Origin: Anaerolinea thermophila
Lineage (GTDB): Bacteria > Chloroflexota > Anaerolineae > Anaerolineales > Anaerolineaceae
Direction of reading: 5' to 3'
NCBI RefSeq assembly: GCF_020723905.1
Contig: NZ_DYHZ01000007.1
Coordinates: 105,839 to 169,838 of the forward strand
DNA length: 64,000 nucleotides
The translations under genes were made by a program, and so were the position numbers. Below the pieces are notes generated by a model, which ran no database searches, was not told where the DNA came from, and worked only from the letters and a program-made list of their open reading frames with translations. The number at the start of each line of letters is the position of its first letter. Within the stretch, counting starts at the first letter, position 1. Below are positions 1-64,000 of this stretch, piece after piece.

Positions 1-140
1 CTTCGGGCTCCTGCGAAGACGATCTGTCGCTGAAAGTTCAGCGACTGCCGGGGTGGAGAGTGTTTCCCATCCTGCCGCTTCGCACCATCCGCGGCTCTCT
101 GCAAGGTGGGGCAGACACGCTGTCTCCGGGCGGATCTTTC
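1..140 (-). ncRNA. Probable T-box leader, 5' part (cut by left edge)
   Basis: Read on the minus strand, this stretch folds like T-box stem I. Basal helices CAGCG/CGCTG and CTGCC/GGCAG enclose a long arm. The arm carries the motif AGAGAG, then CCGC, then GGATGGTGCGAA, then GCGG, which resembles the conserved distal loop of T-box leaders. A further hairpin follows (GTCGCTGA, loop ACTT, TCAGCGAC). T-box leaders sense uncharged tRNA and control aminoacyl-tRNA synthetase or amino-acid genes. The antiterminator part and the gene itself would lie beyond base 1. I could not assign the specifier codon. Assignment is by pattern only. Confidence 0.55.
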
Positions 141-146
141 TACCTG

Positions 147-152
147 ATTATA
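147..152 (-). promoter_or_regulatory. -10 element of the leftward T-box transcript
   Basis: A perfect TATAAT on the minus strand lies about 7 nt before the inferred start of the structured leader. No clear -35 element is visible. It is back to back with the rightward -10 at 174-179. Confidence 0.5.
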
Positions 153-173
153 TCACGACTGCAAGGGCTGTTT

Positions 174-179
174 TATAAT
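174..179 (+). promoter_or_regulatory. -10 element giving a leaderless ABC ATPase mRNA
   Basis: A perfect TATAAT ends 7 nt before the ATG at 187, so transcription would begin at or next to the start codon. There is no Shine-Dalgarno sequence. No convincing -35 hexamer is visible 16-18 bp upstream. Confidence 0.55.
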
Positions 180-186
180 TGCTTTC

Positions 187-1245
187 ATGCTTGAAGTACG
201 GGAAATCACCAAGCAATATGAAGGCAAACCCCTCCTTCATGGGGTGAGTTTTTCCCTTTCAGAGGGAGAAACCCTGGCGTTGCTGGGACCTTCCGGTAGT
301 GGAAAAAGCACCCTGTTGCGCATCATTGCCGGTCTGGAAGAAGCCGAAGGAGGACAAATCTTCTGGAACGGTGAAGATCTCCGGCATGTTCCGGCGCATC
401 GCCGTGGTTTTGGGTTGATGTTTCAGGACTATGCCCTCTTTCCCCACCTGAATGTCTTTGAGAATGTGGCTTTTGGATTGCGCATGGCGGGGTTGCCGCG
501 TGAAGAAGTCCGGCAACGCGTTGAAGAAGCCCTGAGTCTGGTCAACATGAGTGCGTTTGCAAACAGGCGGGTAACCGATCTCTCGGGTGGAGAACAACAA
601 CGGGTGGCATTGGCGCGCGCGCTGGCGCCGCGTCCGCGCCTGCTGATGCTGGATGAGCCTTTAGGGGCTCTGGATCGCACCTTGCGCGAGGAGTTGCTGG
701 AAGACTTGCGTCATCTACTTCATACCACCCGTATCCCTGCCATTTACGTTACCCACGATCAGGAAGAAGCCTTTGCTCTGGCAGACCGGCTGATTTTGCT
801 TCACGAGGGTAAAATTGAGCAGGTGGGTACCCCTCAGGAGGTGTACAGTCACCCGGTTTCTCTGTGGGCGGCGCGTTTCCTGGGACAGGCAAATGTGTTG
901 CCGGGAAGGGTGATTCAGGTGGATCCTCTGGTAGTTGAAACACCGGAAGGGCAGATGGGCGGGGTTCCCGCAGATGGACGTCCATTGAGAGAGGGAGAAC
1001 CGGTGGTTGTGCTCCTTCAAATGGTGGGGGTCGAACTGGTTGAGCCTCAAAACCCACAAGCGTTGTTCCTCGCTCTGGTGGAAGATGTGACCTTCCGGGG
1101 GGACAGTTTTCGGGTGGAACTGATTACCCGGCACAACCGGCGGCTGCTTTTTCACGTCTCTCATGGGGTGCGTGTTGGCGAGACGGTGGGGGTGAAACTT
1201 TCCCGACAGGCAATTCGGATATATCGAGAGGATGGAAGTCAATGA
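187..1245 (+). CDS. ABC transporter ATP-binding protein (PotA/CysA/FbpC type)
   Basis: A 352-residue ATPase subunit of an importer of the spermidine/sulfate/iron/molybdate class, acting on the inner face of the membrane. Walker A GPSGSGKST is at about 34-42, Q-loop Gln80, signature LSGGEQQR at about 132-139, Walker B LLMLDEP at about 152-158 and the switch His190. The C-terminal ~110 residues look like a TOBE regulatory domain. No permease or binding-protein gene lies within the window on this side, so it appears orphaned and the substrate cannot be named. It overlaps the next gene by 4 bp (ATGA). The ATG lies directly after a -10 element, suggesting a leaderless message. Confidence 0.9.
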   Translation: MLEVREITKQYEGKPLLHGVSFSLSEGETLALLGPSGSGKSTLLRIIAGLEEAEGGQIFWNGEDLRHVPAHRRGFGLMFQDYALFPHLNVFENVAFGLRMAGLPREEVRQRVEEALSLVNMSAFANRRVTDLSGGEQQRVALARALAPRPRLLMLDEPLGALDRTLREELLEDLRHLLHTTRIPAIYVTHDQEEAFALADRLILLHEGKIEQVGTPQEVYSHPVSLWAARFLGQANVLPGRVIQVDPLVVETPEGQMGGVPADGRPLREGEPVVVLLQMVGVELVEPQNPQALFLALVEDVTFRGDSFRVELITRHNRRLLFHVSHGVRVGETVGVKLSRQAIRIYREDGSQ

Positions 1246-1715
1246 AGCGTGTCATCATTCGAAAACTGGAACCGTCCGGTGAGGAAAAATGGCGTTACCC
1301 TGCTATCGTCCTGGAAGAAACGGAAGAGACGGTCCTGGTGGAAGCCACTTTTGACCGCCCGTTATGGCGGATAAAAGATATCTATTTGAACCCTGGAGAC
1401 CGGTTTGTTGAATTGTATTACCGGCAGCGCTGGTACAACATTTTCCAGGTTCATGCAGGCTCAAGCCAGGCTATAAAGGGATGGTACTGTAATGTTTCGT
1501 ATCCGCCGGAAATGGTGGATGGGGAAATTCGCTATGTCGATCTGGCGCTGGATTTACTGGTGTACCCGGACGGCACACAACAGGTGCTGGATGAGGATGA
1601 ATTTGAAACGCTGAACCTGCCCGGGGAGGTCAAAGAGCAAGCCCTGAAAGCGCTGGAGGAACTCAAACGGCTGGTGAATCCGCTTCAAGGGTTTCGTATC
1701 GAAAAAACAGGGTAG
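1242..1715 (+). CDS. DUF402 family protein
   Basis: 157 residues. The central block KGWYCNVSYPP, then RYVDLALDLLVYPDG, then VLDEDEFE is the DUF402 signature. Characterised members of this fold are nucleoside phosphate phosphatases (Ntdp) and FomD, which use acidic residues to bind divalent metal; the Asp/Glu-rich DLxLD and DEDEFE segments fit that. The substrate here is unknown. The start overlaps the ABC ATPase stop (ATGA), so the two are probably co-translated. The stop codon lies inside a terminator hairpin serving the opposite strand. Confidence 0.8.
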   Translation: MKRVIIRKLEPSGEEKWRYPAIVLEETEETVLVEATFDRPLWRIKDIYLNPGDRFVELYYRQRWYNIFQVHAGSSQAIKGWYCNVSYPPEMVDGEIRYVDLALDLLVYPDGTQQVLDEDEFETLNLPGEVKEQALKALEELKRLVNPLQGFRIEKTG

Positions 1716-1734
1716 AGGAAACATCTCTACCCTG
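1702..1734 (-). terminator. Rho-independent terminator for the leftward operon
   Basis: Perfect 10-bp inverted repeat CAGGGTAGAG (1708-1717) and CTCTACCCTG (1725-1734) with a 7-nt loop. Read leftward it is followed at once by six T (A-run 1702-1707). It ends the 2725-1758 transcript and overlaps the last codons and stop of the convergent DUF402 gene. Rightward there is no T-run. Confidence 0.85.
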
Positions 1735-1757
1735 TACACAGTCTCAATAAAGGGGGA

Positions 1758-2138
1758 TTAAAGCACCGGGAGCAAGAGGGCAGAGATGGCTCCGCTTTCC
1801 TCTAACATCCGGTAAAGTCCCCAGCCAATCAAGCCGGTGGCAACGCAGCAACAGCATAACACTACCAGCACAATCAGCACAATGACCCACCACGCCAGCC
1901 CTTTTTTGGGTTGCGCAGGCGGCACTGAGGTACCTGCCGGCGCCGCTGCAGGTTCCGGCGGGGCAAAAGGCGTCTCGACGGGTGCAGGTTCTTCCTGGAC
2001 GGAGGGCGTGTAAGGCTCCGAACTGGCATCGAGCGGCGGTGGGGTGAACAGTTCCGGGGTTTCGGATTCTCCGGATTCTGGTTGAGCCGGGGGTTCTTCC
2101 GGTGTCAGGGCATCAAGCGGTTTGGGTTCGTCACTCAT
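1758..2138 (-). CDS. Proline-rich single-pass membrane protein
   Basis: 126 residues with no recognised domain. About 85 residues rich in Pro, Glu and Ala (probably disordered) precede one hydrophobic segment with a run of four cysteines (WWVIVLIVLVVLCCCCVATGLIGWGLY). A short amphipathic tail follows. The topology suggests a tail-anchored protein with a cytoplasmic N-terminus. The ATG has a GGAG-type site upstream and follows the DUF4126 gene by about 20 bp, so the two form one leftward operon ending at 1702-1734. Function is not known. Confidence 0.65.
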   Translation of the reverse strand: MSDEPKPLDALTPEEPPAQPESGESETPELFTPPPLDASSEPYTPSVQEEPAPVETPFAPPEPAAAPAGTSVPPAQPKKGLAWWVIVLIVLVVLCCCCVATGLIGWGLYRMLEESGAISALLLPVL

Positions 2139-2158
2139 AGGGGGACTCCTTTAATGGT

Positions 2159-2725
2159 CTAGGTCTTGGGTGCAGATGAAGCCGTGCGGATTTTCCGAAG
2201 CCACATCCAGAGGATGGTGGTTGTGATCAATATAAGTATACATGCAATCAGTACCGGCACGACCACTGAAAGGATAGAAAGGATGGTGGAGATAATATCT
2301 TCGGCGATGCTGACGGGTACGTTCGCTGTTCCACCACTCACCGCTGTGACTGCCGGGCGAAACACCAGCGATTTCGCAGCATGGACTCCACCAGCAACCA
2401 GTATTCCGGCACTAATCGCCAAAATGGGATGTATTTCTTTAATCACGCTGGTGGAGGCGGCAAAGACGATAGCGCCAGCGGCAGGTCGAATGAAGGTTTG
2501 AAGGATGTCATTCACATGGTTTACGGCAGGAATTTTATCGGCGAAAAATTCGATGATGGACAGCACTACCAGCAGTCCAATGACCCACCAGGAAGTGAGG
2601 GCATCCCATGGCTCATTCAGGCGAAGCCACGGGGTAAATTTTGCCAGCAGGGCAACCATGAGTAAGGGGATATATGCGTTCAACCCCGCGCTGGCAGAAA
2701 GCCCGAAAGCCGAAAAAATTTCCAT
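2159..2725 (-). CDS. DUF4126 family integral membrane protein
   Basis: 188 residues and very hydrophobic. The N-terminus FGLSASAGLNAYIPLL and the segment EFFADKIPAVNHVNDILQTF are typical of DUF4126. About five membrane segments are likely. The family has no firm biochemical role. The start is supported by GGGTGG upstream and by a TATAAT at 2762-2767 on the same strand. It is the first gene of a two-gene operon with the proline-rich membrane protein. Confidence 0.75.
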   Translation of the reverse strand: MEIFSAFGLSASAGLNAYIPLLMVALLAKFTPWLRLNEPWDALTSWWVIGLLVVLSIIEFFADKIPAVNHVNDILQTFIRPAAGAIVFAASTSVIKEIHPILAISAGILVAGGVHAAKSLVFRPAVTAVSGGTANVPVSIAEDIISTILSILSVVVPVLIACILILITTTILWMWLRKIRTASSAPKT

Positions 2726-2761
2726 CTTCCACCCTCTTATTCAGAAAACAGATATAAAGAG

Positions 2762-2767
2762 ATTATA
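2762..2767 (-). promoter_or_regulatory. -10 element for the DUF4126 operon
   Basis: TATAAT on the minus strand about 37 nt before the start codon, predicting a leader of about 30 nt. The -35 region is weak (CATCCA-like). Confidence 0.45.
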
Positions 2768-2811
2768 CCCTTTTGTTTTCTGGATGGATGAATGGTGAAG
2801 AAGCACGAGAA

Positions 2812-3840
2812 CTAAAAGAAGGGAGGGATTTTCCACTGGGGGGAGAGGTAAGGTTTGATGCTCTGTTTTTCCAGTTCATGAAGGGGTGTGGCAAGTAACT
2901 GGCGGGCAACTTCCGAGATCCGCTCTGCTGATTTTCCTCCATTTTGCAACGGGAGAAGTTTCTTGAGGGTATCCAGATCCATATCGCAAATCACCGGCTT
3001 TCCCAGGGCAACTGCGGTAAAAATGGCAGAGGTATTTTGAGCGATTAACATATTGCAGTTGGCAATCATGTGGTGGATATTTCCATCGGTGTAAATGGGG
3101 GCATCTGGAAAAAACAGACGGATCTCACGTACTGCATTTGCCACATTTTCGTTGGGATGCAACTTAAATAAGACAGGTTTTCCCTGGGCGTGTTCTTTGA
3201 CTTTCAGTAAAAACTTCAACCGGTTATGGTATCGCATTGTTTCGCGAGTGGCAGATGTGGCAACCAGAATGTAACCATGCCAGGGAAAATCATTGTGGGT
3301 ATAAGAAATGGCGTTGTCGAAATTTGGGATACCCGTCACAATGATTTTGGCAGGGTTTACCCCTTTCCGAATAAATACTTCGCGATACCCGTTAGAGGCG
3401 ACACAAAACCGATGGTAGGCATTTGAGAGCCCTGTAGCGGCAGTGTTGGCAATAAAGCGAGGCAACTTCAGCGTCCGCATCAGGTGGTAACGCCATCCCT
3501 CTGGTTCAATCATCCCTTCCTGTACAAGAAGGATGCGTTTTCCGCGGAGATTGCGCTGGATGATCAGGTCCGTTCCCGTGATGACAAGATCGTAATTCCG
3601 GGATTTCCCCCCAAAATCTACGGGGAGTTTTTGGGATTTGAGGTAATGCTCCGTATCCCGGCGATGACGTCCCCCCAAAATGGTGAAATGAACCAGTCCC
3701 AATTTGCTGAGCAATCCCAGAAAACCATCCGCATAAAATGGCGTGTAATACACATTGCAATCGGATAGGTGCTTCCCAATCTGGTGCATGATGGTTGTCT
3801 GGTTGAGAGAACCACCGATCAAAAGGACATTGGGTTTCAT
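2812..3840 (-). CDS. GT-B-like transferase (glycosyl- or glycerophosphotransferase type)
   Basis: 342 residues. The N-terminal Rossmann-like start (PNVLLIGGSLNQTTIMHQI) and the C-terminal half with FKLHPNE, then MIANCNMLIAQNTSAIFTAVALGKPVI, resemble the nucleotide-sugar binding half of GT-B enzymes and CDP-glycerol glycerophosphotransferases. There is no signal peptide. It lies 26 bp downstream of the PHP phosphoesterase gene, probably in one operon. Donor and acceptor are unknown. A role in envelope polymer or lipid glycosylation is an inference from fold and from the acyltransferase nearby. Confidence 0.55.
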   Translation of the reverse strand: MKPNVLLIGGSLNQTTIMHQIGKHLSDCNVYYTPFYADGFLGLLSKLGLVHFTILGGRHRRDTEHYLKSQKLPVDFGGKSRNYDLVITGTDLIIQRNLRGKRILLVQEGMIEPEGWRYHLMRTLKLPRFIANTAATGLSNAYHRFCVASNGYREVFIRKGVNPAKIIVTGIPNFDNAISYTHNDFPWHGYILVATSATRETMRYHNRLKFLLKVKEHAQGKPVLFKLHPNENVANAVREIRLFFPDAPIYTDGNIHHMIANCNMLIAQNTSAIFTAVALGKPVICDMDLDTLKKLLPLQNGGKSAERISEVARQLLATPLHELEKQSIKPYLSPQWKIPPFF

Positions 3841-3866
3841 AGTTCTCCCTGCGCGGTGTAGAGATG

Positions 3867-4622
3867 TTATTGATTGCTCATGACACGGGATAATCGTTCA
3901 AGCCGTAAAGGATCCTGTGGGTGGTGATTGTGCGTGACCCAGCCAAATTTTCTCAAAAAGAAATGGGGAAGATAATCCCGCATGACGTTAATTCCGTTTA
4001 ATCCGTTTCCTTTGTAAACGCTGGTGGTTTTGGCTTCAAGGGCGTACCGTAATTCCTGGGCTGTGTTTCCTGAAAAAAGAGTTGCGCCTTGACCAATCAT
4101 TCTTAAAATATGGGCATCACTGTTACCTACCTGAGCCAGAGGCAGGCTCTGAGATTGTTTTTCTACCACAGGGTTTTGTCGGGTATAAACCAGACCTCCA
4201 TTGAACGACTCGACACCTACCAGAATGCGACGCACGTCAGGATCCTGAAGTGCATTCCAGATGTCCTTGAAGTCCAGGCTTGAAGTTCCCGGCGCAGTAG
4301 GATGTGCGGCAATGCAGATTCCACCCTGCTCCCCTACCCGAAGAACGGTTTCTTTCAAGGAGAGGTGGGGCGGGATGGGTTTCTGAATGAAAAGCGCCAG
4401 TACATGCCCGTCTCGTGAAGAGACTTCACATCCCGGAATCACTTCCAGTTGATATTTGGGGGCAAGTTCTAAAGCCTCTAACGCACCACGGATGGCATCG
4501 TGGTCGGTGATAGCAATGACATTCAGGTTTGTTTTCGTCTTTACATGTTTGAGGACTGCCGGCACAGAACAGGTGCCATCGTAACTGTAAATGGTGTGAA
4601 TATGCAAATCTGCTAATCCCAT
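3867..4622 (-). CDS. PHP-domain phosphoesterase
   Basis: 251 residues. The metal-binding motifs of the PHP superfamily are clear: DLHIHTIYSYDG at 5-16, AITDHDAIRGAL at about 38, GCEVSSRDGHVLALF at about 64-78, then AAHP and SDAH. This is the TrpH/YciV-like class, whose members are exonucleases or nucleotide 3',5'-phosphatases. The substrate here is not determined. It is followed closely by the GT-B-like gene. An AGGAT-type ribosome site precedes the ATG. Confidence 0.75.
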   Translation of the reverse strand: MGLADLHIHTIYSYDGTCSVPAVLKHVKTKTNLNVIAITDHDAIRGALEALELAPKYQLEVIPGCEVSSRDGHVLALFIQKPIPPHLSLKETVLRVGEQGGICIAAHPTAPGTSSLDFKDIWNALQDPDVRRILVGVESFNGGLVYTRQNPVVEKQSQSLPLAQVGNSDAHILRMIGQGATLFSGNTAQELRYALEAKTTSVYKGNGLNGINVMRDYLPHFFLRKFGWVTHNHHPQDPLRLERLSRVMSNQ

Positions 4623-4755
4623 ACTTTTTATCCTGATTTTAAGGATTTCATTCTTCTATGAATGTACCCGGTTTTGGTTAACCGGTTTTTAATGCCAGGA
4701 TAAAGATTGGTATGCATTTGATTAAGATCAGCGAAACATTCTTACCAGTGAATGG

Positions 4756-5682
4756 TTAATGGGTTTGAGGAGGAAGCAGATTGCACTCCAGGCGGATAAG
4801 ATTTCGGGCAATGCTTTGGACGGCTTTCAAAGGGGATTCCTCGTGAAGCAATTGCAACTCTTTCAGGGAAAATACAGGGCTAAAGGCCACCCTGGGTGTC
4901 AGGGAGGGGATTCGTTTAAACTCCATTTGAGTCCAGATTTGCACAACTTCTGCCGCAATTCGGGCTTTGTAGGGATCTTTCTGGAACTTTATCAAAGGGT
5001 GAGCCAGGGCTTCTGGGGTGATCAGATTGCTCAACACAGCCACCTGGACTTGAGTGGCGGGTGCTCTGGAGAGAATGACTTCAATGCTGGGTGACCATTC
5101 CTGGATGGTTTGTAAGGCTTTTTCGGGTTCACGGGCAGGATCTGGCTCCAAACGTCCTGCGGCAAGCAGGAACAACACCCCTCTGGATTGCAAATGTTGG
5201 ATGGCCTGGCGAACAACGTTGGCTTTTGCCAGACGGTCCACACGGCTGGAAAAGATCAAATACGTTGAAAAGGCGGATAATGCCCGGAAAAACGGGCGGT
5301 CACTTGCCACAATTTTGATATCGTCTCTTGGAATTTTGGAAAGAACGAGTAAAGCATCAAATGTCCCCGGGTGGTTGGCTATGAGGAGAAGTGGACCTTG
5401 CAGGGGAATTTGATCTTCGCCTTTAAAAACCGGGGGGCGCGTTAATCGGGGAAGGAAACGTTTTGTTGCCTCGTGTAACCCAACCCGCTGAATTTCGCTA
5501 TCGAATGCCCGGGCAAGGGAGGAAATTTCCCGAACGGATGGAGTAAGCAAACGGGTGAGCACCGCAGTAAGCCATTTTGAATTTGCAGAGGAGATTGAGG
5601 AAGTGATATCTTCCAGTAAGAGACGTTCAAGAGATGGTTCTATGTTTTGAGGGTAGAAAGGGACAGTTTGTTCTGTATTCAT
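4756..5682 (-). CDS. PlsC-type phospholipid/glycerol acyltransferase
   Basis: 308 residues. The acyltransferase box NHPGTFD gives the HX4D catalytic pair (His104, Asp109). The second block IKIVASDRPFFRALSAF and the later GRLEPDPAREPEKALQ region match LPLAT-family layout. It would esterify an acyl chain to a glycerol or lysophospholipid at the membrane. There is an N-terminal extension of about 95 residues before the acyltransferase domain. The promoter region contains a perfect 13-bp inverted repeat (5686-5773). Confidence 0.7.
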   Translation of the reverse strand: MNTEQTVPFYPQNIEPSLERLLLEDITSSISSANSKWLTAVLTRLLTPSVREISSLARAFDSEIQRVGLHEATKRFLPRLTRPPVFKGEDQIPLQGPLLLIANHPGTFDALLVLSKIPRDDIKIVASDRPFFRALSAFSTYLIFSSRVDRLAKANVVRQAIQHLQSRGVLFLLAAGRLEPDPAREPEKALQTIQEWSPSIEVILSRAPATQVQVAVLSNLITPEALAHPLIKFQKDPYKARIAAEVVQIWTQMEFKRIPSLTPRVAFSPVFSLKELQLLHEESPLKAVQSIARNLIRLECNLLPPQTH

Positions 5683-5685
5683 ATC

Positions 5686-5773
5686 CTTAACCTGTCACAA
5701 CGGGTCCTGCTGTTTCTCAGTATAACCATCCAGGTAATCGTTATGGAAAACAACAGGTAAGTGACAGGTTAAG
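5686..5773. repeat. Perfect 13-bp inverted repeat, 62-bp spacer
   Basis: CTTAACCTGTCAC at 5686-5698 and GTGACAGGTTAAG at 5761-5773. The pair lies just upstream of the acyltransferase start at 5682, between two leftward genes. It could be a pair of operator half-sites brought together by looping, or a long stem in the leader RNA. There is no T-run, so it is not a terminator. Confidence 0.7.
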
Positions 5774-5797
5774 AGGTGTTAATCCTTAATCACAGTT

Positions 5798-6589
5798 CTA
5801 TGGAAGCGGAAATCCTTCCCAGGTACCTGTAAGCCAGAACCGTCCGGCATCTACCAGGGTAATTTGAAGAAGAGCGGTCAGGAATCCCAGTAACAGGAAT
5901 ACCCACAGTTCTTTCCACTGGCTGAAGCGGTTTTCATTTTGTGCGAGCAAAATCCACAGTAATGTATATGCCATACTGAGCAAACCCAGTACACTCAAAC
6001 CGCTCAATACCGAGAGGGGGTATAGCAATAACGGGATTTCGCTTATGATGGAGAGATCGATGAGGAGCGCCAATCCTGTCAGCGTTGCCCATTCCCGGAT
6101 GTCAGCCAGAGCGGGTTGCGGAAGGCTTTTTTCCCACACGGTTTGATGAAAAACCGCCCCCAGCACGGTCCCAATACCCATTCCCAGCAGAGTGCCGCTG
6201 AACAGACGTATCAGATTGTTGGGCGGGTAGAGAGTGGGCAGGACGGGAAGCACGCTGAAAAAGGAATTGGCGCCATCCACAATAAAGAATAAACCAAACA
6301 GGGCAAACAGGATCATCATCCAGCGGGGAGGGAACAGAGCCCGTCTCCCTTTGAGAAGGATGAACATCAGGCTCAAACCGCTTCCAAGAAATGTCCCCGA
6401 ACAGCGCGCGCAGACCGGAGCAGGGCGGTCGTCCAGCCAGAAGGAACGAGCCGGAGCGCGGTGGCATACGGCGTAGCCAATGGCATCCATTTTTCCCAGC
6501 AAACCGGGCGGCGTTTTCACCAGCCAGGTCAGCAAAAGGGCGGCGGTGGCGGCAATCAGCGCAATTTTCCAGCGCAGGGATATGGGCAT
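5798..6589 (-). CDS. DUF2085 family membrane protein
   Basis: 263 residues with a Cys-rich motif after the first membrane segment: ICH-type AVCHRAPARSFW, then RPAPVCARCSGTFLG. This CHRxxxRSF...PVCARCxG pattern defines DUF2085. About six membrane segments follow. The paired cysteines facing one side of the membrane suggest metal or redox binding, but no function is established. The start ATG is 7 nt after a TATAAT and lacks a Shine-Dalgarno site, so the mRNA is predicted leaderless. Confidence 0.75.
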   Translation of the reverse strand: MPISLRWKIALIAATAALLLTWLVKTPPGLLGKMDAIGYAVCHRAPARSFWLDDRPAPVCARCSGTFLGSGLSLMFILLKGRRALFPPRWMMILFALFGLFFIVDGANSFFSVLPVLPTLYPPNNLIRLFSGTLLGMGIGTVLGAVFHQTVWEKSLPQPALADIREWATLTGLALLIDLSIISEIPLLLYPLSVLSGLSVLGLLSMAYTLLWILLAQNENRFSQWKELWVFLLLGFLTALLQITLVDAGRFWLTGTWEGFPLP

Positions 6590-6596
6590 GGGATGG

Positions 6597-6602
6597 ATTA
6601 TA
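6597..6602 (-). promoter_or_regulatory. Extended -10 for leaderless DUF2085 mRNA
   Basis: TGATATAAT on the minus strand is an extended -10 (TGnTATAAT). Seven bases separate it from the ATG at 6589, so the transcript should begin at the start codon. Confidence 0.6.
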
Positions 6603-6636
6603 TCAGAGGCTCTTTCTTAACCAGCAAGACTCTTTA

Positions 6637-6666
6637 TTGGCAGGATTTTGGTTTAAGGGGTATGAT
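6637..6666 (+). promoter_or_regulatory. Promoter of the DUF3048 lipoprotein gene
   Basis: TTGGCA at 6637-6642 and TATGAT at 6661-6666, spacer 18. The leader would be about 23 nt and includes a GAGG ribosome site before the ATG at 6696. Confidence 0.5.
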
Positions 6667-6695
6667 AAAGCCCAGTTTATCTCTGAGGTTTTCCT

Positions 6696-7970
6696 ATGGA
6701 TTGGAAAAAGAATCTTAACCGCATTGTTTTACTGGGTATTGTCTGGGTGTTATTGACCGCCTGTGGACAGGCAACTCCTGCACCGGTTTCTTCCACACCG
6801 ACGCGGGAACCAGTGGCAACTTTTACGCCTTCTCCTCAACCGCCTACCGCCACGCTTGCTCCCAGCAGTACTCCTGAACCCGTTGCAACAGCAACCCTGA
6901 TTCCGAATTACCCCCCTGAGGGGTACGGTCCCGGTGGTTTCCCTGCCGACGTTAATCCGTTGACCGGGTTGCGAGTGGCAGATCCAAACCTGTTAAACCG
7001 GCGTCCGATTGTGATTAAGGTGGAAAATTTACCCCGCGAGCACCGCCCCCAATACGGGTTGAGCCTTGCGGATCTGGTGTTTGAGTACTACACCGAACAG
7101 GGGACAACCCGTTTTGCGGCAGTTTTCTACGGGCAGGATGCTGAAAAGGTGGGTCCCATTCGCTCGGGACGCTTTTTTGATGTTCATGTTGTTCAGATGT
7201 ACCGGGCGGTTTTCATCTTTGGGAGCGCCTACTCGGCGGTTTTCAACCGTTTTGCCAGTTCCGATTTTGCCTCCCGCATGGTGCTGGAAAATCCCCAATC
7301 CTGTCCGGCGTTGTGCCGTTTTGAGCCAGAGGGACGCAATTTCTTAATGGCAAATACCCGTGAACTGGGGGCTTACCTGAAGTCCCGCAATGTGGATAAC
7401 TCCCGTCAGCCTCTGGATGGGATGTACTTCAATCTGCAAGCCCCTGCAGGTGGTGAGGCGGGTGAGCAGGTCTATGTGCGGTATTCTGGCGCTATTTACA
7501 ACCGCTGGGACTATGATCCCGCTACCGGGCGATACCTGCGCATTGTGGACGCCAAAGATGATGTCAATCGGAATAACCCCCAGTATGTGCAACTGACCGA
7601 TGCGCTGACCAATCAGCCTGTTGCCGCCGATACCGTAGTGACCCTGTGTGTTCCCCATGAATACTTCTTCAAGTCGACTGAAATTGAAGTTCTGGATATG
7701 AAAATGGATGCCTCCGCCGGTTCCTACCGGGGTTGTGACGGGCAGATTTATTCCGGTGGCACAGGGGCGGCGTATGTTGCCAGAGACGGAAAAATCTACA
7801 AAGCCCAGTGGAGTCGTCCCAGGCAGGATGCCCCTTTGACCTTACTGGATGAGCAGGGCAATCTCTTCCCTTTCAAACCGGGGCAGACCTGGTTTGAAGT
7901 GATTGGCGCCTCTTCCAAAGTGGAGAAAAGCGACAACGGGTACCGTTTCACCTTTGCCATTGCTCCATAA
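6696..7970 (+). CDS. DUF3048 domain lipoprotein
   Basis: 424 residues. A signal peptide ends in the lipobox LLTAC with lipidated Cys23. A linker rich in Thr, Pro and Ser (about 24-68) follows, then the DUF3048 domain: NPLTGLRVADPNLLNRRPIVIKVEN, EYYTEQGTTRFAAVFY and VGPIRSGR are family hallmarks (YerB-like). It should be anchored outside the cytoplasmic membrane. The family's biochemical role is unsettled. It is monocistronic, with its own promoter and a strong terminator at 7988-8027. Confidence 0.8.
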   Translation: MDWKKNLNRIVLLGIVWVLLTACGQATPAPVSSTPTREPVATFTPSPQPPTATLAPSSTPEPVATATLIPNYPPEGYGPGGFPADVNPLTGLRVADPNLLNRRPIVIKVENLPREHRPQYGLSLADLVFEYYTEQGTTRFAAVFYGQDAEKVGPIRSGRFFDVHVVQMYRAVFIFGSAYSAVFNRFASSDFASRMVLENPQSCPALCRFEPEGRNFLMANTRELGAYLKSRNVDNSRQPLDGMYFNLQAPAGGEAGEQVYVRYSGAIYNRWDYDPATGRYLRIVDAKDDVNRNNPQYVQLTDALTNQPVAADTVVTLCVPHEYFFKSTEIEVLDMKMDASAGSYRGCDGQIYSGGTGAAYVARDGKIYKAQWSRPRQDAPLTLLDEQGNLFPFKPGQTWFEVIGASSKVEKSDNGYRFTFAIAP

Positions 7971-7987
7971 AATTCTGAAGACACAAG

Positions 7988-8027
7988 AACATCCCCCTGT
8001 GAGCGCTTTACAGGGGGATGTTTTTTT
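7988..8027 (+). terminator. Rho-independent terminator after the DUF3048 gene
   Basis: A 13-bp stem AACATCCCCCTGT (7988-8000) pairs with ACAGGGGGATGTT (8010-8022), followed by a T-run to 8027. It lies between convergent genes and could partly serve the leftward transcript too, though the leftward T-run is interrupted. Confidence 0.9.
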
Positions 8028-8051
8028 CGAGAGATGGAACAAGAGGGGGGG

Positions 8052-9215
8052 TTACTTTGCCGGGATGTATGTGACCGCAGTGCGCTGGAACTGTTGAACC
8101 GGGAGTACATCAATTAACTCGTACTCGCGGGAACCCAACCCCAGTTTTTCGCCGTATTCCACCACTTTGTAAGGGTCTTTGTGGGGACCGTGGAGCCAGC
8201 GCAGAGGATGTCCCTCGCGGGTATGGACTTCCATGGAGGTGGGCACGTTTTCCTCGATGAGGGGTGTTTTGGCGGTCATATCCAGCACTGCCTGATCAAT
8301 GGCGACGATATCGTCCGAGCCAAAAATGCCCGCATCCGGCAGAATGGGCATGCTGGTAAAGCCGAAACAATCGCATACCGGCGTCATGTGGGTGGCAAGG
8401 ACGAAATGCACAACTTTCCCGGGTTCAAAGGTCGAGAGAGTAATGCTGGTGCTGATAGCGCAGGCTTCCTGGAAACTGTGGAAGTTGACCGGATCAATCT
8501 TCAAACTGCCGGGAGGGGCAACATTCAGACAGCGCCCGCACTGATTGCAGCCTTCGAAGTGCAGGTGTAACCCATCCGGGTTGTCACGGTCCTGGACAAT
8601 AGCGCCAAACGGGCATGACTCAATGATGGCTTTGCGGGTGGCTTCATCGGGGCAGGCTTCGGGGAACCAGTACTGGTCATAGTGCATCACATCATGCATG
8701 GCAGACCGTGTTTTCCCGGACATACATCCCAGCGCCAGGTTTTTGAACGCGCCACCGTACCCGCAGGAGGGATGTCCTTTGGCGTGGGCAAAATTGATAA
8801 GGAAGGTGGCGTCCTGAATCAAGCCGCCCAGACGCCATTCTTCAATGCTTTTATAAGGTCGGTGGTGGACGTAGTAGTACTTATCCGCCGGTCCGGATAC
8901 CGGATAAATCGGGCATCCCAGCGTTTCGGATGTATAACCCCGACTGTGAGAGGCATGCACATCCCATTCTACATCGGCAACGATGGGTTCACCGCCGCCA
9001 TCCTTCACGGCTTGAACCACTTTTCGAATAAAGACCGGATGAACAGTGGAATACCCGATGTTATTACCGGTGTGCATCTTGATGACCACCAGTTCTTTTT
9101 TGACCCGATCTCGCAGATGCAGTTCATCAATAATCAGGTCCAGTTTTGCCGGTAACGTTTCACGGGCTTCCAGTTTTGCCTGGCGGGGTGAACCCCAGAA
9201 TACTTTGCTTGCCAT
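8052..9215 (-). CDS. DUF362 protein with cysteine-rich iron-sulfur-like region
   Basis: 387 residues. The N-terminal half (KKELVVIKMHTGNNIGYSTVHPVFIRKVVQAVKDGGGEPIVAD, then INFAHAKGHPSCGYGGAFKNLALG) is a DUF362 domain. The middle has SCPFGAIV and EGCNQCGRCLNV, a reduced ferredoxin-like cysteine cluster. Such proteins are thought to be iron-sulfur proteins of unknown reaction. The start has an AAAGGAG ribosome site, a TATAAT at 9295-9300 and a perfect palindrome in the leader (9268-9283). Probably monocistronic. Confidence 0.75.
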   Translation of the reverse strand: MASKVFWGSPRQAKLEARETLPAKLDLIIDELHLRDRVKKELVVIKMHTGNNIGYSTVHPVFIRKVVQAVKDGGGEPIVADVEWDVHASHSRGYTSETLGCPIYPVSGPADKYYYVHHRPYKSIEEWRLGGLIQDATFLINFAHAKGHPSCGYGGAFKNLALGCMSGKTRSAMHDVMHYDQYWFPEACPDEATRKAIIESCPFGAIVQDRDNPDGLHLHFEGCNQCGRCLNVAPPGSLKIDPVNFHSFQEACAISTSITLSTFEPGKVVHFVLATHMTPVCDCFGFTSMPILPDAGIFGSDDIVAIDQAVLDMTAKTPLIEENVPTSMEVHTREGHPLRWLHGPHKDPYKVVEYGEKLGLGSREYELIDVLPVQQFQRTAVTYIPAK

Positions 9216-9267
9216 CTTTCACTCCTTTTAAGCAGAGTAGGATGTAGGGAAAAATATTGAAGAAATA

Positions 9268-9283
9268 CTGTTACCGATAACAG
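9268..9283. promoter_or_regulatory. Palindrome in the DUF362 gene leader, possible operator
   Basis: CTGTTA-CCGA-TAACAG is a perfect 6-bp inverted repeat around a 4-nt centre. It lies just downstream of the expected start site of the DUF362 transcript, a usual place for a repressor site or a small RNA hairpin. Confidence 0.4.
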
Positions 9284-9294
9284 GGAATGGTTTT

Positions 9295-9300
9295 ATTATA
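9295..9300 (-). promoter_or_regulatory. -10 element of the DUF362 gene
   Basis: TATAAT on the minus strand with a weak -35 (TTTCAT about 16 bp upstream). It predicts a leader of about 70 nt ending in an AAAGGAG ribosome site. Confidence 0.5.
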
Positions 9301-9342
9301 CAGGACTTCTCAAAAAATGAAAGCGTTTTCGGCAGGTAAAAT

Positions 9343-9612
9343 TTAACGCACGGGGTCACCTTTGAACTGAATGGAATTCAATGTCGCTTCGGTAATTGCC
9401 AGCACGGCTTGTCCAAATCGTGCCACACCATCTGCAATGGTCTCTCCCATCAGGCTGGTTGTATCGATGATGCGCTTCTGGAAGTCCTGAAATAGAACAA
9501 ACAGGCTCTGGCGGGTATTTTCAGGAAGAATGGGTGTTGCCAGGAGCAGGAAGAAGATAAATAACACCACGAGAAAGCCTGACAGGATCCACAGAATAGT
9601 TCGGTCTTTCAT
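9343..9612 (-). CDS. Small single-pass membrane protein
   Basis: 89 residues, unrecognised. One N-terminal hydrophobic segment (about 7-28, LWILSGFLVVLFIFFLLLA) is followed by a mostly helical region, giving an N-in signal-anchor topology. The ATG has GAGGC upstream but lies only about 10 bp past the T-run of the nrdJ terminator. It therefore seems to depend on read-through or on a promoter inside nrdJ. No function can be assigned. Confidence 0.6.
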   Translation of the reverse strand: MKDRTILWILSGFLVVLFIFFLLLATPILPENTRQSLFVLFQDFQKRIIDTTSLMGETIADGVARFGQAVLAITEATLNSIQFKGDPVR

Positions 9613-9623
9613 GTTTGCCTCTT

Positions 9624-9656
9624 AAAAAAATCAGGTGGAGTTTCCTCCACCTGATT
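9624..9656 (-). terminator. Rho-independent terminator of nrdR-nrdJ
   Basis: A 12-bp stem AATCAGGTGGAG (9629-9640) with CTCCACCTGATT (9645-9656), 4-nt loop, followed leftward by seven T (A-run 9624-9630). It is a strong intrinsic terminator directly after the nrdJ stop. Confidence 0.9.
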
Positions 9657-9666
9657 GTACATCCAA

Positions 9667-12270
9667 TCAGCACTCACTGTATCCGCAGGAATAACACTTC
9701 CGGCATCCTTCTTCATTCACAACGCTTGCCTGCCCGCACTCCGGGCATAAATCGCCGATTTTGAACAGAGGCAGAGGTGCACTTGCCGGGGATTCCATGT
9801 GCATCCCGTTGCCGTTTTGCGGGATCTCTTCCCGACCGCCTGGAGAGGCATGGCGTTCCTGCCACATCTCATAATAGTGTTCCAGCGCCTGAGCAATACC
9901 ATCGGGCAAAGAGCGCACCCGGTTTGGTCCAAACCCCAGCGAACGTCCGCCGCCAATTCCACTCAACTGGTGAATGACCTCGCGCAAGCGGTCAATGGGA
10001 GGAATGGGGGATGCCATACGCAGGATGTAACTGATCAGTCTGCCAATGGCTTCGGAGACAGCAGCGGTATCGGATCCGGCTTTGGCAGAGTTCAGGAAGA
10101 CCTCGAAGGGTTGTCCGCCGCCGTTTTCGTTGACGGTCACAAACGTCTTGCCCAGCGGGGTGTCAATGTTCAGGGTATATCCCGGTAGAATCTGCGGGCG
10201 CGGCTTTTTCGTTTCCTGCCAGAGCATTGCCGGTTGAGGTTCGGGGGATTTCTCTGTATCTTCTTTGCTTTCAGCAGTCCCCTGTTTCTTTTCTGCTGTC
10301 TTCAGCGTTTCCAGCACGACTTTCTCGCGGGAGCCGGTGACGTAAACGGTAATGCCTTTGCATCCCAGTTCCCATGCCAGCATGTACGCCGTCGCCACAT
10401 CTTCTTCGGTAGCGCCTTCGGGGAAGTTAATCGTCTTGCTCAGGGAGTTGTCCACAAAGGCTTGCAGGGCTGCCTGCATGCGTACGTGCTCCTCAGCAGT
10501 GATATCTGCCGAAACGACAAACACATTGCGGATGGATTCGGGCAAATCGGTAATATGCTGGCAGGTGCCTTCGCGCATGATTTGCTCCAGGATTTCCTGG
10601 CGTTTTTCGGCTTCAATGCCCGCTTTGGCAATGGCTTTTTCGAAGGCAGGCGAGGCATAAATCAACCGCAGGTCTTTGCCGTTGTCGTTCACGTGGCGAA
10701 TGTATGCCAGAGCAAATACCGGTTCGCACCCATAGCCTTCGCATCCTGCTACTGTGGCAATGGTTCCGGTCGGAGCAATGGTGGTCTGCGCAGCGTTGCG
10801 AATACCATGCTTGCGAATGCCTTCGGTGATGGCGTTCCAGTCGAGGGGCGGACGTCCATAATCGTGGACGTACGGCACAATGGACTGTGGCGGCGTCCAT
10901 TTCAAATTTTCCGGGTCGTAGATACTGCCGTGGATTGCCGGGAATGCCCCGCGCTGTTGTGCCAGTTCGATAGAGGTCTGCATGGCATGGTAGCGGATGA
11001 ATTCCATCACCTGGGCGGCAAATTCCTGCCCTTCCGGCGAGCCGTAGCGGATGCCGCAGTGGTACATTAAATCGGCAAGCCCCATGATGCCTAACCCAAT
11101 CCGGCGGGCGCGGATGGCGGCTTCACGGAGTTGCGGCACTGCCGGTACATAAGCGTTGGCTTCCACTACATCGTCCAGGAAAATGGTGGAAAGCACCACA
11201 CTGTGGCGCAGGCCTTCCCAGTCCACGCTTCCGTTGGGACTCAGATGCTGTGCCAGGTTGATTGAACCCAGACAGCAGTTTTCATACGGTCCCAGGAATT
11301 GTTCTCCGCAGGGGTTGGTGGCTTCCAGTTGATAAAGGTGAGGCACGGGATTGGAACGATTGGCGGCATCCAGGAAGAGCACGCCCGGCTCGCCGTTGTG
11401 ATGGGCTTGTTTGACGATTTTCTGGAACAGATCCCGGGCACGCACTTTTCGGTAGGTGCAAATGGGGATACCTTCTTTTTCTGCTTCTTCTATTGTGCCG
11501 CGGAAGGTGCGATAGCGCGGATCGGTGACGTCAGGAAAGCGCAGTTCCCATTCCGCATCTTCTTTTACTGCGCGCATGAAGGCATCGGTTATCCCTACCG
11601 AGATGTTGAAGTTGGTGATGGCGTTTTCATCCGTCTTGCAGGTGATGAATTCTTCAATGTCTGGATGGTCAACCCTTAAAACACCCATGTTGGCGCCGCG
11701 GCGGGTGCCGCCCTGTGCAATCTCACCAAAGGCGTGATCATACACCCGCAGGAAACCCACCGGGCCGGTTGCCTGTCCTGAGGAGGACTTCACCACCGTA
11801 CCTTTGGGTCGCAGGCGAGAGAACGAGAATCCATTGCCGCCGCCGGTTTGCTGAATCAGCGCCGCATCCCGCAGAGTTTGGAAAATCCCCATCGGATCGC
11901 GTCCCATGTCATCCACAATGGGCAGGACGAAGCAGGCGGCTAACTGCCCCAGGGGAGTGCCGGCGCCGGTGAAGGTTGGGGAGTTGGGAAAGAATTTTTT
12001 AGAGGTTAAAAGGATATAGAATTCCCGCGCGCGAGACATGACATCAGGGTTGCCAAAGGCTACTTCAACTCTGGCAATGTTATAAGCCACCCGCCAGAAC
12101 ATTTCATCCACGCTTTCAGCAGGGGAGCCGTCGTCATTGCGGCGGACATAACGGCGAATCAGCACCTGGCGGGCGTTTTCCGTCAGGTCAATTCCTGGCA
12201 GGTCTTCCGGTAATGGGGGGATTGGAAACAATCCCGAACGGGTTTGGGTGGAATTACTGGGGTTTGACAT
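9667..12270 (-). CDS. nrdJ: Adenosylcobalamin-dependent (class II) ribonucleotide reductase
   Basis: Reduces ribonucleotides to deoxyribonucleotides using a thiyl radical generated from adenosylcobalamin, without oxygen or a second radical subunit. The active-site motif NPCGEQFLG and the first redox Cys in QLAACFVLP are present. The glycine-rich segment [18 protein letters not shown] and [12 protein letters not shown] fit the family. The C-terminus has a zinc-ribbon-like tail, CPECGQ, then [12 protein letters not shown], which carries the reducing cysteines. I place the start at 12270 (867 residues) because a GAGGAG site precedes it; an ATG five codons upstream would overlap that site. It overlaps nrdR by 17 bp. 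Confidence 0.95.
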
Positions 12271-12727
12271 TGTTACTCTCCTCATTCAATAAACGGTCTA
12301 TTTCATTCCGAATGGCATGTAAATCGCCTAATTGAAGATACACAATGGCATAGCGAATGTAGGCAATGTGATCCAATCCACGCAGTCCTTCGATGACCAT
12401 ATCGCCAATGACGCGGGAATTGACTTCGGCTTTACCCATCCGCTGCAGGGTGGTCTCAATCTCCCCCACCAGGCGCTCAATTGCCGAAGCCGGCACAGGG
12501 CGCTTTGCGCAGGCAATGCGGATGCCGCGCAGAAGTTTCTCACGGTCAAATTCTTCCCGGGTGCCGTCTTTTTTGATGATCAGAGGCGTTGCCAGCAGGG
12601 GTCTCTCCAGCGTGGTAAAACGCTGATGACAGCCCAGACATTCCCGCCTCCGTCGGACAATTCCCCGGTTATCATGAGTGGTGTCCAAAACCTTTGTGTC
12701 CTCATTCTGGCAGTATGGACATCGCAT
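12254..12727 (-). CDS. nrdR: Transcriptional repressor NrdR
   Basis: 157 residues from the ATG at 12727, which has a GGGAGG ribosome site; a longer upstream reading frame is not needed. A zinc ribbon with Cys3, Cys6, Cys30 and Cys33 is followed by the [15 protein letters not shown] segment and an ATP-cone (about 50-135). NrdR senses ATP/dATP and represses ribonucleotide reductase genes. Here it is first in the operon with nrdJ and lies behind two candidate NrdR boxes, so it probably regulates itself and nrdJ together. Confidence 0.95.
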
Positions 12728-12761
12728 AAGTGCTAGCCTCCCTCTTTGAATCAGTTGCGCA

Positions 12762-12777
12762 TCGCCATATATGGTGG
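12762..12777. promoter_or_regulatory. NrdR box 1 (proximal)
   Basis: TCGCCATATATGGTGG. The core CCATATATGG is a perfect palindrome and matches most of the NrdR consensus acaCwAtATaTwGtgt. It lies in the nrdR leader. Confidence 0.75.
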
Positions 12778-12791
12778 TTTTGAAAAATAAA

Positions 12792-12808
12792 TCCCTGTAT
12801 ATACGGGC
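12792..12808. promoter_or_regulatory. NrdR box 2 (distal)
   Basis: The palindromic core GTATATAC is flanked by CCCT and GGGC. Its centre is about 31 bp from box 1, three helical turns, the usual spacing of paired NrdR sites. It lies just downstream of the predicted transcription start. Confidence 0.7.
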
Positions 12809-12814
12809 AAGTAG

Positions 12815-12843
12815 ATTGTAGCATGAGCGAATTTCTGGTACAA
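12815..12843 (-). promoter_or_regulatory. nrdR-nrdJ promoter
   Basis: TTGTAC (12838-12843) and TACAAT (12815-12820) on the minus strand with a 17-bp spacer. Transcription would start near 12808, at NrdR box 2. Confidence 0.55.
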
Positions 12844-13094
12844 GTGTTCCAGTCTTAAAATTACTTCCTAGAAAAAATGTAATGTTTGTGCAATGTACTG
12901 CCTGCATACCGATTTCAAAGCCGCCTTCGGGAGATGGGCGAAAAACATGTATGGAAAAGGGATGCAGAAACGCCCTTTTCATCCAGATGTAGGGGAAAGA
13001 ATTCATGGGAAATACTTCACAATCATTGTTAACAAAACCTTAAGAAATCCTGTCTCTTTGAAAACCTTTTCATCCAGATCAGCGGTTGTTTCTT
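12844..13094. other. Gene-free spacer between nrdR and the dcw terminator
   Basis: I see no convincing gene. A 67-codon rightward reading frame (12893-13096) has no ribosome site, no known motif and runs into the terminator. The notable feature is a 15-bp direct repeat, CCTTTTCATCCAGAT, at 12974-12988 and 13065-13079. Confidence 0.5.
12974..13079. repeat. 15-bp direct repeat pair
   Basis: CCTTTTCATCCAGAT occurs at 12974-12988 and again at 13065-13079, start to start 91 bp, in the gene-free spacer. Purpose unknown. Confidence 0.65.
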
Positions 13095-13137
13095 AAAAAA
13101 AGAGGGGCTGTCTGGCTTTCTAAAGCAGACAGCCCCT
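13095..13137 (-). terminator. Rho-independent terminator of the dcw operon
   Basis: A 12-bp perfect stem AGGGGCTGTCTG (13103-13114) with CAGACAGCCCCT (13126-13137), followed leftward by a T-run. It ends the long leftward transcript that finishes with ftsZ. Confidence 0.9.
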
Positions 13138-13167
13138 GCGATTTTTGGGAACAGCATGCCGTTAAAT

Positions 13168-13203
13168 GGGAAAAGTGGGCACGGCACAATGCCCATTCTT
13201 CCC
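13168..13203. other. Hairpin in the ftsZ 3' untranslated region
   Basis: GGGAAAAGTGGGCA (13168-13181) pairs with TGCCCATTCTTCCC (13190-13203), 12 Watson-Crick pairs and one wobble in 14. It has no T-run. It lies between the ftsZ stop and the terminator and may stabilise the transcript end. Confidence 0.5.
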
Positions 13204-13278
13204 GACCACTCTCGCGAGGAAGATGTGGTGGATCAAGACCAACCTGTGCTTAATCCTTTGCCTGAGATCAGGAAAGGA

Positions 13279-14442
13279 TTACCGCTTGCGGTTTCTCAGG
13301 AACGCCGGGATGTCAAAATCATCGGTGTTGACAACACGGCTAAAGTCATGTTCCATAGATGCAGGCGTTTGCGTTGCGGTTGGTCTTTCAGATGTGGATG
13401 GCGCTGGCGCCGGAGTGCTGGCAGGGCGGGGACGCGGCGCCTGGCTGTTTTCCACCCGCATCGGTCGTTCTGCCGCCGGGCGAACCCCGCTGCGATCAAA
13501 ACCCGTGGCGATGACCGTAATGCGGATTTCATCGCCAATCTTGGGATCAATCACAGCACCAAAGATGAGGTTGACATCCGGATGCGCGGTTTCTTTGATG
13601 ATCGCCGCCGCCTGATTGACCTCGAACAGCGTCAGGTCTGGACCGCCGGTGACGTTGAAGAGGATGCCGCGAGCGCCATCAATGGTAATGTCGAGCAACT
13701 GGCTGGAGATTGCCATCTCAGCCGCGATGCGGGCGCGATCTTCTCCGCTGGCGTGGCCGACTGCCATCAATGCAGCTCCGCCTTCGGACATGATGGCGCG
13801 CACATCGGCAAAGTCGAGGTTGATCAGGCCGGGTACGGTGATCAGTTCGGAAATGCCCTGAATACCCTGCCGCAGGACGTCATCAGCAAGGCGGAAGGCA
13901 TCCTGCAAACTGGCGCGTTTATCCACCATCTGGAGCAGGCGATCGTTGGGGATGACGATCAGGGTGTCGGCGTGTTCTTTCAGGTTGCCAATGCCTTCCT
14001 CGGCAGATTTGGCGCGCCGGGCTCCTTCAAAAGTGAAGGGGCGGGTGACGACGCCAATGGTGAGAGCTCCCACTTCTTTGGCGATCTGCGCGATGATGGG
14101 GGCTGCACCCGTGCCGGTGCCGCCGCCCATGCCCGCCGTGACAAAGACCATATCTGCGCCTTTCAAGGCGGAATACAGTTCCTCGGCGGATTCTTCAGCG
14201 GCTTTGCGTCCCATCTCCGGGTTGCCGCCCGCGCCCAATCCGCGGGTGACCTTATCGCCAATGCGGATGCGGATGTCGGCTTTGGAGAGCATCAGTGCCT
14301 GACCGTCTGTGTTGACGGCGACAAACTCGATACCCTGCAAGCCTTCTTCGATCATGCGGTTGACGGCATTACATCCACCGCCACCGACGCCCACCACTTT
14401 GATGCGGGCAAAGGATTCAGACAAAGGTTGGTTCATGTCCAT
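13279..14442 (-). CDS. ftsZ: Cell division protein FtsZ
   Basis: The tubulin-like GTPase that forms the division ring. The GTP-binding signature [10 protein letters not shown] is at about 106-115, the N-terminal [15 protein letters not shown] at about 16-30, and the T7 loop region [11 protein letters not shown] follows. After a variable Pro/Thr-rich linker, the extreme C-terminus [14 protein letters not shown] is the conserved peptide that binds FtsA and other partners. I start at the ATG at 14442 (387 residues) because GGAGG lies 7 nt upstream; an 18-codon longer frame lacks a site. Last gene of the dcw operon. Confidence 0.97.
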
Positions 14443-14508
14443 CGTGTGCCTCCTCATTATTGGACTCGAATCTTGATAAGTGTCTCGATCCCCCATTGGG
14501 GTAATCTG

Positions 14509-15747
14509 CTACGGTAACAAACGCTTAAGGAAGGATTTAAGCCAGTCTCCAAATTCGGATGATCCTCCTTTCCTTCGGGAGCGTTTCCCGGTTGCCGCCG
14601 GGGTTTCGCTCATCATCATTGCCCAGTTGAGCAGTCCTACACTGGTTGAGTAAGCGGGCGAATTGAGTTGATCGGTCAACCCCAGCAGATTTTCGGGTTT
14701 GGCAATCCGCACAGGCAGTCCCATCACCTGGCTTGCCAGGGTGCGAATGCCAGGCAGAAGACTGCTTCCGCCGGTCAAAACCACTCCGGCGGGTAAAAGC
14801 CCATCGTATCCGGAGCGTTTGATCTCTTGCAAAATCAGATCGAAAATTTCCTCCACGCGGGCTTCGATGATCATTGCCAGATCGCGGCGGCTGATTTCCA
14901 CCGGACGCTCTTCCCCGAAGATGCGTGTTGAGAACGTCTCATTTTCAGGGATTTCACTCTGCACGGCATGTCCGTACAGTTTCTTGATCTCCTCGGCTTG
15001 TGAGAGCGGCAGGCGCAGACCGTGGGCAATATCGGAGGTGATATGGTTGCCACCAATCCCCAGCACCATGGTGTGCCAGATATCTCCGTCAATGTAAATT
15101 GCCATGTCGGTGGTTCCCCCGCCGATATCGCAGACCACCACGCCCATCTGGCGTTCGGTATCCGAGAGCACCACCTCTGCCGACGCCAGCGGGTTTAAGA
15201 CGAATTGGACCACTTCCACGCCCGAAGCCTGCACACACTGCCGCAGGTTTTCTACGGTTGACGCCGCCGCGGTGATGATGTGGGCTTCCACTTCCAGGCG
15301 GTAACCGTGCATTCCGATCGGCATGCGGATACCATCCTGCCCATCCACCACAAATCCGCGCTGGATGACGTGAATAATTTCACGGTTATGCGGTATGGCG
15401 ACTGCCTGCGCTGCATCCAGTGCCCGGAAGACATCGTCCTGATCGATCACCCGTCCGGCAATTCCGACCACACCACGGCTGTTGACAGATGAGACATGAG
15501 ATCCTGCCAGACTTACCAGTGCAGAGGTAATCTCCATGCCCGAGGTGCGCTCGGCTTTCTCAATGGACCGGGCGATTGCCTGCGAAGCGGCTTGCAGATC
15601 TACGATGGTGCCTTTGCGAATCCCCTGAGAAGGTTCGATGCCAACTCCCAGAATTCGCAAACTGTTTCCACCCTCTACGCGGGCAACCAGGGTACAGACT
15701 TTCGTCGTCCCAATATCAATTCCCACCACAATCGGTTCATCCGCCAT
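14509..15747 (-). CDS. ftsA: Cell division protein FtsA
   Basis: Actin-like ATPase that tethers FtsZ to the membrane. Phosphate-binding loops GIDIGTTKVCTLV at the N-terminus, CDIGGGTTDMAIY in the middle and VVLTGGSSLLPG near the end are all visible, along with the 1C-domain region. The C-terminal EFGDWLKSFLKRLLP is an amphipathic membrane-targeting helix. The start at 15747 (MADEPIVVG, 412 residues) lies one base past the ftsQ stop and has GGAG upstream inside ftsQ; the longer frame would overlap ftsQ by 44 bp. Confidence 0.95.
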   Translation of the reverse strand: MADEPIVVGIDIGTTKVCTLVARVEGGNSLRILGVGIEPSQGIRKGTIVDLQAASQAIARSIEKAERTSGMEITSALVSLAGSHVSSVNSRGVVGIAGRVIDQDDVFRALDAAQAVAIPHNREIIHVIQRGFVVDGQDGIRMPIGMHGYRLEVEAHIITAAASTVENLRQCVQASGVEVVQFVLNPLASAEVVLSDTERQMGVVVCDIGGGTTDMAIYIDGDIWHTMVLGIGGNHITSDIAHGLRLPLSQAEEIKKLYGHAVQSEIPENETFSTRIFGEERPVEISRRDLAMIIEARVEEIFDLILQEIKRSGYDGLLPAGVVLTGGSSLLPGIRTLASQVMGLPVRIAKPENLLGLTDQLNSPAYSTSVGLLNWAMMMSETPAATGKRSRRKGGSSEFGDWLKSFLKRLLP

Positions 15748-15748
15748 T

Positions 15749-16789
15749 TTATTGCTCCATGCGGTAGAAAGGTGCATCTGGATCAGCCACATTTAGCAGA
15801 GCGGGGTAAATCCCTTTCTCATACAACTGCTGTGCGATTTGCTCTGCCATGGCATATTTCAGTTCAAAATTGCTCAAATCTTTCCCAATGTAAACCTGTA
15901 ATCCATCGGGGGCTTTCCAGCCGATCCCGTTCTGGTCATCGTAAGCAATCACAGAGTTTTCGGGCAACAGAGTTGCCAGTCTCTGAATGGTCTGGAGAAT
16001 CTGTGGATCAATTTGTTCCGGTGTGGTTTTGAGCGCAGGTTTGCTATTACCCGCAGATGCCTTTTCCGGCGTTTCCTCCGCAGATTCCTTTGAGCGGGAT
16101 TCTTCCGGAGGCACTGCAACGGGCGGTTTGTCATTGGAAAACACAGTTAATAATCCCTCCACGCTCCCCCGCGCCGGGAAGATGAACCCCTTTGCGTCAA
16201 TCCACATCACCTGATCTTCTTTCTGCCATGCCAGGATGGGACGGCGCTCTGTCACCACGACTTTGACGGTGTTCGGCAGCCCAACCTGTACCTGAACATT
16301 TTCCAGATCAGGGAAGAAGCGCAGCAGTTCTTCTTTCACAGCAGTGGCATCCACCTCAACAATTGCGAGGTTGTGCAGATTGACCACAGGCTCAAGGTCG
16401 CCGACCGTTAACCGTTCCATGCCTTCGAAGGCGACAGTATCCACCTGGAAGAACGGAGATGCCCACAGGCTGAAGATGCCAATCAGGGCTGCCAGAACCA
16501 GCATTGCCGAAAGCGTGCGCCACCCGGGACGTACCACCGGAATAGAGGGCAGGCGCATTTCCACTCCAGGCATTCCCGTCGCAACATAGTAGGTGCGCCG
16601 CGGTCGGTGGGTGGCTACCTGCCTATGGATGGGAGTCCCAAAGGTTGCGTTCCGAATGATGACCGGGCGTGCCGGGGTGGCTGTGGTTGCCCGGCGGGAA
16701 GCGGTTTCGGTGCGCTGGGCGGTGCGTTGGGCTCTCCGCTGACGCACTTCCTCAATGCGAGAGCGGTTAGGCGATTTGGATTGATTCAT
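15749..16789 (-). CDS. ftsQ: Cell division protein FtsQ/DivIB
   Basis: 346 residues. A basic cytoplasmic N-terminus of about 90 residues is followed by one membrane segment (about 92-110, TLSAMLVLAALIGIFSLWA). Then come a POTRA domain (FFQVDTVAFEGMERLTVGDLEPVV onward) and the FtsQ beta domain (NTVKVVVTERRPILAWQ). A low-complexity insert rich in Pro, Glu, Ser and Lys sits around 225-260. FtsQ scaffolds the periplasmic divisome with FtsL and FtsB-type partners. It overlaps ddl by 4 bp. Confidence 0.85.
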   Translation of the reverse strand: MNQSKSPNRSRIEEVRQRRAQRTAQRTETASRRATTATPARPVIIRNATFGTPIHRQVATHRPRRTYYVATGMPGVEMRLPSIPVVRPGWRTLSAMLVLAALIGIFSLWASPFFQVDTVAFEGMERLTVGDLEPVVNLHNLAIVEVDATAVKEELLRFFPDLENVQVQVGLPNTVKVVVTERRPILAWQKEDQVMWIDAKGFIFPARGSVEGLLTVFSNDKPPVAVPPEESRSKESAEETPEKASAGNSKPALKTTPEQIDPQILQTIQRLATLLPENSVIAYDDQNGIGWKAPDGLQVYIGKDLSNFELKYAMAEQIAQQLYEKGIYPALLNVADPDAPFYRMEQ

Positions 16790-17895
16790 TCTCCCCTCCG
16801 GTAATGGCGTTGAGTGCGGTCTCGCTCGGCTTTGCGTTCCAGGGCCAGGTCAATCAGGCGGTCAATCAATGCTTCGTAGGGTATTCCACTGGCTTCCCAC
16901 AGTTTTGGATACATGCTGATGGCGGTGAAGCCCGGAATGGTGTTGATTTCGTTGATGAAGCAGTCTCCGGTGCTTCGATTTACCAGAAAATCTACTCGTG
17001 CCATCCCGGCGCAATCAATGGCGCGGTACGCCTGGACTGCCAGCTGGCGAATGGTCTCGGTCATGCTTTCGCTTAACGGCGCGGGGATGAGCAGTTTGGA
17101 GGTTTCCATCAGGTACTTGGCTTCGTAACTGTAGAACTCATCTCCGGGCACAATCTCACCCGGCACGGAAGCAATGGGATCCTCATTACCCAGGACACTG
17201 ACTTCGATTTCGCGGGCATCTGGCACGCCTCTTTCGATGAGAATACGGCGGTCATAGCGTGCCGCTTCCAGTAAGCCTTCGTACAGTTCTGAGCGCGAAT
17301 GGCACTTGGTGATGCCTACCGATGAGCCCAGATTGGCAGGTTTGGTGAAGAAGGGATAATTCCCCAGTTCTTCCACCCGGGCAATGACGTCTGAAAGGTG
17401 TTGCTCAAGGTCTTTGCGGGTTACCAGTACGCAATCGGTTACCGGCAAGCCATGAGCACGCATGACGTCTTTGAAAAGCCCTTTATCCATTCCCACAGCC
17501 GAGCCGAGCACTCCCGCACCGACGTACGCGCAATCTGCCATTTCCAGCAATCCCTGCAGGGTGCCGTCTTCGCCAAAGGTGCCATGCAGGACAGGGAAAA
17601 TCACATCCAGCGTGGTGACTGGTTCCAGCGTTCCGTTGCGGAGGGCATAGAGGACGGTCTCTCCGGGATAGGGGAGCAGGACGGCTGGTGTCAGGTTTTT
17701 CACCTGCCCGCTGTGGAGGGCTTCCCATACCTCCTCGCCGGTTACCCAGACACCCTCTAAAGTAATCCCGATTTGGGTGACCTCGTATTTTTCGGGGTTC
17801 AGCACGTTCAAGACGGAACGCGATGACATCAGCGAGACCTCATGTTCTCCTGATCTGCCCCCAAAAATGACACCCACGCGCAACTTACGCTCCAT
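16786..17895 (-). CDS. ddl: D-alanine--D-alanine ligase
   Basis: 369 residues. ATP-grasp ligase that joins two D-Ala for the peptidoglycan stem. The N-terminus GVIFGGRSGEHEVSLMS, the ATP-binding TKPANLGSSVGITKC, and the metal-binding end RVDFLVNRSTGDCFINEINTIPGFT are canonical. AAAGGA precedes the ATG. It sits between murB and ftsQ, a usual place in Gram-positive-like dcw clusters. Confidence 0.95.
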   Translation of the reverse strand: MERKLRVGVIFGGRSGEHEVSLMSSRSVLNVLNPEKYEVTQIGITLEGVWVTGEEVWEALHSGQVKNLTPAVLLPYPGETVLYALRNGTLEPVTTLDVIFPVLHGTFGEDGTLQGLLEMADCAYVGAGVLGSAVGMDKGLFKDVMRAHGLPVTDCVLVTRKDLEQHLSDVIARVEELGNYPFFTKPANLGSSVGITKCHSRSELYEGLLEAARYDRRILIERGVPDAREIEVSVLGNEDPIASVPGEIVPGDEFYSYEAKYLMETSKLLIPAPLSESMTETIRQLAVQAYRAIDCAGMARVDFLVNRSTGDCFINEINTIPGFTAISMYPKLWEASGIPYEALIDRLIDLALERKAERDRTQRHYRRGE

Positions 17896-17916
17896 GTTGT
17901 AGTCCTTTGCTCCTCT

Positions 17917-18846
17917 CTAGAAATTCTCCCACTCGCCAATGCACTCAATTTCCAGTTCCAGTGCAACGCCAAATCGCTCCAGGACGGTTTTCTGAGCCAG
18001 TTGAATCAGTTGCAAAATATCTGCCGCGGATGCTCCTCCAAGGTTGACAAAGAAGTTGGCGTGAATGGGGCTGATTTCTGCATTGCCAATGCGTTTCCCC
18101 TTCAATCCTGCCGCTTCAATCAGTCGTCCGGCATAATCGCCGGGGGGATTTTTGAACATGCTCCCCATGGTGGCGCCGGGTGGTTGGGTGGCGCGTCGTC
18201 TGGCGCTGAATGTCTCGATGCGTGCCTGCACTTCTTCTACCGTGCTTTGAGTCAGGTTCATCCGCGCTGCCAGGATGACAGCCTTGCTTTTCTGGCGTTT
18301 AAAGATGCTGGTTCGATACCCGTACTCCATTTGCCCGGCGCTCCATTCTACCTTACCCAATTCAGGGTGCAAGATTTCTGCCAGCGCCAGATTTCCCGCC
18401 ATATCCCCCCCGAAGGCACCCGCGTTGCCATATACTGCCCCGCCCACCGTTCCGGGTACGGTTGCAGCCCATTCCAGTCCGCTCAATCCGCGCAGAGCAG
18501 TTTGCCGTGCCACGTGTGAGAGGTTTGCACCCGATTCTGCCCATACAGATGGGGGAGTGTGGTGCACGTCAATTTTGATGTTGCGGGCGCGGTTGAACAC
18601 CACCACTCCACGGTATCCTGCATCGCTGATCAGCAGGTTTGAGCCGCTCCCCAGAATGAGATAGGGTACCTGTAACTCCCACAAAATGCGCACAGCCCGT
18701 TCAAGTTGTTCCAGGTCGTGCACTGGCAGGAAGGCATCGGCTGGTCCGCCCACGCGCGCAGTGGTGTACGCCGCCAGCGGGACGTTTTCCTGCAGGGCTT
18801 CACCAAAGGCTTCTCTCAAACGGTCCATGGGCAGGACAGGTTTCAT
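17917..18846 (-). CDS. murB: UDP-N-acetylmuramate dehydrogenase (MurB)
   Basis: 309 residues. FAD enzyme reducing UDP-GlcNAc-enolpyruvate to UDP-MurNAc with NADPH. FAD-binding motifs ILGSGSNLLISDAGYRGVVV and GLEWAATVPGTVGGAVYGNAG are present. The substrate-binding region PPGATMGSMFKNPPGDYAGRLIEAAGLKG carries the catalytic Ser of the family, and AEISPIHANFFVNLGGAS follows. GAGG precedes the ATG, and the stop of a 66-codon gene lies 5 bp upstream. Confidence 0.95.
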   Translation of the reverse strand: MKPVLPMDRLREAFGEALQENVPLAAYTTARVGGPADAFLPVHDLEQLERAVRILWELQVPYLILGSGSNLLISDAGYRGVVVFNRARNIKIDVHHTPPSVWAESGANLSHVARQTALRGLSGLEWAATVPGTVGGAVYGNAGAFGGDMAGNLALAEILHPELGKVEWSAGQMEYGYRTSIFKRQKSKAVILAARMNLTQSTVEEVQARIETFSARRRATQPPGATMGSMFKNPPGDYAGRLIEAAGLKGKRIGNAEISPIHANFFVNLGGASAADILQLIQLAQKTVLERFGVALELEIECIGEWENF

Positions 18847-18851
18847 GATGG

Positions 18852-19052
18852 TTAAATCCTCTTGATGCGGTCAATCAAGCGGTTGACCACTTTGGGGTCG
18901 TTCTCTGGAGCAGGGGGTTGAGGCTCTTCGTTAACGGCTTTCTTGCTCCGCCGCGGCGGTTCCATTCCGATGGGATCGGGCGGTACCAGTTGCACAGGCA
19001 GTGATTGCAGTTCCATGGCATACACACGTTTCAGGTTGTCTTTCGGATTCAT
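18852..19052 (-). CDS. Unrecognised 66-residue protein inside the dcw operon
   Basis: A small basic, proline-rich protein. Residues 18-55 hold several Pro runs (VPPDPIGMEPPRR, PQPPAPEN) and the end VVNRLIDRIKRI looks like a short amphipathic helix. There is no membrane segment or known domain. Translation is well supported: the ATG overlaps the murC stop as ATGA, a strong GGGAGG lies 5 nt upstream, and the stop is 5 bp before murB. By position it could be a small division or precursor-enzyme partner, but that is conjecture. Confidence 0.65.
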   Translation of the reverse strand: MNPKDNLKRVYAMELQSLPVQLVPPDPIGMEPPRRSKKAVNEEPQPPAPENDPKVVNRLIDRIKRI

Positions 19053-20434
19053 CCTTTCCTCCCTTGGCTTAAAACATCGAGCAGTTCGGCAGTCAGTGCA
19101 TCGGCATCTCCCGCGGATAGCACCAGCACCACATCGCCGGGTTGAACGCGATCGAGTAAGTAATTCCGTGCCGCCTCCAGAGTGGGTTGAAACACTGCCT
19201 CCGGGTGTTTCATCCGCTGTACCACCTCGCGGGCAGAAAAACCGGGGTTCTTTTCTCTGGCGGCGTAAATTTCCAGTACCAGAACAGCATCGGCATCGTC
19301 AAATGCCTGGCAAAATTCCTTCATCAGGGTCTGGGTGCGGGAGTAGGTGTGGGGTTGCCACACCGCCCAGATGCGTCGCTCAGGATATCTGGCGCGCGCC
19401 GCCGCCAGGGTAGTGCGAATCTCAGTCGGGTGATGCGCATAGTCGTCAATCAATACCACCCCGTTTGCTTCGCCGCGCACCTCAAAGCGCCGTCCTGTTC
19501 CGTGGAACAGGTGCAGGGCTTCGGCAGCAGGACCGGGCATCAGTTCCAGTTGATCGGCAACCGCAAGCGCCGCCAGAGCGTTCAGCAGGTTGTGTTTTCC
19601 CGGCACCTGAAGGTCCAGATGAAGCATGCGGCGGTTTTCTCCGTCGGGCATTTGCTTCCAGATGTCAGCGCTGAAGCCGCCCCGCGAATTGACCGTTGGG
19701 TGCTTCAGAAAGTAAGTGTTTTCTTCTCCCTCTCCATAGGTCAGGACTCGGACACCCTTCGGCGCGGAGCGTCCCAGTTCCCGGGTGAGGGGATGGTCGC
19801 CGTTCAGCAGAAGCGCCCCGTCGGGTTGAATCTGCTGGATGAAGTCCTGAAAAGCCCTGGTGTACTCTGCCATGGTTGGGAAGCAATCCGGGTGGTCGTG
19901 TTCAAGGTACGTGATCACCGCGATGTGGGGGTGCAACCCGAGGAACATGCGGTCGTACTCATCGGCTTCGATGACGAACAGTGAGCCTTTCCCGGCATGG
20001 GCATTGGCATGTAAATCCCGTGCAACCCCGCCAATGATGTAAGAGGGGTTCTGCGCCAGGCTGGAAAGCATCCAGGCGATCATTGCGGTGGTTGTGGTTT
20101 TTCCGTGGGTACCAGCCACTGCAATCACCTGATACGGTTTCAGCCACTTTTCCAGAAATTCTGCCCGTTTGAGAACGGGAATGCCTGCCTGTTTTGCCGC
20201 CATCACTTCCGGATTGTCTTCTGGAATGGCGGAAGAGCGCACCACCAGGGTGGCGCCGGAGATGTTCTCAGCGGCATGCCCGATGAACACGGGAATGCCC
20301 ATTGCCCGCAACTCGCTGGTAAAGGGAGACTCAGCACGGTCAGAACCGCTGACCGATACGCCCTGTTCCGCCAGCAGACGGGCAATGGCAGATAATCCGC
20401 TTCCTCCGATGCCAATGAGATGAATACGCTCCAT
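19049..20434 (-). CDS. murC: UDP-N-acetylmuramate--L-alanine ligase (MurC)
   Basis: Adds the first stem residue, L-Ala, to UDP-MurNAc with ATP. N-terminal HLIGIGGSGLSAIA binds the UDP-sugar. The P-loop VAGTHGKTTTTAMIAWM, FVIEADEYD, and IDDYAHHPTEI are Mur-ligase signatures. I choose the ATG at 20434 (MERIHLIG, 461 residues), because AAGGATGAGG precedes it; an ATG three codons earlier overlaps that site. It follows the cvpA-like gene closely. Confidence 0.95.
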   Translation of the reverse strand: MERIHLIGIGGSGLSAIARLLAEQGVSVSGSDRAESPFTSELRAMGIPVFIGHAAENISGATLVVRSSAIPEDNPEVMAAKQAGIPVLKRAEFLEKWLKPYQVIAVAGTHGKTTTTAMIAWMLSSLAQNPSYIIGGVARDLHANAHAGKGSLFVIEADEYDRMFLGLHPHIAVITYLEHDHPDCFPTMAEYTRAFQDFIQQIQPDGALLLNGDHPLTRELGRSAPKGVRVLTYGEGEENTYFLKHPTVNSRGGFSADIWKQMPDGENRRMLHLDLQVPGKHNLLNALAALAVADQLELMPGPAAEALHLFHGTGRRFEVRGEANGVVLIDDYAHHPTEIRTTLAAARARYPERRIWAVWQPHTYSRTQTLMKEFCQAFDDADAVLVLEIYAAREKNPGFSAREVVQRMKHPEAVFQPTLEAARNYLLDRVQPGDVVLVLSAGDADALTAELLDVLSQGRKG

Positions 20435-20446
20435 CAACCTCATCCT

Positions 20447-20983
20447 TTACAAGAACACAATCAAGACAAAGGCAAATGCCAGCGCTACTGCAAAGAACAG
20501 TCCGGGTGGTTTCAGCCAGACGGGCGGCATTTGTTCCAGCAAGTCCAGCGCCGCTAATCCCAGCGGGGTATTGGGATCGGGGGGAACAATAAACTCCCCT
20601 GGGTAATTTGCCTGATGCAGGTACCACCAGATGGTTCCTACAAACAGGTAGGCATTGATTGCCCCTAAAAGGAAACCCAGCAGGTAATCCTGCAGTTTTT
20701 CACGGGCAAAGCGTCCCCCGGCGGCAAACTTTTGAATATTGGGTGACTGGTATCCAAAGAACACGGCAAGAGTCAGTACAGTAATTCTCAGCCAGAACAG
20801 GGTATCGGGATTATTCTTGAGCGTGTCTTTGACAAAGGGCACATAAGTTTCCAGCACGGTGACGATAAAGAATGCCAGAATGGCGCTGAAAGTGACCAGT
20901 AATTCTTTTGCCCATCCGCGCATGGCGCCGATGATGGCAAACAGAATCACAAAAAGCCAGAAGAGGGCATTCAAACTGACCAT
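20447..20983 (-). CDS. CvpA-like membrane protein
   Basis: 178 residues with about four membrane segments. The N-terminal LFAIIGAMRGWAKELLVTFSAILAFFI resembles the CvpA family (GxxRGxxkEl). The rest is divergent and the family assignment is tentative. CvpA proteins are linked to colicin V production, curli and envelope stress, with no settled mechanism. It overlaps murG by 13 bp, has GGAGG before its ATG, and sits between murG and murC, which is not part of the usual dcw set. Confidence 0.6.
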   Translation of the reverse strand: MVSLNALFWLFVILFAIIGAMRGWAKELLVTFSAILAFFIVTVLETYVPFVKDTLKNNPDTLFWLRITVLTLAVFFGYQSPNIQKFAAGGRFAREKLQDYLLGFLLGAINAYLFVGTIWWYLHQANYPGEFIVPPDPNTPLGLAALDLLEQMPPVWLKPPGLFFAVALAFAFVLIVFL

Positions 20984-22086
20984 GAATTGCCTCCGTGCTT
21001 GGTTTGCGCCAGTGCCCGCACCAGTTCCGCAATTCGTTGAGCGGCGTCAGGGTGGTGGAGTGCTCGCATGGCTTTGCGCATGGTTTCCCGTCGTTCCGGA
21101 GATTCCATCAGCGCAAGGATGGTAGGCACCAGTTGATCCGCAAGGCGCTCATTCTCAATCATCACTGCCGCGCCCTGTTCGACCAGATACATGGCGTTCA
21201 CCTTTTGATACCGCCAAGCATAGGGATACGGCACCAGAATTGCGGGCAATCCAAACAGGGGATACTCCCCCAGAATGGAAGCCCCGGCGCGGGAGATAAC
21301 CAGATCGGCACATGCCAGGGCAGCGCCCATCTCGTGCAGGTAAGGAAGGGCGGCGTAGCGTGCCTGTTGATCTGCAGAAAGCCTTTCTCGAGCCGTGCGT
21401 ACTTCCTCCCAGTCCAGTGTCCCGGTCAGGTGGCAGATTTGCGTTTTCTCAAGCAGATCGGGCAGCCCTTTCAGGATGGCGCGATTGATGGATCGGGCGC
21501 CTTTGCTCCCACCGGTCACCAGCAGGATGGGCTGATTGACATCTAACCCCAGCAGTTCTGCACCGCGCTCCCGGGTCCATTCCTGGAGATCTCCGCGAAC
21601 CGGATACCCTGTCACCTCAATGCGGGCTTTGCTGTGTTGGAAGAAGGTTCGTGAAGGCTCTGCCGTCAGCGCGATGGTGGATGCAAAGCGGGAGAGGGTT
21701 TTCAAAGCCAGTCCGGGTTCGATGTCAGGGACATACAGCAGGCTGGGAATATGCCGCCCTGCCAGTGCCATGGGCACTGCCAGATACCCGCCGGTGAACA
21801 ACAGAACTTCGGGCTGAAATTCCTTAAGGATGCGGCGTGAAGCCAGTACCCCGCGCGCCAGCCGAAGCAGATTTCCCGGCAACGCGCGCAACCCCACCCC
21901 GTGCACACCCGCGGCGGGAATAGCGGTATAAGGCAGTCCGGCTTTTTTCACCAGGTCTGCCTCCATTCCGCCTTCCCCTCCGACCCACAGGACCGGGTTG
22001 GCTTCATTCTTCAGGGCTTGCAGGATGGACAGGGCGGGATACACGCCGCCGCCCGTCCCTCCAGCGCAGATTAACAACCGCACCAA
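20971..22086 (-). CDS. murG: UDP-GlcNAc--lipid II transferase (MurG)
   Basis: Membrane-associated GT-B enzyme converting lipid I to lipid II. N-terminal LLICAGGTGGGVYPALSI is the glycine-rich lipid-binding loop, VTGGSKGARSIN the second loop, and ISRAGASILGEYPLFGLPAILVPYPYA the UDP-GlcNAc site. I place the start at the TTG at 22086 (371 residues), 9 nt after GGGAG. An ATG at 22131 would add 15 residues unlike the family. Even from the TTG, the gene overlaps the end of ftsW by 83 nt. Confidence 0.9.
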   Translation of the reverse strand: MVRLLICAGGTGGGVYPALSILQALKNEANPVLWVGGEGGMEADLVKKAGLPYTAIPAAGVHGVGLRALPGNLLRLARGVLASRRILKEFQPEVLLFTGGYLAVPMALAGRHIPSLLYVPDIEPGLALKTLSRFASTIALTAEPSRTFFQHSKARIEVTGYPVRGDLQEWTRERGAELLGLDVNQPILLVTGGSKGARSINRAILKGLPDLLEKTQICHLTGTLDWEEVRTARERLSADQQARYAALPYLHEMGAALACADLVISRAGASILGEYPLFGLPAILVPYPYAWRYQKVNAMYLVEQGAAVMIENERLADQLVPTILALMESPERRETMRKAMRALHHPDAAQRIAELVRALAQTKHGGNSWSV

Positions 22087-23251
22087 AGTTTTGTTCTCCC
22101 TTTTGTTTTTGTTGATTTCCCAGTCGACCAATGTTCAGCAAGATTCCCACACCTGCCAGCGTGGAAACCAGACTGGAACCTCCGTAACTGATAAACGGTA
22201 AGGCATTGCCCGCCTGAGGAAGCAGGTTCACCGACACACCAATGTTCAGCATGGCTTCCAGCACAATCCAGATGGTGATGCCTCCGGCAATCAGACGTCC
22301 CAGTTCATCCGGGGCATGTCTGGCGATGGTCAATCCACGCCAGAGAAGCACCAGGTATGCAGTAATCAGCAGGAAGGCTCCTACCAGACCGGTTTCCTCA
22401 GCAATCACGGCAAAAATGGAGTCGTTGTGAGCAACGGGCAAGCCGGTCAATTTGGTGACGGAGTTTCCAATGCCTACCCCAAAGACCCCACCGCGGATAA
22501 TGGCTTCCAGTGAACGGCGCACCTGATAATCCGCTTTGACAGGTTCCTGTAGACCGCTCCAGAAGCCCATGACGCGATCTTTACCGGTGGGGTAAAGGTT
22601 GATAATCACCCACCCCAAAATCAAAGTGATCACCACCACCAGAGCAATTTGCCGCCATTCTCCTCCTGCCAGGAAGAACAGGACGGCGCCCAGAATAATG
22701 ATGGTAAACGCCGCTGAAAAGTCTGGCTGGAGCATGATCAGCGCGCCTACAATCCCAAGGATGAAAATCAGAGGGAGCAACCCAAAGGTGATATCGTTAA
22801 GCACCTCTTTCTTGGCGTTCAGCCAGACGGCTACATACAGAATGGTTGCCAGTTTGGCGACCTCTGAGGGACGGATTGAGCCTTCATTGAGCGAGCGAGT
22901 GGCGCCAAAGGTAATATCTCCGATGACGATGACCGCCAGCAACAGGGCAACGGTACCGCCCATGATCAGCAGGGTGAAGCGCTTATAGAAGTGGTAATCT
23001 ACAAACATCAAGACCCCTGCACCCAGGAATCCCAGCACTGCCCACATGGATTGGCGAATCAGGAAATAATCCGCATTCTGTTTCAACAATGCCGCAAACA
23101 GAGGTCCTGCGGAATACACCATGAGCAAACCGAACAGAACCAGTGTAATGACTACACCGACCAGGACGAAGTCAATGCCGGTTCGAACACTGCGAAATCG
23201 TCTGGACATCGAGCGTTGCAGGGATTGATTTACGAAAGTTCCTGTACCCAT
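22004..23251 (-). CDS. ftsW: Peptidoglycan polymerase FtsW
   Basis: 415 residues with about ten membrane segments, SEDS family. It polymerises lipid II together with FtsI. Hallmarks include GVGIGNSVTKLTGLPVAHNDSIFAVIAEETGLVG and NIGVSVNLLPQAGNALPFISYGGSSLVSTLAGVGILLNI. The C-terminal tail after this block (about 40 polar, Arg-rich residues) is encoded over the start of murG. The start is uncertain: ATG at 23251 overlaps murD by 22 bp, and an ATG at 23209 (MSRRFRSVRTG) is also possible. Neither has a strong ribosome site. Confidence 0.92.
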   Translation of the reverse strand: MGTGTFVNQSLQRSMSRRFRSVRTGIDFVLVGVVITLVLFGLLMVYSAGPLFAALLKQNADYFLIRQSMWAVLGFLGAGVLMFVDYHFYKRFTLLIMGGTVALLLAVIVIGDITFGATRSLNEGSIRPSEVAKLATILYVAVWLNAKKEVLNDITFGLLPLIFILGIVGALIMLQPDFSAAFTIIILGAVLFFLAGGEWRQIALVVVITLILGWVIINLYPTGKDRVMGFWSGLQEPVKADYQVRRSLEAIIRGGVFGVGIGNSVTKLTGLPVAHNDSIFAVIAEETGLVGAFLLITAYLVLLWRGLTIARHAPDELGRLIAGGITIWIVLEAMLNIGVSVNLLPQAGNALPFISYGGSSLVSTLAGVGILLNIGRLGNQQKQKGEQNFGAVVNLRWRDGRRRVSRPVHPASPEE

Positions 23252-24612
23252 TTGCGAAACCGCTCGCCCCTTTCTTCAAAGTCTCGAAATTCATCATAAC
23301 TGGTGCCGCCGGGAGAAAACAGCACCACGTCTCCCTCTTCGGCAACGGACGCGGCTGCCTGAACGGCTTCCTGTACATTCCGGCAAATCTTCAGAGTGTA
23401 AGGTCTTCTGCCGGGCTGCACATTCCCAATCGCATGGGCAATTTTCTCGGCGGCTTCTCCAAACACCACCACGTGATCCACCCGTTCGTGGATGAGGGCA
23501 GCCAGCGAATCCCAGGGTAATTTCTTATCGCGTCCGCCCAGCATGAGCACCAGTGGCTCATCAAACGAGCGGATGGCGGCAATGGTGCGTTCAGGCGCGG
23601 TAGCGATAGAGTCGTTGTACCAGCGCACGCCGTGCCATTCCCGAACCAGTTCGAGGCGGTGAGGAACGCCGCCAAAGCCCTGTACGCCATCCAGTAAGGC
23701 TTCTGGAGGAAATCCTGCCGCAATGCCGATGGCGCACGCCGCCAGAACATTGAGCAGATTATGTGTTCCGCGCAGGGCAATTTTGCCCCGCTCGAAAAGG
23801 GCTTCTTCGACCATTTCGCCCTGATACCACAGCCAGCCGTTATCGTAAAATGTGCCTTTTCCCTCGGCGGGATGTGCCAGTCCGAAGGATAGCAACTCAC
23901 CGCGGACTTTATTGCGCAATCCCCAGGCACCGGGGTCTTCACGTCCCAGGACGGCGATATCAGCGGCGCTCTGGAACTCGAGGATGCGTGCTTTGGCGGC
24001 AGTGTAGGCTTCCATCGTGCCGTGCCGATCCAGATGATTGGGGGTGATATTCAGCACCGCTGCCACCTGCGGAGAGCGTGTCATCCATTGCAGTTGGAAA
24101 CTGGAAAGTTCCAATACCACAATGTCGGAAGGCTGAATTTCGTCCAGCCGGTCAATGAGGGGAACGCCTATGTTCCCGCCCACCCAGGCTTTTTGAGGTG
24201 CAACCACGGCACGCGAAGCCATGCGCCCTACCAGAGTGGTTGTGGTGGTTTTCCCTGCTGAGCCGGTAATGCCGATGACTTTACAGGGCACATTTTCCAT
24301 GAAAATCTGCGAGTCATTGGTAATGAGCATCCCTCTACGCAGGGCTTCCTGGACAATGGGCAATGTTTCGGGCACACCGCCGGAGAGACAGAGAAGATCG
24401 TGGTTCTCCAGCAGTTCAACAGGATGTCCGCCTGTGACCCAGTGGATGGGATAACCGGCCAGCGCTTCCTGTGCTGAAATCAGTTTCTCAGCAGGATTCT
24501 GGTCATTCAGGGTCACCTGTGCCCCTTTCTGGCAGAGGAAACGTGCCAGAGCCTGCCCCTGTCGGGCGGCACCCAGAATGAGTACGCGGGTATCTTTCCA
24601 GTTCCTCATCAT
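23230..24612 (-). CDS. murD: UDP-N-acetylmuramoylalanine--D-glutamate ligase (MurD)
   Basis: 460 residues. Adds D-Glu to UDP-MurNAc-L-Ala. N-terminal VLILGAARQGQALARFL is the UDP-binding fold. The P-loop GITGSAGKTTTTTLVGRM, then NITPNHLDRHG, and WYNDSIATAPERTIAAI are Mur-ligase motifs. VLMLGGRDKKLPW closes the C-terminal domain as in other MurD enzymes. It starts 7 bp after the mraY stop with no clear Shine-Dalgarno site, suggesting translational coupling. Confidence 0.95.
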   Translation of the reverse strand: MMRNWKDTRVLILGAARQGQALARFLCQKGAQVTLNDQNPAEKLISAQEALAGYPIHWVTGGHPVELLENHDLLCLSGGVPETLPIVQEALRRGMLITNDSQIFMENVPCKVIGITGSAGKTTTTTLVGRMASRAVVAPQKAWVGGNIGVPLIDRLDEIQPSDIVVLELSSFQLQWMTRSPQVAAVLNITPNHLDRHGTMEAYTAAKARILEFQSAADIAVLGREDPGAWGLRNKVRGELLSFGLAHPAEGKGTFYDNGWLWYQGEMVEEALFERGKIALRGTHNLLNVLAACAIGIAAGFPPEALLDGVQGFGGVPHRLELVREWHGVRWYNDSIATAPERTIAAIRSFDEPLVLMLGGRDKKLPWDSLAALIHERVDHVVVFGEAAEKIAHAIGNVQPGRRPYTLKICRNVQEAVQAAASVAEEGDVVLFSPGGTSYDEFRDFEERGERFRKWVQELS

Positions 24613-24618
24613 TGTTTT

Positions 24619-25614
24619 CTATACCAGTGCAAACGCAATTCCCAGCAAGGCGAACAACAGGTTGACCAACCAGAAACGCTGTACCACCTGTGTTTCGCTC
24701 CACCCCAGCAGTTCAAAATGGTGATGGATGGGCGCCATTTTGAAAAAGCGCTTTCCTTTGGTCATCTTGAAATATGTGGTCTGGATGATGACGCTGACGG
24801 CTTCGCTGACGGGGATGATGGCGATGAGAGGGAGCAACAGCCATTGCCCGGTCATCAGGGCAACCACTGCCAGGACAGCGCCTAAAGGAAGTGAACCGGT
24901 ATCTCCCATAATCAACTGCGCCGGGTGCACGTTGAACCAGAGAAAACCAAAGAGCGCTCCAACTACCGTGAAGCAGAAGCGCGCCAGAAATACCTGACCC
25001 TGAAAGAGGGCAATGGCGCCATAAGCGGCAAAGGCAGTGGCAGAGATCAGACCGGCAAGTCCATCCAGCCCATCGGTAAAGTTGACGGCGTTGGATGTGC
25101 CGACGATGATAAACATCGCAATCGGGATGTACAGCCATCCCAGAGAAATGGGTTCATCAATCGGAGGCCAGTACAGTTCCGGAACTTCCAGGATGTATTT
25201 CAAAGCGAAGGCAACGATGAAAGCCAGCACCACCTGAATCAGGAATTTGGTGCGCGCCCGCATTCCTAACCCACGACGGGGACCGCGAATGCCTTCCCAG
25301 TCGTCTACTGCGCCAAGTAAACCGTAAGAGAGCAAGACAAGCACCGGCAGGAGCACAGAGCGCCCCAGCACATTCAAACCCAGCAGGGATGCAGCGTTCA
25401 ACAGCACGGTGAGCAGCACCACTGGCAGGATGAAGAGCACACCGCCCATGGTGGGAGTGCCCATTTTAGTCATGTGATGCGCAGGTCCTTCTACCCGAAT
25501 GATTTTCCCAATGCGGAAGTGGTGGAGGATGCGCAGGAGAGGGCTTCCCCAGATGACGGTGAGCATGAATGAGAAGAGCATGGAGAGCGCAATCGCCAGG
25601 GTTGAATCGCTCAT
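24619..25614 (-). CDS. mraY: Phospho-MurNAc-pentapeptide transferase (MraY)
   Basis: 331 residues and about ten membrane segments. It transfers phospho-MurNAc-pentapeptide to undecaprenyl phosphate, forming lipid I. The family motifs KMGTPTMGGVLFI, then NAVNFTDGLDGLAGLI, GDTGSLPLGAVLAV and MAPIHHHFELLGWSETQVVQRFW carry the catalytic aspartates and the His-rich loop. It overlaps the murF stop by 4 bp. Confidence 0.96.
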   Translation of the reverse strand: MSDSTLAIALSMLFSFMLTVIWGSPLLRILHHFRIGKIIRVEGPAHHMTKMGTPTMGGVLFILPVVLLTVLLNAASLLGLNVLGRSVLLPVLVLLSYGLLGAVDDWEGIRGPRRGLGMRARTKFLIQVVLAFIVAFALKYILEVPELYWPPIDEPISLGWLYIPIAMFIIVGTSNAVNFTDGLDGLAGLISATAFAAYGAIALFQGQVFLARFCFTVVGALFGFLWFNVHPAQLIMGDTGSLPLGAVLAVVALMTGQWLLLPLIAIIPVSEAVSVIIQTTYFKMTKGKRFFKMAPIHHHFELLGWSETQVVQRFWLVNLLFALLGIAFALV

Positions 25615-27038
25615 CCAATCACCTCCAGAGCGTTGACGATGCGATCCATGCGTAAACCGTGCGAACCTTTGATCAAGACGATGTCTCCTTCCTTGAGCAG
25701 GGGTTTGAGCACTTCAATTGCCTGAGAAGTGTCGGGGACCCAGAAAATCTTTTCCGGTTTCATCCCGGCTTCCCGGGCGGCTCGCGCAATGATTTTACTC
25801 AATTCCCCCACAGCCACCAACACATCGGCGACTTCAGCGGCGCGCACACCTACTTTTTCATGACCGCTTTGCTCATACGGTCCTAACTCGAGCATGTCCC
25901 CGAGAACAGCAATGCGTCTTCCTTTCATTTCGTGCAGGATTTGCAGAGATGCCAGCGTGGATTCGGGCGAGGCATTGTATGTGTCGTCGAGAATCAAAGC
26001 GCCGCTGGAAGAGCGTACAGCAACCAGACGCAACTGAGTTGGAGAGCGCTGTAACCCATGGATGATTTCGCCCCAGGTCAGTCCTTCCACAATGCCCACG
26101 GCGGTGGCGCGCAGGGCGGTTTGTACAGAATGATGCCCGATGAGCGGTACACGCACCGAGAAGGACTCCCGTCGGTAATGCAGGCGAAACCGGATGCCTT
26201 CCAGCCCCATAGTTTCGATCTCGTCAGCCCAGAGATGCGCCTCAGGGGTTAATCCGTAATAGAGAATGTTCGCCTGGGTTTTGTCTGCCATCCAGCGCAC
26301 CCAGGGATCATCGTGATTCAGGATGGCATATCCATCGGCAGGCAGGGACTGTACCAGTTCCGATTTTCCCCGGGCAATGGCTTCCTGCGAGCCTGCCCGT
26401 TCGGCGTGGACGGTGCCAATGTTGGTGATCACGCCAACTTGCGGTAGGGCAATGTCACACAACAGGGCAATTTCCCCCGGGACGTAAAAGCCCATTTCCA
26501 GCACAGCGCATTCGTGCCCTTTCCCCAGACGCAGAATGGTCAGGGGGAGCCCGATTTCGTTATTCAGGTTGCCCGGGCTTTTCAGCGTCCGGTAGCGTTG
26601 AGAGAGCACCTCAGCAATCATTTCCTTGGTTGTGGATTTTCCCACACTTCCGGTAATCCCTGTGACCCGGAGATTCAGTTTTCTACGCCAGTGTCGGGCG
26701 ATTTGCTGGAGCGCCTGGAGCGTGTTGTTCACCCGCAGGCAGAGAGGGTTCCCCGGTGTCCAGGAAGGGGGAAAGGAAAGGGGAGTGTCTGTAGAAACCG
26801 CTCTGAGGTCCAGGATGGGGAAGTCCTGAGGAAGGTCTTTTTCCACCAGCGCCAGAAGGGCACCGTTCTGGAAAGCCGCTCCCACAAACTGATGTCCGTC
26901 GGTGCGTTCCCCGGGAAGAGCCACAAACAGAGATCCCGGGATGACCTGACGGGAATCAATCGCCGCCTCGCTGATAGCGAGGGGCAGTTCCACGCGTTTG
27001 CCGGTCAGAGCTTCCAGAATATCCGTCAGCGTCAACAC
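25611..27038 (-). CDS. murF: UDP-MurNAc-tripeptide--D-Ala-D-Ala ligase (MurF)
   Basis: 475 residues, adding the D-Ala-D-Ala unit. The N-terminus AAIDSRQVIPGSLFVALPGERTDGHQF is typical of MurE/MurF. The P-loop ITGSVGKSTTKEMIAEVL, then NLNNEIGLPLTILRL and LILDDTYNASPESTLASLQIL are MurF-specific. GTG start with an AAGGA site. It directly follows ftsI, where murE would normally sit. It lacks the C-terminal meso-DAP recognition motif (DNPR) of MurE and should not be read as a MurE. Confidence 0.93.
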   Translation of the reverse strand: MLTLTDILEALTGKRVELPLAISEAAIDSRQVIPGSLFVALPGERTDGHQFVGAAFQNGALLALVEKDLPQDFPILDLRAVSTDTPLSFPPSWTPGNPLCLRVNNTLQALQQIARHWRRKLNLRVTGITGSVGKSTTKEMIAEVLSQRYRTLKSPGNLNNEIGLPLTILRLGKGHECAVLEMGFYVPGEIALLCDIALPQVGVITNIGTVHAERAGSQEAIARGKSELVQSLPADGYAILNHDDPWVRWMADKTQANILYYGLTPEAHLWADEIETMGLEGIRFRLHYRRESFSVRVPLIGHHSVQTALRATAVGIVEGLTWGEIIHGLQRSPTQLRLVAVRSSSGALILDDTYNASPESTLASLQILHEMKGRRIAVLGDMLELGPYEQSGHEKVGVRAAEVADVLVAVGELSKIIARAAREAGMKPEKIFWVPDTSQAIEVLKPLLKEGDIVLIKGSHGLRMDRIVNALEVIG

Positions 27039-27055
27039 TTCTTTCCTTCTCCTCT

Positions 27056-28861
27056 CTAGTGATTGGCAATCTGCCAGCGGACTTCATCCGGGGGAAGGTC
27101 CATCAGCACCACTAAACCCTGGACAATATCCCGGAAAAGCGGCGCGGCAACCATGGACCCCCATGGAGAAGAACGCGGTTCCTCCAGCCAGACATATACA
27201 ATAAATCGCGGATCATCCACCGGTCCCCAGCCGACAAACGAGGCGTTGGTTACGCCATCTTTGTACCCGCCGTGAATCGGGTCGTACACTTCGGCGGTGC
27301 CGGTCTTTCCTGCAATGCGGTACCCGGGTACCTGAGCATTTTTATAACTCTCGCTTTCTACCGACTCTGCCAGCATTTGGGAGACGGTGTCAGCGGTTTC
27401 GGCTTTGATCGGGCGGCTGATGACCTGTGTGCTGACTTCGTATTTTTCATTGTTTTGAATGATGGCTTTGACGACATGCGGGGCAACTATTTTGCCATGG
27501 TTTGCCAGCGCATTCAATGCCGTGATCATTTGCAGGGGAGTGACGGCAATAGCCTGTCCAAAGGAATTGGTGCCCAGATTGATATCGCTCCAATAGGTAT
27601 CGCCGGGTGTGAAGTAGGGCTGGGTGACTTCGCCAGCCAGATCAATGCCCGTCAGATGTCCAAAGCCAAACCGGTTGACGTACTCATAAAAGCGGGTGGT
27701 GCCCATCTGATCGGCAATCCACGCCATGCACACGTTCAGGGAGTAGCGCAGACAACCGGTCATATCTTGCGGTCCCCATGCGCCCCGGTCCCAGTTTCGA
27801 ATGGCATGTCCTTTGATGTAATAAACGCCGGTATCAAGGAAGGGGGTTGAAGGCTCAACTACCCCCGCATCGATTGCAGATGCCATAGTAATGGGCTTGA
27901 ACGTCGAACCGGGTTCATAAACAGTATCTATGGCGCGGTTGACGTTCATTTTCTCCCCGAAAACATTCTGAATGTTCCAGTACTCATTCGGGTTGAAGCG
28001 TGGACTTACCGCCATTGCCAGAATTTCGCCGCTTTCGGGATCCATGATGATGACGGTGCCCGAAAGAGAACCAGTGTTCTTGACAGCGTCATCCAGTTTT
28101 TCCTCAACCATTTTCTGGATGTTGCGGTCAATGGTGGTAATCAGGCTGGCGCCGGGGGGCAGGTTGGGAACTTCGGGAACCAGAGATGGATCAAGAGACC
28201 AGCGCACCTTCATAGGTGTCCCGGTCAGGAGGTCGTTGTATTTCTCTTCCAGTCCGTAGTACCCTCTGGCGTCTTCTTCCTGCATGTAAGCATAGAATCC
28301 GAGAACATTGCTGGCGAGGGAGCCTTCGGGGTAATACCGCGCCATTGTTCGACTCCACTGTAAGCCACTGAGGGTGGGAGCAATTTCCCCTTTGCGTAAC
28401 CGCCGCTTCTTGCTTTCTTCTTCAAGCCGTTCTTGTTCTTTTTCCAGTAAGGCAATTTGTTCTGCCGGGACAAAGTTAGCCAGGCGAACGTAGCGGGGAG
28501 TTTCCTCGTCTATATTGGTTGAATACGCTTTCAGGGTTTCGAGGATATCCCCATATTTGAGACCCAGATGGGTAGAAAGAACCGTAGCAATGGTTTCCGG
28601 GTCTTCGACGTAGCGCAAATCTGCACCAACTTCATAGGTTTCCAGGTTGCCTGCCAGCAAGTTCCCCCAGCGGTCGTAGATGTTCCCTCTAACCGGATAA
28701 ATGGTTTGTTCGTAGATTCTATAATTCTCCCCCTGTTGCAGAAGTTCAGGCGCCTGGGGGTTTGAAAGAATACGAATCATCCAGATAAAAGCAAACAAGC
28801 CCACTGCGGTCAGTAAGGCTCCGGTGATCTGGTAGCGGATAAAAGAGTGTTCTGAGTTCAT
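27056..28861 (-). CDS. ftsI: Class B penicillin-binding protein FtsI (PBP3-like)
   Basis: 601 residues. Septal transpeptidase. One membrane segment (about 11-31), a dimerisation/pedestal domain with RGNIYDRWGNLLA, and a transpeptidase domain with the STFK motif (Ser319), an SxN-type motif in YSLNVCMAW, and KTGTAEV. There are no PASTA repeats. It overlaps the ftsL-like gene by 4 bp (ATGA), which suits tight stoichiometry of division proteins. Confidence 0.93.
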   Translation of the reverse strand: MNSEHSFIRYQITGALLTAVGLFAFIWMIRILSNPQAPELLQQGENYRIYEQTIYPVRGNIYDRWGNLLAGNLETYEVGADLRYVEDPETIATVLSTHLGLKYGDILETLKAYSTNIDEETPRYVRLANFVPAEQIALLEKEQERLEEESKKRRLRKGEIAPTLSGLQWSRTMARYYPEGSLASNVLGFYAYMQEEDARGYYGLEEKYNDLLTGTPMKVRWSLDPSLVPEVPNLPPGASLITTIDRNIQKMVEEKLDDAVKNTGSLSGTVIIMDPESGEILAMAVSPRFNPNEYWNIQNVFGEKMNVNRAIDTVYEPGSTFKPITMASAIDAGVVEPSTPFLDTGVYYIKGHAIRNWDRGAWGPQDMTGCLRYSLNVCMAWIADQMGTTRFYEYVNRFGFGHLTGIDLAGEVTQPYFTPGDTYWSDINLGTNSFGQAIAVTPLQMITALNALANHGKIVAPHVVKAIIQNNEKYEVSTQVISRPIKAETADTVSQMLAESVESESYKNAQVPGYRIAGKTGTAEVYDPIHGGYKDGVTNASFVGWGPVDDPRFIVYVWLEEPRSSPWGSMVAAPLFRDIVQGLVVLMDLPPDEVRWQIANH

Positions 28862-29370
28862 GGCACCGCACCTCTCGGAATTTTCTCAATTTGAGAAAGC
28901 CCCTGGAAAAGAAGATCGGAGAGGGATTGCTGGTAACTGGTTTTGATGAGAATTGGTTCTTCCTGAGAGGAAGGCGGCGGCGGAACTGCCAGAGTCGTTT
29001 GTCTGCCGGGGTAGGCAGGGACGGTCATATAAACAATCTCATCCCGGGTAGCAGGACGAAACCCCAGTTTCTTTGCCCGTTCTTCCATCACCTGGACGGA
29101 TGATCCTGCGGCGATTTCGGTGTTCAACGTGGCAATTCTGTATTGCAGGATTTCTTTCTCATTTTCCAGCCGGTTGATCTGAATAGCCGCTTCTGCCGAT
29201 TCCACAGAAATGGTCAACGAAATCCATATCACCAGCCCGAAAAGTAACGCCAGAATAAGGAACAGCATTCCTTTTCGTGTGGCTTTACGCCATGGGGCTT
29301 GCTGATATGCCTGTTGCAGCGTTTTCTGCACCATTCCCAGTTTTCCTCCCGATTCCCTTTCCCGTTTCAT
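28858..29370 (-). CDS. ftsL: FtsL-like septum protein
   Basis: 170 residues from the ATG at 29370, which has AAGGA 6 nt upstream; a TTG and another ATG lie just before. A basic N-terminus is followed by one membrane segment (about GMLFLILALLFGLVIWISLTI). A coiled-coil region IQINRLENEKEILQYRIATLNTEI and the conserved-looking VMEERAKKLGFRPAT follow. A longer Pro-rich periplasmic tail is unusual for FtsL. Assignment rests on topology and on position between rsmH and ftsI, because FtsL sequences are poorly conserved. Confidence 0.75.
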   Translation of the reverse strand: MKRERESGGKLGMVQKTLQQAYQQAPWRKATRKGMLFLILALLFGLVIWISLTISVESAEAAIQINRLENEKEILQYRIATLNTEIAAGSSVQVMEERAKKLGFRPATRDEIVYMTVPAYPGRQTTLAVPPPPSSQEEPILIKTSYQQSLSDLLFQGLSQIEKIPRGAVP

Positions 29371-29388
29371 CGGCATTCCTTGCAATAC

Positions 29389-30327
29389 TCATGCCAGAGC
29401 CATTTTCTCCGCCACGCGCAACCGGGCACTGCGCGCACGGGGATTTTCCCGAATTTCCTCGTCACTGGCTTCAATGGGGTGACGGGTTACCTCTCGCAAA
29501 GTGGCTTTGTGTCCACAGGTGCACACCGGTTGTTCGGGTGGACACAGGCAGTCCCGGCTTTCGCGCCGGAAGAAGTGTTTGACCAGGCGATCTTCCAGTG
29601 AGTGGAAGGAAATCACCGCCAGTCTTCCACCTGCCTTCAGGCATTCCACGGCTTGCGGGAGCGCGATTTCTATGGCTTCCAGTTCGTGGTTCACGGCAAT
29701 GCGTAATGCCTGAAAGGTACGCGTTGCCGGGTGAATGCGCTCCCGTTTTCCCCCCACGACCCGGATGACAACTTCTGCCAGTTCGCGGGTGGTGTGGAGC
29801 GGGCGGGATTGCACAATGGCGCGAGCAATTTTGCGGGCATAGCGCTCTTCACCGTACTCCCACAGAATGCGCGCCAGGTCTTCCTCGGGCAACAGGTTGA
29901 CCAGATCCTCAGCGGTGGTCTCCTGGCGGGGATCGAAACGCATGTCCAGTCTGCCTTCAGCGCTGAAGGAAAACCCCCTTTCGGGTGTGTCCAGTTGCAT
30001 AGACGAGACTCCCAGGTCAAACACAATCCCATCCACCTGTTCCCATCCCAGAACTGCCAGTTGTTCCTTCAGGGTCACATAAGAGGCTTGCACCAGATGT
30101 GCCCGCTCTCCATAAATAGAGAGGCGCTGGCTTGCCAGTGCCAGCGCCTGGGGATCCGGATCCAGACCTAAAAGTTCACCTTGAGGGCTGGAAGTTTCCA
30201 GAATGCCAGCGGCGTGACCCCCCGCGCCAACCGTCGCATCCACATACCTGCCGGGGCTGTGTGGACGTAATGCGAGTATAATTTCTTGGTAAAGTACAGG
30301 ACGATGAGGAAAGGAAGAGAGACTCAT
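29389..30327 (-). CDS. rsmH: 16S rRNA (cytosine1402-N4)-methyltransferase RsmH
   Basis: 312 residues. The N-terminus HRPVLYQEIILALRPHSPGRYVDATVGAGGHAAGIL is the SAM-binding fold. DGIVFDLGVSSMQLDTPERGFSF, TRTFQALRIAVNHELEAI and VISFHSLEDRLVKHFFR are RsmH (MraW) hallmarks. It modifies 16S rRNA in the decoding centre. GAGG precedes the ATG, and it is second in the dcw operon after mraZ as in most bacteria. Confidence 0.96.
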   Translation of the reverse strand: MSLSSFPHRPVLYQEIILALRPHSPGRYVDATVGAGGHAAGILETSSPQGELLGLDPDPQALALASQRLSIYGERAHLVQASYVTLKEQLAVLGWEQVDGIVFDLGVSSMQLDTPERGFSFSAEGRLDMRFDPRQETTAEDLVNLLPEEDLARILWEYGEERYARKIARAIVQSRPLHTTRELAEVVIRVVGGKRERIHPATRTFQALRIAVNHELEAIEIALPQAVECLKAGGRLAVISFHSLEDRLVKHFFRRESRDCLCPPEQPVCTCGHKATLREVTRHPIEASDEEIRENPRARSARLRVAEKMALA

Positions 30328-30343
30328 GAACTTGCCTCATCGC

Positions 30344-30781
30344 TCATCGCGTGTGAATTTCAAACGCAGCGAAGCGGTGTTCGTTAACTTCCGCATTTTG
30401 AAGTGAGGATTCTTGTTTGCGCCATTCTTCTTGTGCCCAGATTTCAAAGTAATCTCCCACCCCTACCACGACGACTTGATTTTCAATCCGGGCAAATTCC
30501 CGCAAATAGGCGGGAATGAGGAAACGCCCCAGTTTATCGAAAACCACAGGAGAGGCTGAGGAAAAGATGAGGCGTTTTAGCGTGCGTGCATCCGGATTGG
30601 TCATCCCCAGTTCATTCAGGTATGCCACTACTCGTTCAAAGACCTCGGTCGTGAGCACCATCAGATTGCGATCGAACCCCTGGGTGATGTACGCGCCGCT
30701 TTTGATCAATTCCCGGTATTTCGCCGGGATGATCACACGGCTCTTGTCGTCAATGTTGTGCTCAAATCGCCCAAGGAACAT
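30344..30781 (-). CDS. mraZ: Transcriptional regulator MraZ
   Basis: 145 residues from the ATG at 30781, which has AGGAT upstream. Two SpoVT/AbrB-like repeats are present: MFLGRFEHNIDDKSRVIIPAKYRE, and later VVFDKLGRFLIPAYLREFA. MraZ forms ring-shaped oligomers and binds short direct repeats in front of its own operon to control dcw transcription. The upstream region has a matching array of GTGG repeats at 10-bp steps. Confidence 0.95.
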   Translation of the reverse strand: MFLGRFEHNIDDKSRVIIPAKYRELIKSGAYITQGFDRNLMVLTTEVFERVVAYLNELGMTNPDARTLKRLIFSSASPVVFDKLGRFLIPAYLREFARIENQVVVVGVGDYFEIWAQEEWRKQESSLQNAEVNEHRFAAFEIHTR

Positions 30782-30808
30782 ATGTTCTAATCCTGTTATA
30801 TATGCCAA

Positions 30809-30827
30809 ACGCCGGAAAACCCGGCGT
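30809..30827. other. Hairpin in the mraZ leader
   Basis: ACGCCGG (30809-30815) pairs perfectly with CCGGCGT (30821-30827) around a 5-nt loop. It lies about 30 nt upstream of the mraZ start codon, inside the predicted leader RNA. There is no T-run on the mraZ strand, so it is not a plain terminator; it may pause transcription or protect the RNA 5' region. Confidence 0.5.
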
Positions 30828-30833
30828 CAGTCC

Positions 30834-30888
30834 CCAACTTTAACCACTTTTTTCCACTCGTATCCACAGTATATCCAAAATTATCCAC
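30834..30888 (-). promoter_or_regulatory. Array of GTGG/TTGG repeats, candidate MraZ operator
   Basis: On the minus strand, GTGG or TTGG units begin at steps of 10, 10, 10, 11 and 10 bp. Plus-strand CCAC/CCAA starts are 30834, 30844, 30854, 30864, 30875 and 30885. One unit reads AAAGTGG. MraZ of E. coli binds TGGG-containing repeats at 10-bp spacing, and Mollicutes MraZ binds AAAGTG repeats. The array spans the promoter spacer, the -10 region and the early leader, as expected for autoregulation. Confidence 0.7.
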
Positions 30889-30896
30889 AAATGCAA
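30868..30896 (-). promoter_or_regulatory. mraZ/dcw operon promoter
   Basis: TTGCAT (30891-30896) and TATACT (30868-30873) with a 17-bp spacer on the minus strand. Transcription would start near 30861, giving a leader of about 80 nt. Confidence 0.6.
30881..30889 (+). promoter_or_regulatory. Perfect DnaA-box sequence in the mraZ promoter
   Basis: TTATCCACA, a 9/9 match to the consensus DnaA box. A one-mismatch copy (GTATCCACA) lies at 30860-30868. Because GTGGAT is also part of the putative MraZ array, this may be coincidental. Confidence 0.4.
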
Positions 30897-30942
30897 GTAG
30901 GAAAACCACTTTTTAACCAATTTGCAAGGAAAGGATTCCACC

Positions 30943-32343
30943 ATGACCCTCCAAAACTATCGCTCTCTCTTCTCCGGCCTGGATGTGCCCGTGCCGTTGC
31001 TCAACGGCAAACAGTGCGTGTACATCAATCTGGACAATGCTGCTTCAACGCCCCCGTTGAAAGCCGTTGAAGAAGCAATCCAGCGATTTCTCCCTTACTA
31101 CAGCAGTGTGCATCGCGGAACAGGTTTCAAGAGCCAGTTATCCACACATGCCTATGAAAGCGCTCGCCGGAAGGTCTTAACCTTTCTGGGTGCCAGCGAG
31201 GATGAACATGTCTGCATCTTTGGGAAGAACACTACCGAAATGATCAATCGGCTGGCAAAACGCTTTCCCTTTTCTCCTGAACGCGATACCGTGATCGTCA
31301 GTTTGATGGAGCACCATTCCAACGATTTGCCCTGGCGGGGGGTGGCAAAAGTTTTACGGGTGGGTTTGCTCCCAGATGGACGTTTGAATGAGGCGCATTT
31401 TGATGCCTTGCTTGAACAGTATGGTTCCCGGGTGGCACTGGTGGCGATCAGCGGCGCCAGCAATGTGACTGGATACCTCAATCCCATTCACCGGTTAGCC
31501 GAAAAGGCTCATCGGGCGGGGGCGCAGATCATGGTAGATGCTGCGCAACTGGCTCCGCACCGGGCAATCAACATGCTCCCACTGGATGATCCGGCGCATC
31601 TGGATTACGTGGTGCTTTCGGCGCACAAAATGTATGCACCCTTTGGCACGGGTGCGCTTGTTGGGCGCAGGGATACCTTTTCCACAGGCGAACCCGATCA
31701 TCGCGGCGGAGGGCAGGTGGAATTCGTCACCGAAGATGAAGTGGAATGGACCGGTGCACCTGAGCGGGATGAGGCGGGAAGTCCCAATACCATCGGGGCG
31801 GTGGCGCTGGCGGCGGCAATGGATCAGTTAATGCGGGTAGGCATGGACGAGGTTGCCCGTCACGAAGCCGAATTGACCGCATACGCATTGGAAAAATTGA
31901 ACGCCATTCCCTGGATGCGCCTGTTTGGCGACCATGATCCGCAACGGGCTTCCCAGCGTTTAGGGGTGATCCCCCTTCAACTGGAAGGCGTGCCTCATTT
32001 TCTGGCGGCGGCGGTGTTGGGTTATGAGTTTGGGATTGGCGTGCGGAGCGGTTGCTTTTGCGCGCACCCGTATTTGCTTCATCTGCTGGAAGTTTCCCCA
32101 ACCGATGCCGCCCGGGTGCGCAAACGCATCTTGAAAGGAGACCGCCGTGAGATGCCCGGTATGATTCGCGCATCCTTTGGACTTTACAACATAACAGAAG
32201 AGATTGATGCTTTTATCGAGGCGCTTACGGCAATCCGCCGCGGGGATTATGAAGGGGTGTATTATCAGGATGTTGCCACGGGAGAATATCAACCGGAGGG
32301 CTGGTCGGTGCGTTTTGAAGATTACTTTACCTTTGAGGGATAA
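30943..32343 (+). CDS. Class V aminotransferase, cysteine-desulfurase-like
   Basis: 466 residues from the ATG at 30943 with AAGGAAAGGA upstream. PLP enzyme of the SufS/CsdA/NifS fold. INLDNAASTPP, then VSLMEHHSNDLPW, AQIMVDAAQLAPH and the PLP lysine in VVLSAHKMYAPFGTGALVG (Lys229) are clear. A Cys-containing loop, GVRSGCFCAHPYLLHL, could carry the persulfide. The C-terminus is longer than in SufS. No SufBCDU genes are adjacent, so whether it desulfurates cysteine or acts on another amino acid is open. Divergent from mraZ. Confidence 0.75.
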   Translation: MTLQNYRSLFSGLDVPVPLLNGKQCVYINLDNAASTPPLKAVEEAIQRFLPYYSSVHRGTGFKSQLSTHAYESARRKVLTFLGASEDEHVCIFGKNTTEMINRLAKRFPFSPERDTVIVSLMEHHSNDLPWRGVAKVLRVGLLPDGRLNEAHFDALLEQYGSRVALVAISGASNVTGYLNPIHRLAEKAHRAGAQIMVDAAQLAPHRAINMLPLDDPAHLDYVVLSAHKMYAPFGTGALVGRRDTFSTGEPDHRGGGQVEFVTEDEVEWTGAPERDEAGSPNTIGAVALAAAMDQLMRVGMDEVARHEAELTAYALEKLNAIPWMRLFGDHDPQRASQRLGVIPLQLEGVPHFLAAAVLGYEFGIGVRSGCFCAHPYLLHLLEVSPTDAARVRKRILKGDRREMPGMIRASFGLYNITEEIDAFIEALTAIRRGDYEGVYYQDVATGEYQPEGWSVRFEDYFTFEG

Positions 32344-32349
32344 GGGAAC

Positions 32350-32775
32350 ATGAAGCCGGAACTGTTTGCACTTCTCACCGCAATCTTCTGGGGAGTGGGC
32401 GGATATTTTGAAAAGAAAGGATTACATTTGGGTAATCTTCCCCCCACTTTGGGCATTACTATCCGGACGGCGGTAGCGCTGGTGTTGCTGGGCGTGGCAA
32501 GTTTTCCGCAGTGGAAGATGATCCCTCAGGCAGGGACAAAGGCTTTACTGTATATGGTTATCGGCGGGGGCGTAGTGGCTGGTGCGGCAGGGATGTTGTG
32601 CTTCTACACTGCGCTGAAAGGCGCTCCCCTGACGCGGGTGATGCCCATCGCTTTCACCTCGCCGCTTTTTGGCGCACTGATGGGTATCCTTTTTTCTGGG
32701 GAAACGCTCACTCTGAAAACGGTCATCGGGATGGCGCTCACGATTGGCGGAATCATTCTCTTGACTATTGGATGA
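32350..32775 (+). CDS. Single-domain EamA (DMT superfamily) transporter
   Basis: 141 residues with about five membrane segments and one EamA repeat (LFALLTAIFWGVGGYFEKKGL ... GILFSGETLTLKTVIGMALTIGGIILL). Most EamA transporters carry two repeats in about 300 residues, so this one must dimerise, as small multidrug resistance-like proteins do. The substrate is unknown. AAGGGAAC precedes the ATG, 6 bp after the aminotransferase stop, so the two are co-transcribed. It ends 10 bp from the convergent radical SAM gene. Confidence 0.7.
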   Translation: MKPELFALLTAIFWGVGGYFEKKGLHLGNLPPTLGITIRTAVALVLLGVASFPQWKMIPQAGTKALLYMVIGGGVVAGAAGMLCFYTALKGAPLTRVMPIAFTSPLFGALMGILFSGETLTLKTVIGMALTIGGIILLTIG

Positions 32776-32784
32776 ACCATGTTA

Positions 32785-34005
32785 TCAGTACACAAATTCC
32801 CGAATGTCATATCGGCTGATGTGCGGAGTGCCGGTATCTTCGCTGAATGACAGGGCTTGCTCGATGGCTTCTCCCTGTGCAATGCGCTCTTCGGGGGTGA
32901 GGGGATGAAGATGTGCCTGGAAAGCGTCCCGGGTATATTCCATCCCCTCTCCTTCTACCAGTTCGGAGAAGTAAATCAGGTCATCGGCGTCCAGTGGCAT
33001 TGCCTGGAGGGTGCGGATGCTGTCGGTGACATGTTGTTGAGCAAATTGATGCCCGCCTGCGCCGAGCAGCAGGATAATGCCCACAGCAACCCCGCCTCGT
33101 TTGATGGCTTGCACGGCTTGCACCACGTCTCCAGCCGTGCCGGGTTTTTTGAGGAAACGCAGTAAGGCGTCGTTTCCGCTTTCCATGCCAATATACACCC
33201 GCCGTAGTCCCAGTTCCCGCAAACGGGCATAGTCTTCAGGGGTTTTCTTCTCTGCGCTGAAGCCGTCCAGAAAGGCGTAGATTCCCCCCAGATGTTCCAC
33301 GTCAAACTGCTCATGTACGGCTTCCATCAGTTCGACCAGCCTGGGCATGGGGATGACCAGTGCATTGGCATCGCCCAGGAAAATGGTACGGCGCAGGCTC
33401 AGCCCCTCTCCTAAAAACTCCCGCACGGCTTTCATGTGTTCCCGAAACTCATCGGGTTTTTTAATGCGGAAAGGACGGTCGCGGTAGAAATTGCAAAAGG
33501 TGCAGGTGTTGAACGAGCACCCTTCTGCGGCTTGCAGGACAACTGCCATGTACTGATCGGGGGGCAGAATGCCAACAGGACGGTATACGGCATGATATCG
33601 GACGACATCCTGACGGTATCGTTGGGGGGTAAATTCAACAGCGCGTCTCAGGAATGCCCATCCGCGTTCATCGAGAGCGGGATTCAGGGTGAGCCGTCCG
33701 TCTTGGATGTCGTTCAACAAATCTTCACATACCTGACGTGCGCTTTCCTGTAAACGAGCGCTTTCCTCCTTGGAAAGCCATCGCCGTCCCCTCTGAGTGC
33801 TTCCTTCTTCCTGCCATTTTGCCACGATTTTTCCATCCAGCCCCCGGCGGTAAGAGATGTTCTGAACCATCCCGGTCCAGAAACGCCCTTCGCCATCGAA
33901 TGAAAAAACCCGTGTTTCTTTCCCTGATTGCAGGCTCAGAGTAAGGCAGTTGGGTTTGGTGGAAAGGGTTAGCGATTGTCCGCGCCAGCGGGTGAGAATA
34001 ACCAT
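32785..34005 (-). CDS. Radical SAM protein with CX4CX2C cluster motif
   Basis: 406 residues. The iron-sulfur motif is GCSFNTCTFCNFYRDRPFR (Cys163, Cys168, Cys171), CX4CX2C rather than the usual CX3CX2C. This variant occurs in a known group of B12-independent, Elp3/HemN-like radical SAM proteins. GDANALVIP and YIGMESGNDALLRFLKKPG are typical barrel strands. The first ~140 residues form an extra N-terminal domain. The substrate is unknown. It has its own promoter with TATAAT at 34034-34039. Confidence 0.75.
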   Translation of the reverse strand: MVILTRWRGQSLTLSTKPNCLTLSLQSGKETRVFSFDGEGRFWTGMVQNISYRRGLDGKIVAKWQEEGSTQRGRRWLSKEESARLQESARQVCEDLLNDIQDGRLTLNPALDERGWAFLRRAVEFTPQRYRQDVVRYHAVYRPVGILPPDQYMAVVLQAAEGCSFNTCTFCNFYRDRPFRIKKPDEFREHMKAVREFLGEGLSLRRTIFLGDANALVIPMPRLVELMEAVHEQFDVEHLGGIYAFLDGFSAEKKTPEDYARLRELGLRRVYIGMESGNDALLRFLKKPGTAGDVVQAVQAIKRGGVAVGIILLLGAGGHQFAQQHVTDSIRTLQAMPLDADDLIYFSELVEGEGMEYTRDAFQAHLHPLTPEERIAQGEAIEQALSFSEDTGTPHISRYDIREFVY

Positions 34006-34033
34006 GATACGTTCTCCATTTGTGAATGGGTTG

Positions 34034-34062
34034 ATTATATGGTGACTTGAGGGAAGCGGGAA
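34034..34062 (-). promoter_or_regulatory. Promoter of the radical SAM gene
   Basis: TTCCCG (34057-34062) and TATAAT (34034-34039) on the minus strand, spacer 17. The leader would be about 22 nt. Confidence 0.5.
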
Positions 34063-34117
34063 TGGTTGTATAACGGCCTGATTCCGGGCGGGAAGATGGG
34101 AACGTTATCACCTCTGG

Positions 34118-34123
34118 TATAAT
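34118..34123 (+). promoter_or_regulatory. Extended -10 for the lar-pxp operon
   Basis: TGGTATAAT, an extended -10, within CTCTGGTATAAT. The same 12-mer precedes uvrA. There is no recognisable -35. The ATG at 34153 has an AGAGGTGA ribosome site. Confidence 0.55.
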
Positions 34124-34152
34124 TTTTTTCAAAGAATAGAGGTGAATTTCCC

Positions 34153-34917
34153 ATGCAAGAAGAATTATTAAGAGAGTTACTGCAAGCCGTTCAGCGCGGC
34201 GAAGTGGATGTAAACCAGGCGGTGCAGCGTTTACGGCTGTTGCCATTTGAAGCGGTGGGTGGTTTTGCACATCTTGACCAACACCGTTCCATTCGATGTG
34301 GGTTCCCCGAAGTGGTTTTCGGGCAGGGAAAAACCCCCCAACAGGTAGTTCAGATTGTACGCCGCCTTTCCGAGCGCAACGATCGTGTTCTGGTTACCCG
34401 GGTTACCCCCGAAATGGCAGACACGGTTCGAGAGCAACTTCCTGAACTGGAATACCACCCTGTCCCGCGATTGCTGATTCTCAACCGTTCAAAAGATACA
34501 CCCAAGCGCCCGGGGATTGTGGTGGCAACCGGCGGTACTGCGGATATCCCGGTTGCTGAAGAAGCCGCCATGACGGCTGAACTGATGGATCATCAGGTGG
34601 TGCGCCTGTATGATGTCGGCGTGGCAGGATTGCACCGTTTACTTGGGCATCTGGAAGTGCTTCAGCAGGCGCGGGTGATTGTGGTGGTGGCGGGAATGGA
34701 AGGGGCGCTTGCCAGTGTCGTTGGCGGGCTGGTTTCCGCGCCGGTCATTGCTGTGCCAACCAGCGTGGGCTATGGGGCTAATTTCCAGGGACTTTCGGCG
34801 CTGTTGACCATGCTGAATTCCTGTGCAACCGGTGTGGCGGTGGTGAACATTGATAACGGTTTTGGGGCGGGGTATCTGGCAGGGCTGATCAATCGTCTGA
34901 GCGAACCCGCTGAATAA
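34153..34917 (+). CDS. larB: LarB, pyridinium-3,5-biscarboxylic acid mononucleotide synthase
   Basis: 254 residues. Carboxylates and hydrolyses nicotinic acid adenine dinucleotide in the first step of nickel-pincer nucleotide (NPN) synthesis. The C-terminal half is PurE-like: IVVATGGTADIPVAEEAAMTAELM, then VVVAGMEGALASVVGGLVSAPVIAVPTSVGYGANFQGLSALLTMLNSCATGVAVVNIDNGFGAG, abbreviated here by its key blocks. The N-terminal domain starts with a helical LRELLQAVQRGEVDVNQA segment common to LarB. First gene of the operon. Confidence 0.93.
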   Translation: MQEELLRELLQAVQRGEVDVNQAVQRLRLLPFEAVGGFAHLDQHRSIRCGFPEVVFGQGKTPQQVVQIVRRLSERNDRVLVTRVTPEMADTVREQLPELEYHPVPRLLILNRSKDTPKRPGIVVATGGTADIPVAEEAAMTAELMDHQVVRLYDVGVAGLHRLLGHLEVLQQARVIVVVAGMEGALASVVGGLVSAPVIAVPTSVGYGANFQGLSALLTMLNSCATGVAVVNIDNGFGAGYLAGLINRLSEPAE

Positions 34918-34923
34918 GGGCTT

Positions 34924-35745
34924 GTGGATGTAACTATGGATGAATCTCTGCAGGGAAAATATCAAGCCCTCAAGAACTACCTGTCTTCACTGGGATCGGC
35001 GGTTGTGGCGTTTTCCGGTGGGGTGGATAGCGGGCTGGTTGCGGTGGTAGCGTATCAGGTGTTGGGCAACCGTATGCTGGCAATCACGCTGCAATCGCCG
35101 GTGGAACCTCCTGAAGGCGTTCAGGCGGCGGTTGAAGTTGCCCGGCAGTTTGGTTTTCCTCACCGTGTGATGCCTTATGACGATCTGGAAAAACACGCCT
35201 TTGTCGAAAATACTCCAGAACGGTGTTATTTCTGCAAACGCGAGCGGCTGGGGTTGCTGGTTGACCTGGCAAAGCAGGAAGGTTTTTCTGCAGTGCTGGA
35301 AGGCAGTAATGTGGATGATTTGCAGGACTATCGCCCGGGGAAACGTGCTGTTCATGAACTGGGGGTGTTGAGCCCGCTCATCGAGACGGGGTTTACCAAA
35401 GACGAGGTGCGTGCGCTTTCCCGTGAACTGGGATTGCCCGTGTGGAATCGTCCCAGCGCCCCCTGTCTGGCAACCCGCTTCCCCTATGGGATGCGCATTA
35501 CCCGCGAGGGACTGAAGCGGGTGGCAAAAGGCGAGGCATTTCTCAAGCAGTTGGGGTTTACGGCTGTCCGGGTGCGCGATTATGGCAGTATGGCGCGTCT
35601 GGAAGTTTCACCTGAACAGGTCATTCAACTGGTGGAGCAGCGTGACCAGGTGCATACTTATTTCCGTTCCCTGGGATATGCTCATGTGGCGGTAGATTTG
35701 CTGGGATACCGCTCAGGAAGCCTCAATGAAGGGGTGGTGAAATGA
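34924..35745 (+). CDS. larE: LarE, sulfur transferase for the NPN cofactor
   Basis: 273 residues. PP-loop ATPase (SGGVDSG at 31-37) that adenylates the cofactor precursor and inserts sulfur to make the dithiocarboxylate. It has Cys101 and Cys104 (ERCYFCKR) and Cys181 (RPSAPCLATRF). The third matches the sacrificial Cys of single-cysteine LarE. Three cysteines are the hallmark of the LarE type that holds a [4Fe-4S] cluster, allowing sulfur turnover without destroying the protein. Start at GTG 34924 (AAGGG close by) or ATG 34936. Overlaps larC by 4 bp. Confidence 0.92.
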   Translation: MDVTMDESLQGKYQALKNYLSSLGSAVVAFSGGVDSGLVAVVAYQVLGNRMLAITLQSPVEPPEGVQAAVEVARQFGFPHRVMPYDDLEKHAFVENTPERCYFCKRERLGLLVDLAKQEGFSAVLEGSNVDDLQDYRPGKRAVHELGVLSPLIETGFTKDEVRALSRELGLPVWNRPSAPCLATRFPYGMRITREGLKRVAKGEAFLKQLGFTAVRVRDYGSMARLEVSPEQVIQLVEQRDQVHTYFRSLGYAHVAVDLLGYRSGSLNEGVVK

Positions 35746-36914
35746 AAATAGCCTATGTGGATGCCTTCTCTGGCATCAGTGGAGATATGTTTCTGGGCGC
35801 ACTGCTGGATGCGGGCGCTTCTCTGGACAGGTTGAACGAAGCCTTGCAGGGTTTACATTTACCCGAAGCCATTCATCTGCGTCTCTCGCAGGTTCAAAAA
35901 GGGGCAATGCGGGCTTCACAGGTCCATGTGGAGGTTCAGGATAGCCACCATCATCGTCATCTGAGCGATATTGAGGACATTCTTTCCAGCAGTTCTCTGC
36001 CCGATCCTGTGATTCATGCCAGTCTTAAGGTTTTTCGTCTTCTGGCGGAAGCGGAGGGACGGGTGCATGGGATTTCCCCGGAGAAGGTGCATTTCCACGA
36101 AGTCGGCGCATTGGATGCAATCGTAGATGTGGTGGGAGTGAATATTTGTCTGCGTGAACTGGGCATTGAACGGTTGTATGCCTCTGCGCTTCCCTGTGGA
36201 CAGGGCAAAATCACGGCTGAGCACGGGGTGCTTCCCCTGCCAGCCCCGGCAACGCTGGAGATTCTGGCGCACGCGCACGCGCCCCTGACATCGGTTACCT
36301 CTCCCTTCGAACTGGTGACCCCAACCGGTGCCGCCCTGCTGGCGGCGCTGGCTACCTTTGAACAGCCTGCCATGCGACTGGAGCGTATCGGTACGGGCGC
36401 CGGTCAGCGCGAATTAGCCTGGCCCAACGTCCTGCGGGTGTGGATTGGTACGACCATGCCTGAAAGCGATTTGCCTCTGATATTGATGGAAACCAACATT
36501 GACGATATGAACCCTCAAATTCTGGGGGCGGTTCTGACGCAATTGCTCGATGCGGGAGCGCTGGACGTGTTCTTTACACCCATTTATATGAAGAAAAACC
36601 GTCCTGCCACACAGGTCTCGGTAATCGCCCGGAAGAGCGAGGAAGCCGCGCTGGCATACCTGCTTCTGCGGCATACAACGACCCTGGGACTTCGGGTTCA
36701 GCCCATTTATCGTTTCGAAGCCCAGCGGGAGATACGGGAAGTGCAAACGCCCTTTGGAATCATCCCTCTAAAGGTAAAACTTCTGGACGGCAAACGGGTA
36801 CTGGCTCAACCCGAATACGAGGTTTGCCTGCAGGTTGCGCAGAATCACAACGTTCCTGTGATGGATGTTCTGCAGGCGGCATTACAGGCAGGGCAGGCAT
36901 TGCTGGATCAGTAG
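35742..36914 (+). CDS. larC: LarC, nickel insertion protein for the NPN cofactor
   Basis: 390 residues. CTP-dependent cyclometallase that inserts nickel into the pincer nucleotide. N-terminal IAYVDAFSGISGDMFLGALLDAG, the His-rich DSHHHRHLSDIEDIL, then KVHFHEVGALDAIVDVVG and LPCGQGKITAEHGVLPLPAPATLEIL are typical. The C-terminal half (METNIDDMNPQILGAVLTQLL ... FFTPIYMKKNRPATQVSVIA) corresponds to the LarC2 part. Lactobacillus makes the full protein by a programmed frameshift; here both halves lie in one uninterrupted frame. Confidence 0.93.
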   Translation: MKIAYVDAFSGISGDMFLGALLDAGASLDRLNEALQGLHLPEAIHLRLSQVQKGAMRASQVHVEVQDSHHHRHLSDIEDILSSSSLPDPVIHASLKVFRLLAEAEGRVHGISPEKVHFHEVGALDAIVDVVGVNICLRELGIERLYASALPCGQGKITAEHGVLPLPAPATLEILAHAHAPLTSVTSPFELVTPTGAALLAALATFEQPAMRLERIGTGAGQRELAWPNVLRVWIGTTMPESDLPLILMETNIDDMNPQILGAVLTQLLDAGALDVFFTPIYMKKNRPATQVSVIARKSEEAALAYLLLRHTTTLGLRVQPIYRFEAQREIREVQTPFGIIPLKVKLLDGKRVLAQPEYEVCLQVAQNHNVPVMDVLQAALQAGQALLDQ

Positions 36915-36926
36915 ATTGAGTGACTT

Positions 36927-37592
36927 ATGAGTTCCATGTTTCCTGATTGGATTCAACCCTGCGGTGATACTTCTTTGCTTGTCATCCTGGGGGAAGGAAT
37001 TTCTGTGTCCATCAACCGGCGGGTGCATGCGCTGGCAAAGGGCTTGAGGGAAAGACAGATTGCCGGTTTGGGGGAGTGCGTCCCCGGGTATGCTACCCTG
37101 CGGGTGGATTACGATCCTCTGGTAACTTCTCTGGATGATCTCATACGATCCATCCAATCGGTGCTGGAGTCTTCATATGATGAAAATCTTCTGCCTGCGC
37201 GGGAGGTGGTCCTCCCCGTGCATTACGGCGGAGAAGACGGACCTGATTTGCCATTTGTGGCGCAACATACCGGTTTGAGCGAAGACGAGGTGATTCGACG
37301 GCATACCGCCGGAGTGTATCCTGTTTTGATGATGGGCTTTCTGCCGGGTTTCCCTTATCTTGGCGGAATGGACGAAAGCCTTGCCACCCCGCGTCTGGAG
37401 ACGCCCCGTCAGCGGGTGCCGGCAGGCAGTGTGGGGATTGCCGGAAAGCAAACCGGCGTGTATCCGCTTGAGTCTCCGGGAGGATGGCGTATTATTGGCA
37501 GGACGCACCTGACCCTTTTTGACGCCTCTAAAGAACCTCCTTTCCTCCTTCAGCCGGGGGATGTGGTGCGCTTTGTGGCAGTGGAGGGATGA
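36927..37592 (+). CDS. pxpB: 5-oxoprolinase subunit PxpB (KipI family)
   Basis: 221 residues. Together with PxpC and PxpA it hydrolyses 5-oxo-L-proline to glutamate with ATP. Recognised by GVYPVLMMGFLPGFPYLGGMDE, then PRQRVPAGSVGIAGKQTGVYPLESPGGWRIIGRT, quoted here by key blocks. It starts 12 bp after larC, so the lar and pxp genes are in one transcription unit. It overlaps the pxpC reading frame at its stop. Confidence 0.9.
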   Translation: MSSMFPDWIQPCGDTSLLVILGEGISVSINRRVHALAKGLRERQIAGLGECVPGYATLRVDYDPLVTSLDDLIRSIQSVLESSYDENLLPAREVVLPVHYGGEDGPDLPFVAQHTGLSEDEVIRRHTAGVYPVLMMGFLPGFPYLGGMDESLATPRLETPRQRVPAGSVGIAGKQTGVYPLESPGGWRIIGRTHLTLFDASKEPPFLLQPGDVVRFVAVEG

Positions 37593-37594
37593 TC

Positions 37595-38560
37595 ATGGCT
37601 TTCTGGGTAGAACAGGCAGGCTGGTTTTCCTCTATTCAGGACCTTGGGCGCACCGGTTACGAACATCTTGGATTGCCTGCAGGCGGCGTCATGGATCCCT
37701 TTGCCTGCAGGGTGGCGAATCGTCTGGTTGGAAATGAGGATTCTGCCGCTGTGCTGGAATTTTCCGGCGCGGGTCCTCTACTCTGGGCAGATGCTCCTGC
37801 CCTTTTGGCGCTTTGCGGTGGAGGTTTTACTCTCTATGTGGATGGCATGGAAATGCCCCTGTGGACGGCAGTGCGCGTGCGTGGCGGTCAACGGGTAGAG
37901 TGCCGCCCTTCTCCGGCAGGTTTCTGGGGGGTGCTGGCAATCTCGGGGGGATGGGATGTTCCCCCTGTGCTGGGTTCTCGTTCCACATTTCTGAAAGCAG
38001 GGGTGGGCGGCTTTCAGGGGCGTCTGCTTCACTCGGGCGACTGGCTGTTCTCGGTGCGGGAAGGCTGGGTGCCGGAAGAACGCGCCGGTGCCATGCTGCC
38101 TGCTTCTCTGCGTCCGGAATACTCTTTGGAGGCGTTGATTCGAGTCGTGTTGGGTCCTCAGCGCGCGTGGTTTGGAGAAGATGGGGAAAGGCAATTCCTT
38201 TCTGCAACCTTTCAGGTCGGTGTCCAGTCTGATCGCCTGGGTTACCGGTTGACGGGGGCTTCTGTTACTCGCCGTTCCGGGGAAATCCTTTCCGAGGGAA
38301 TGCCCCGCGGCGCGGTTCAGGTTCCGCCGGATGGCAATCCAATTGTGATGATGGCGGATCATCCCACCACCGGTGGGTACCCCAAGATTGCGGGGGTGAT
38401 TTGCGCCGACTGGGGACGGGTTGCCCAACTTCGTCCCGGCGAAGGCAGGGTGCGCTTTGAAGCCGTGACGGTGGATCAGGCGCATCAGATTTATCGCGAA
38501 CTTATGGCACGTCTGAACGCCATTGAACAGGAAAATCTCTCGTTCTGGATGCGAGGTTGA
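37595..38560 (+). CDS. pxpC: 5-oxoprolinase subunit PxpC (KipA family)
   Basis: 321 residues. Biotin-dependent-carboxylase-like domain protein. Motifs include SIQDLGRTGYEHLGLPAGGVMDPFA, FQVGVQSDRLGYRLTG and PDGNPIVMMADHPTTGGYPKIAGVI. I start at the ATG at 37595 because GGAGG lies 7 nt upstream; the ATG two codons earlier overlaps that site. It is the second catalytic partner of PxpB and is followed directly by pxpA. Confidence 0.9.
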   Translation: MAFWVEQAGWFSSIQDLGRTGYEHLGLPAGGVMDPFACRVANRLVGNEDSAAVLEFSGAGPLLWADAPALLALCGGGFTLYVDGMEMPLWTAVRVRGGQRVECRPSPAGFWGVLAISGGWDVPPVLGSRSTFLKAGVGGFQGRLLHSGDWLFSVREGWVPEERAGAMLPASLRPEYSLEALIRVVLGPQRAWFGEDGERQFLSATFQVGVQSDRLGYRLTGASVTRRSGEILSEGMPRGAVQVPPDGNPIVMMADHPTTGGYPKIAGVICADWGRVAQLRPGEGRVRFEAVTVDQAHQIYRELMARLNAIEQENLSFWMRG

Positions 38561-38561
38561 T

Positions 38562-39302
38562 ATGGATTTGAACTGTGATTTGGGCGAAAGTTTTGGACTC
38601 TATCGTCTGGGCAATGATGAAGCCCTGCTCTCAATAGTCACATCGGCGAATATTGCCTGCGGGTTGCATGCGGGCGATCCGCTGGTCATGCAACGGACGG
38701 TGCGCATGGCAGTTTCAAAAGGCGTTGCCATTGGCGCTCATCCCGGTTACCCTGACTTACAGGGGTTTGGCAGACGCGAAATGAACCTGAGCGCAGAAGA
38801 AGTGGAAGCCTTTGTTTTGTATCAAATTGGAGCCCTGATGGGTTTTGTCCGGGCTGAAGGCGGGGAACTGGTGCATGTCAAACCTCATGGCGCCCTGTAC
38901 AATCAAGCCGCAAAAGACCGTGCCCTGGCAAGAGCCATTGTTCAGGCTGTGAAACGATTCAGCCGCCAGTTGATTGTGGTAGGGCTGGCAGGCTCGGTAC
39001 TGGTGGAAGAGGCTCGAGAGGCAGGACTGCCTGCCGCGGCAGAAGGTTTCCCGGATCGGGCTTACAATCCGGATGGAACGCTCAAACCCCGCCGGGAACC
39101 GGGCGCTGTGCTGGAGACAGTGGATGCAGTGTGTCAGCAAGCCATCCGTCTGGCAACCCGGGGTGCGGGGGATGGCGCTCAACGCGTGCCGGTAGATACT
39201 CTGTGCATCCACGGAGATGGCCCCCATGCGGTGGAATTTGCCGCTGCAGTCCGGGATGCTCTGCAAAAAGCGGGGATTTCACTGCAACCGTTGAAGCCCT
39301 GA
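38562..39302 (+). CDS. pxpA: 5-oxoprolinase subunit PxpA (LamB/YcsF family)
   Basis: 246 residues from the ATG at 38562 with GAGG upstream. N-terminal DLNCDLGESFGLYRLGNDEALL, then ANIACGLHAGDPLVMQRTV, AIGAHPGYPDLQGFGRR, and HVKPHGALYNQ are the family's metal-site motifs, and VDTLCIHGDGPHAVEFA ends the barrel. It performs the ring-opening with PxpB/C. Its last codons overlap the -35 of the next gene's promoter. Confidence 0.93.
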   Translation: MDLNCDLGESFGLYRLGNDEALLSIVTSANIACGLHAGDPLVMQRTVRMAVSKGVAIGAHPGYPDLQGFGRREMNLSAEEVEAFVLYQIGALMGFVRAEGGELVHVKPHGALYNQAAKDRALARAIVQAVKRFSRQLIVVGLAGSVLVEEAREAGLPAAAEGFPDRAYNPDGTLKPRREPGAVLETVDAVCQQAIRLATRGAGDGAQRVPVDTLCIHGDGPHAVEFAAAVRDALQKAGISLQPLKP

Positions 39303-39318
39303 GGTTTACGGTTATAAT
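39291..39318 (+). promoter_or_regulatory. Promoter giving a leaderless C39-peptidase mRNA
   Basis: TTGAAG (39291-39296) and TATAAT (39313-39318), spacer 16. Seven bases separate the -10 from the ATG at 39326. It lies over the end of pxpA. Confidence 0.65.
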
Positions 39319-39325
39319 CAGGTTA

Positions 39326-40630
39326 ATGCGCAGGTTCCTTAAGGTCCTTCTTGGTGTTGTTTTGAGTCTTTTCGTCCTTGGATTGGCGGCGTTTGTCATA
39401 CCGCCGGTACGAGAACGCATGCTCTGGCATGTGGATCAATGGCGCATTCGCCTGCAATATGCTCTGCGCCCGCCCGAAAAAGAAATTTTTATCCCTCAAG
39501 AACAACCCCAACTGGCCCCCACGGCAATGGTTCCAACGCCAGAAGAAAATCTTTTCCCTTCACCTACCTTCCTGCCCACGACAACCCTGATGCCGGAACC
39601 CCCGCTCAATCTCCCTACACCCTCGCCCACGCTACGCCCCCTGCCTGCTTCTGCGCGTTTGGATGGGATCAAGTATTTTGATCAGCACGGGCTCTGGAAT
39701 TATTGCGCCCCAGCCAATCTGGCGATGGCGCTGTCTTTCTGGGGCTGGCAGGGAGATCGCACTGATGTAGGTGAGTGGGTTAAGCCGTTCGAGAAGGATA
39801 AGAACGTCATGCCTTACGAACTGGCAGATTATGTGCGTGAGCAAACTTCATTAAGCGTGGTTCAACGTTATGGAGGTACGCTGGAAACCTTGAAAGCCTT
39901 AATCGCAGGCGGATTTCCGGTGCTCATCGAAAAAGGCGCTTATATGACCGATTTGAGCGGCAAAGTGTCCTGGATGGGACATTATGCTGTGGTCAATGGC
40001 TATGACGACGCCAGAGGCGAATTTTTGACGCAGGATTCCTACTACGAAGCCAACTACCCCATTTCTTACAATGAACTGGAATCGCAATGGCGGGCATTTA
40101 ACTTCGTGTTTCTGGTCATTTACCCGCCTGAGCGGGAAAACGAAGTGCTGGACCTGCTCGGACCGCTGTCAGATGAGGAACAAGCCCTTCAGCGAGCGCT
40201 TGTCCGCGCTTCGGATGAACTGTATCGCCTTGAGGGGGTGGACCAGTTTTTTGCCTGGTTCAATCGTGGTACCAGCATGGTTGGCTTGAAGGATTTTCTG
40301 GGCGCTTCGGCGGCATACGATGAAGCCTTCCGGCTGTATCCTTCATTGCCTGAAGCCCGTCGTCCCTGGCGCATGTTGTGGTATCAAACCGGACCGTACT
40401 TTGCGTATTATTACACCGGCCGCTACGCCGATCTGGAGGCTCTGGCAACCCAAACCATAGAATCTGCCAGCGAGCCTTATCTGGAAGAGTCGTTTTACTG
40501 GCGGGCAAAAGCCCGTGAAGCGCTGGGAAATACCGAAGGCGCGATTCAAGATTTAAAAACAAGTTTGCAATACCATCCAAATTTCAATCCCTCCATGGCT
40601 GCCCTGCTGAATCTGGGGGTGACCCCTTGA
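39326..40630 (+). CDS. Membrane-anchored C39-like cysteine peptidase with C-terminal repeats
   Basis: 434 residues. An N-terminal signal anchor (LKVLLGVVLSLFVLGLAAFVI) is followed by a Thr/Pro linker (about 60-108) and a peptidase_C39_2 domain. The catalytic set is Cys127 (NYCAPANLAMALSF), His219 (MGHYAVVNGYDD) and Asp237 (LTQDSYY). The C-terminal ~170 residues are helical and TPR-like (FLGASAAYDEAFRLYPSL, ALGNTEGAIQDLKTSLQYHP). It acts outside the membrane on an unknown protein or peptidoglycan target. The start is fixed by the promoter; a longer frame to 39131 lies inside pxpA. Confidence 0.78.
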   Translation: MRRFLKVLLGVVLSLFVLGLAAFVIPPVRERMLWHVDQWRIRLQYALRPPEKEIFIPQEQPQLAPTAMVPTPEENLFPSPTFLPTTTLMPEPPLNLPTPSPTLRPLPASARLDGIKYFDQHGLWNYCAPANLAMALSFWGWQGDRTDVGEWVKPFEKDKNVMPYELADYVREQTSLSVVQRYGGTLETLKALIAGGFPVLIEKGAYMTDLSGKVSWMGHYAVVNGYDDARGEFLTQDSYYEANYPISYNELESQWRAFNFVFLVIYPPERENEVLDLLGPLSDEEQALQRALVRASDELYRLEGVDQFFAWFNRGTSMVGLKDFLGASAAYDEAFRLYPSLPEARRPWRMLWYQTGPYFAYYYTGRYADLEALATQTIESASEPYLEESFYWRAKAREALGNTEGAIQDLKTSLQYHPNFNPSMAALLNLGVTP

Positions 40631-40653
40631 GGGAGAGAAAAGGGGGAAGCGCT

Positions 40654-41892
40654 GTGAAAATTCTACACTTTTCCGATGCTCACATTGACATCATCTCACA
40701 GGGAAAACTGGACTCGAAGAGTGGTTTGCCCATTCGAACACTGGATTTTCTGAAGGCGCTGGATCAGATTGTAGATGCCGCCATTGCCGAGCGGGTAGAT
40801 CTGGTTTTATTTACGGGTGATGCCTACAAAGACCGCACTCCTGTTCCAACCTATCAGCGGGAGTGGGGCAAACGTATGAGGCGTCTTTCTGAAGCCGGTA
40901 TTTTGACCCTGATGATCACTGGCAACCATGATATTTCTCCATCGCAGAGCCGTGCTCATGCCTTGCAGGAATATGAGACGTTAGGTGTGCCTCACGTGTA
41001 CGTTTGCTCAAAACCCTCTTTCCTGACCCCCAAAGACCTGGAAGGGCTTCCACTTCAGGTGGTGGCTTTGCCCTGGGTGCCGAAAACCGGCTTTTTGAGC
41101 ATTCAGGAAAGCAATTTGCCGGATATTGATACCGTAAACCAGAAACTGGAGGAGGTCATTACTCAATTGATCCACTACTGGCTGGAAAACCGGCTGGATC
41201 CGAACCTGCCAGCCGTTCTTGCCGCACATGCTTCGGTAGAAGGGGCTCAGTACAGCAGTGAACGCAGTATCATGCTTGGAAATGATGTTACCCTCAGCCG
41301 TGGGCTGGTCTGCGATCCCCGCTGGTCGTATGTAGCCCTGGGACACATTCACAAAGCCCAGAATTTGAACGAAGGCAATCATCCCCCGGTAATTTATGCC
41401 GGTTCGATCGAACGGGTCAATTTTGGCGAAGCCAGAGAAGAGAAATTTTTTGTACTCATTCATCTGGATGGAAATCGGGTCAGTCAGGTCGAGTGGCGGA
41501 AGTTGCAGGGGCGGCGATTCATTGACCGCTCCGTTTCCGTAAGCAAAAGGGAAGGCTTTATGGAAACGATTCTGGAGAAATTCCCCTCTCCGGAAGAGAT
41601 TGAAGGGTCGGTTTTCCGCCTGACGGTAGATTATCCCGCTGAGTATGAAAAGTTGCTGGACGAAGCCCTCCTGCGGCGCCGTGCTGAGGGCGCGCTGGAG
41701 TTCCTGCTGGTTCGGCGCCCTCAGCGAGAGGTTCGCCTGCGCCTTCCGGAAGGAGCGCTGGCGAGCGATATGTCTCCTCTGGAACTTCTGGAAATGTATC
41801 TGAAAAGCATTAATGTGGCTTCTGACGAGATTCCTGCCATAAAATCTCTGGCACAGGAGATTCTCTGGGGCGGCGAGTCGGAGGAAAACTAA
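40654..41892 (+). CDS. sbcD: SbcD/Mre11-type nuclease subunit
   Basis: 412 residues from the GTG at 40654 with GGGGG upstream. Calcineurin-like phosphoesterase motifs run in order: HFSDAHID, LFTGDAYKDRTP, ITGNHDISPSQ, LAAHASVEGA and ALGHIHKAQ. These bind two Mn ions. With SbcC it forms the Mre11-Rad50-type complex that processes hairpins and DNA ends. sbcC lies one gene downstream rather than next to it. Confidence 0.88.
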   Translation: MKILHFSDAHIDIISQGKLDSKSGLPIRTLDFLKALDQIVDAAIAERVDLVLFTGDAYKDRTPVPTYQREWGKRMRRLSEAGILTLMITGNHDISPSQSRAHALQEYETLGVPHVYVCSKPSFLTPKDLEGLPLQVVALPWVPKTGFLSIQESNLPDIDTVNQKLEEVITQLIHYWLENRLDPNLPAVLAAHASVEGAQYSSERSIMLGNDVTLSRGLVCDPRWSYVALGHIHKAQNLNEGNHPPVIYAGSIERVNFGEAREEKFFVLIHLDGNRVSQVEWRKLQGRRFIDRSVSVSKREGFMETILEKFPSPEEIEGSVFRLTVDYPAEYEKLLDEALLRRRAEGALEFLLVRRPQREVRLRLPEGALASDMSPLELLEMYLKSINVASDEIPAIKSLAQEILWGGESEEN

Positions 41893-41901
41893 AGGAGTTC
41901 T

Positions 41902-43188
41902 GTGATTTTCTGGAATATCCTTTTACTTCTGTTCCTGATTCTGTTGAACGGGGGGCTGGCAATGGCAGAAATTGCCATTATTTCTTCCCGCCAGATTCGC
42001 CTGCAACAACGGGTGGAGGATGGCGATAGACGCGCTCAAACTGCCCTGGAGTTAATCCGTTCACCGAGCCATTTCCTTTCTACCGTACAGATTGGCATTA
42101 CTTTGATTGGCATTCTCGCGGGTGCCGTGGGTGGCGCTCAACTGGCTGTTCCACTGGCGGAATGGATTGGACGGGTATCCTGGCTTTTTCCCTACCGGCA
42201 GGAACTGGCGCTGATTCTGGTGGTCGTGGTCATCACCTATCTCTCGCTGGTGCTGGGGGAATTATTACCCAAACGTGCCGCCCAACTCAACCCGGAGGAG
42301 ATTGCCGTGCGGGTGGCTCCCTGGATGCAGGGATTGGGCAAACTGACCCATCCGCTGGTTACCTTGCTGGGTGTCTCCACAGATTTTCTCTTAAAATTGT
42401 TTGGCTGGCAGAAAGCCCTCTCTCCTGACCTGACCGAAGAAGAAATCAAGGGCATCATTGAGCAGGGGGTTGAGTCTGGCGTCATTGAACAGCGCGAGAC
42501 GGACATGATCGAAGGCGTTTTACGCCTTGGCGATCGCCTTGTGAGCGCCTTTATGACCCCGCGCACAGAAATCGAATGGCTTGACGTGGAAGATCCGTGG
42601 GAGGTCAATCGAGAGTACATCATCAGCAGTACCCATATTTATTTCCCGGTTGCCCGGGAAAATCTGGATAACGTTCTGGGTATCGTCAATGCCAAGGAAT
42701 TGCTGGCTGCCTCTCTTGAACAACCGGTGGACTTGAAAGAATATCTCAAACCGGCTTTGTTTCTTCCCGAAAGCACCACAGCGTTGAAAGCCCTTGAAGC
42801 CCTGCGCACTGCCAGCGGAAATCTTGCCCTGATTATGGATGAGTATGGCGGTTTGCAGGGGATGATTACCCTGTTCGATTTGATGGAAGCCATTATCGGA
42901 GAGATTCCTTTGTATGGCGAAGAAGCCGGGCAGGCGGTTATCCGCCGCGAGGACGGCTCGTTGCTGGTGGATGGATCTTTATCGGTGGATGTGTTCAAGC
43001 AATTGCTTCAGGTGGATGAACTGCCCGATGAAGACCGCATCGGGTATCAGACTGTCGCCGGTTTTGTGCTGGCTCAAATGGGCACAATTCCTTCGGTCGG
43101 TCAGCATTTTGAATGGAACCGCTATCGCTTTGAAGTGGTGGATCGGGACGGTTTACGCATAGATAAAATTCTGGTGAAGCCCCTATGA
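41902..43188 (+). CDS. CNNM/CorC-HlyC family protein
   Basis: 428 residues. Three to four membrane segments of the CNNM (DUF21) domain (ILLNGGLAMAEIAIISSRQIRLQQ onward) are followed by two CBS domains (VSAFMTPRTEIEWLDV; LIMDEYGGLQGMITLFDLMEAIIGEI) and a C-terminal CorC_HlyC domain (DGSLSVDVFKQLLQ). The family is linked to Mg and Co efflux. GTG start with AAAGGAG. It lies between sbcD and sbcC and overlaps sbcC by 4 bp, so it is translated within the DNA-repair operon. Confidence 0.85.
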   Translation: MIFWNILLLLFLILLNGGLAMAEIAIISSRQIRLQQRVEDGDRRAQTALELIRSPSHFLSTVQIGITLIGILAGAVGGAQLAVPLAEWIGRVSWLFPYRQELALILVVVVITYLSLVLGELLPKRAAQLNPEEIAVRVAPWMQGLGKLTHPLVTLLGVSTDFLLKLFGWQKALSPDLTEEEIKGIIEQGVESGVIEQRETDMIEGVLRLGDRLVSAFMTPRTEIEWLDVEDPWEVNREYIISSTHIYFPVARENLDNVLGIVNAKELLAASLEQPVDLKEYLKPALFLPESTTALKALEALRTASGNLALIMDEYGGLQGMITLFDLMEAIIGEIPLYGEEAGQAVIRREDGSLLVDGSLSVDVFKQLLQVDELPDEDRIGYQTVAGFVLAQMGTIPSVGQHFEWNRYRFEVVDRDGLRIDKILVKPL

Positions 43189-45743
43189 TACCCAAACGTC
43201 TTTACATTGAGGGATTTTTGTCGTACCGCCAGGCGGTAGAGGTGAATCTGGAGGATGTCTCGCTTGCCTGTATTTCAGGCTCAAATGGAGCGGGAAAATC
43301 CTCTCTGCTGGATGCCATCACCTGGGCGTTATTTGGCAAAGCCCGCTCGCGGGATGATGCGCTGATCAACAGCACCAGCGATAAAGCCGTTGTCCAGTTT
43401 GTCTTTGAATTTGAGAAGGACACCTATCGGGTTGTCCGTATCAAACCGCGCAACAAGAGCACTGTGTTGGAGTTCTGGGTGCTGGATTCAAAAAACCGCG
43501 AATGGACGCCTTTGACCAGAGCCACGCTCACTGCTACAGAACAGACCATTCGCAGTGTTCTGCGCATGGATTTTGAGACCTTTGTGAATGCCTCGTTCTT
43601 CTTACAGGGTGGAGCTGATCGCTTTGCTCAACAGAATCCTGCAGAACGCAAGAAAATCCTCAGCAGCATTCTGGGACTGGAGATCTGGGAAGAGTACCGG
43701 GAGCGCGTTGCCGTGAGACGCAGAGATTCCGACGCGCAGGAAAAGAGCCTTACCAGAGAACTGGCAGAGATCGAACAGGAACTCAAGGAAGAGCCTGCGC
43801 GGAAGCAAATGCTGAAAGAGGCTCAAGAGAAACTGAAAAGCCTGACAAAAGAACGGGAGGCGTTGGAAAAGGAATTTCACACCCTCGAACGCCTGAAAAC
43901 GGCACTGGATGAACAAAAGCATCTTCTGGATGTGCTGAGAAAGCAGGACGCCGATATCGTGGGGCGAATCGAGCGCCTGAAGCGTACGCTGATCGAACAG
44001 GAAGAACGCAAAGCCCGGTTGGAAGCGCGCCTCTCCGAAGCCGAAACGGTGGATCAACGCAATGAAGAATACCAGCAGGCGCGCCGGGAACTGGAACGCT
44101 GGGAGAAACTGGCGGCAGAGTATCTCCGTCTGGAACAACAGCGGGCGGTGCCCTTACAGCAGATCGCGGCAGCACGGGCAGGGCTGGAGCAGGAAAAAAG
44201 CCTGCTGGAACAGCAGGCGCAAAAGATGACCAGAAATGCACTCCGCCAGCAGGAACTGGAAGCCCTGATTCAAGAGGCTCAGGAAAAATGTCGCATTCTG
44301 GAGGACAGGGTCCAGTCCCGTCCTGAACTGGAAGCGCAGATCGGCGCTCTGCAGGATGAGATGGCGCAACTCAAAGCCGAAAACGATCAGCGCCGTCAGC
44401 AGATGAATGAAATCAAGGATCGTATCGAACGCCTTTCTCATACCAGCGGGGCGGTGTGTCCGCTGTGTGGTCAACCTCTGGGCGAGGAGGACCGCCGAAA
44501 TCTGGTGGCATCTCTGGAGCAACAGGGAAAGCAACTGGCAGATGCTTATCGGGCGGCGCAGGCATCTCAGAAACAATGCCAGGAACGCGCTCTGGAGGTG
44601 CAAACTGCGCTCAAAGAACTGGATCGCATCGAGTCTGAGTGGCAAACGCTCAAGCGTCAGATAGAAGTCCATACTGCAGAAAGAACTCGCCTGCAGGATG
44701 AACTGAACCTCTGGCAAAGCGAGGGGGCGCTCCGTTTACAGGAAGTCACCCGTTTGCTGGCTGAGGAATCGTTTGCTGTGGAAGCCCGCGCTTTGCTGGC
44801 TCAACTGGATGCCCGGGTGAACGCGCTTCAGTACAATCCCCAACTTCACGAAGAGTGTCGAATCCGGGTGCAGAGCCTTGCCTGGGTGGAAAATGCTTTG
44901 CAAGAGGTGCAGACTGCCCGCGCGGAACTGGAGCCGTTAAACCGACAAATTGAGGAAACCCGTCAGCAACTGGCACTGGAGCAACAGAAACGGGAAGAAC
45001 ACCTCAGGGAACTCCGCCGTGCTGAGGAGAAAGTCCAGTCCGATATGGCTCTGCTTCCCGATCTGGATGAATTTGAAAGCAAATTGCGAAAGAAACAACT
45101 GGAAGAAAATCAACAGCGGGAAGAGGTTGCCCGTGCTCGCCAATGGGTGCAGACCTTGGAGCAGTTAAAAGGGCGTAAACAGGAGAAGGAGGCTCACCGA
45201 AAGGAACTGCTTCTGCGTTTGCAACGGCTGTCTTTGCTGGAGCGCGCCTGTGGAAAAGATGGCGTGCCGGCATTACTGATTGAACAAGCCCTGCCTCAAA
45301 TTGAGGAACATGCCAATCAACTCCTCGAGCGGCTTTCTAATGGGATGATGTTGGTGCGTTTCAGTACCCAGCGGGCATTGAAAACCCGAGATGAACAGAA
45401 AGAAACCCTGGACATCATCATCAGCGATTCGGTGGGAGAACGCCCCTATGAAATGTTCTCGGGTGGCGAAGCCTTCCGCATTAACTTTGCCATTCGACTG
45501 GCGCTCTCCCGCGTGCTGGCGCATCGTTCAGGCGCGCGCCTGCAAACCCTTTTTATTGACGAGGGCTTTGGAAGTCAGGATGCAGATGGACGTCAGCGCC
45601 TGATTGAAGCCATTAACCAGATCCGGAATGAGTTTGAGTGCATTTTAGTCATTACCCATCTGGAAGATATGAAAGACGCCTTCCCTGCTCGTATCGAAGT
45701 CGAGAAGACATTAAGCGGTTCTCAGGTCAGGGTGATTCAATGA
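43185..45743 (+). CDS. sbcC: SbcC/Rad50-type ATPase subunit
   Basis: 852 residues. ABC-type SMC-like ATPase. The N-terminal Walker A GSNGAGKSS is at 32-40. Long coiled coils run from about 165 to 700 with a zinc hook CPLCGQ near 425. The C-terminal half has MFSGGEAFRINFAIRLALS and Walker B LFIDEGFGSQDADGRQ. It joins with SbcD for DNA end processing. It is shorter than E. coli SbcC (about 1,050), mainly in the coils. Confidence 0.92.
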   Translation: MIPKRLYIEGFLSYRQAVEVNLEDVSLACISGSNGAGKSSLLDAITWALFGKARSRDDALINSTSDKAVVQFVFEFEKDTYRVVRIKPRNKSTVLEFWVLDSKNREWTPLTRATLTATEQTIRSVLRMDFETFVNASFFLQGGADRFAQQNPAERKKILSSILGLEIWEEYRERVAVRRRDSDAQEKSLTRELAEIEQELKEEPARKQMLKEAQEKLKSLTKEREALEKEFHTLERLKTALDEQKHLLDVLRKQDADIVGRIERLKRTLIEQEERKARLEARLSEAETVDQRNEEYQQARRELERWEKLAAEYLRLEQQRAVPLQQIAAARAGLEQEKSLLEQQAQKMTRNALRQQELEALIQEAQEKCRILEDRVQSRPELEAQIGALQDEMAQLKAENDQRRQQMNEIKDRIERLSHTSGAVCPLCGQPLGEEDRRNLVASLEQQGKQLADAYRAAQASQKQCQERALEVQTALKELDRIESEWQTLKRQIEVHTAERTRLQDELNLWQSEGALRLQEVTRLLAEESFAVEARALLAQLDARVNALQYNPQLHEECRIRVQSLAWVENALQEVQTARAELEPLNRQIEETRQQLALEQQKREEHLRELRRAEEKVQSDMALLPDLDEFESKLRKKQLEENQQREEVARARQWVQTLEQLKGRKQEKEAHRKELLLRLQRLSLLERACGKDGVPALLIEQALPQIEEHANQLLERLSNGMMLVRFSTQRALKTRDEQKETLDIIISDSVGERPYEMFSGGEAFRINFAIRLALSRVLAHRSGARLQTLFIDEGFGSQDADGRQRLIEAINQIRNEFECILVITHLEDMKDAFPARIEVEKTLSGSQVRVIQ

Positions 45744-46849
45744 GTGTTTCGATCCCGTATCGTGTGGGAATTCAACAGCGGGTATTGCCTGCGTATCGAG
45801 CGGCTTTTTTCGATCGGCTGGCGCAGGTTTGTGAGGGCGGGTTGAGCGTTTTTGCCGGTCAGCCCCGTCCCGAGGAAGCCCTGGGTCAACCCGCAGTTTT
45901 GCGCACGGCACAGCATGTACAGGCAAACAATTTGCATCTGGGGACAGGACGGTTGTACACCTGCGTCCAGCGCAATCTCTTTGAGTGGCTGGGGCAGTGG
46001 AATCCTGATGTGTTGATAGTCGAAGCCAACCCGCGCTATTTAAGCACCCCTGCCGCGGTGCGGTGGATGCACGCTCGGCACAAACCCGTGATCGGATGGG
46101 GGCTGGGTGCGCCGCCTTCGCGCGGTTTCTGGCGGGAAGTGTTGCGGCAACGCTTTCTGTGTTTGTTTGATGCACTCATCACTTACAGCCAGCGCGGGGC
46201 AGAACAGTATCTTCGTTTGGGCTTCTCCCCGGATCGGATTTTTGTGGCTCCCAATGCGGTCACTCCCCGTCTGAAAGGAAATCCGCCTGAAAAACCGCCT
46301 GCTTTTACCTCCGGGCAGCCGGTACTGCTCTTTGTCGGCAGGTTGCAGGCGCGCAAGCGGGTGGATTTGCTGATTCGTGCATGCGCCGCTTTAGCGCATG
46401 AGGTGCGTCCTCGCCTGATCGTGGTCGGGGAAGGTCCTGAACGGCAGGCGCTGGAAGCGCTGGCAAAGACCACCTATCCTGATACACACTTCACCGGCGA
46501 AAAGCGGGATGATGAACTGGAACCATACTGGCACATGGCGGATCTGTTTGTCCTGCCCGGAACAGGCGGTCTGGCGGTACAACAAGCCATGGCGCATGCT
46601 CTGCCGGTGATGGTGGCGGAAGCCGATGGCACTCAGGAGGATCTGGTCACTCCAGAAAATGGCTGGCGGTTAATCCCTGGAAATCTGGAAGACCTGATTC
46701 AGCGTTTGCAGGAAGCCCTTTCCCAGCCAGGACGTTTGCGGGAGATGGGCAAAGCCTCGTATCAGATTGTCGCCGAGCGAGTCAATCTGGATGAAATGGT
46801 TGCCGTATTTGCACAAGCCATCCATTCAGCGATGCGTTTGAGAGGGTGA
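45740..46849 (+). CDS. Glycosyltransferase, GT4-like
   Basis: 369 residues from the ATG at 45740, which overlaps the sbcC stop (ATGA). GT-B fold: RVLPAYRAAFFDRLAQV in the acceptor half, and in the donor half PVLLFVGRLQARKRVDLLIRA, RLIVVGEGPERQALEAL, ADLFVLPGTGGLAVQQAMAHALPVMV and ENGWRL. The catalytic E(x7)E motif is atypical (PGTGGLAVQQAMA in place of PSxxEGFG). Donor and acceptor are unknown. Confidence 0.78.
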   Translation: MSVSIPYRVGIQQRVLPAYRAAFFDRLAQVCEGGLSVFAGQPRPEEALGQPAVLRTAQHVQANNLHLGTGRLYTCVQRNLFEWLGQWNPDVLIVEANPRYLSTPAAVRWMHARHKPVIGWGLGAPPSRGFWREVLRQRFLCLFDALITYSQRGAEQYLRLGFSPDRIFVAPNAVTPRLKGNPPEKPPAFTSGQPVLLFVGRLQARKRVDLLIRACAALAHEVRPRLIVVGEGPERQALEALAKTTYPDTHFTGEKRDDELEPYWHMADLFVLPGTGGLAVQQAMAHALPVMVAEADGTQEDLVTPENGWRLIPGNLEDLIQRLQEALSQPGRLREMGKASYQIVAERVNLDEMVAVFAQAIHSAMRLRG

Positions 46850-46851
46850 GC

Positions 46852-48066
46852 ATGCACATAATGCTGGTTGCAGATGGACGCAGTCCGATCACCCGGCGAT
46901 ACCTGAACGTACTGCTGGAACTGGGCTTTCGGGTAACGCTGGTTTCCTCATTTCCCTGTGCTCCGGTAGAGGGAGTGGAGGGTTTGTGGGTTCTGCCGGT
47001 GGCATTTGGGCGCTTTGCCGGCACGCAATCGGGGGCAGGACTGGATCAACCCCATAAAGCCAATCAGGGGGCACGCAGGGCAGTTGCGCGGTTTCGGAAA
47101 GCCTTCCTCTCCATGCGTTACTGGGTTGGTCCGTTGACCCTGCCTTTCTATGCCGGGCACTTAAGACGCATTTACGGGCAGGTGCGCCCGGATGTGGTGC
47201 ATGCCCTGCGCATTCCCTTTGAGGGCATGATGGCTTCCAGTTTGCCAGATAGCGCTAGATTGATTGTTTCGATCTGGGGTAATGATCTTACTCTTCACGC
47301 GCAAGGCTCCTTGTGGATGAAACTGCTCACCCGCCGGGTGTTAAGCCGGGCGCAGGGATTAACAGCAGATGCCTATCGGGATATCCGCCTTGCTCGCACC
47401 ATGGGCTTCAACCCCTCCTTCCCTTCTGCGGTGTTCCCCGGCGCCGGGGGAATCGACTTGCAAACCATTGAGCGAATCAAGCGGGTGGGTAGTGAACCTC
47501 GCTCGGATCCTATCCCGGCTGGTGTGCCGCTGGTCATCAATCCGCGGGGGTTTCGCCCCGGCAGTGTCCGCAACGATGTATTCTTCTCGGCAATTCCGCT
47601 GGTGTTGCAACGCAATAACAGAGTGGCTTTCATCTGTCCGGCAATGGCTGGACAGCCTGAAGCCGAGGAGTCCGTGCGGCGGCTGGGAATCCACCGTCAG
47701 GTGGTGTTGCTCCCGCATTTGCCGCAGGAAAATTTGTGGGAATTATTTTTACGTGCAACGGTGATGGTCTCCATCAGTCAGCATGACGGTACGCCGAACT
47801 CTCTGCTGGAAGCCATGGCAGCAGGGTGTTTCCCTGTAGTGGGAGATATCGAATCCATTCGCGAATGGATTACCCCGGGTGTTAATGGCTTGCTGGTTCC
47901 GCCGGATCGCGCCGATCAGACTGCAGAAGCCATTGTGATGGCCCTGGAGAATACAGACCTTCGGGTAAAGGCAAGGGAAATCAACCGCAAACTCATTGAA
48001 GAGCGCGCGGAAGTTGGAAAGGTTAAAGAACAAATTTTGGCTTTTTATCAGCGTTTTGCGGGGTAA
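46852..48066 (+). CDS. Glycosyltransferase family 4
   Basis: 404 residues from the ATG at 46852; GTG two codons earlier is possible. N-terminal IMLVADGRSPITRRYLNVLLELGF, and VVHALRIPFEGMMASSL then ARLIVSIWGNDLTLHA. The donor-binding end is VMVSISQHDGTPNSLLEAMAAGCFPVVGDIESIREWI, quoted here by its key block. It is of the PimA/MshA-like GT4 type. It is translated with the preceding glycosyltransferase and ends at a terminator. Probably involved in envelope or exopolysaccharide glycosylation. Confidence 0.8.
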   Translation: MHIMLVADGRSPITRRYLNVLLELGFRVTLVSSFPCAPVEGVEGLWVLPVAFGRFAGTQSGAGLDQPHKANQGARRAVARFRKAFLSMRYWVGPLTLPFYAGHLRRIYGQVRPDVVHALRIPFEGMMASSLPDSARLIVSIWGNDLTLHAQGSLWMKLLTRRVLSRAQGLTADAYRDIRLARTMGFNPSFPSAVFPGAGGIDLQTIERIKRVGSEPRSDPIPAGVPLVINPRGFRPGSVRNDVFFSAIPLVLQRNNRVAFICPAMAGQPEAEESVRRLGIHRQVVLLPHLPQENLWELFLRATVMVSISQHDGTPNSLLEAMAAGCFPVVGDIESIREWITPGVNGLLVPPDRADQTAEAIVMALENTDLRVKAREINRKLIEERAEVGKVKEQILAFYQRFAG

Positions 48067-48081
48067 AAGTCTGTTTTTGAG

Positions 48082-48131
48082 ACCAGGAGCCGCCCCTTCG
48101 CTTTAACGCAAGGGCGGCTCCTGGTTTGTTC
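48082..48131 (+). terminator. Terminator after the sbcD-glycosyltransferase operon
   Basis: 14-bp perfect stem ACCAGGAGCCGCCC (48082-48095) with GGGCGGCTCCTGGT (48112-48125), followed by a short T-rich tract (TTGTTC). The T-run is weak, but the hairpin is very stable. Confidence 0.75.
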
Positions 48132-48146
48132 TCCCCCGGGTTTTCT

Positions 48147-48374
48147 TTAGCGATTCAGGACGAAAGACAGGATAATCAGAATCACAAAGAAAGTACCTGC
48201 CAGTGTGCCGATACGTTTCAGATCCCGAATGATGGGGGTGTAATCCGGGTTGAAATCCGACGCAGTGGCGCGGCGGGAAATGGACCCTGTACCAGAAGCA
48301 GGGGTTTGGGGAGCGGTTGCCTCAGCCGTTTGAGAGCGAGAGGCGCTTACACTTCGCTTGAACTTTTTTGCCAT
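48147..48374 (-). CDS. Small single-pass membrane protein
   Basis: 75 residues, unrecognised. A basic N-terminus rich in Ser, Arg and Thr is followed by a C-terminal membrane segment (IGTLAGTFFVILIILSFVL). Basic N-terminal residues predict a tail-anchored protein with its N-terminus inside. It starts 39 bp after the sortase stop and is probably the second gene of that operon, so it may be a partner of sortase, but nothing in the sequence proves this. Confidence 0.55.
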   Translation of the reverse strand: MAKKFKRSVSASRSQTAEATAPQTPASGTGSISRRATASDFNPDYTPIIRDLKRIGTLAGTFFVILIILSFVLNR

Positions 48375-48413
48375 ATTCTCTACAATCCTCCGTGGTTAAG
48401 CAGGTTAAGTTTA

Positions 48414-49307
48414 TCAGTGTCCCTGCAAAGATGCAATAACAACAATGCGTTGATTGTCAATCATGTAAGGGTAGCAGGAAATTAAGGTGGCGATAGGCTC
48501 GCGGCTGGGTGCCAGATACTCCACCGCGGTGGGTTCTACAATGTGAATTTGCTGAACCACATACACAAAGGCTTGCTGGGCGGTAGAAATGATGATTTCA
48601 TCCCCGGGCTTGAGACGGTCCAGATCGCGAAAGATTTCCCCGTAGATGTCATTATGAGCGGAAAGGACAATATTCCCTTTTTCGCCGGGGTTTACCGTGC
48701 CGGGATGTTGCCCTACCCCCTTTTTAAGTTGTTCCCAGCCATCGCCCTGCACCACGGGCGCGTCAACTTTAATGGCAGGAATCTGGATGCGAATGGCATG
48801 GGTTGGACCGGGTGTTGGCAGGGGGATATTGACCAGGGATTGCACAGATGCCCGTAAATGGGCGGGAATTTCCTCCTCGTTGAAGCGTGCGCCTCCCGGA
48901 GCGTTGGGCGGGGTGTGTCCCGAAGGAAGGACCACTGCCGAAATCAGGGGCGTGGGAGTGGGGGAGGGCTGTACCAGTGCAGAAGCCACCTCCTGATTCA
49001 AATTGCGAATCAGGTTCATTCCGTTGAGTAAAATCAACGCCAGCCCGAGGACTGCCAGCACTTCAATTGCCAGCAAAATTCGGTCCAGCCAGATTTTCCG
49101 CTTCGGAACCGCCACTTCGCCTTCGGAGAGCAACGGTTCGGATGATCCTTCCAGGGGAGAGACAAAAGGCGCCGGTTCAACCATGATGATTCGTCCGGTG
49201 CGGCGGTATGCCTCCAGCCTTTTGTGACGTTCCCTGCGGTGCTTTTCAATCAGCAACTGGCGCAGTTCGTCAACGGTTAAATCTTCAATGGAACGATGCC
49301 GTGCCAC
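48414..49307 (-). CDS. Sortase (class D/E-like transpeptidase)
   Basis: 297 residues. A cytoplasmic N-terminus of about 70 residues with a coiled helix, one membrane segment (about 75-96), a Pro/Thr linker, then the sortase barrel. Catalytic His218 (SAHND), Cys278 (TLISCYPYMIDNQR) and Arg287. Sortases join LPxTG-type proteins to acceptors at the cell surface. No obvious LPxTG-bearing protein is encoded in the window. Confidence 0.88.
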   Translation of the reverse strand: MARHRSIEDLTVDELRQLLIEKHRRERHKRLEAYRRTGRIIMVEPAPFVSPLEGSSEPLLSEGEVAVPKRKIWLDRILLAIEVLAVLGLALILLNGMNLIRNLNQEVASALVQPSPTPTPLISAVVLPSGHTPPNAPGGARFNEEEIPAHLRASVQSLVNIPLPTPGPTHAIRIQIPAIKVDAPVVQGDGWEQLKKGVGQHPGTVNPGEKGNIVLSAHNDIYGEIFRDLDRLKPGDEIIISTAQQAFVYVVQQIHIVEPTAVEYLAPSREPIATLISCYPYMIDNQRIVVIASLQGH

Positions 49308-49383
49308 CTTTTTCCCTTTCGCTACCCTCTCAGCCGCATTATACCAAGAATCTCCGGGACCGATTTAATTCCTCCAGATGATT

Positions 49384-50178
49384 TCAGAGCCATCCTCTCA
49401 GCCAGTACACCACAATACCAATGTATTCATGAAGCACGTTGGTGGTCAGTTGCAGGTTGGAACTGGAGGGCAGTAAGGCGATGATCTGAGCAGGAAGGGG
49501 AGACTGCCGCAGTTCTTCCCATTCCTGGAACGGCACGGCAAAATCTGCCGGCGCAGGGATGACCTCAACCCCCTGCTTTTCAAAAAGTTTGACCGAACGC
49601 GGCATGTGCAAAGCCGAGGTGACCAGAATCACACGATGGATGTTTCGCTCCTTCAGCAAATTCGCACAGTACAGGGCGTTTTCGTATGTGTTTTGAGAGC
49701 GGCTTTCTTCCAGAATGGCTTCGGAGGGCACCCCCAGCATTTCCAGTAAGCGACGCATATCTGAGGCGGGGGTGGAGGGTTGTTCCCCCCGAAATTCCAC
49801 GTTTCCACCCGATACGATTACCAGCGGGGCTTTGCCTTGCCGGTAAAGCGTGGCGGCGTACAGCACCCGATCGCCGGCGGAGTTGACCTCAGGCTGGTTC
49901 CTGGGCGGGATGGCAGGTTCAGTCCCTCCGCCCAATACGACAATGGCGGGCGCACTGGAAAGGGAAGACTCAGGGAGGTATTGCCATTCCAGCGAACGCG
50001 CCAGCGCCGTAGCCACCCAGCGATTTGAAGCGATCAGCAATATTCCTAAAGCCAGCCCGGCGAGTAGATTCCGCCAGCGGGGGTGTTTTTGCAGAATCAG
50101 GCTCAGCGCAAGCAAAATCAACGCCATGCCCAGGGGATAAAGAAACGGAGCCAGGAGTTTGGAGAGAAAGACAAACAT
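49384..50178 (-). CDS. YdcF/ElyC-type (DUF218) envelope protein
   Basis: 264 residues from the ATG at 50178. Two N-terminal membrane segments (LLAPFLYPLGMALILLALSLIL; LLAGLALGILLIAS) are followed by a DUF218 domain with VVLGGGTEPA, ATLYRQGKAPLVIVSGG, LEESRSQNTYENALYCANLL and VILVTSALHMPRSVKLFEKQG. Family members such as ElyC affect peptidoglycan assembly. The start follows a TATAAT by 6 nt and has no ribosome site, so the mRNA is probably leaderless. Confidence 0.82.
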   Translation of the reverse strand: MFVFLSKLLAPFLYPLGMALILLALSLILQKHPRWRNLLAGLALGILLIASNRWVATALARSLEWQYLPESSLSSAPAIVVLGGGTEPAIPPRNQPEVNSAGDRVLYAATLYRQGKAPLVIVSGGNVEFRGEQPSTPASDMRRLLEMLGVPSEAILEESRSQNTYENALYCANLLKERNIHRVILVTSALHMPRSVKLFEKQGVEVIPAPADFAVPFQEWEELRQSPLPAQIIALLPSSSNLQLTTNVLHEYIGIVVYWLRGWL

Positions 50179-50184
50179 ATTTGA

Positions 50185-50190
50185 ATTATA
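50185..50190 (-). promoter_or_regulatory. -10 element for leaderless YdcF-type mRNA
   Basis: TATAAT on the minus strand ends 6 nt before the ATG at 50178. The -35 region is weak. Confidence 0.5.
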
Positions 50191-50315
50191 CAGAAGTTCC
50201 CTCAGTGGATTGAAAGCCTTTACAATTGAGAGCCGAACGCAGACTGGAAGGAAAATCACCCTTGCGAAAGGCGAAAATGGGAGTATATTAGAACAGAATT
50301 TCTGATTTACTCTGG

Positions 50316-50321
50316 TATAAT
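50316..50321 (+). promoter_or_regulatory. Extended -10 of uvrA
   Basis: CTCTGGTATAAT, an extended -10 (TGnTATAAT) identical over 12 bases to that of larB. The -35 is not recognisable. A small inverted repeat CAGAA-T-TTCTG (50294-50304) lies where the -35 would be and could be a regulator site. Confidence 0.55.
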
Positions 50322-50369
50322 AATTTTTTGCACATTTTCCGAAAGTGGGAAGGTGTAGGGTCAGGATTT

Positions 50370-53276
50370 ATGTCTCAAGAATCGATTCGTGTCATTGGCG
50401 CGCGGGAACACAACCTCAAGAATATTTCGGTGGAAATTCCGCGCAATAAACTGGTGGTGATTACAGGTTTATCGGGGTCGGGTAAATCTTCTCTGGCGTT
50501 CGATACCATTTTTGCTGAAGGTCAACGCCGGTATGTAGAATCCCTATCGGCTTACGCCCGGCAGTTCCTTGGACAAATGGATAAACCTGATGTGGATTCT
50601 ATCGAAGGGCTTTCTCCAGCCGTTTCCATTGACCAGAAAGCCACTTCCCACAACCCTCGTTCTACCGTCGGCACGGTGACTGAAATTTACGATTATCTGC
50701 GTTTGCTGTTTGCCCGTGTGGGTATTCCTCACTGTCCGGTGTGCGGCAGGGAGGTGGTCAAACAATCGGCGCAGGAAATTGTGGATGCCATCGAGCGCAT
50801 GCCCGAAGGAACACGCCTGCTGGTACTGGCTCCCATCGTTCGGGGCAGGAAAGGTACCTATCAAGCCGTGCTGGACGAAATTCGGAAGGCAGGTTTTGTC
50901 CGCGTGCGGGTGGATGGTGTGGTGTACAGCCTTGAAGATGAGATCACTCTGGATCGGTACAAAATGCACACCATTGAGGCAGTGGTGGATCGCATTGTCC
51001 TTCAGCGCCCGGAAGACCCCGAAGAAGCCCGGCAGTTTCGTTCCCGTTTGACCGATTCGGTAGAAACAGCCCTCAAAGTCGGTGAGGGATATCTGACCCT
51101 GCAAAACCTTTCCGTTGATCCTCCAGTGGATTTGTTCTTCAGCGAACATCTGGCCTGTCCAGAGCATGGAGTCAGCCTTCCGGAGATTGAACCGCGCACC
51201 TTTTCGTTTAACACCCCGCACGGCGCCTGTCCCGATTGTCAGGGGCTGGGCAGTCGTCTGGAAATTGACCCGGAACTGATCATCCCCGACCCGGAGCGTT
51301 CTCTCAATGATGGCGCGATTGTGGCACTGGAATGGAACGGAACCCGTGAAGGCGGCGGATATTCGTGGCAGATGATTGAAGCCGTTGCCCGCCATTACCA
51401 CATCAATCTGGACGCGCCGGTAAAGCAAATTCCCCCTGAAAAACTGGAAAAGATTCTATACGGCACAAAAGGGGAAGAGATTACCATCCATTTTGAAGGG
51501 CGTAATGGGCGCGAGTCTACCTTCCGGACAGCATTCGAGGGCATCATCCCCAATTTAGAGCGGCGTTACCGCGAGACGAATTCGGATTACATTCGTTCTA
51601 AAATTGCTGAGTTCATGACCAACCGCCCCTGTCCAACCTGCAATGGCGCGCGTCTGCGTAAGGAAGCCCTGGCAGTAACGGTGAATGGTGCCAACATCAT
51701 TGAGGTGACCAACTGGCCCATTCTCAAAACCCTTGAATGGGTGAGGGAACTGGAAGAAGGTTCCGTCTTTACCCCGCGTGAAAAAGCCATCTCTGAGCGG
51801 ATCTTGAGAGAAATCCGCGCACGTCTGGGGTTCCTGGTCAATGTGGGACTGGATTATCTGACCCTGCGCCGCAGCGCCAGTACTCTCTCGGGCGGGGAAG
51901 CGCAGCGGATTCGCCTGGCTACGCAAATTGGCTCCCGTTTGACGGGGGTTCTGTATGTCCTGGATGAGCCATCCATTGGGCTGCATCCTCGTGACAATGG
52001 ACGTTTGCTGGAAACGCTCAAAGAACTCCGCGATTTAGGCAACACGGTGCTGGTGGTCGAGCATGATGAAGAAACCATCCACTCCGCTGACTGGATTGTG
52101 GATCTGGGTCCCGGCGCCGGGGAGCATGGCGGCTGGGTGGTCGCTGAAGGCACCGTCCAGAACATTCTGGAAAATCCCCGTTCTCTTACCGGGGCATATC
52201 TTTCTAAACGACTGCGTGTGCCTACACCGGAACACCGCCGTGGTGGGAATGGGAAGAAACTGCGCATTATCGGCGCACGGGCGAATAACCTGAAAAATAT
52301 TGATGTGGACATTCCACTGGGTAAACTGGTGTGTATTACCGGTGTGTCCGGTTCAGGAAAATCCACCCTGATGGTGGATATTCTCTACAATGCGCTGGCG
52401 CGCGATTTGAACGGCGCTCATACCCAGCCCGGTGAGTACGACCGGATTGAGGGGCTGGAGTATCTGGACAAGATCATCAACATTGATCAATCGCCCATTG
52501 GACGCACCCCGCGTTCGAACCCCGGTACCTATACGGGTGTATTCGATGAGATTCGCCTGCTTTTTGCGGAACTTCCCGAAAGCAAGATGCGTGGCTATAA
52601 AGCCGGGCGCTTTTCCTTCAATGTGCATGGCGGTCGGTGTGAAGCCTGTCAGGGGCAGGGACAGTTGCGCATTGAAATGCAGTTCCTGCCCGATATCTAC
52701 GTCCCCTGCGATGTGTGTCATGGTACCCGCTTCAATCGGGAAACCTTACAGGTGCGCTTCAAAGGGTTGAACATCGCCGAGGTTCTCGATCAGACGGTGG
52801 ACAGCGCTCTGGAATTGTTCTCAGCATTCCCCTCGATTGTGAACAAGTTGCGCACCCTTTCGGATGTGGGACTGGGGTATATCCGCATTGGCCAACCTGC
52901 CACCACACTATCGGGCGGCGAAGCCCAACGGGTGAAACTGGCACGTGAACTTTCCCGCCGTGCCACGGGGAAGACTCTGTACGTGCTGGATGAGCCTTCT
53001 GTGGGATTACACGCCGCAGATGTTCACAAACTGATTGAGGTGCTTCAGCGTCTGGTGGATGCGGGTAACTCTGTGCTGATTATCGAGCATAACCTGGATA
53101 TTATTAAAGTTGCCGATTATCTGATTGATCTGGGTCCAGAGGGTGGCGACCGTGGCGGCGAATTAATTGCCGTAGGAACCCCGGAAGAAGTATGCCGTAA
53201 TCCACGCTCTTATACCGGGCAGTATCTGGCGCGCTATCTGTCAGAAGAACAGCAACAGTTGCTCCGACTCGCCTAA
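50370..53276 (+). CDS. uvrA: Excinuclease ABC subunit A
   Basis: 968 residues from the ATG at 50370; an earlier TTG at 50328 adds 14 unrelated residues. DNA damage sensor of nucleotide excision repair. Two ABC modules: Walker [10 protein letters not shown] near 33 and [16 protein letters not shown] in the second half; signatures [12 protein letters not shown] and [12 protein letters not shown]. Zinc-binding [21 protein letters not shown] and [16 protein letters not shown] motifs are present. [25 protein letters not shown] is a family signature. Transcribed alone. Confidence 0.97.
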
Positions 53277-53369
53277 TCCTCAAAACTCGTGTAGAATTGC
53301 CTTTATACATTCATCCTCGCCGTCAGCATCGCAAAACTACTCAGAGAAAATGAAACAGGACAATACTCT

Positions 53370-54107
53370 ATGATACGCAAAGATTCGCCGCAAAGCGTGA
53401 TTGAATCCTACCGCCGGAAACAGCAAATGGGTCCCTTCATCGTGTGGGGACTGGCTGTGGTTCTGGTGGTGGTAGGAATCATCATTCTGGTGGTGTGGTT
53501 TACAGGTCAAAATCGCCCGGCGATAAGCCTGTTTGCCTCACCTACCCCCACGGCAACCCAGACATTGACTCCCACGCCAGTCACCCCCACTTCCACGCCT
53601 ACCATGACCCCCACGGAGACGCTCACCCCTACCATTACAGAAACTCCTACACCGCAGGGCCCGTTTGAGTACACCGTGCAGGAAGGGGATACCTGCTGGG
53701 ATATTGCTGTGAAGTTCGAAGCCGATCTGCTGGTCCTTCTTACACTCAATAATTTTGGCAATACCTGCCCGATTAAACCGGGTGACAAGATTCTGGTGCC
53801 CCTCAAAGGACAGGAATTGCCCACTGAGACTCCTCTGCCCACTGATCTGCCGCGTGGTCAAAAGATTGAGTACATTGTAAAGACCGGTGAGACGCTGGAT
53901 CTCATTGCCCGGCGGTTCAACAGTACGGTGGAAGCCATTCTCAAAGAAAATAAACTCACCGACGCCAATAAAATTTCTGCCGGTCAGAAACTGATCATTC
54001 CGGTGAACATCGTCACTCCCACTCCCACCCGCGCTCCCACGCGCACACCGACCGCTGGTGGTCCAACGGCAACACCGGTACCGCCGACGGCTACCGCAAC
54101 ACCTTGA
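53370..54107 (+). CDS. Membrane-anchored protein with two LysM domains
   Basis: 245 residues. A signal anchor (about 21-45, GPFIVWGLAVVLVVVGIIILVVWF) is followed by a Thr/Pro linker (about 56-95). First LysM: YTVQEGDTCWDIAVKFEADL ... NTCPIKPGDKILVP. Second LysM: YIVKTGETLDLIARRFNST ... DANKISAGQKLIIP. A 30-residue Thr/Pro tail ends the protein. LysM domains bind peptidoglycan glycans, so it should sit on the cell-wall face of the membrane. No catalytic domain is present. Confidence 0.85.
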   Translation: MIRKDSPQSVIESYRRKQQMGPFIVWGLAVVLVVVGIIILVVWFTGQNRPAISLFASPTPTATQTLTPTPVTPTSTPTMTPTETLTPTITETPTPQGPFEYTVQEGDTCWDIAVKFEADLLVLLTLNNFGNTCPIKPGDKILVPLKGQELPTETPLPTDLPRGQKIEYIVKTGETLDLIARRFNSTVEAILKENKLTDANKISAGQKLIIPVNIVTPTPTRAPTRTPTAGGPTATPVPPTATATP

Positions 54108-54132
54108 AAATGAACTCAGACGCATAGTCAGG

Positions 54133-54180
54133 GAGAAGGCTTAACCTGCCGCATTTACGGGTTGAGCCTTCTCTCCCTTT
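54133..54180 (+). terminator. Terminator after the LysM gene
   Basis: 14-bp stem GAGAAGGCTTAACC (54133-54146) with GGTTGAGCCTTCTC (54160-54173), one G-T pair, then TCCCTTT. It lies in the gap before the YraQ-type gene. Confidence 0.75.
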
Positions 54181-54190
54181 CCTTGACCCT

Positions 54191-55231
54191 ATGTTGATGC
54201 GTGCTTCCAAATCCTTCTTTCAGACTCTCCCATGGGCAGTGACCACCCTGCTGGTTTTTGCTGCGCTTCTGCGCTTTGGAGAGACAGCGCTGGGTGGATT
54301 GCCGGAAGGGTTGGCGAATCTTCTGGAAACCCTCTCAAATTTTTCGGCGGTTTTCCTTGGAATCTTTATTGAAGCCGTCCCCTTTTTGCTGCTGGGCACG
54401 CTGGCATCCGGGCTGGTCGAGGTGTTTATCTCACGGGAGGAACTGGTGCGCTGGATTCCTCAGCGCGGGGTGGGCTCTGCGCTTGCCGGAAGCCTGCTGG
54501 GGTTGTTCTTTCCCGTATGCGAATGCGGGGTAGTGCCGTTTGCTCGCCGCCTGGTGCGCAAAGGCTTACCCCTTTCGGCAGGAATCGCGCTTTTGCTTGC
54601 CGCGCCGGTGGTTAATCCCATCGTTATTGCCAGCACCCTTGCGGCATTTGGGGTGGGTCCTGTGTTTTGGGGCAGGCTGGCAGGGTCTCTCCTGATTGCT
54701 TTCATTACCGGGTGGATTTTTTCTCTGGCTCCCCCTCAGGAAGTATTGCGCGATCGTTCCGGGTTGCCCCTGCCGCCGGTTATGGCTTCTCTGGAGCCGA
54801 TTGCTGTTCCCCCGTTATCGCAACGATTCCGGCAGGTGCTTCTCATTGCCGCAGATGAATTTTTCGAGATGGGGCGCTTTCTTGTGCTGGGCGCATTGCT
54901 GGCGGCTTTCATGCAAACCTTCATCCCGCAGGGAGGATTACTTCTTCTGGGACAGGGAGCGGTGCTTTCGGTGTTTGTGATGATTGCGCTGGCGATTTTA
55001 CTCTCGGTATGCTCCACGGTAGATGCGTTTATTGCCCTGGCATTTACCGGAACCTTTACCACCGGTTCGATTCTGGCGTTTTTAGTGTTTGGTCCCATGG
55101 TGGATATCAAATCCACATTGATGTTTCTGCGGGTGTTCAAACCGCGCGCTGTTCTGTATCTGATCCTCCTGCCTTTTTTGATGACCGCCGTGTTGATGAT
55201 TGGTTTGAATCTTGCGGGAGTCTGGGGATGA
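54191..55231 (+). CDS. YraQ-type (DUF318) permease
   Basis: 346 residues with about eight membrane segments. The DUF318/YraQ signature [39 protein letters not shown], quoted by key block, and the mirrored [38 protein letters not shown] mark two inverted repeats. The Cys in CECG is invariant. The transported substrate is not established. It overlaps the next gene (ATGA), its usual partner family. Confidence 0.82.
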
Positions 55232-55986
55232 AAGAGCGTACCACACGATCCTTTCAGGCGCTGATCATGGCAGGACTGGGGGCTTTCCTGTTATTTCAGG
55301 TAGTTAATGGGGGAATCACCTTCTACATTCACCAGCGTTTTGTCTGGCTGGTGGTGGTTGGTGCCATTCTTTTACTGGTGATTGCCCAGACGCTGTTTCA
55401 ATCCCGCTCCCAGATAAATGAGGATGATCCCCATGAACATTCTGATGGGGAAGACGATGACCATCACCATGTCCTAACGCCCGGCTGGGTGTTGTGGCTG
55501 ATGATCTTGCCGGTAATGATGGGGGTGCTGTTGCCCCAGCGCGCGCTTTCAGCGAGTGTGATTCAAAACAGGGGCATTCAAACAGGAGGAACGCTATCCT
55601 CGAACACTCAGGTGATCCAGGTGCAGGACATTCCGCCCGAACAGCGCACAGTGCTGGACTGGGTGCGCCTGTTCTCTCAAAGCGATACTCGTGCTCAGAT
55701 TAAGGGTCAACCTGTGGATGTGATCGGTTTTGTGTACCGCGATCCGCGTTTACCCGCCGGTCAGTTCATGGTGGCGCGTTTTACTCTGACCTGTTGCGTA
55801 GCCGATGCGTCCGCGCTGGCGTTGATTGTCTCCTGGGAAGATGCAGATTCCCTTGTAGAGAATCGCTGGGTGCGGGTGCGCGGCGTGTTGGATGAGACCC
55901 TTCTGGATGGTCACCCCGCGCCTCTGGTTCTGGCAAAGCAGGTGGAAGAAGTTCCTGAACCGTCTCAACCCTATCTGTATCCATGA
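55228..55986 (+). CDS. TIGR03943-type (YcgQ-like) partner of the permease
   Basis: 252 residues from the ATG at 55228. Two to three membrane segments ([57 protein letters not shown]) and a His/Asp loop ([15 protein letters not shown]) likely to bind metal. The C-terminal domain has [36 protein letters not shown] with an invariant-looking Cys pair. It is found as a pair with DUF318 permeases. It overlaps the next gene by 4 bp. Confidence 0.78.
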
Positions 55987-57338
55987 ATCTCTCCCGTTTT
56001 GACCGTTTTGTTTGGATGATTCTGTCTGCCCTGCTTCTTGCTCTGGTGGGGATGGCCCTCGCCCTGCCGCTGCTGGGGCTTCCTGATCCTCAACCTGGCT
56101 GGGATGAGCAGGGGATTGGGGCGTATGGTCCGCTTTCGATTCAATTCCCCCGCGGGATTGATCCGGAAAGCGCCGAATCAGCCCTGTCCATCACCCCTTC
56201 TGTGGGTGGAGAGGTGAAATGGGTGGGCGAGCGTCTTCTCTTTTTCCCTTCTGTGCCGTTTCGTCAGTGGGTAACCTACACCCTCTCACTTCGGGAAGGG
56301 GTGCAAGCCAGAGATGGCAGAACGCTGAAGCATGGGCTGATCTGGACCTTTACGGTAAGGTCTCCTCTGCTGGCATATCTTGCTCCCAGCGCTTCGGCGG
56401 AGATCTGGGTTCAGGATCTGCTTACCGGAGAGTCCCATGCCCTGACCGACACCGGCGGACGGGTTTTTGATTACACTGTGGCGCCGGATGGCGAGACGCT
56501 GGTATATTCGGCATACAACATGCAGAAGGGGATGGATCTCTGGCAGGTACGCCGGGATGGCACCCAAAACCGGAAAATTCTGGACTGCGGTGCCGACTGG
56601 TGTCTCAACCCTGCCTTTCATCCACAGGGGACCATTCTGGCTTACAGCCGTCGTCTTGCTCCTCTTCAGGAGGGTGCGCAGCCAGGAGTACCGCGGGTCT
56701 GGTTGCTGGATTTGTCTGCCGGGACGACCCAACCGATCAGCCCCGATCCAAATATCAGCGGGTCGGAACCGCTTTGGGCACCCCGTTTCCGGCGTTTAAT
56801 CATGTGGGACGGCCTTTCCGGCGGGCTTCGTGGCGTGGATCTGGAGGCTCAACAGACTATCCTCATCCCTTCAGAGATGGGAATGAACGCTGTGTGGACG
56901 CCGGATGGAAACGCGCTTCTCTTTACCCGATTGATCATCGGTGAAACCACCGCATATGCCGGTGTGTACCGCTATGACTGGGATAAGCAAACCACTGAGA
57001 GCGTTTTGGGAGGCGAGCAATCTCCGTGGGATTATGGCGTTCCCGTATTTTCTCCCGACGGAAAATGGATGGCGGTTGGGGTTCGCGAGGTTCTGGGTAG
57101 TCCAGCCCGGCAGGTATGGCTTTTCCGTCCGGACGGCACGGCAGGTAATCCCATTCTTCAAGATGCGATGATTAATTTTTCATCTTTCCACTGGAATCCG
57201 CAGGGGGATGCTCTTGCGCTTCAGCAAATTACCTTAGGCAGTTCCTCTTCACGCCCGCAGATTGCGGTGTTGAATATAGACAGCCGATCTTTGAGAATTG
57301 TCGCAGAAGATGCCACTTTTCCGCAATGGGTGCCGTGA
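55983..57338 (+). CDS. Exported Ig-like/TolB-type propeller protein
   Basis: 451 residues. A signal anchor (about 10-32) is followed by an SbsA-like Ig domain (about 45-128: GPLSIQFPRGIDPESAESALSITP ... WVTYTLSLREGVQARDGRTL). A beta propeller follows with repeats such as VAPDGETLVYSA, FHPQGTILAYSR, WTPDGNALLFTR and FSPDGKWMAVGV. It has no catalytic motif and probably mediates binding or display outside the cell. It is co-transcribed with the permease pair. Confidence 0.75.
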   Translation: MNLSRFDRFVWMILSALLLALVGMALALPLLGLPDPQPGWDEQGIGAYGPLSIQFPRGIDPESAESALSITPSVGGEVKWVGERLLFFPSVPFRQWVTYTLSLREGVQARDGRTLKHGLIWTFTVRSPLLAYLAPSASAEIWVQDLLTGESHALTDTGGRVFDYTVAPDGETLVYSAYNMQKGMDLWQVRRDGTQNRKILDCGADWCLNPAFHPQGTILAYSRRLAPLQEGAQPGVPRVWLLDLSAGTTQPISPDPNISGSEPLWAPRFRRLIMWDGLSGGLRGVDLEAQQTILIPSEMGMNAVWTPDGNALLFTRLIIGETTAYAGVYRYDWDKQTTESVLGGEQSPWDYGVPVFSPDGKWMAVGVREVLGSPARQVWLFRPDGTAGNPILQDAMINFSSFHWNPQGDALALQQITLGSSSSRPQIAVLNIDSRSLRIVAEDATFPQWVP

Positions 57339-57339
57339 T

Positions 57340-58479
57340 TTACCCGTCAAGGGATAACACCTGTTCGATTTCTTCTCGCACGACCGCATCACCTTCTTCT
57401 TTCAACCGTTGAGAGAGAAATTCCCGCACCCGTTGAGAAGAATACTGCCCCAGTGCCCACACAGCGTGTTGACGCACCAGCGGTTCCGGGTCTTCGGTGA
57501 TGCCTGTCATCAATGCCGGGATGGCGCGTTCGTCCTGTGCATTTCCGAGGGCAATTGCCACGTTGCGTAAATACCCGCGCCGGCGCGGACGTTGAATGGG
57601 GCTGTTTTTGAATTTGCGGTTGAAACCGATCGGGTCGAGGAGCATTTCTTCAGCCAGATCCGGCTCCGGGACGCCTTCTCGAGGATAAAAAGCGGGGTAA
57701 GGCTCGGCATTCCCAAAGCGCACATTCCAGGGGCACACCTGCTGGCAGACATCGCACCCAAATATCCAGTTTCCCATTTTTTCGCGCAATTCCACTGGAA
57801 TACTGCCCTTGTTTTCAATGGTGAGGTAAGAAATACACCGGCTGGCGTCCAGGGTGCGATCCGGGCGAATGCACTGGGTTGGGCAGGCATCTATACAACG
57901 GGTGCATGTGCCACAGTGATCGGTACTGAACGGCGGGTCTGCTTCGAGGTCTAACTCCAGAAAAATCTCTCCCAGTAAAAAGAACGAGCCTTTGCGGGGG
58001 TGGTTCAGGCAGGTGTTTTTTCCAATCCATCCCAGTCCTGCCCGACTGGCAAGATCACGCTCCAGCACAGGACCGGTATCGGTGTACCATTTAGCCTGCG
58101 GGGTGGACCCAAGTTTTTGGGTAAGCCATTCCATAAAATCCTGAAACAAACGTGGAAAAACCAGATGATAATCTTCCCCCCAGGCATACGAGGCAATCCG
58201 CCCTTTCATGGAAGACTTTTCCGAATCGCTGGCTGGTTTGGGTTGAGCAATCGGCAGGGCAACCAGCACAACCGAACGCGCCGAAGGCAGAATATCCCGG
58301 GGGTTTTCCCGCAAGGCTCGGGCGCGCTCGGTTTCCAGATAACTCATGCTGCCGTGTAACCCCGCTTCCACCCATTGGACATATTGAAGGTAATGGGGGG
58401 GAGATTCCAGATGGGTGATGCCCACCCCGCTTGCCCCGCGCTCCAGGAAAAATTGTTTGATTTGTGATTCGAGGCTCAT
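57340..58479 (-). CDS. queG: Epoxyqueuosine reductase QueG with HEAT-repeat tail
   Basis: 379 residues. Last step of queuosine synthesis in tRNA, using cobalamin and two [4Fe-4S] clusters. AGLHGSMSYL, the YTDTGPVLERDLASRAGLGWIGKNT block, then CGTCTRCIDACPTQCI and IFGCDVCQQVCPWN (8 cluster Cys) are definitive. The C-terminus has a HEAT/PBS-type repeat region (ALGNAQDERAIPALMTGI, LVRQHAVWALGQYSS) present in many QueG proteins. Its cobalamin need fits the B12-dependent nrdJ in this genome. Confidence 0.96.
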   Translation of the reverse strand: MSLESQIKQFFLERGASGVGITHLESPPHYLQYVQWVEAGLHGSMSYLETERARALRENPRDILPSARSVVLVALPIAQPKPASDSEKSSMKGRIASYAWGEDYHLVFPRLFQDFMEWLTQKLGSTPQAKWYTDTGPVLERDLASRAGLGWIGKNTCLNHPRKGSFFLLGEIFLELDLEADPPFSTDHCGTCTRCIDACPTQCIRPDRTLDASRCISYLTIENKGSIPVELREKMGNWIFGCDVCQQVCPWNVRFGNAEPYPAFYPREGVPEPDLAEEMLLDPIGFNRKFKNSPIQRPRRRGYLRNVAIALGNAQDERAIPALMTGITEDPEPLVRQHAVWALGQYSSQRVREFLSQRLKEEGDAVVREEIEQVLSLDG

Positions 58480-58493
58480 GTTTTCAGTATAAC

Positions 58494-58525
58494 AAAAAAG
58501 CGTCCTCCGGTTGGAGAACGCTTTT
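58494..58525 (-). terminator. Terminator of the secreted-protein operon
   Basis: Read leftward: AAAAGCGT-T-CTCC, loop AACC, GGAG-G-ACGCTTTT, then T-rich. Two helices of 8 and 4 bp are separated by one mismatch. It lies between the NBR1-Ig lipoprotein and queG. Confidence 0.8.
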
Positions 58526-58545
58526 CTATGGCTGTCTGGAAATTC

Positions 58546-59226
58546 TTACTCGATCACTTCAATGGACAGGAAGACCGAGTAGAAGTTCACTCCCTGATCA
58601 TTGGTCAGCACCCAGATGGTGTTGGTTTTCCCGGTCTTGTCGGGGGCGGTCAGTTCAAAGACGATTTCCACTGTATCTTTGGGTTTAACCTCTTTGGTCA
58701 GGTTGAGGTCATTAGGACTGCCCATTTTGTCCCCGGCGTAATACCGGAAGGTGTACTTGGTAGTCCAGGTGGTGGTTCCCACGTTCTTCAGCACGTACTT
58801 GACGAGGAATTTCTCGCCTTTTTTGATTTGCGTCCCGTCGGCGGGCGATTGCGATACCCATTCGGCTTTGTCACCGCTGGTTTGAGCAGGTGGTGCGGCT
58901 ACTGTGTTTGTGGGAAGGGGTGTTAAACCCGCCGGACCGGTAGGAGAGGGCTGAGGTGTCCCTGCCCCGGGCGTTCCGGTGATTTCAGGTGTCGGTGTGG
59001 GTGGAATCATTGTAGGGGTGGGGGTAAAAGTTGGTGGTAAGGGGGTAGGGGAAGGTTGGGCAGCCTGTGTTTGGGCAATTCCCGCCGCGACCGTTTGCGC
59101 TGCCTGGGTATAAACTGCATTGGCATCCAGAGTCGGGGCGGCAGGGGTGGCTTGCTGACAGGCAACCAGCCCCAGGGTCGCCAGCAGCAGCACTGCAAAG
59201 CCCGCGATGATTTGCTTTTTCAACAT
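58546..59226 (-). CDS. Lipoprotein with NBR1-type Ig-like domain
   Basis: 226 residues from the ATG at 59226, which has GGAGG 8 nt upstream. Signal peptide with lipobox LGLVAC. A long Thr/Pro/Ala linker (about 30-115) follows. The C-terminal ~100 residues match the NBR1 Ig-like domain: SQSPADGTQIKKGEKFLVKYVLKNVGTTTWTTKYTF, quoted by key block. This domain is common in exported proteins of Chloroflexota. It probably binds a partner at the cell surface; no enzyme activity is expected. Confidence 0.8.
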   Translation of the reverse strand: MLKKQIIAGFAVLLLATLGLVACQQATPAAPTLDANAVYTQAAQTVAAGIAQTQAAQPSPTPLPPTFTPTPTMIPPTPTPEITGTPGAGTPQPSPTGPAGLTPLPTNTVAAPPAQTSGDKAEWVSQSPADGTQIKKGEKFLVKYVLKNVGTTTWTTKYTFRYYAGDKMGSPNDLNLTKEVKPKDTVEIVFELTAPDKTGKTNTIWVLTNDQGVNFYSVFLSIEVIE

Positions 59227-59285
59227 ACGTACGTCCTCCATTTAAAATTCACAGGGCTGAATTGTCTTACCGGTGAGGGGAATTG

Positions 59286-60395
59286 TCAAGGGTTGAACGG
59301 TTCCAGCAAGTCATCTACGTCCGGGACAGGGAGACTATCGTCCTGAAAGCCATCTTCTCCCCGGAAGGTAAAGTAAGTTACCCGTCCGGGCAGAATGGTC
59401 ATATTGCGGGTGAAGCGTTCTCCCAGATATTCGATGATGACCTCATAATCCCCGGCGGGAAGGTCACTCAAAACCAGGTTTTCCCGGTAATACGGGTCGC
59501 TGTTGACTGCCGATTTTCCGTAAGACCTCACCGTCCATTTCTGATTCGTTTTCCAACTGCGTACAATGACATCCTGTTCGGTAAGCAGGGAACCGTTGGT
59601 GTTGCGGAGTTGCCCTACCAGCACTCCCCATCCGATAGGGGGCGAAAGCCAGAGTTCAGGATTGAGGGTGGTAAAGTAACTGTTGCGGTCGGTGCGCACT
59701 TCGAAGTGCAGATGAGGGCCGGTTGTCAAACCGGTCACACCCACCCAGCCCAGTACATCTCCTTGCTGGACAATTTGCCCATTGACCACATTTAACCGTT
59801 CCATGTGAGCGTACACGGTGTAAAGCCGTTGTCCCTGCCAGCCAAAATCATGGCGGATAGTGACTGCCAGCCCGTAGGGGTCGTTGGGGTTGTTCTGTCC
59901 GTAGTACAGCCCGTACCCCGCCCAGACTACTCGCCCACTGCCTGCCGCCAGAACCGGTGTAAAACGCGGCGCGGGGATATCCACGCCGGTGTGGACGATT
60001 TCCGAACTGAAGAAAATGCCTCCATAGCGATAGTCGGCCACGGGCCAGTTGACTTCATCGGCGGCAATGGGGCGGGTGAAGTAAAAATGATCGTATGGGC
60101 CCGGAGCCCAGGGAACCTCATAAAGGGGCGGGCGCCAAGCGGAGCGCGGCGGAGGTGGGGGCGTGGGAAAGGTAAACCGCACCGGATCGCTCGCTTCCTG
60201 CGTTTGAGAGGGATTGATGGACAGGTTTTCACCCGGTTGTTCACCAGAATCAGTGAATTGTGTCTCCTGTCCGGCATGGGCAGGTTCAGCAGCAGGGACT
60301 TCCAGATTGGGGTTATATGTACCCGTGCAGGCACTCAACAATGCGAGTGCCAGAAGAAACAGGAAAGCAGAGAATCGGCGGTCAGACAGGCTCAT
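59286..60395 (-). CDS. M23 (LytM-type) peptidase lipoprotein
   Basis: 369 residues from the ATG at 60395, which overlaps the upstream stop as ATGA. Lipobox LLSAC. The M23 domain has TGVDIPAPR, with VNGQIVQQGDVLGWVGVTGL and HLHFEVRTDRN carrying the zinc ligands and catalytic His. A C-terminal domain (about 280-365) looks like a beta sandwich (LPAGDYEVIIEYLGERFTRNMTIL). It probably cleaves or binds peptidoglycan cross-bridges. Confidence 0.85.
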   Translation of the reverse strand: MSLSDRRFSAFLFLLALALLSACTGTYNPNLEVPAAEPAHAGQETQFTDSGEQPGENLSINPSQTQEASDPVRFTFPTPPPPPRSAWRPPLYEVPWAPGPYDHFYFTRPIAADEVNWPVADYRYGGIFFSSEIVHTGVDIPAPRFTPVLAAGSGRVVWAGYGLYYGQNNPNDPYGLAVTIRHDFGWQGQRLYTVYAHMERLNVVNGQIVQQGDVLGWVGVTGLTTGPHLHFEVRTDRNSYFTTLNPELWLSPPIGWGVLVGQLRNTNGSLLTEQDVIVRSWKTNQKWTVRSYGKSAVNSDPYYRENLVLSDLPAGDYEVIIEYLGERFTRNMTILPGRVTYFTFRGEDGFQDDSLPVPDVDDLLEPFNP

Positions 60396-62323
60396 GGTTT
60401 TGGAGTTGCCGAGGGGGTAAGGGTACGGGTTGGTGTCCGCGTGAAGGTGGGCGTTCGGGTGGGACGCGGGGTTGCTGTGGGTGGAAGTGTGAAGGTTGGC
60501 GTATTCGTATAGGTTGGCATGGAGGTGGGTGTTGCCAGCGCTTCCGGCGGATAAATCTCCTTCATCGCGCTCCACCAGTCCAGGCCATCACGGATGACGA
60601 ATTGATTGAAGCGAATACCCGGGTAGAACGAACGCCAGTTGGGTTGGGCGGGCAGGCGCTCCCACCGGTAGGATTGCGCCAGTTCGGTTAAATCCACCCA
60701 GTAACCTGAAGGCGGTGAAGAAAGCCTGCCTCCCGCCTCGTAAGCAGCCGGGTCGCCCGTGTAGCGGGCTTGCAGATCCCAGACAGGCTCTCGCAGGGGA
60801 ATACCCATCGAGCCGTCCTGTAGGCGTGTCTTGAGGTACAAACGCCAGTAGGTTTGCCCTTCAAAGTCTTCCCGAACCACCGCCATCCATCCGGCGTTCA
60901 TGATCAGTGGGTTCAGCGCAAAGGCTCTTCCCGTATATAGCCAGTTTTCATACATGGAAGGTTCATAGGGCGTTGTCAGCGGTACGTAGGCGTTTTCAAG
61001 GCTGGCAAGCACATCCCAGCCCGATTCCCGCGCCGCACGCAGACGTAGACCTTGATAGGCTTCATCCACTGCATCATGGATTTTTGCCACCGGGGCGCTG
61101 ATGTCCGCCAGGTCCACCATGGTTTTCCGTCCTGCCGGTTCGACGAGAGAGACTGCAGGCTGAGTGAGGGGGGCGACAGGGGCAATATCCCCCTGTTGAA
61201 TGGCTTCCCAAAGCCAGCCCGTTAATGGACCGGACTTCCACACAAGCCCGAAGACCTTTCCCGGAATTTCTTCTGGTGGAATCAGGCGTTGCAGCGAGCC
61301 CCGCAGAGAGACCAGCAGGGTATGCTGATTGGGCTGTTCCAGAGCGGTGAACAACCATTGTCCATCGGGAGACCAGGCAACGTCATCGCCAAACCCTGCC
61401 GTAAACGCAGGGTCCTGAGGATTCTGGGAATCCCAGGTCAGGATGCGATGCTCGCTATCCTGCCTGGCAGCGTAAGCCAGAAAGCGTCCATCTTTTGACC
61501 ATACGGGGTTTAAATCGCTGGATCGTGGATTGCGGCTGATGTTGATAAACCGTTCCTCAGGTTTGTCTAAATTGGCAAGCCAGATTTCCGCATCCCCCGT
61601 GCGTGTGGAGACAAAGGCGATGGTTCGTCCCCCCGGAGACCATGCCGGATCGCAGTCTGCGGCAGGGTCATCGGTCAGTTGAATGGGAGGCTGGGAGAGA
61701 TCGTTCAATGACTGAAGATAAATATCCAACTGGTCCTCGCGGTAGGCTTCGTACGCCAGCCACTGTCCATCTGGTGACCAGGACGGGGCGCCTTCGTACT
61801 CTGGCGATTGGGTGATTGGCTGAAGGTCTCCGCTGGTCAAATCAAGAATGAAGAGATCCCAAAAGCCGTTTTGATGGGAGGTAAATGCCAGGCGGTTTCC
61901 ATCGGGACTCAATGCCGGGTGCATCTCGTCCCATTGCGTGTGAGTGATGCGCGTTGGGGGAAGATACTCTGGATGATACGCAAACAGATGAATGCGTTCT
62001 CCATCGCGCATGAAGAACAACAACACCCCTTCCTCCTGCAGGGTACGCTGGCGGTCTGGATTCAAAAGGGAAAGAGGAATGGGGGTGATGGTGGGGGTAA
62101 GGGTGACTTCAGGTTGAGCGGGTTGGGTGCCGGTGGGTTGGGATGAAATGTCGAAGGTGGGCAGGAAAAATGTGGGTGAGATGCCAGGCATCGTTGGGGC
62201 GTTTTGAATGCGCTCCAGCACATTGGGCCAACCCAGCCACGACAGCGCGGCAATGTTCAGTCCAATCAGGAATACCACAATTCCAAATACCAGAGCCAGA
62301 GTTAAACGCGAGTTGGATTTCAT
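60392..62323 (-). CDS. Exported TolB-like propeller protein with Thr/Pro tail
   Basis: 643 residues. A signal anchor (about 8-30) is followed by a Thr/Pro linker and a beta propeller with repeats LSPDGNRLAFTS, WSPDGQWLAYEA, WSPGGRTIAFVS, WSKDGRFLAYAA and WSPDGQWLFTAL. The second half (about 400-590) is a distinct region (VAKIHDAVDEAYQGLRLRAARESGWDVLASLENAYVPL, quoted by key block) that I do not recognise. A 50-residue Thr/Pro tail ends the protein. It is coupled by ATGA to an M23 peptidase. Confidence 0.75.
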   Translation of the reverse strand: MKSNSRLTLALVFGIVVFLIGLNIAALSWLGWPNVLERIQNAPTMPGISPTFFLPTFDISSQPTGTQPAQPEVTLTPTITPIPLSLLNPDRQRTLQEEGVLLFFMRDGERIHLFAYHPEYLPPTRITHTQWDEMHPALSPDGNRLAFTSHQNGFWDLFILDLTSGDLQPITQSPEYEGAPSWSPDGQWLAYEAYREDQLDIYLQSLNDLSQPPIQLTDDPAADCDPAWSPGGRTIAFVSTRTGDAEIWLANLDKPEERFINISRNPRSSDLNPVWSKDGRFLAYAARQDSEHRILTWDSQNPQDPAFTAGFGDDVAWSPDGQWLFTALEQPNQHTLLVSLRGSLQRLIPPEEIPGKVFGLVWKSGPLTGWLWEAIQQGDIAPVAPLTQPAVSLVEPAGRKTMVDLADISAPVAKIHDAVDEAYQGLRLRAARESGWDVLASLENAYVPLTTPYEPSMYENWLYTGRAFALNPLIMNAGWMAVVREDFEGQTYWRLYLKTRLQDGSMGIPLREPVWDLQARYTGDPAAYEAGGRLSSPPSGYWVDLTELAQSYRWERLPAQPNWRSFYPGIRFNQFVIRDGLDWWSAMKEIYPPEALATPTSMPTYTNTPTFTLPPTATPRPTRTPTFTRTPTRTLTPSATPKP

Positions 62324-62391
62324 GGGTGACCTGGGAACATTTTAGCATGAAACAGGGGGTGGCAGGAGAACTTGCAAAGTCACCGAAAGGT

Positions 62392-63321
62392 TCAGGGGAA
62401 CAATATCATCGGATCAAATGCCCGAAACAACCCGGAGATGCGCCACAGACAGTACCAGCCCATTTCCTCCACCGTTGCCGAGTTGTCGTAATGTGCCATG
62501 CCCGGGAATGTGACTCCCGCAGGCCCAATGCGGGTTTCCAGGTGCAGATGGGCGTTGACCGAGTTGCCGGTGCTTCCCACTTCGCCGATTTTGTCTCCGC
62601 ACATAACCGATTCCCCTGTTCGCCGGGCAGGCGGAGTGTTCAGGTGCGCATAGAGATGGTAGAGCGACAGAGAGGAGAAATCGCCCTGAAATGAGATTTG
62701 TGGACAGAAGAGAGTGCGTGCAGGAATGGGGGTGGGCTGGTTTTGGAAAGACGAAACTGGCAGGAGTTCCCGGATCTCCGCCGGCAGGTCCTTAAGGGGT
62801 GTTTCCAGGATGATGGTGTTGCCATAGGGCTTTCGGTTGGAAATGATCCCAGCCACTTTGCCTTCCAAAATGGCATGGACAGGCAAGCCCAGCATGGGTT
62901 TTCCCTCAGGCGAGTTCCAGTAGGCGAAGTCCACCCCAAAGTGACCGCCATCATCCCCGGCTGGGGGCGCCTCAAAGGGCGTTTTCAGCAGATCCGGGTC
63001 TTGTAAAGCATCTAATGCAATTCCTTCCAGAGGGGAACAGAAGAGATGGCTTTCCTCTGTCTCTGGTGCGTGAGATGGATCTTCTGCCGCAGGTGTAATG
63101 GGAAAAGAGAAGGCGCTTTCCGGTGTGGGGGTAAGTTCTACGGTGGCTGTGAAGGAAGAAACCGGCAGAGAGGAAAGTGTGGACGTTGCCTCTGGCTTAG
63201 AAGTAGAGACGCATCCCTCCAGAATCAAAGCCAGTGCCGTGAGACAAAGCCACAGGTGTGGCCTTTCAATCCTGTACGGCAGGGAGGCTGAAGGCAACCT
63301 GGCGTTGATCCACTTCTCCAT
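62392..63321 (-). CDS. M23 (LytM-type) peptidase lipoprotein
   Basis: Up to 309 residues. Signal segment LWLCLTALALILEGC with a lipobox Cys, a Ser/Thr/Pro linker, and an M23 domain with HFGVDFAYW, VHAILEGKVAGI and NAHLHLETRIGPAG. The start is uncertain: ATG 63321 overlaps the upstream gene by 56 bp and has only AGGA close by. An ATT codon at 63270 overlaps the upstream TGA and would leave a signal peptide of about 20 residues. Confidence 0.8.
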   Translation of the reverse strand: MEKWINARLPSASLPYRIERPHLWLCLTALALILEGCVSTSKPEATSTLSSLPVSSFTATVELTPTPESAFSFPITPAAEDPSHAPETEESHLFCSPLEGIALDALQDPDLLKTPFEAPPAGDDGGHFGVDFAYWNSPEGKPMLGLPVHAILEGKVAGIISNRKPYGNTIILETPLKDLPAEIRELLPVSSFQNQPTPIPARTLFCPQISFQGDFSSLSLYHLYAHLNTPPARRTGESVMCGDKIGEVGSTGNSVNAHLHLETRIGPAGVTFPGMAHYDNSATVEEMGWYCLWRISGLFRAFDPMILFP

Positions 63322-63619
63322 ATTCCTGATAGGACACGCTCATCGCCAGCACATAATTCGGGTCATCCGAAGGATTGCGGATGTGCAGGGTAAACGCCAT
63401 GTGGGTATCAATGGTTTCGATGATGTGCGCAGTGGTGACTTCTTCATCCTGCTGGTACAGGGTGGCGGTTAAGTCCGGACGTTCCCGGAATGGGGTGATT
63501 TCCACCATCACCCGGATGCGTTGGTTGTCGGGGGCAGGCGCTACTTTCAAATCCACTATGCGCACTTCCTGGGGTGCTCGGGCGTCTTCAGGTGGGTTCA
63601 GGTAATTGTAACGGGGCAT
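63266..63619 (-). CDS. Unrecognised 117-residue protein
   Basis: No signal peptide or membrane segment. Alternating hydrophobic strands (EVRIVDLKVAPAPDNQRIRVMVEITPF, then DLTATLYQQDEEVTTAHIIETI and AFTLHIRNPSDDPNYVLAMSVSYQEYG) suggest an Ig/FN3-like beta sandwich. GAGGAA precedes the ATG, and a TATAAT lies at 63650-63655. It ends inside the next gene's reading frame. Function unknown. Confidence 0.6.
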   Translation of the reverse strand: MPRYNYLNPPEDARAPQEVRIVDLKVAPAPDNQRIRVMVEITPFRERPDLTATLYQQDEEVTTAHIIETIDTHMAFTLHIRNPSDDPNYVLAMSVSYQEYGEVDQRQVAFSLPAVQD

Positions 63620-63635
63620 TTTTTCCTCGAATCAA

Positions 63636-63669
63636 CAAACTCCGCCTTGATTATACCCGGCGGAGTTTG
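63636..63669 (-). terminator. Hairpin after the edge gene, with a -10 in its loop
   Basis: Perfect 11-bp stem CAAACTCCGCC (63636-63646) with GGCGGAGTTTG (63659-63669). The 12-nt loop contains TATAAT on the minus strand (63650-63655), a likely -10 for the 117-residue protein gene. The T-run after the hairpin is short. Confidence 0.55.
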
Positions 63670-63694
63670 CTTTCGGTGAGGTTTAATGGAAGGT

Positions 63695-64000
63695 TCAGGC
63701 GATTCGACGGGCTTCCATGTAGAAGCGCTTGTCGCGGGCTTCACCCATGGAGAAGGTCTTGCGGGGGAGCACGCCATCCAGAATCACCGTCTTGAACAGG
63801 TCATGTTTTGATATGGCAGGCAGATAGAAACCGACATTGCCCAGCTGGGAGCCTAACCGCACTACCACATCATCTCCGTGAACGTAGTCAATCTTTGCGG
63901 CGCTGCCAGATTTAAGCCATGCATCCAGGAATCCCTGAAGCGTGCCAACGGGCAGATTGGAGGTCGGGCGGGTGAAAGTCACCAGAGCATATCCCTCAGC
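63695..64000 (-). CDS. Gene cut by the right edge (3' part), unrecognised
   Basis: The frame is open to base 64000, so the real start is off the window; a GTG at 63982 is internal. Visible: a segment with VTFTRPTSNLPVGTLQGFLDAWL, then VGFYLPAISKHDLFKTVIL and LPRKTFSMGEARDKRFYMEARRI. The last block looks conserved, but I cannot name the family. No membrane segment in the visible part. Confidence 0.6.
   Translation of the reverse strand, partial: AEGYALVTFTRPTSNLPVGTLQGFLDAWLKSGSAAKIDYVHGDDVVVRLGSQLGNVGFYLPAISKHDLFKTVILDGVLPRKTFSMGEARDKRFYMEARRIA

Follow-up and report, generated by a model that had tools for sequence, protein, structure and literature searches.

The mraZ locus and its predicted promoter

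The 64-kb stretch of Anaerolinea thermophila DNA analyzed here (the window) carries mraZ on the minus strand (30344..30781, 145 aa, ATG at 30779-30781; Pfam PF02381, E 9.2e-30) as the first gene of the dcw cluster. It is followed, by Pfam assignment, by genes for a MraW methylase, a penicillin-binding transpeptidase, and a Mur ligase; a small gene without a Pfam match occupies the ftsL position between the methylase and the transpeptidase. A class V aminotransferase gene (30943..32343, plus strand; PF00266) is divergently oriented and shares with mraZ a common gap of 161 bp, bounded by the two start codons (ATG at 30781 and at 30943). A close homologue of this aminotransferase adjoins mraZ in 20 other loci, including loci of the same genus.

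The predicted MraZ model (mean pLDDT 80.6) aligns to Mycoplasma MraZ structures with Z scores of 18.1 to 19.8 in a re-examination of Foldseek matches from which rows with Z ≤ 5.1 (FliM, CheC, CheX, and others) were set aside, and the protein is an ordinary MraZ. Its residue 14 (30740-30742) makes the motif KSR, where MraZ proteins almost always have KGR; a few members of the order also have KS, and the change could mean a different specificity.

A fixed-consensus promoter scan reported no promoter at the mraZ gap, because TTGCAT, the predicted -35 box, matches just three of the six positions of the scan's -35 hexamer. Promoters were called instead with a looser score that ignores the boxes described below and whose weights were set after the relatives had been viewed. 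This score predicts a -35 box TTGCAT (30891..30896, minus strand) and a -10 box TATACT (30868..30873, minus strand), so that the predicted mraZ promoter reads, in the direction of the gene, TTGCAT, 17 bp, TATACT, and then directly GTGG. An Rfam search of positions 30600-31100 gave no match up to E 1.

A phased array of GTGG and TTGG units

On the mraZ strand, KTGG units start at 30888 (GTGG), 30878 (TTGG), 30867, 30857, and 30847 (all GTGG), and 30837 (TTGG), with steps of 10, 11, 10, 10, and 10 bp. The first-pass annotation had described six GTGG/TTGG units at 10-bp steps across the mraZ promoter (30834-30896); all six are there, between 30888 and 30837 on the minus strand, but one step is 11 bp. 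GTGG accounts for four of the six units and TTGG for the rest. Two further units, at 30909 (GTGG) and 30920 (TTGG), lie beyond this interval on the same strand and stay in phase if one slot (~30898, beside the -35 box) is skipped.

We numbered the units as slots from the end of the -10 box. The core comprises slot 0 (GTGG, 30864..30867), which abuts the -10 box, slot +1 (GTGG, 30854..30857), slot +2 (GTGG, 30844..30847), and slot +3 (TTGG, 30834..30837), all on the minus strand. Satellite units on that strand occupy slots -1 (TTGG, 30875..30878) and -2 (GTGG, 30885..30888) in the promoter spacer and slot -4 (GTGG, 30906..30909) upstream of the -35 box; the unit at 30920 falls in slot -5 (TTGG, 30917..30920), which is unenriched in relatives. 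TTGG is found in three of the eight in-phase units of the window (slots +3, -1, and -5).

The longest KTGG chain with 10/11-bp steps in the 161-bp intergenic region has six units, a length reached by none of 5000 dinucleotide shuffles, while five units were reached by one. When chains of any trinucleotide were allowed, six units again occurred in 0 of 5000 dinucleotide shuffles and five in three. No KTGG chain longer than two exists on either strand of the remaining window. Across the 3.29-Mb genome, the four-unit pattern gave three overlapping matches at mraZ and one elsewhere (C4:209613), within a long open frame; a reversed control of the pattern gave none. Chance is thus excluded for the array, at the level of both the window and the genome, as the first-pass annotation had expected from its periodicity.

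A four-unit core is conserved across Anaerolineae

MraZ was detected in 227 of 249 class, 57 of 61 family, and 114 of 121 order genomes. From 171 loci (L001-L171) we kept 161, comprising 29 class, 52 family, and 79 order loci and the window's own; the order set contains a few family members, and the class loci outside the order come from the 30 best-scoring of the 227 class genomes with a match and are thinly sampled. Nine loci were dropped because they had no mraZ start that fitted the start rule (L032, L067, L074, L088, L102, L105, L109, L114, and L154), and L002 was dropped as a duplicate of L001. A promoter of the window's layout (TTG-16/18-TATAAT-like) was called in 158 of the 161 loci; three lacked a callable promoter, and thinning reduced the 158 to 119.

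Measured from the end of the -10 box, [GTA]TGG peaks at offsets 0 (95 loci), 10 (112), 20 (112), and 30 (101) among the 158 loci, counts that are unthinned for kinship. Four core units of this form are present in 86 loci, three in 49, two in nine, one in three, and none in 11, where wrong promoter calls are perhaps responsible. Under a strict GTGG definition, four units remain in 48 of the 158 loci and three in 77. The bases 5′ of the 390 GTGG units at core offsets are mostly AAA and the base 3′ is mostly G.

Similar arrays occur at named mraZ loci in other phyla. Among the best 80 matches of one scan, which is not a survey, the longest chain is three in 21 of 22 loci from Bacillota, Omnitrophota, and Atribacteria and four in the remaining one, and four or five in 33 of 58 loci labelled Chloroflexota, with three in 11, two in six, and one in eight. 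Across the 158 Anaerolineae loci, the conserved part of the array is a core of four units abutting the -10 box.

Satellite units recur in helical phase

Counted over the 119 thinned loci, slot -1 is filled by GTGG in 14, slot -2 in 25, slot -3 in one, slot -4 in 18, and slot -5 in two, against off-phase controls of 0, 1.0, 0.3, 0.7, and 0.3, respectively. The near-empty slot -3 would be explained by its falling on the -35 box, and slot -5 shows no enrichment in this set. Concentration at a 10.5-bp phase was higher than in any of 200 shuffles, in the spacer as well as upstream, and the satellite enrichment persisted when loci were thinned by upstream identity to 58 (7, 14, and 7 versus 0). With eight of 12 KTGG slots occupied, the window ranks highest of the 119 loci (mode 4); counting GTGG only, it has five occupied slots, and the maximum is six. 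The first-pass annotation had taken the presence of more units than the three or four of known boxes as a sign that a large MraZ ring might bind over the promoter spacer, -10 box, and start site: the conserved core has four units, but the spacer extras do recur in phase throughout the class. Its proposed check for periodicity in relatives, run here, likewise gave a divided answer, since the two same-genus loci keep the core but lack the spacer units. The two spacer units of the window are extras to the core, yet as a class feature the satellites go beyond mere chance.

Whether MraZ also reads the satellites is, in our judgment, an even question. The competing reading, to which we give slightly less than even odds, is that MraZ reads the four core boxes only and that the spacer and upstream KTGG units of the window reflect neutral coincidence or drift. 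A three- or four-box layout in most loci fits this reading, as do the same-genus loci, one of which (L051) has a unit in none of slots -1, -2, and -4 while the other (L097) has slot -4 only, with its unit at -42. Two of the four extra units in the window are moreover TTGG, and one of the four sits in the unenriched slot -5. Coincidence or drift accounts poorly, however, for the class-wide enrichment of slots -1, -2, and -4 in helical phase with the -35 slot skipped.

Alternatively, the upstream satellites might belong to the promoter of the divergent aminotransferase and not to that of mraZ, which we consider improbable. The aminotransferase gene does stand beside mraZ in the 20 other loci mentioned above and shares its 161-bp gap here, but satellites are not clearly commoner where it was detected (10 of 16 loci, window included) than in a comparison set that contains loci too short to reveal the gene (53 of 113). 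With no clear association in relatives, this explanation of the satellites was rejected.

Another candidate reading is that the units are DnaA boxes tying the division genes to replication. Sites in and near the array match the DnaA-box consensus: one perfect and one near match lie within it (TTATCCACA at 30881-30889 and GTATCCACA at 30860-30868), and another perfect match lies at 31138 (31138-31146). The GTGG ladder is conserved across relatives, however, unlike the perfect DnaA box, which on the mraZ strand (TGTGGATAA) occurs between -60 and +45 in only four of 158 loci, the window among them. The genome contains 74 matches to TTATNCACA versus 27 to its reversed control, and a five-box cluster is found elsewhere, at C13:204361-204569. 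With perfect TTATCCACA in four of 158 loci, conservation of the TTATNCACA type was not found when the perfect variant was counted, and we rejected a DnaA-box cluster at mraZ as very improbable. The five TTATCCACA sites of the other cluster (genome G000) fall within ~210 bp and possibly mark a replication origin.

Control by a G-quadruplex has been proposed for the mraZ promoter of Staphylococcus aureus, downstream of which the available text of PMC11796246 describes a G-rich stretch containing several G-tracts. Here this reading has a negligible probability and was rejected for too few G-runs: between -60 and +45 the window has one run of at least three G, so the mraZ strand cannot form an ordinary three-tier quadruplex.

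The mraZ leader carries a covarying hairpin and a LexA-type palindrome

The mraZ leader contains a covarying hairpin (GACGCCGGGTTTTCCGGCGTT, 30808..30828, minus strand). Just behind the ladder, a GC-rich stem is present in 114 of 129 loci (the family and order sets plus the window's own) and in seven of the 29 class loci. In 49 leaders aligned by sequence, 96.4% of stem cells pair, a percentage biased upward because the 49 were drawn from the 114 pre-chosen for having the stem; 21 cells show two-sided changes, compared with 5.9 in shuffles. Rfam returned no match for the hairpin. A role in mRNA stability, or as a barrier between two operators, would be a guess.

The second of these putative operators is a palindrome that overlaps the mraZ start codon (GAACATATGTTC, 30776..30787), and it is a perfect match to the LexA/SOS palindrome GAACNNNNGTTC (GAAC-N4-GTTC type). 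It is one of 42 perfect GAACNNNNGTTC sites in the genome, where the reversed control gives 19; a single match might therefore be due to chance, and the argument rests on conservation. Perfect GAACNNATGTTC is present at the mraZ start codon in 104 of 161 loci (unthinned for kinship), elsewhere upstream in seven, and in neither place in 50, and a GCAC variant paired with GTTC is found at the start in 14; shuffles gave a LexA-type box in 0.34 loci on average. In one of the seven loci with a displaced box (L139), the perfect site lies inside the leader hairpin, which may be coincidence.

The second codon of mraZ varies with the box: where GAAC or GCAC precedes the start, it is TTC in 118 loci and TTT in 14, compared with 11 and 18 where neither is present (Fisher p 1.8e-8, uncorrected for kinship). 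Five distant loci carry the box directly behind the ladder, at offset 39-40 from the end of the -10 box, and a sixth carries it at 75. Since a single family (f46) supplies four of the five, they represent two lineages; placement at offset 39-40 in two lineages means that the LexA-type box is not solely a by-product of the start codon.

In the family set, perfect GAACNNNNGTTC was found in 20 of the 21 lexA promoters for which a start was found (30 loci tried); the window's own lexA carries GAAAACTTGTTC, with one mismatch, and GAACAAATGTGC lies upstream of recA in the same genome. Within the best-match set of named loci, 25 of the 58 labelled Chloroflexota have the box at the start, nine have it elsewhere, and 24 lack it, whereas none of the 22 loci from other phyla has a LexA-type box.

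The palindrome is thus a candidate LexA (SOS) operator, at which LexA would bind. LexA control of mraZ has been proposed in gut Gram-positive bacteria, whose mraZ site was bound by Bacillus subtilis LexA in EMSA (PMC3998124, available text). Our locus resembles that case in the proposed SOS control of mraZ and differs from it in two respects: here the start codon of mraZ lies inside the palindrome, and the palindrome is frequent throughout Anaerolineae alongside the MraZ array (compared with the available text of PMC3998124). Among the open-licence papers whose titles and abstract openings were examined, none reports an SOS-type site on a division operon in Chloroflexota.

Comparison with known MraZ operators

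The array precedes mraZ, the leading gene of the dcw cluster, and consists of direct repeats with a GTG(G) core at one-turn spacing, although three of the eight in-phase units are TTGG. Burkholderia MraZ, as described in the available text of PMC7761207, binds a fragment in which four 7-nt repeats, spaced at a 10-nt pitch, lie downstream of the -10 box and across the start site. The Burkholderia cenocepacia promoter PmraBc shares with the window four repeats of 10-nt pitch that run past the -10 box and over the start, which in the window are a predicted box and a presumed start; it belongs to a different phylum, and further units go unmentioned in that text.

Two MraZ-DNA structures from Mycoplasma are titled as a '4 box promoter' cryo-EM complex and as MraZ with 'its promoter' (PDB 9sz7 and 9r4j), the '4 box' structure being that of Mycoplasma genitalium. 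As far as these entries show, the Mycoplasma operator and the window have in common GTG-core direct repeats at the mraZ promoter and a homologous MraZ fold, whereas the window has GTGG/TTGG units and adds in-phase ones both within the spacer and on the upstream side of the -35 box. The AAA that precedes the GTGG units of relatives agrees with the Mollicutes motif AAAGTG[T/G] given in the available text of PMC8475190; that of PMC5089854 contains nothing on MraZ boxes. The 22 mraZ leaders from Bacillota, Omnitrophota, and Atribacteria carry a GTGG-type ladder with 10/11-bp steps like that of the window; they differ from it in stopping at three units in 21 cases, and none of the 22 carries a perfect GAACNNNNGTTC within 170 bp.

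The location of the array at the mraZ promoter, the consensus and spacing of its units, and its conservation all agree with the resemblance to MraZ sites that the first-pass annotation had pointed out, and we conclude that the four-box core is very probably an MraZ operator of known kind, with MraZ binding to it as the expected consequence. The four GTGG-type boxes stand one helical turn apart and, with the predicted -10 box abutting the core, would run from that box across the transcription start. On one face of the DNA, an MraZ oligomer would place its subunits on successive boxes, one box each, and would span from the -10 box to roughly +27, given the presumed start site. An oligomer bound in this way would block open-complex formation or escape and so repress dcw transcription. 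The in-phase spacer and upstream boxes, if also contacted, may, passing over the -35 box, widen the contact surface and make repression tighter or longer-lasting.

Implications for control of the division genes

With its phased satellites and the LexA-type box at the start codon, this operator of known kind is a variant. We put forward, as a speculative and rather unlikely extension, a composite dcw switch in Anaerolineae that would combine a four-to-eight-rung MraZ ladder on both sides of the -35 box with a LexA operator that has the mraZ start codon in its half-sites, such that DNA damage would release mraZ first and MraZ would then shut down the division genes. On such a ladder, MraZ would form assemblies larger than the four-box complex. 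MraZ operators whose box number ranges from three through four to more offer a natural series for testing how the ring-shaped MraZ oligomer counts boxes, and the recurrence of the palindrome points to an SOS-type site on the cell-division operon that is widespread in Chloroflexota.
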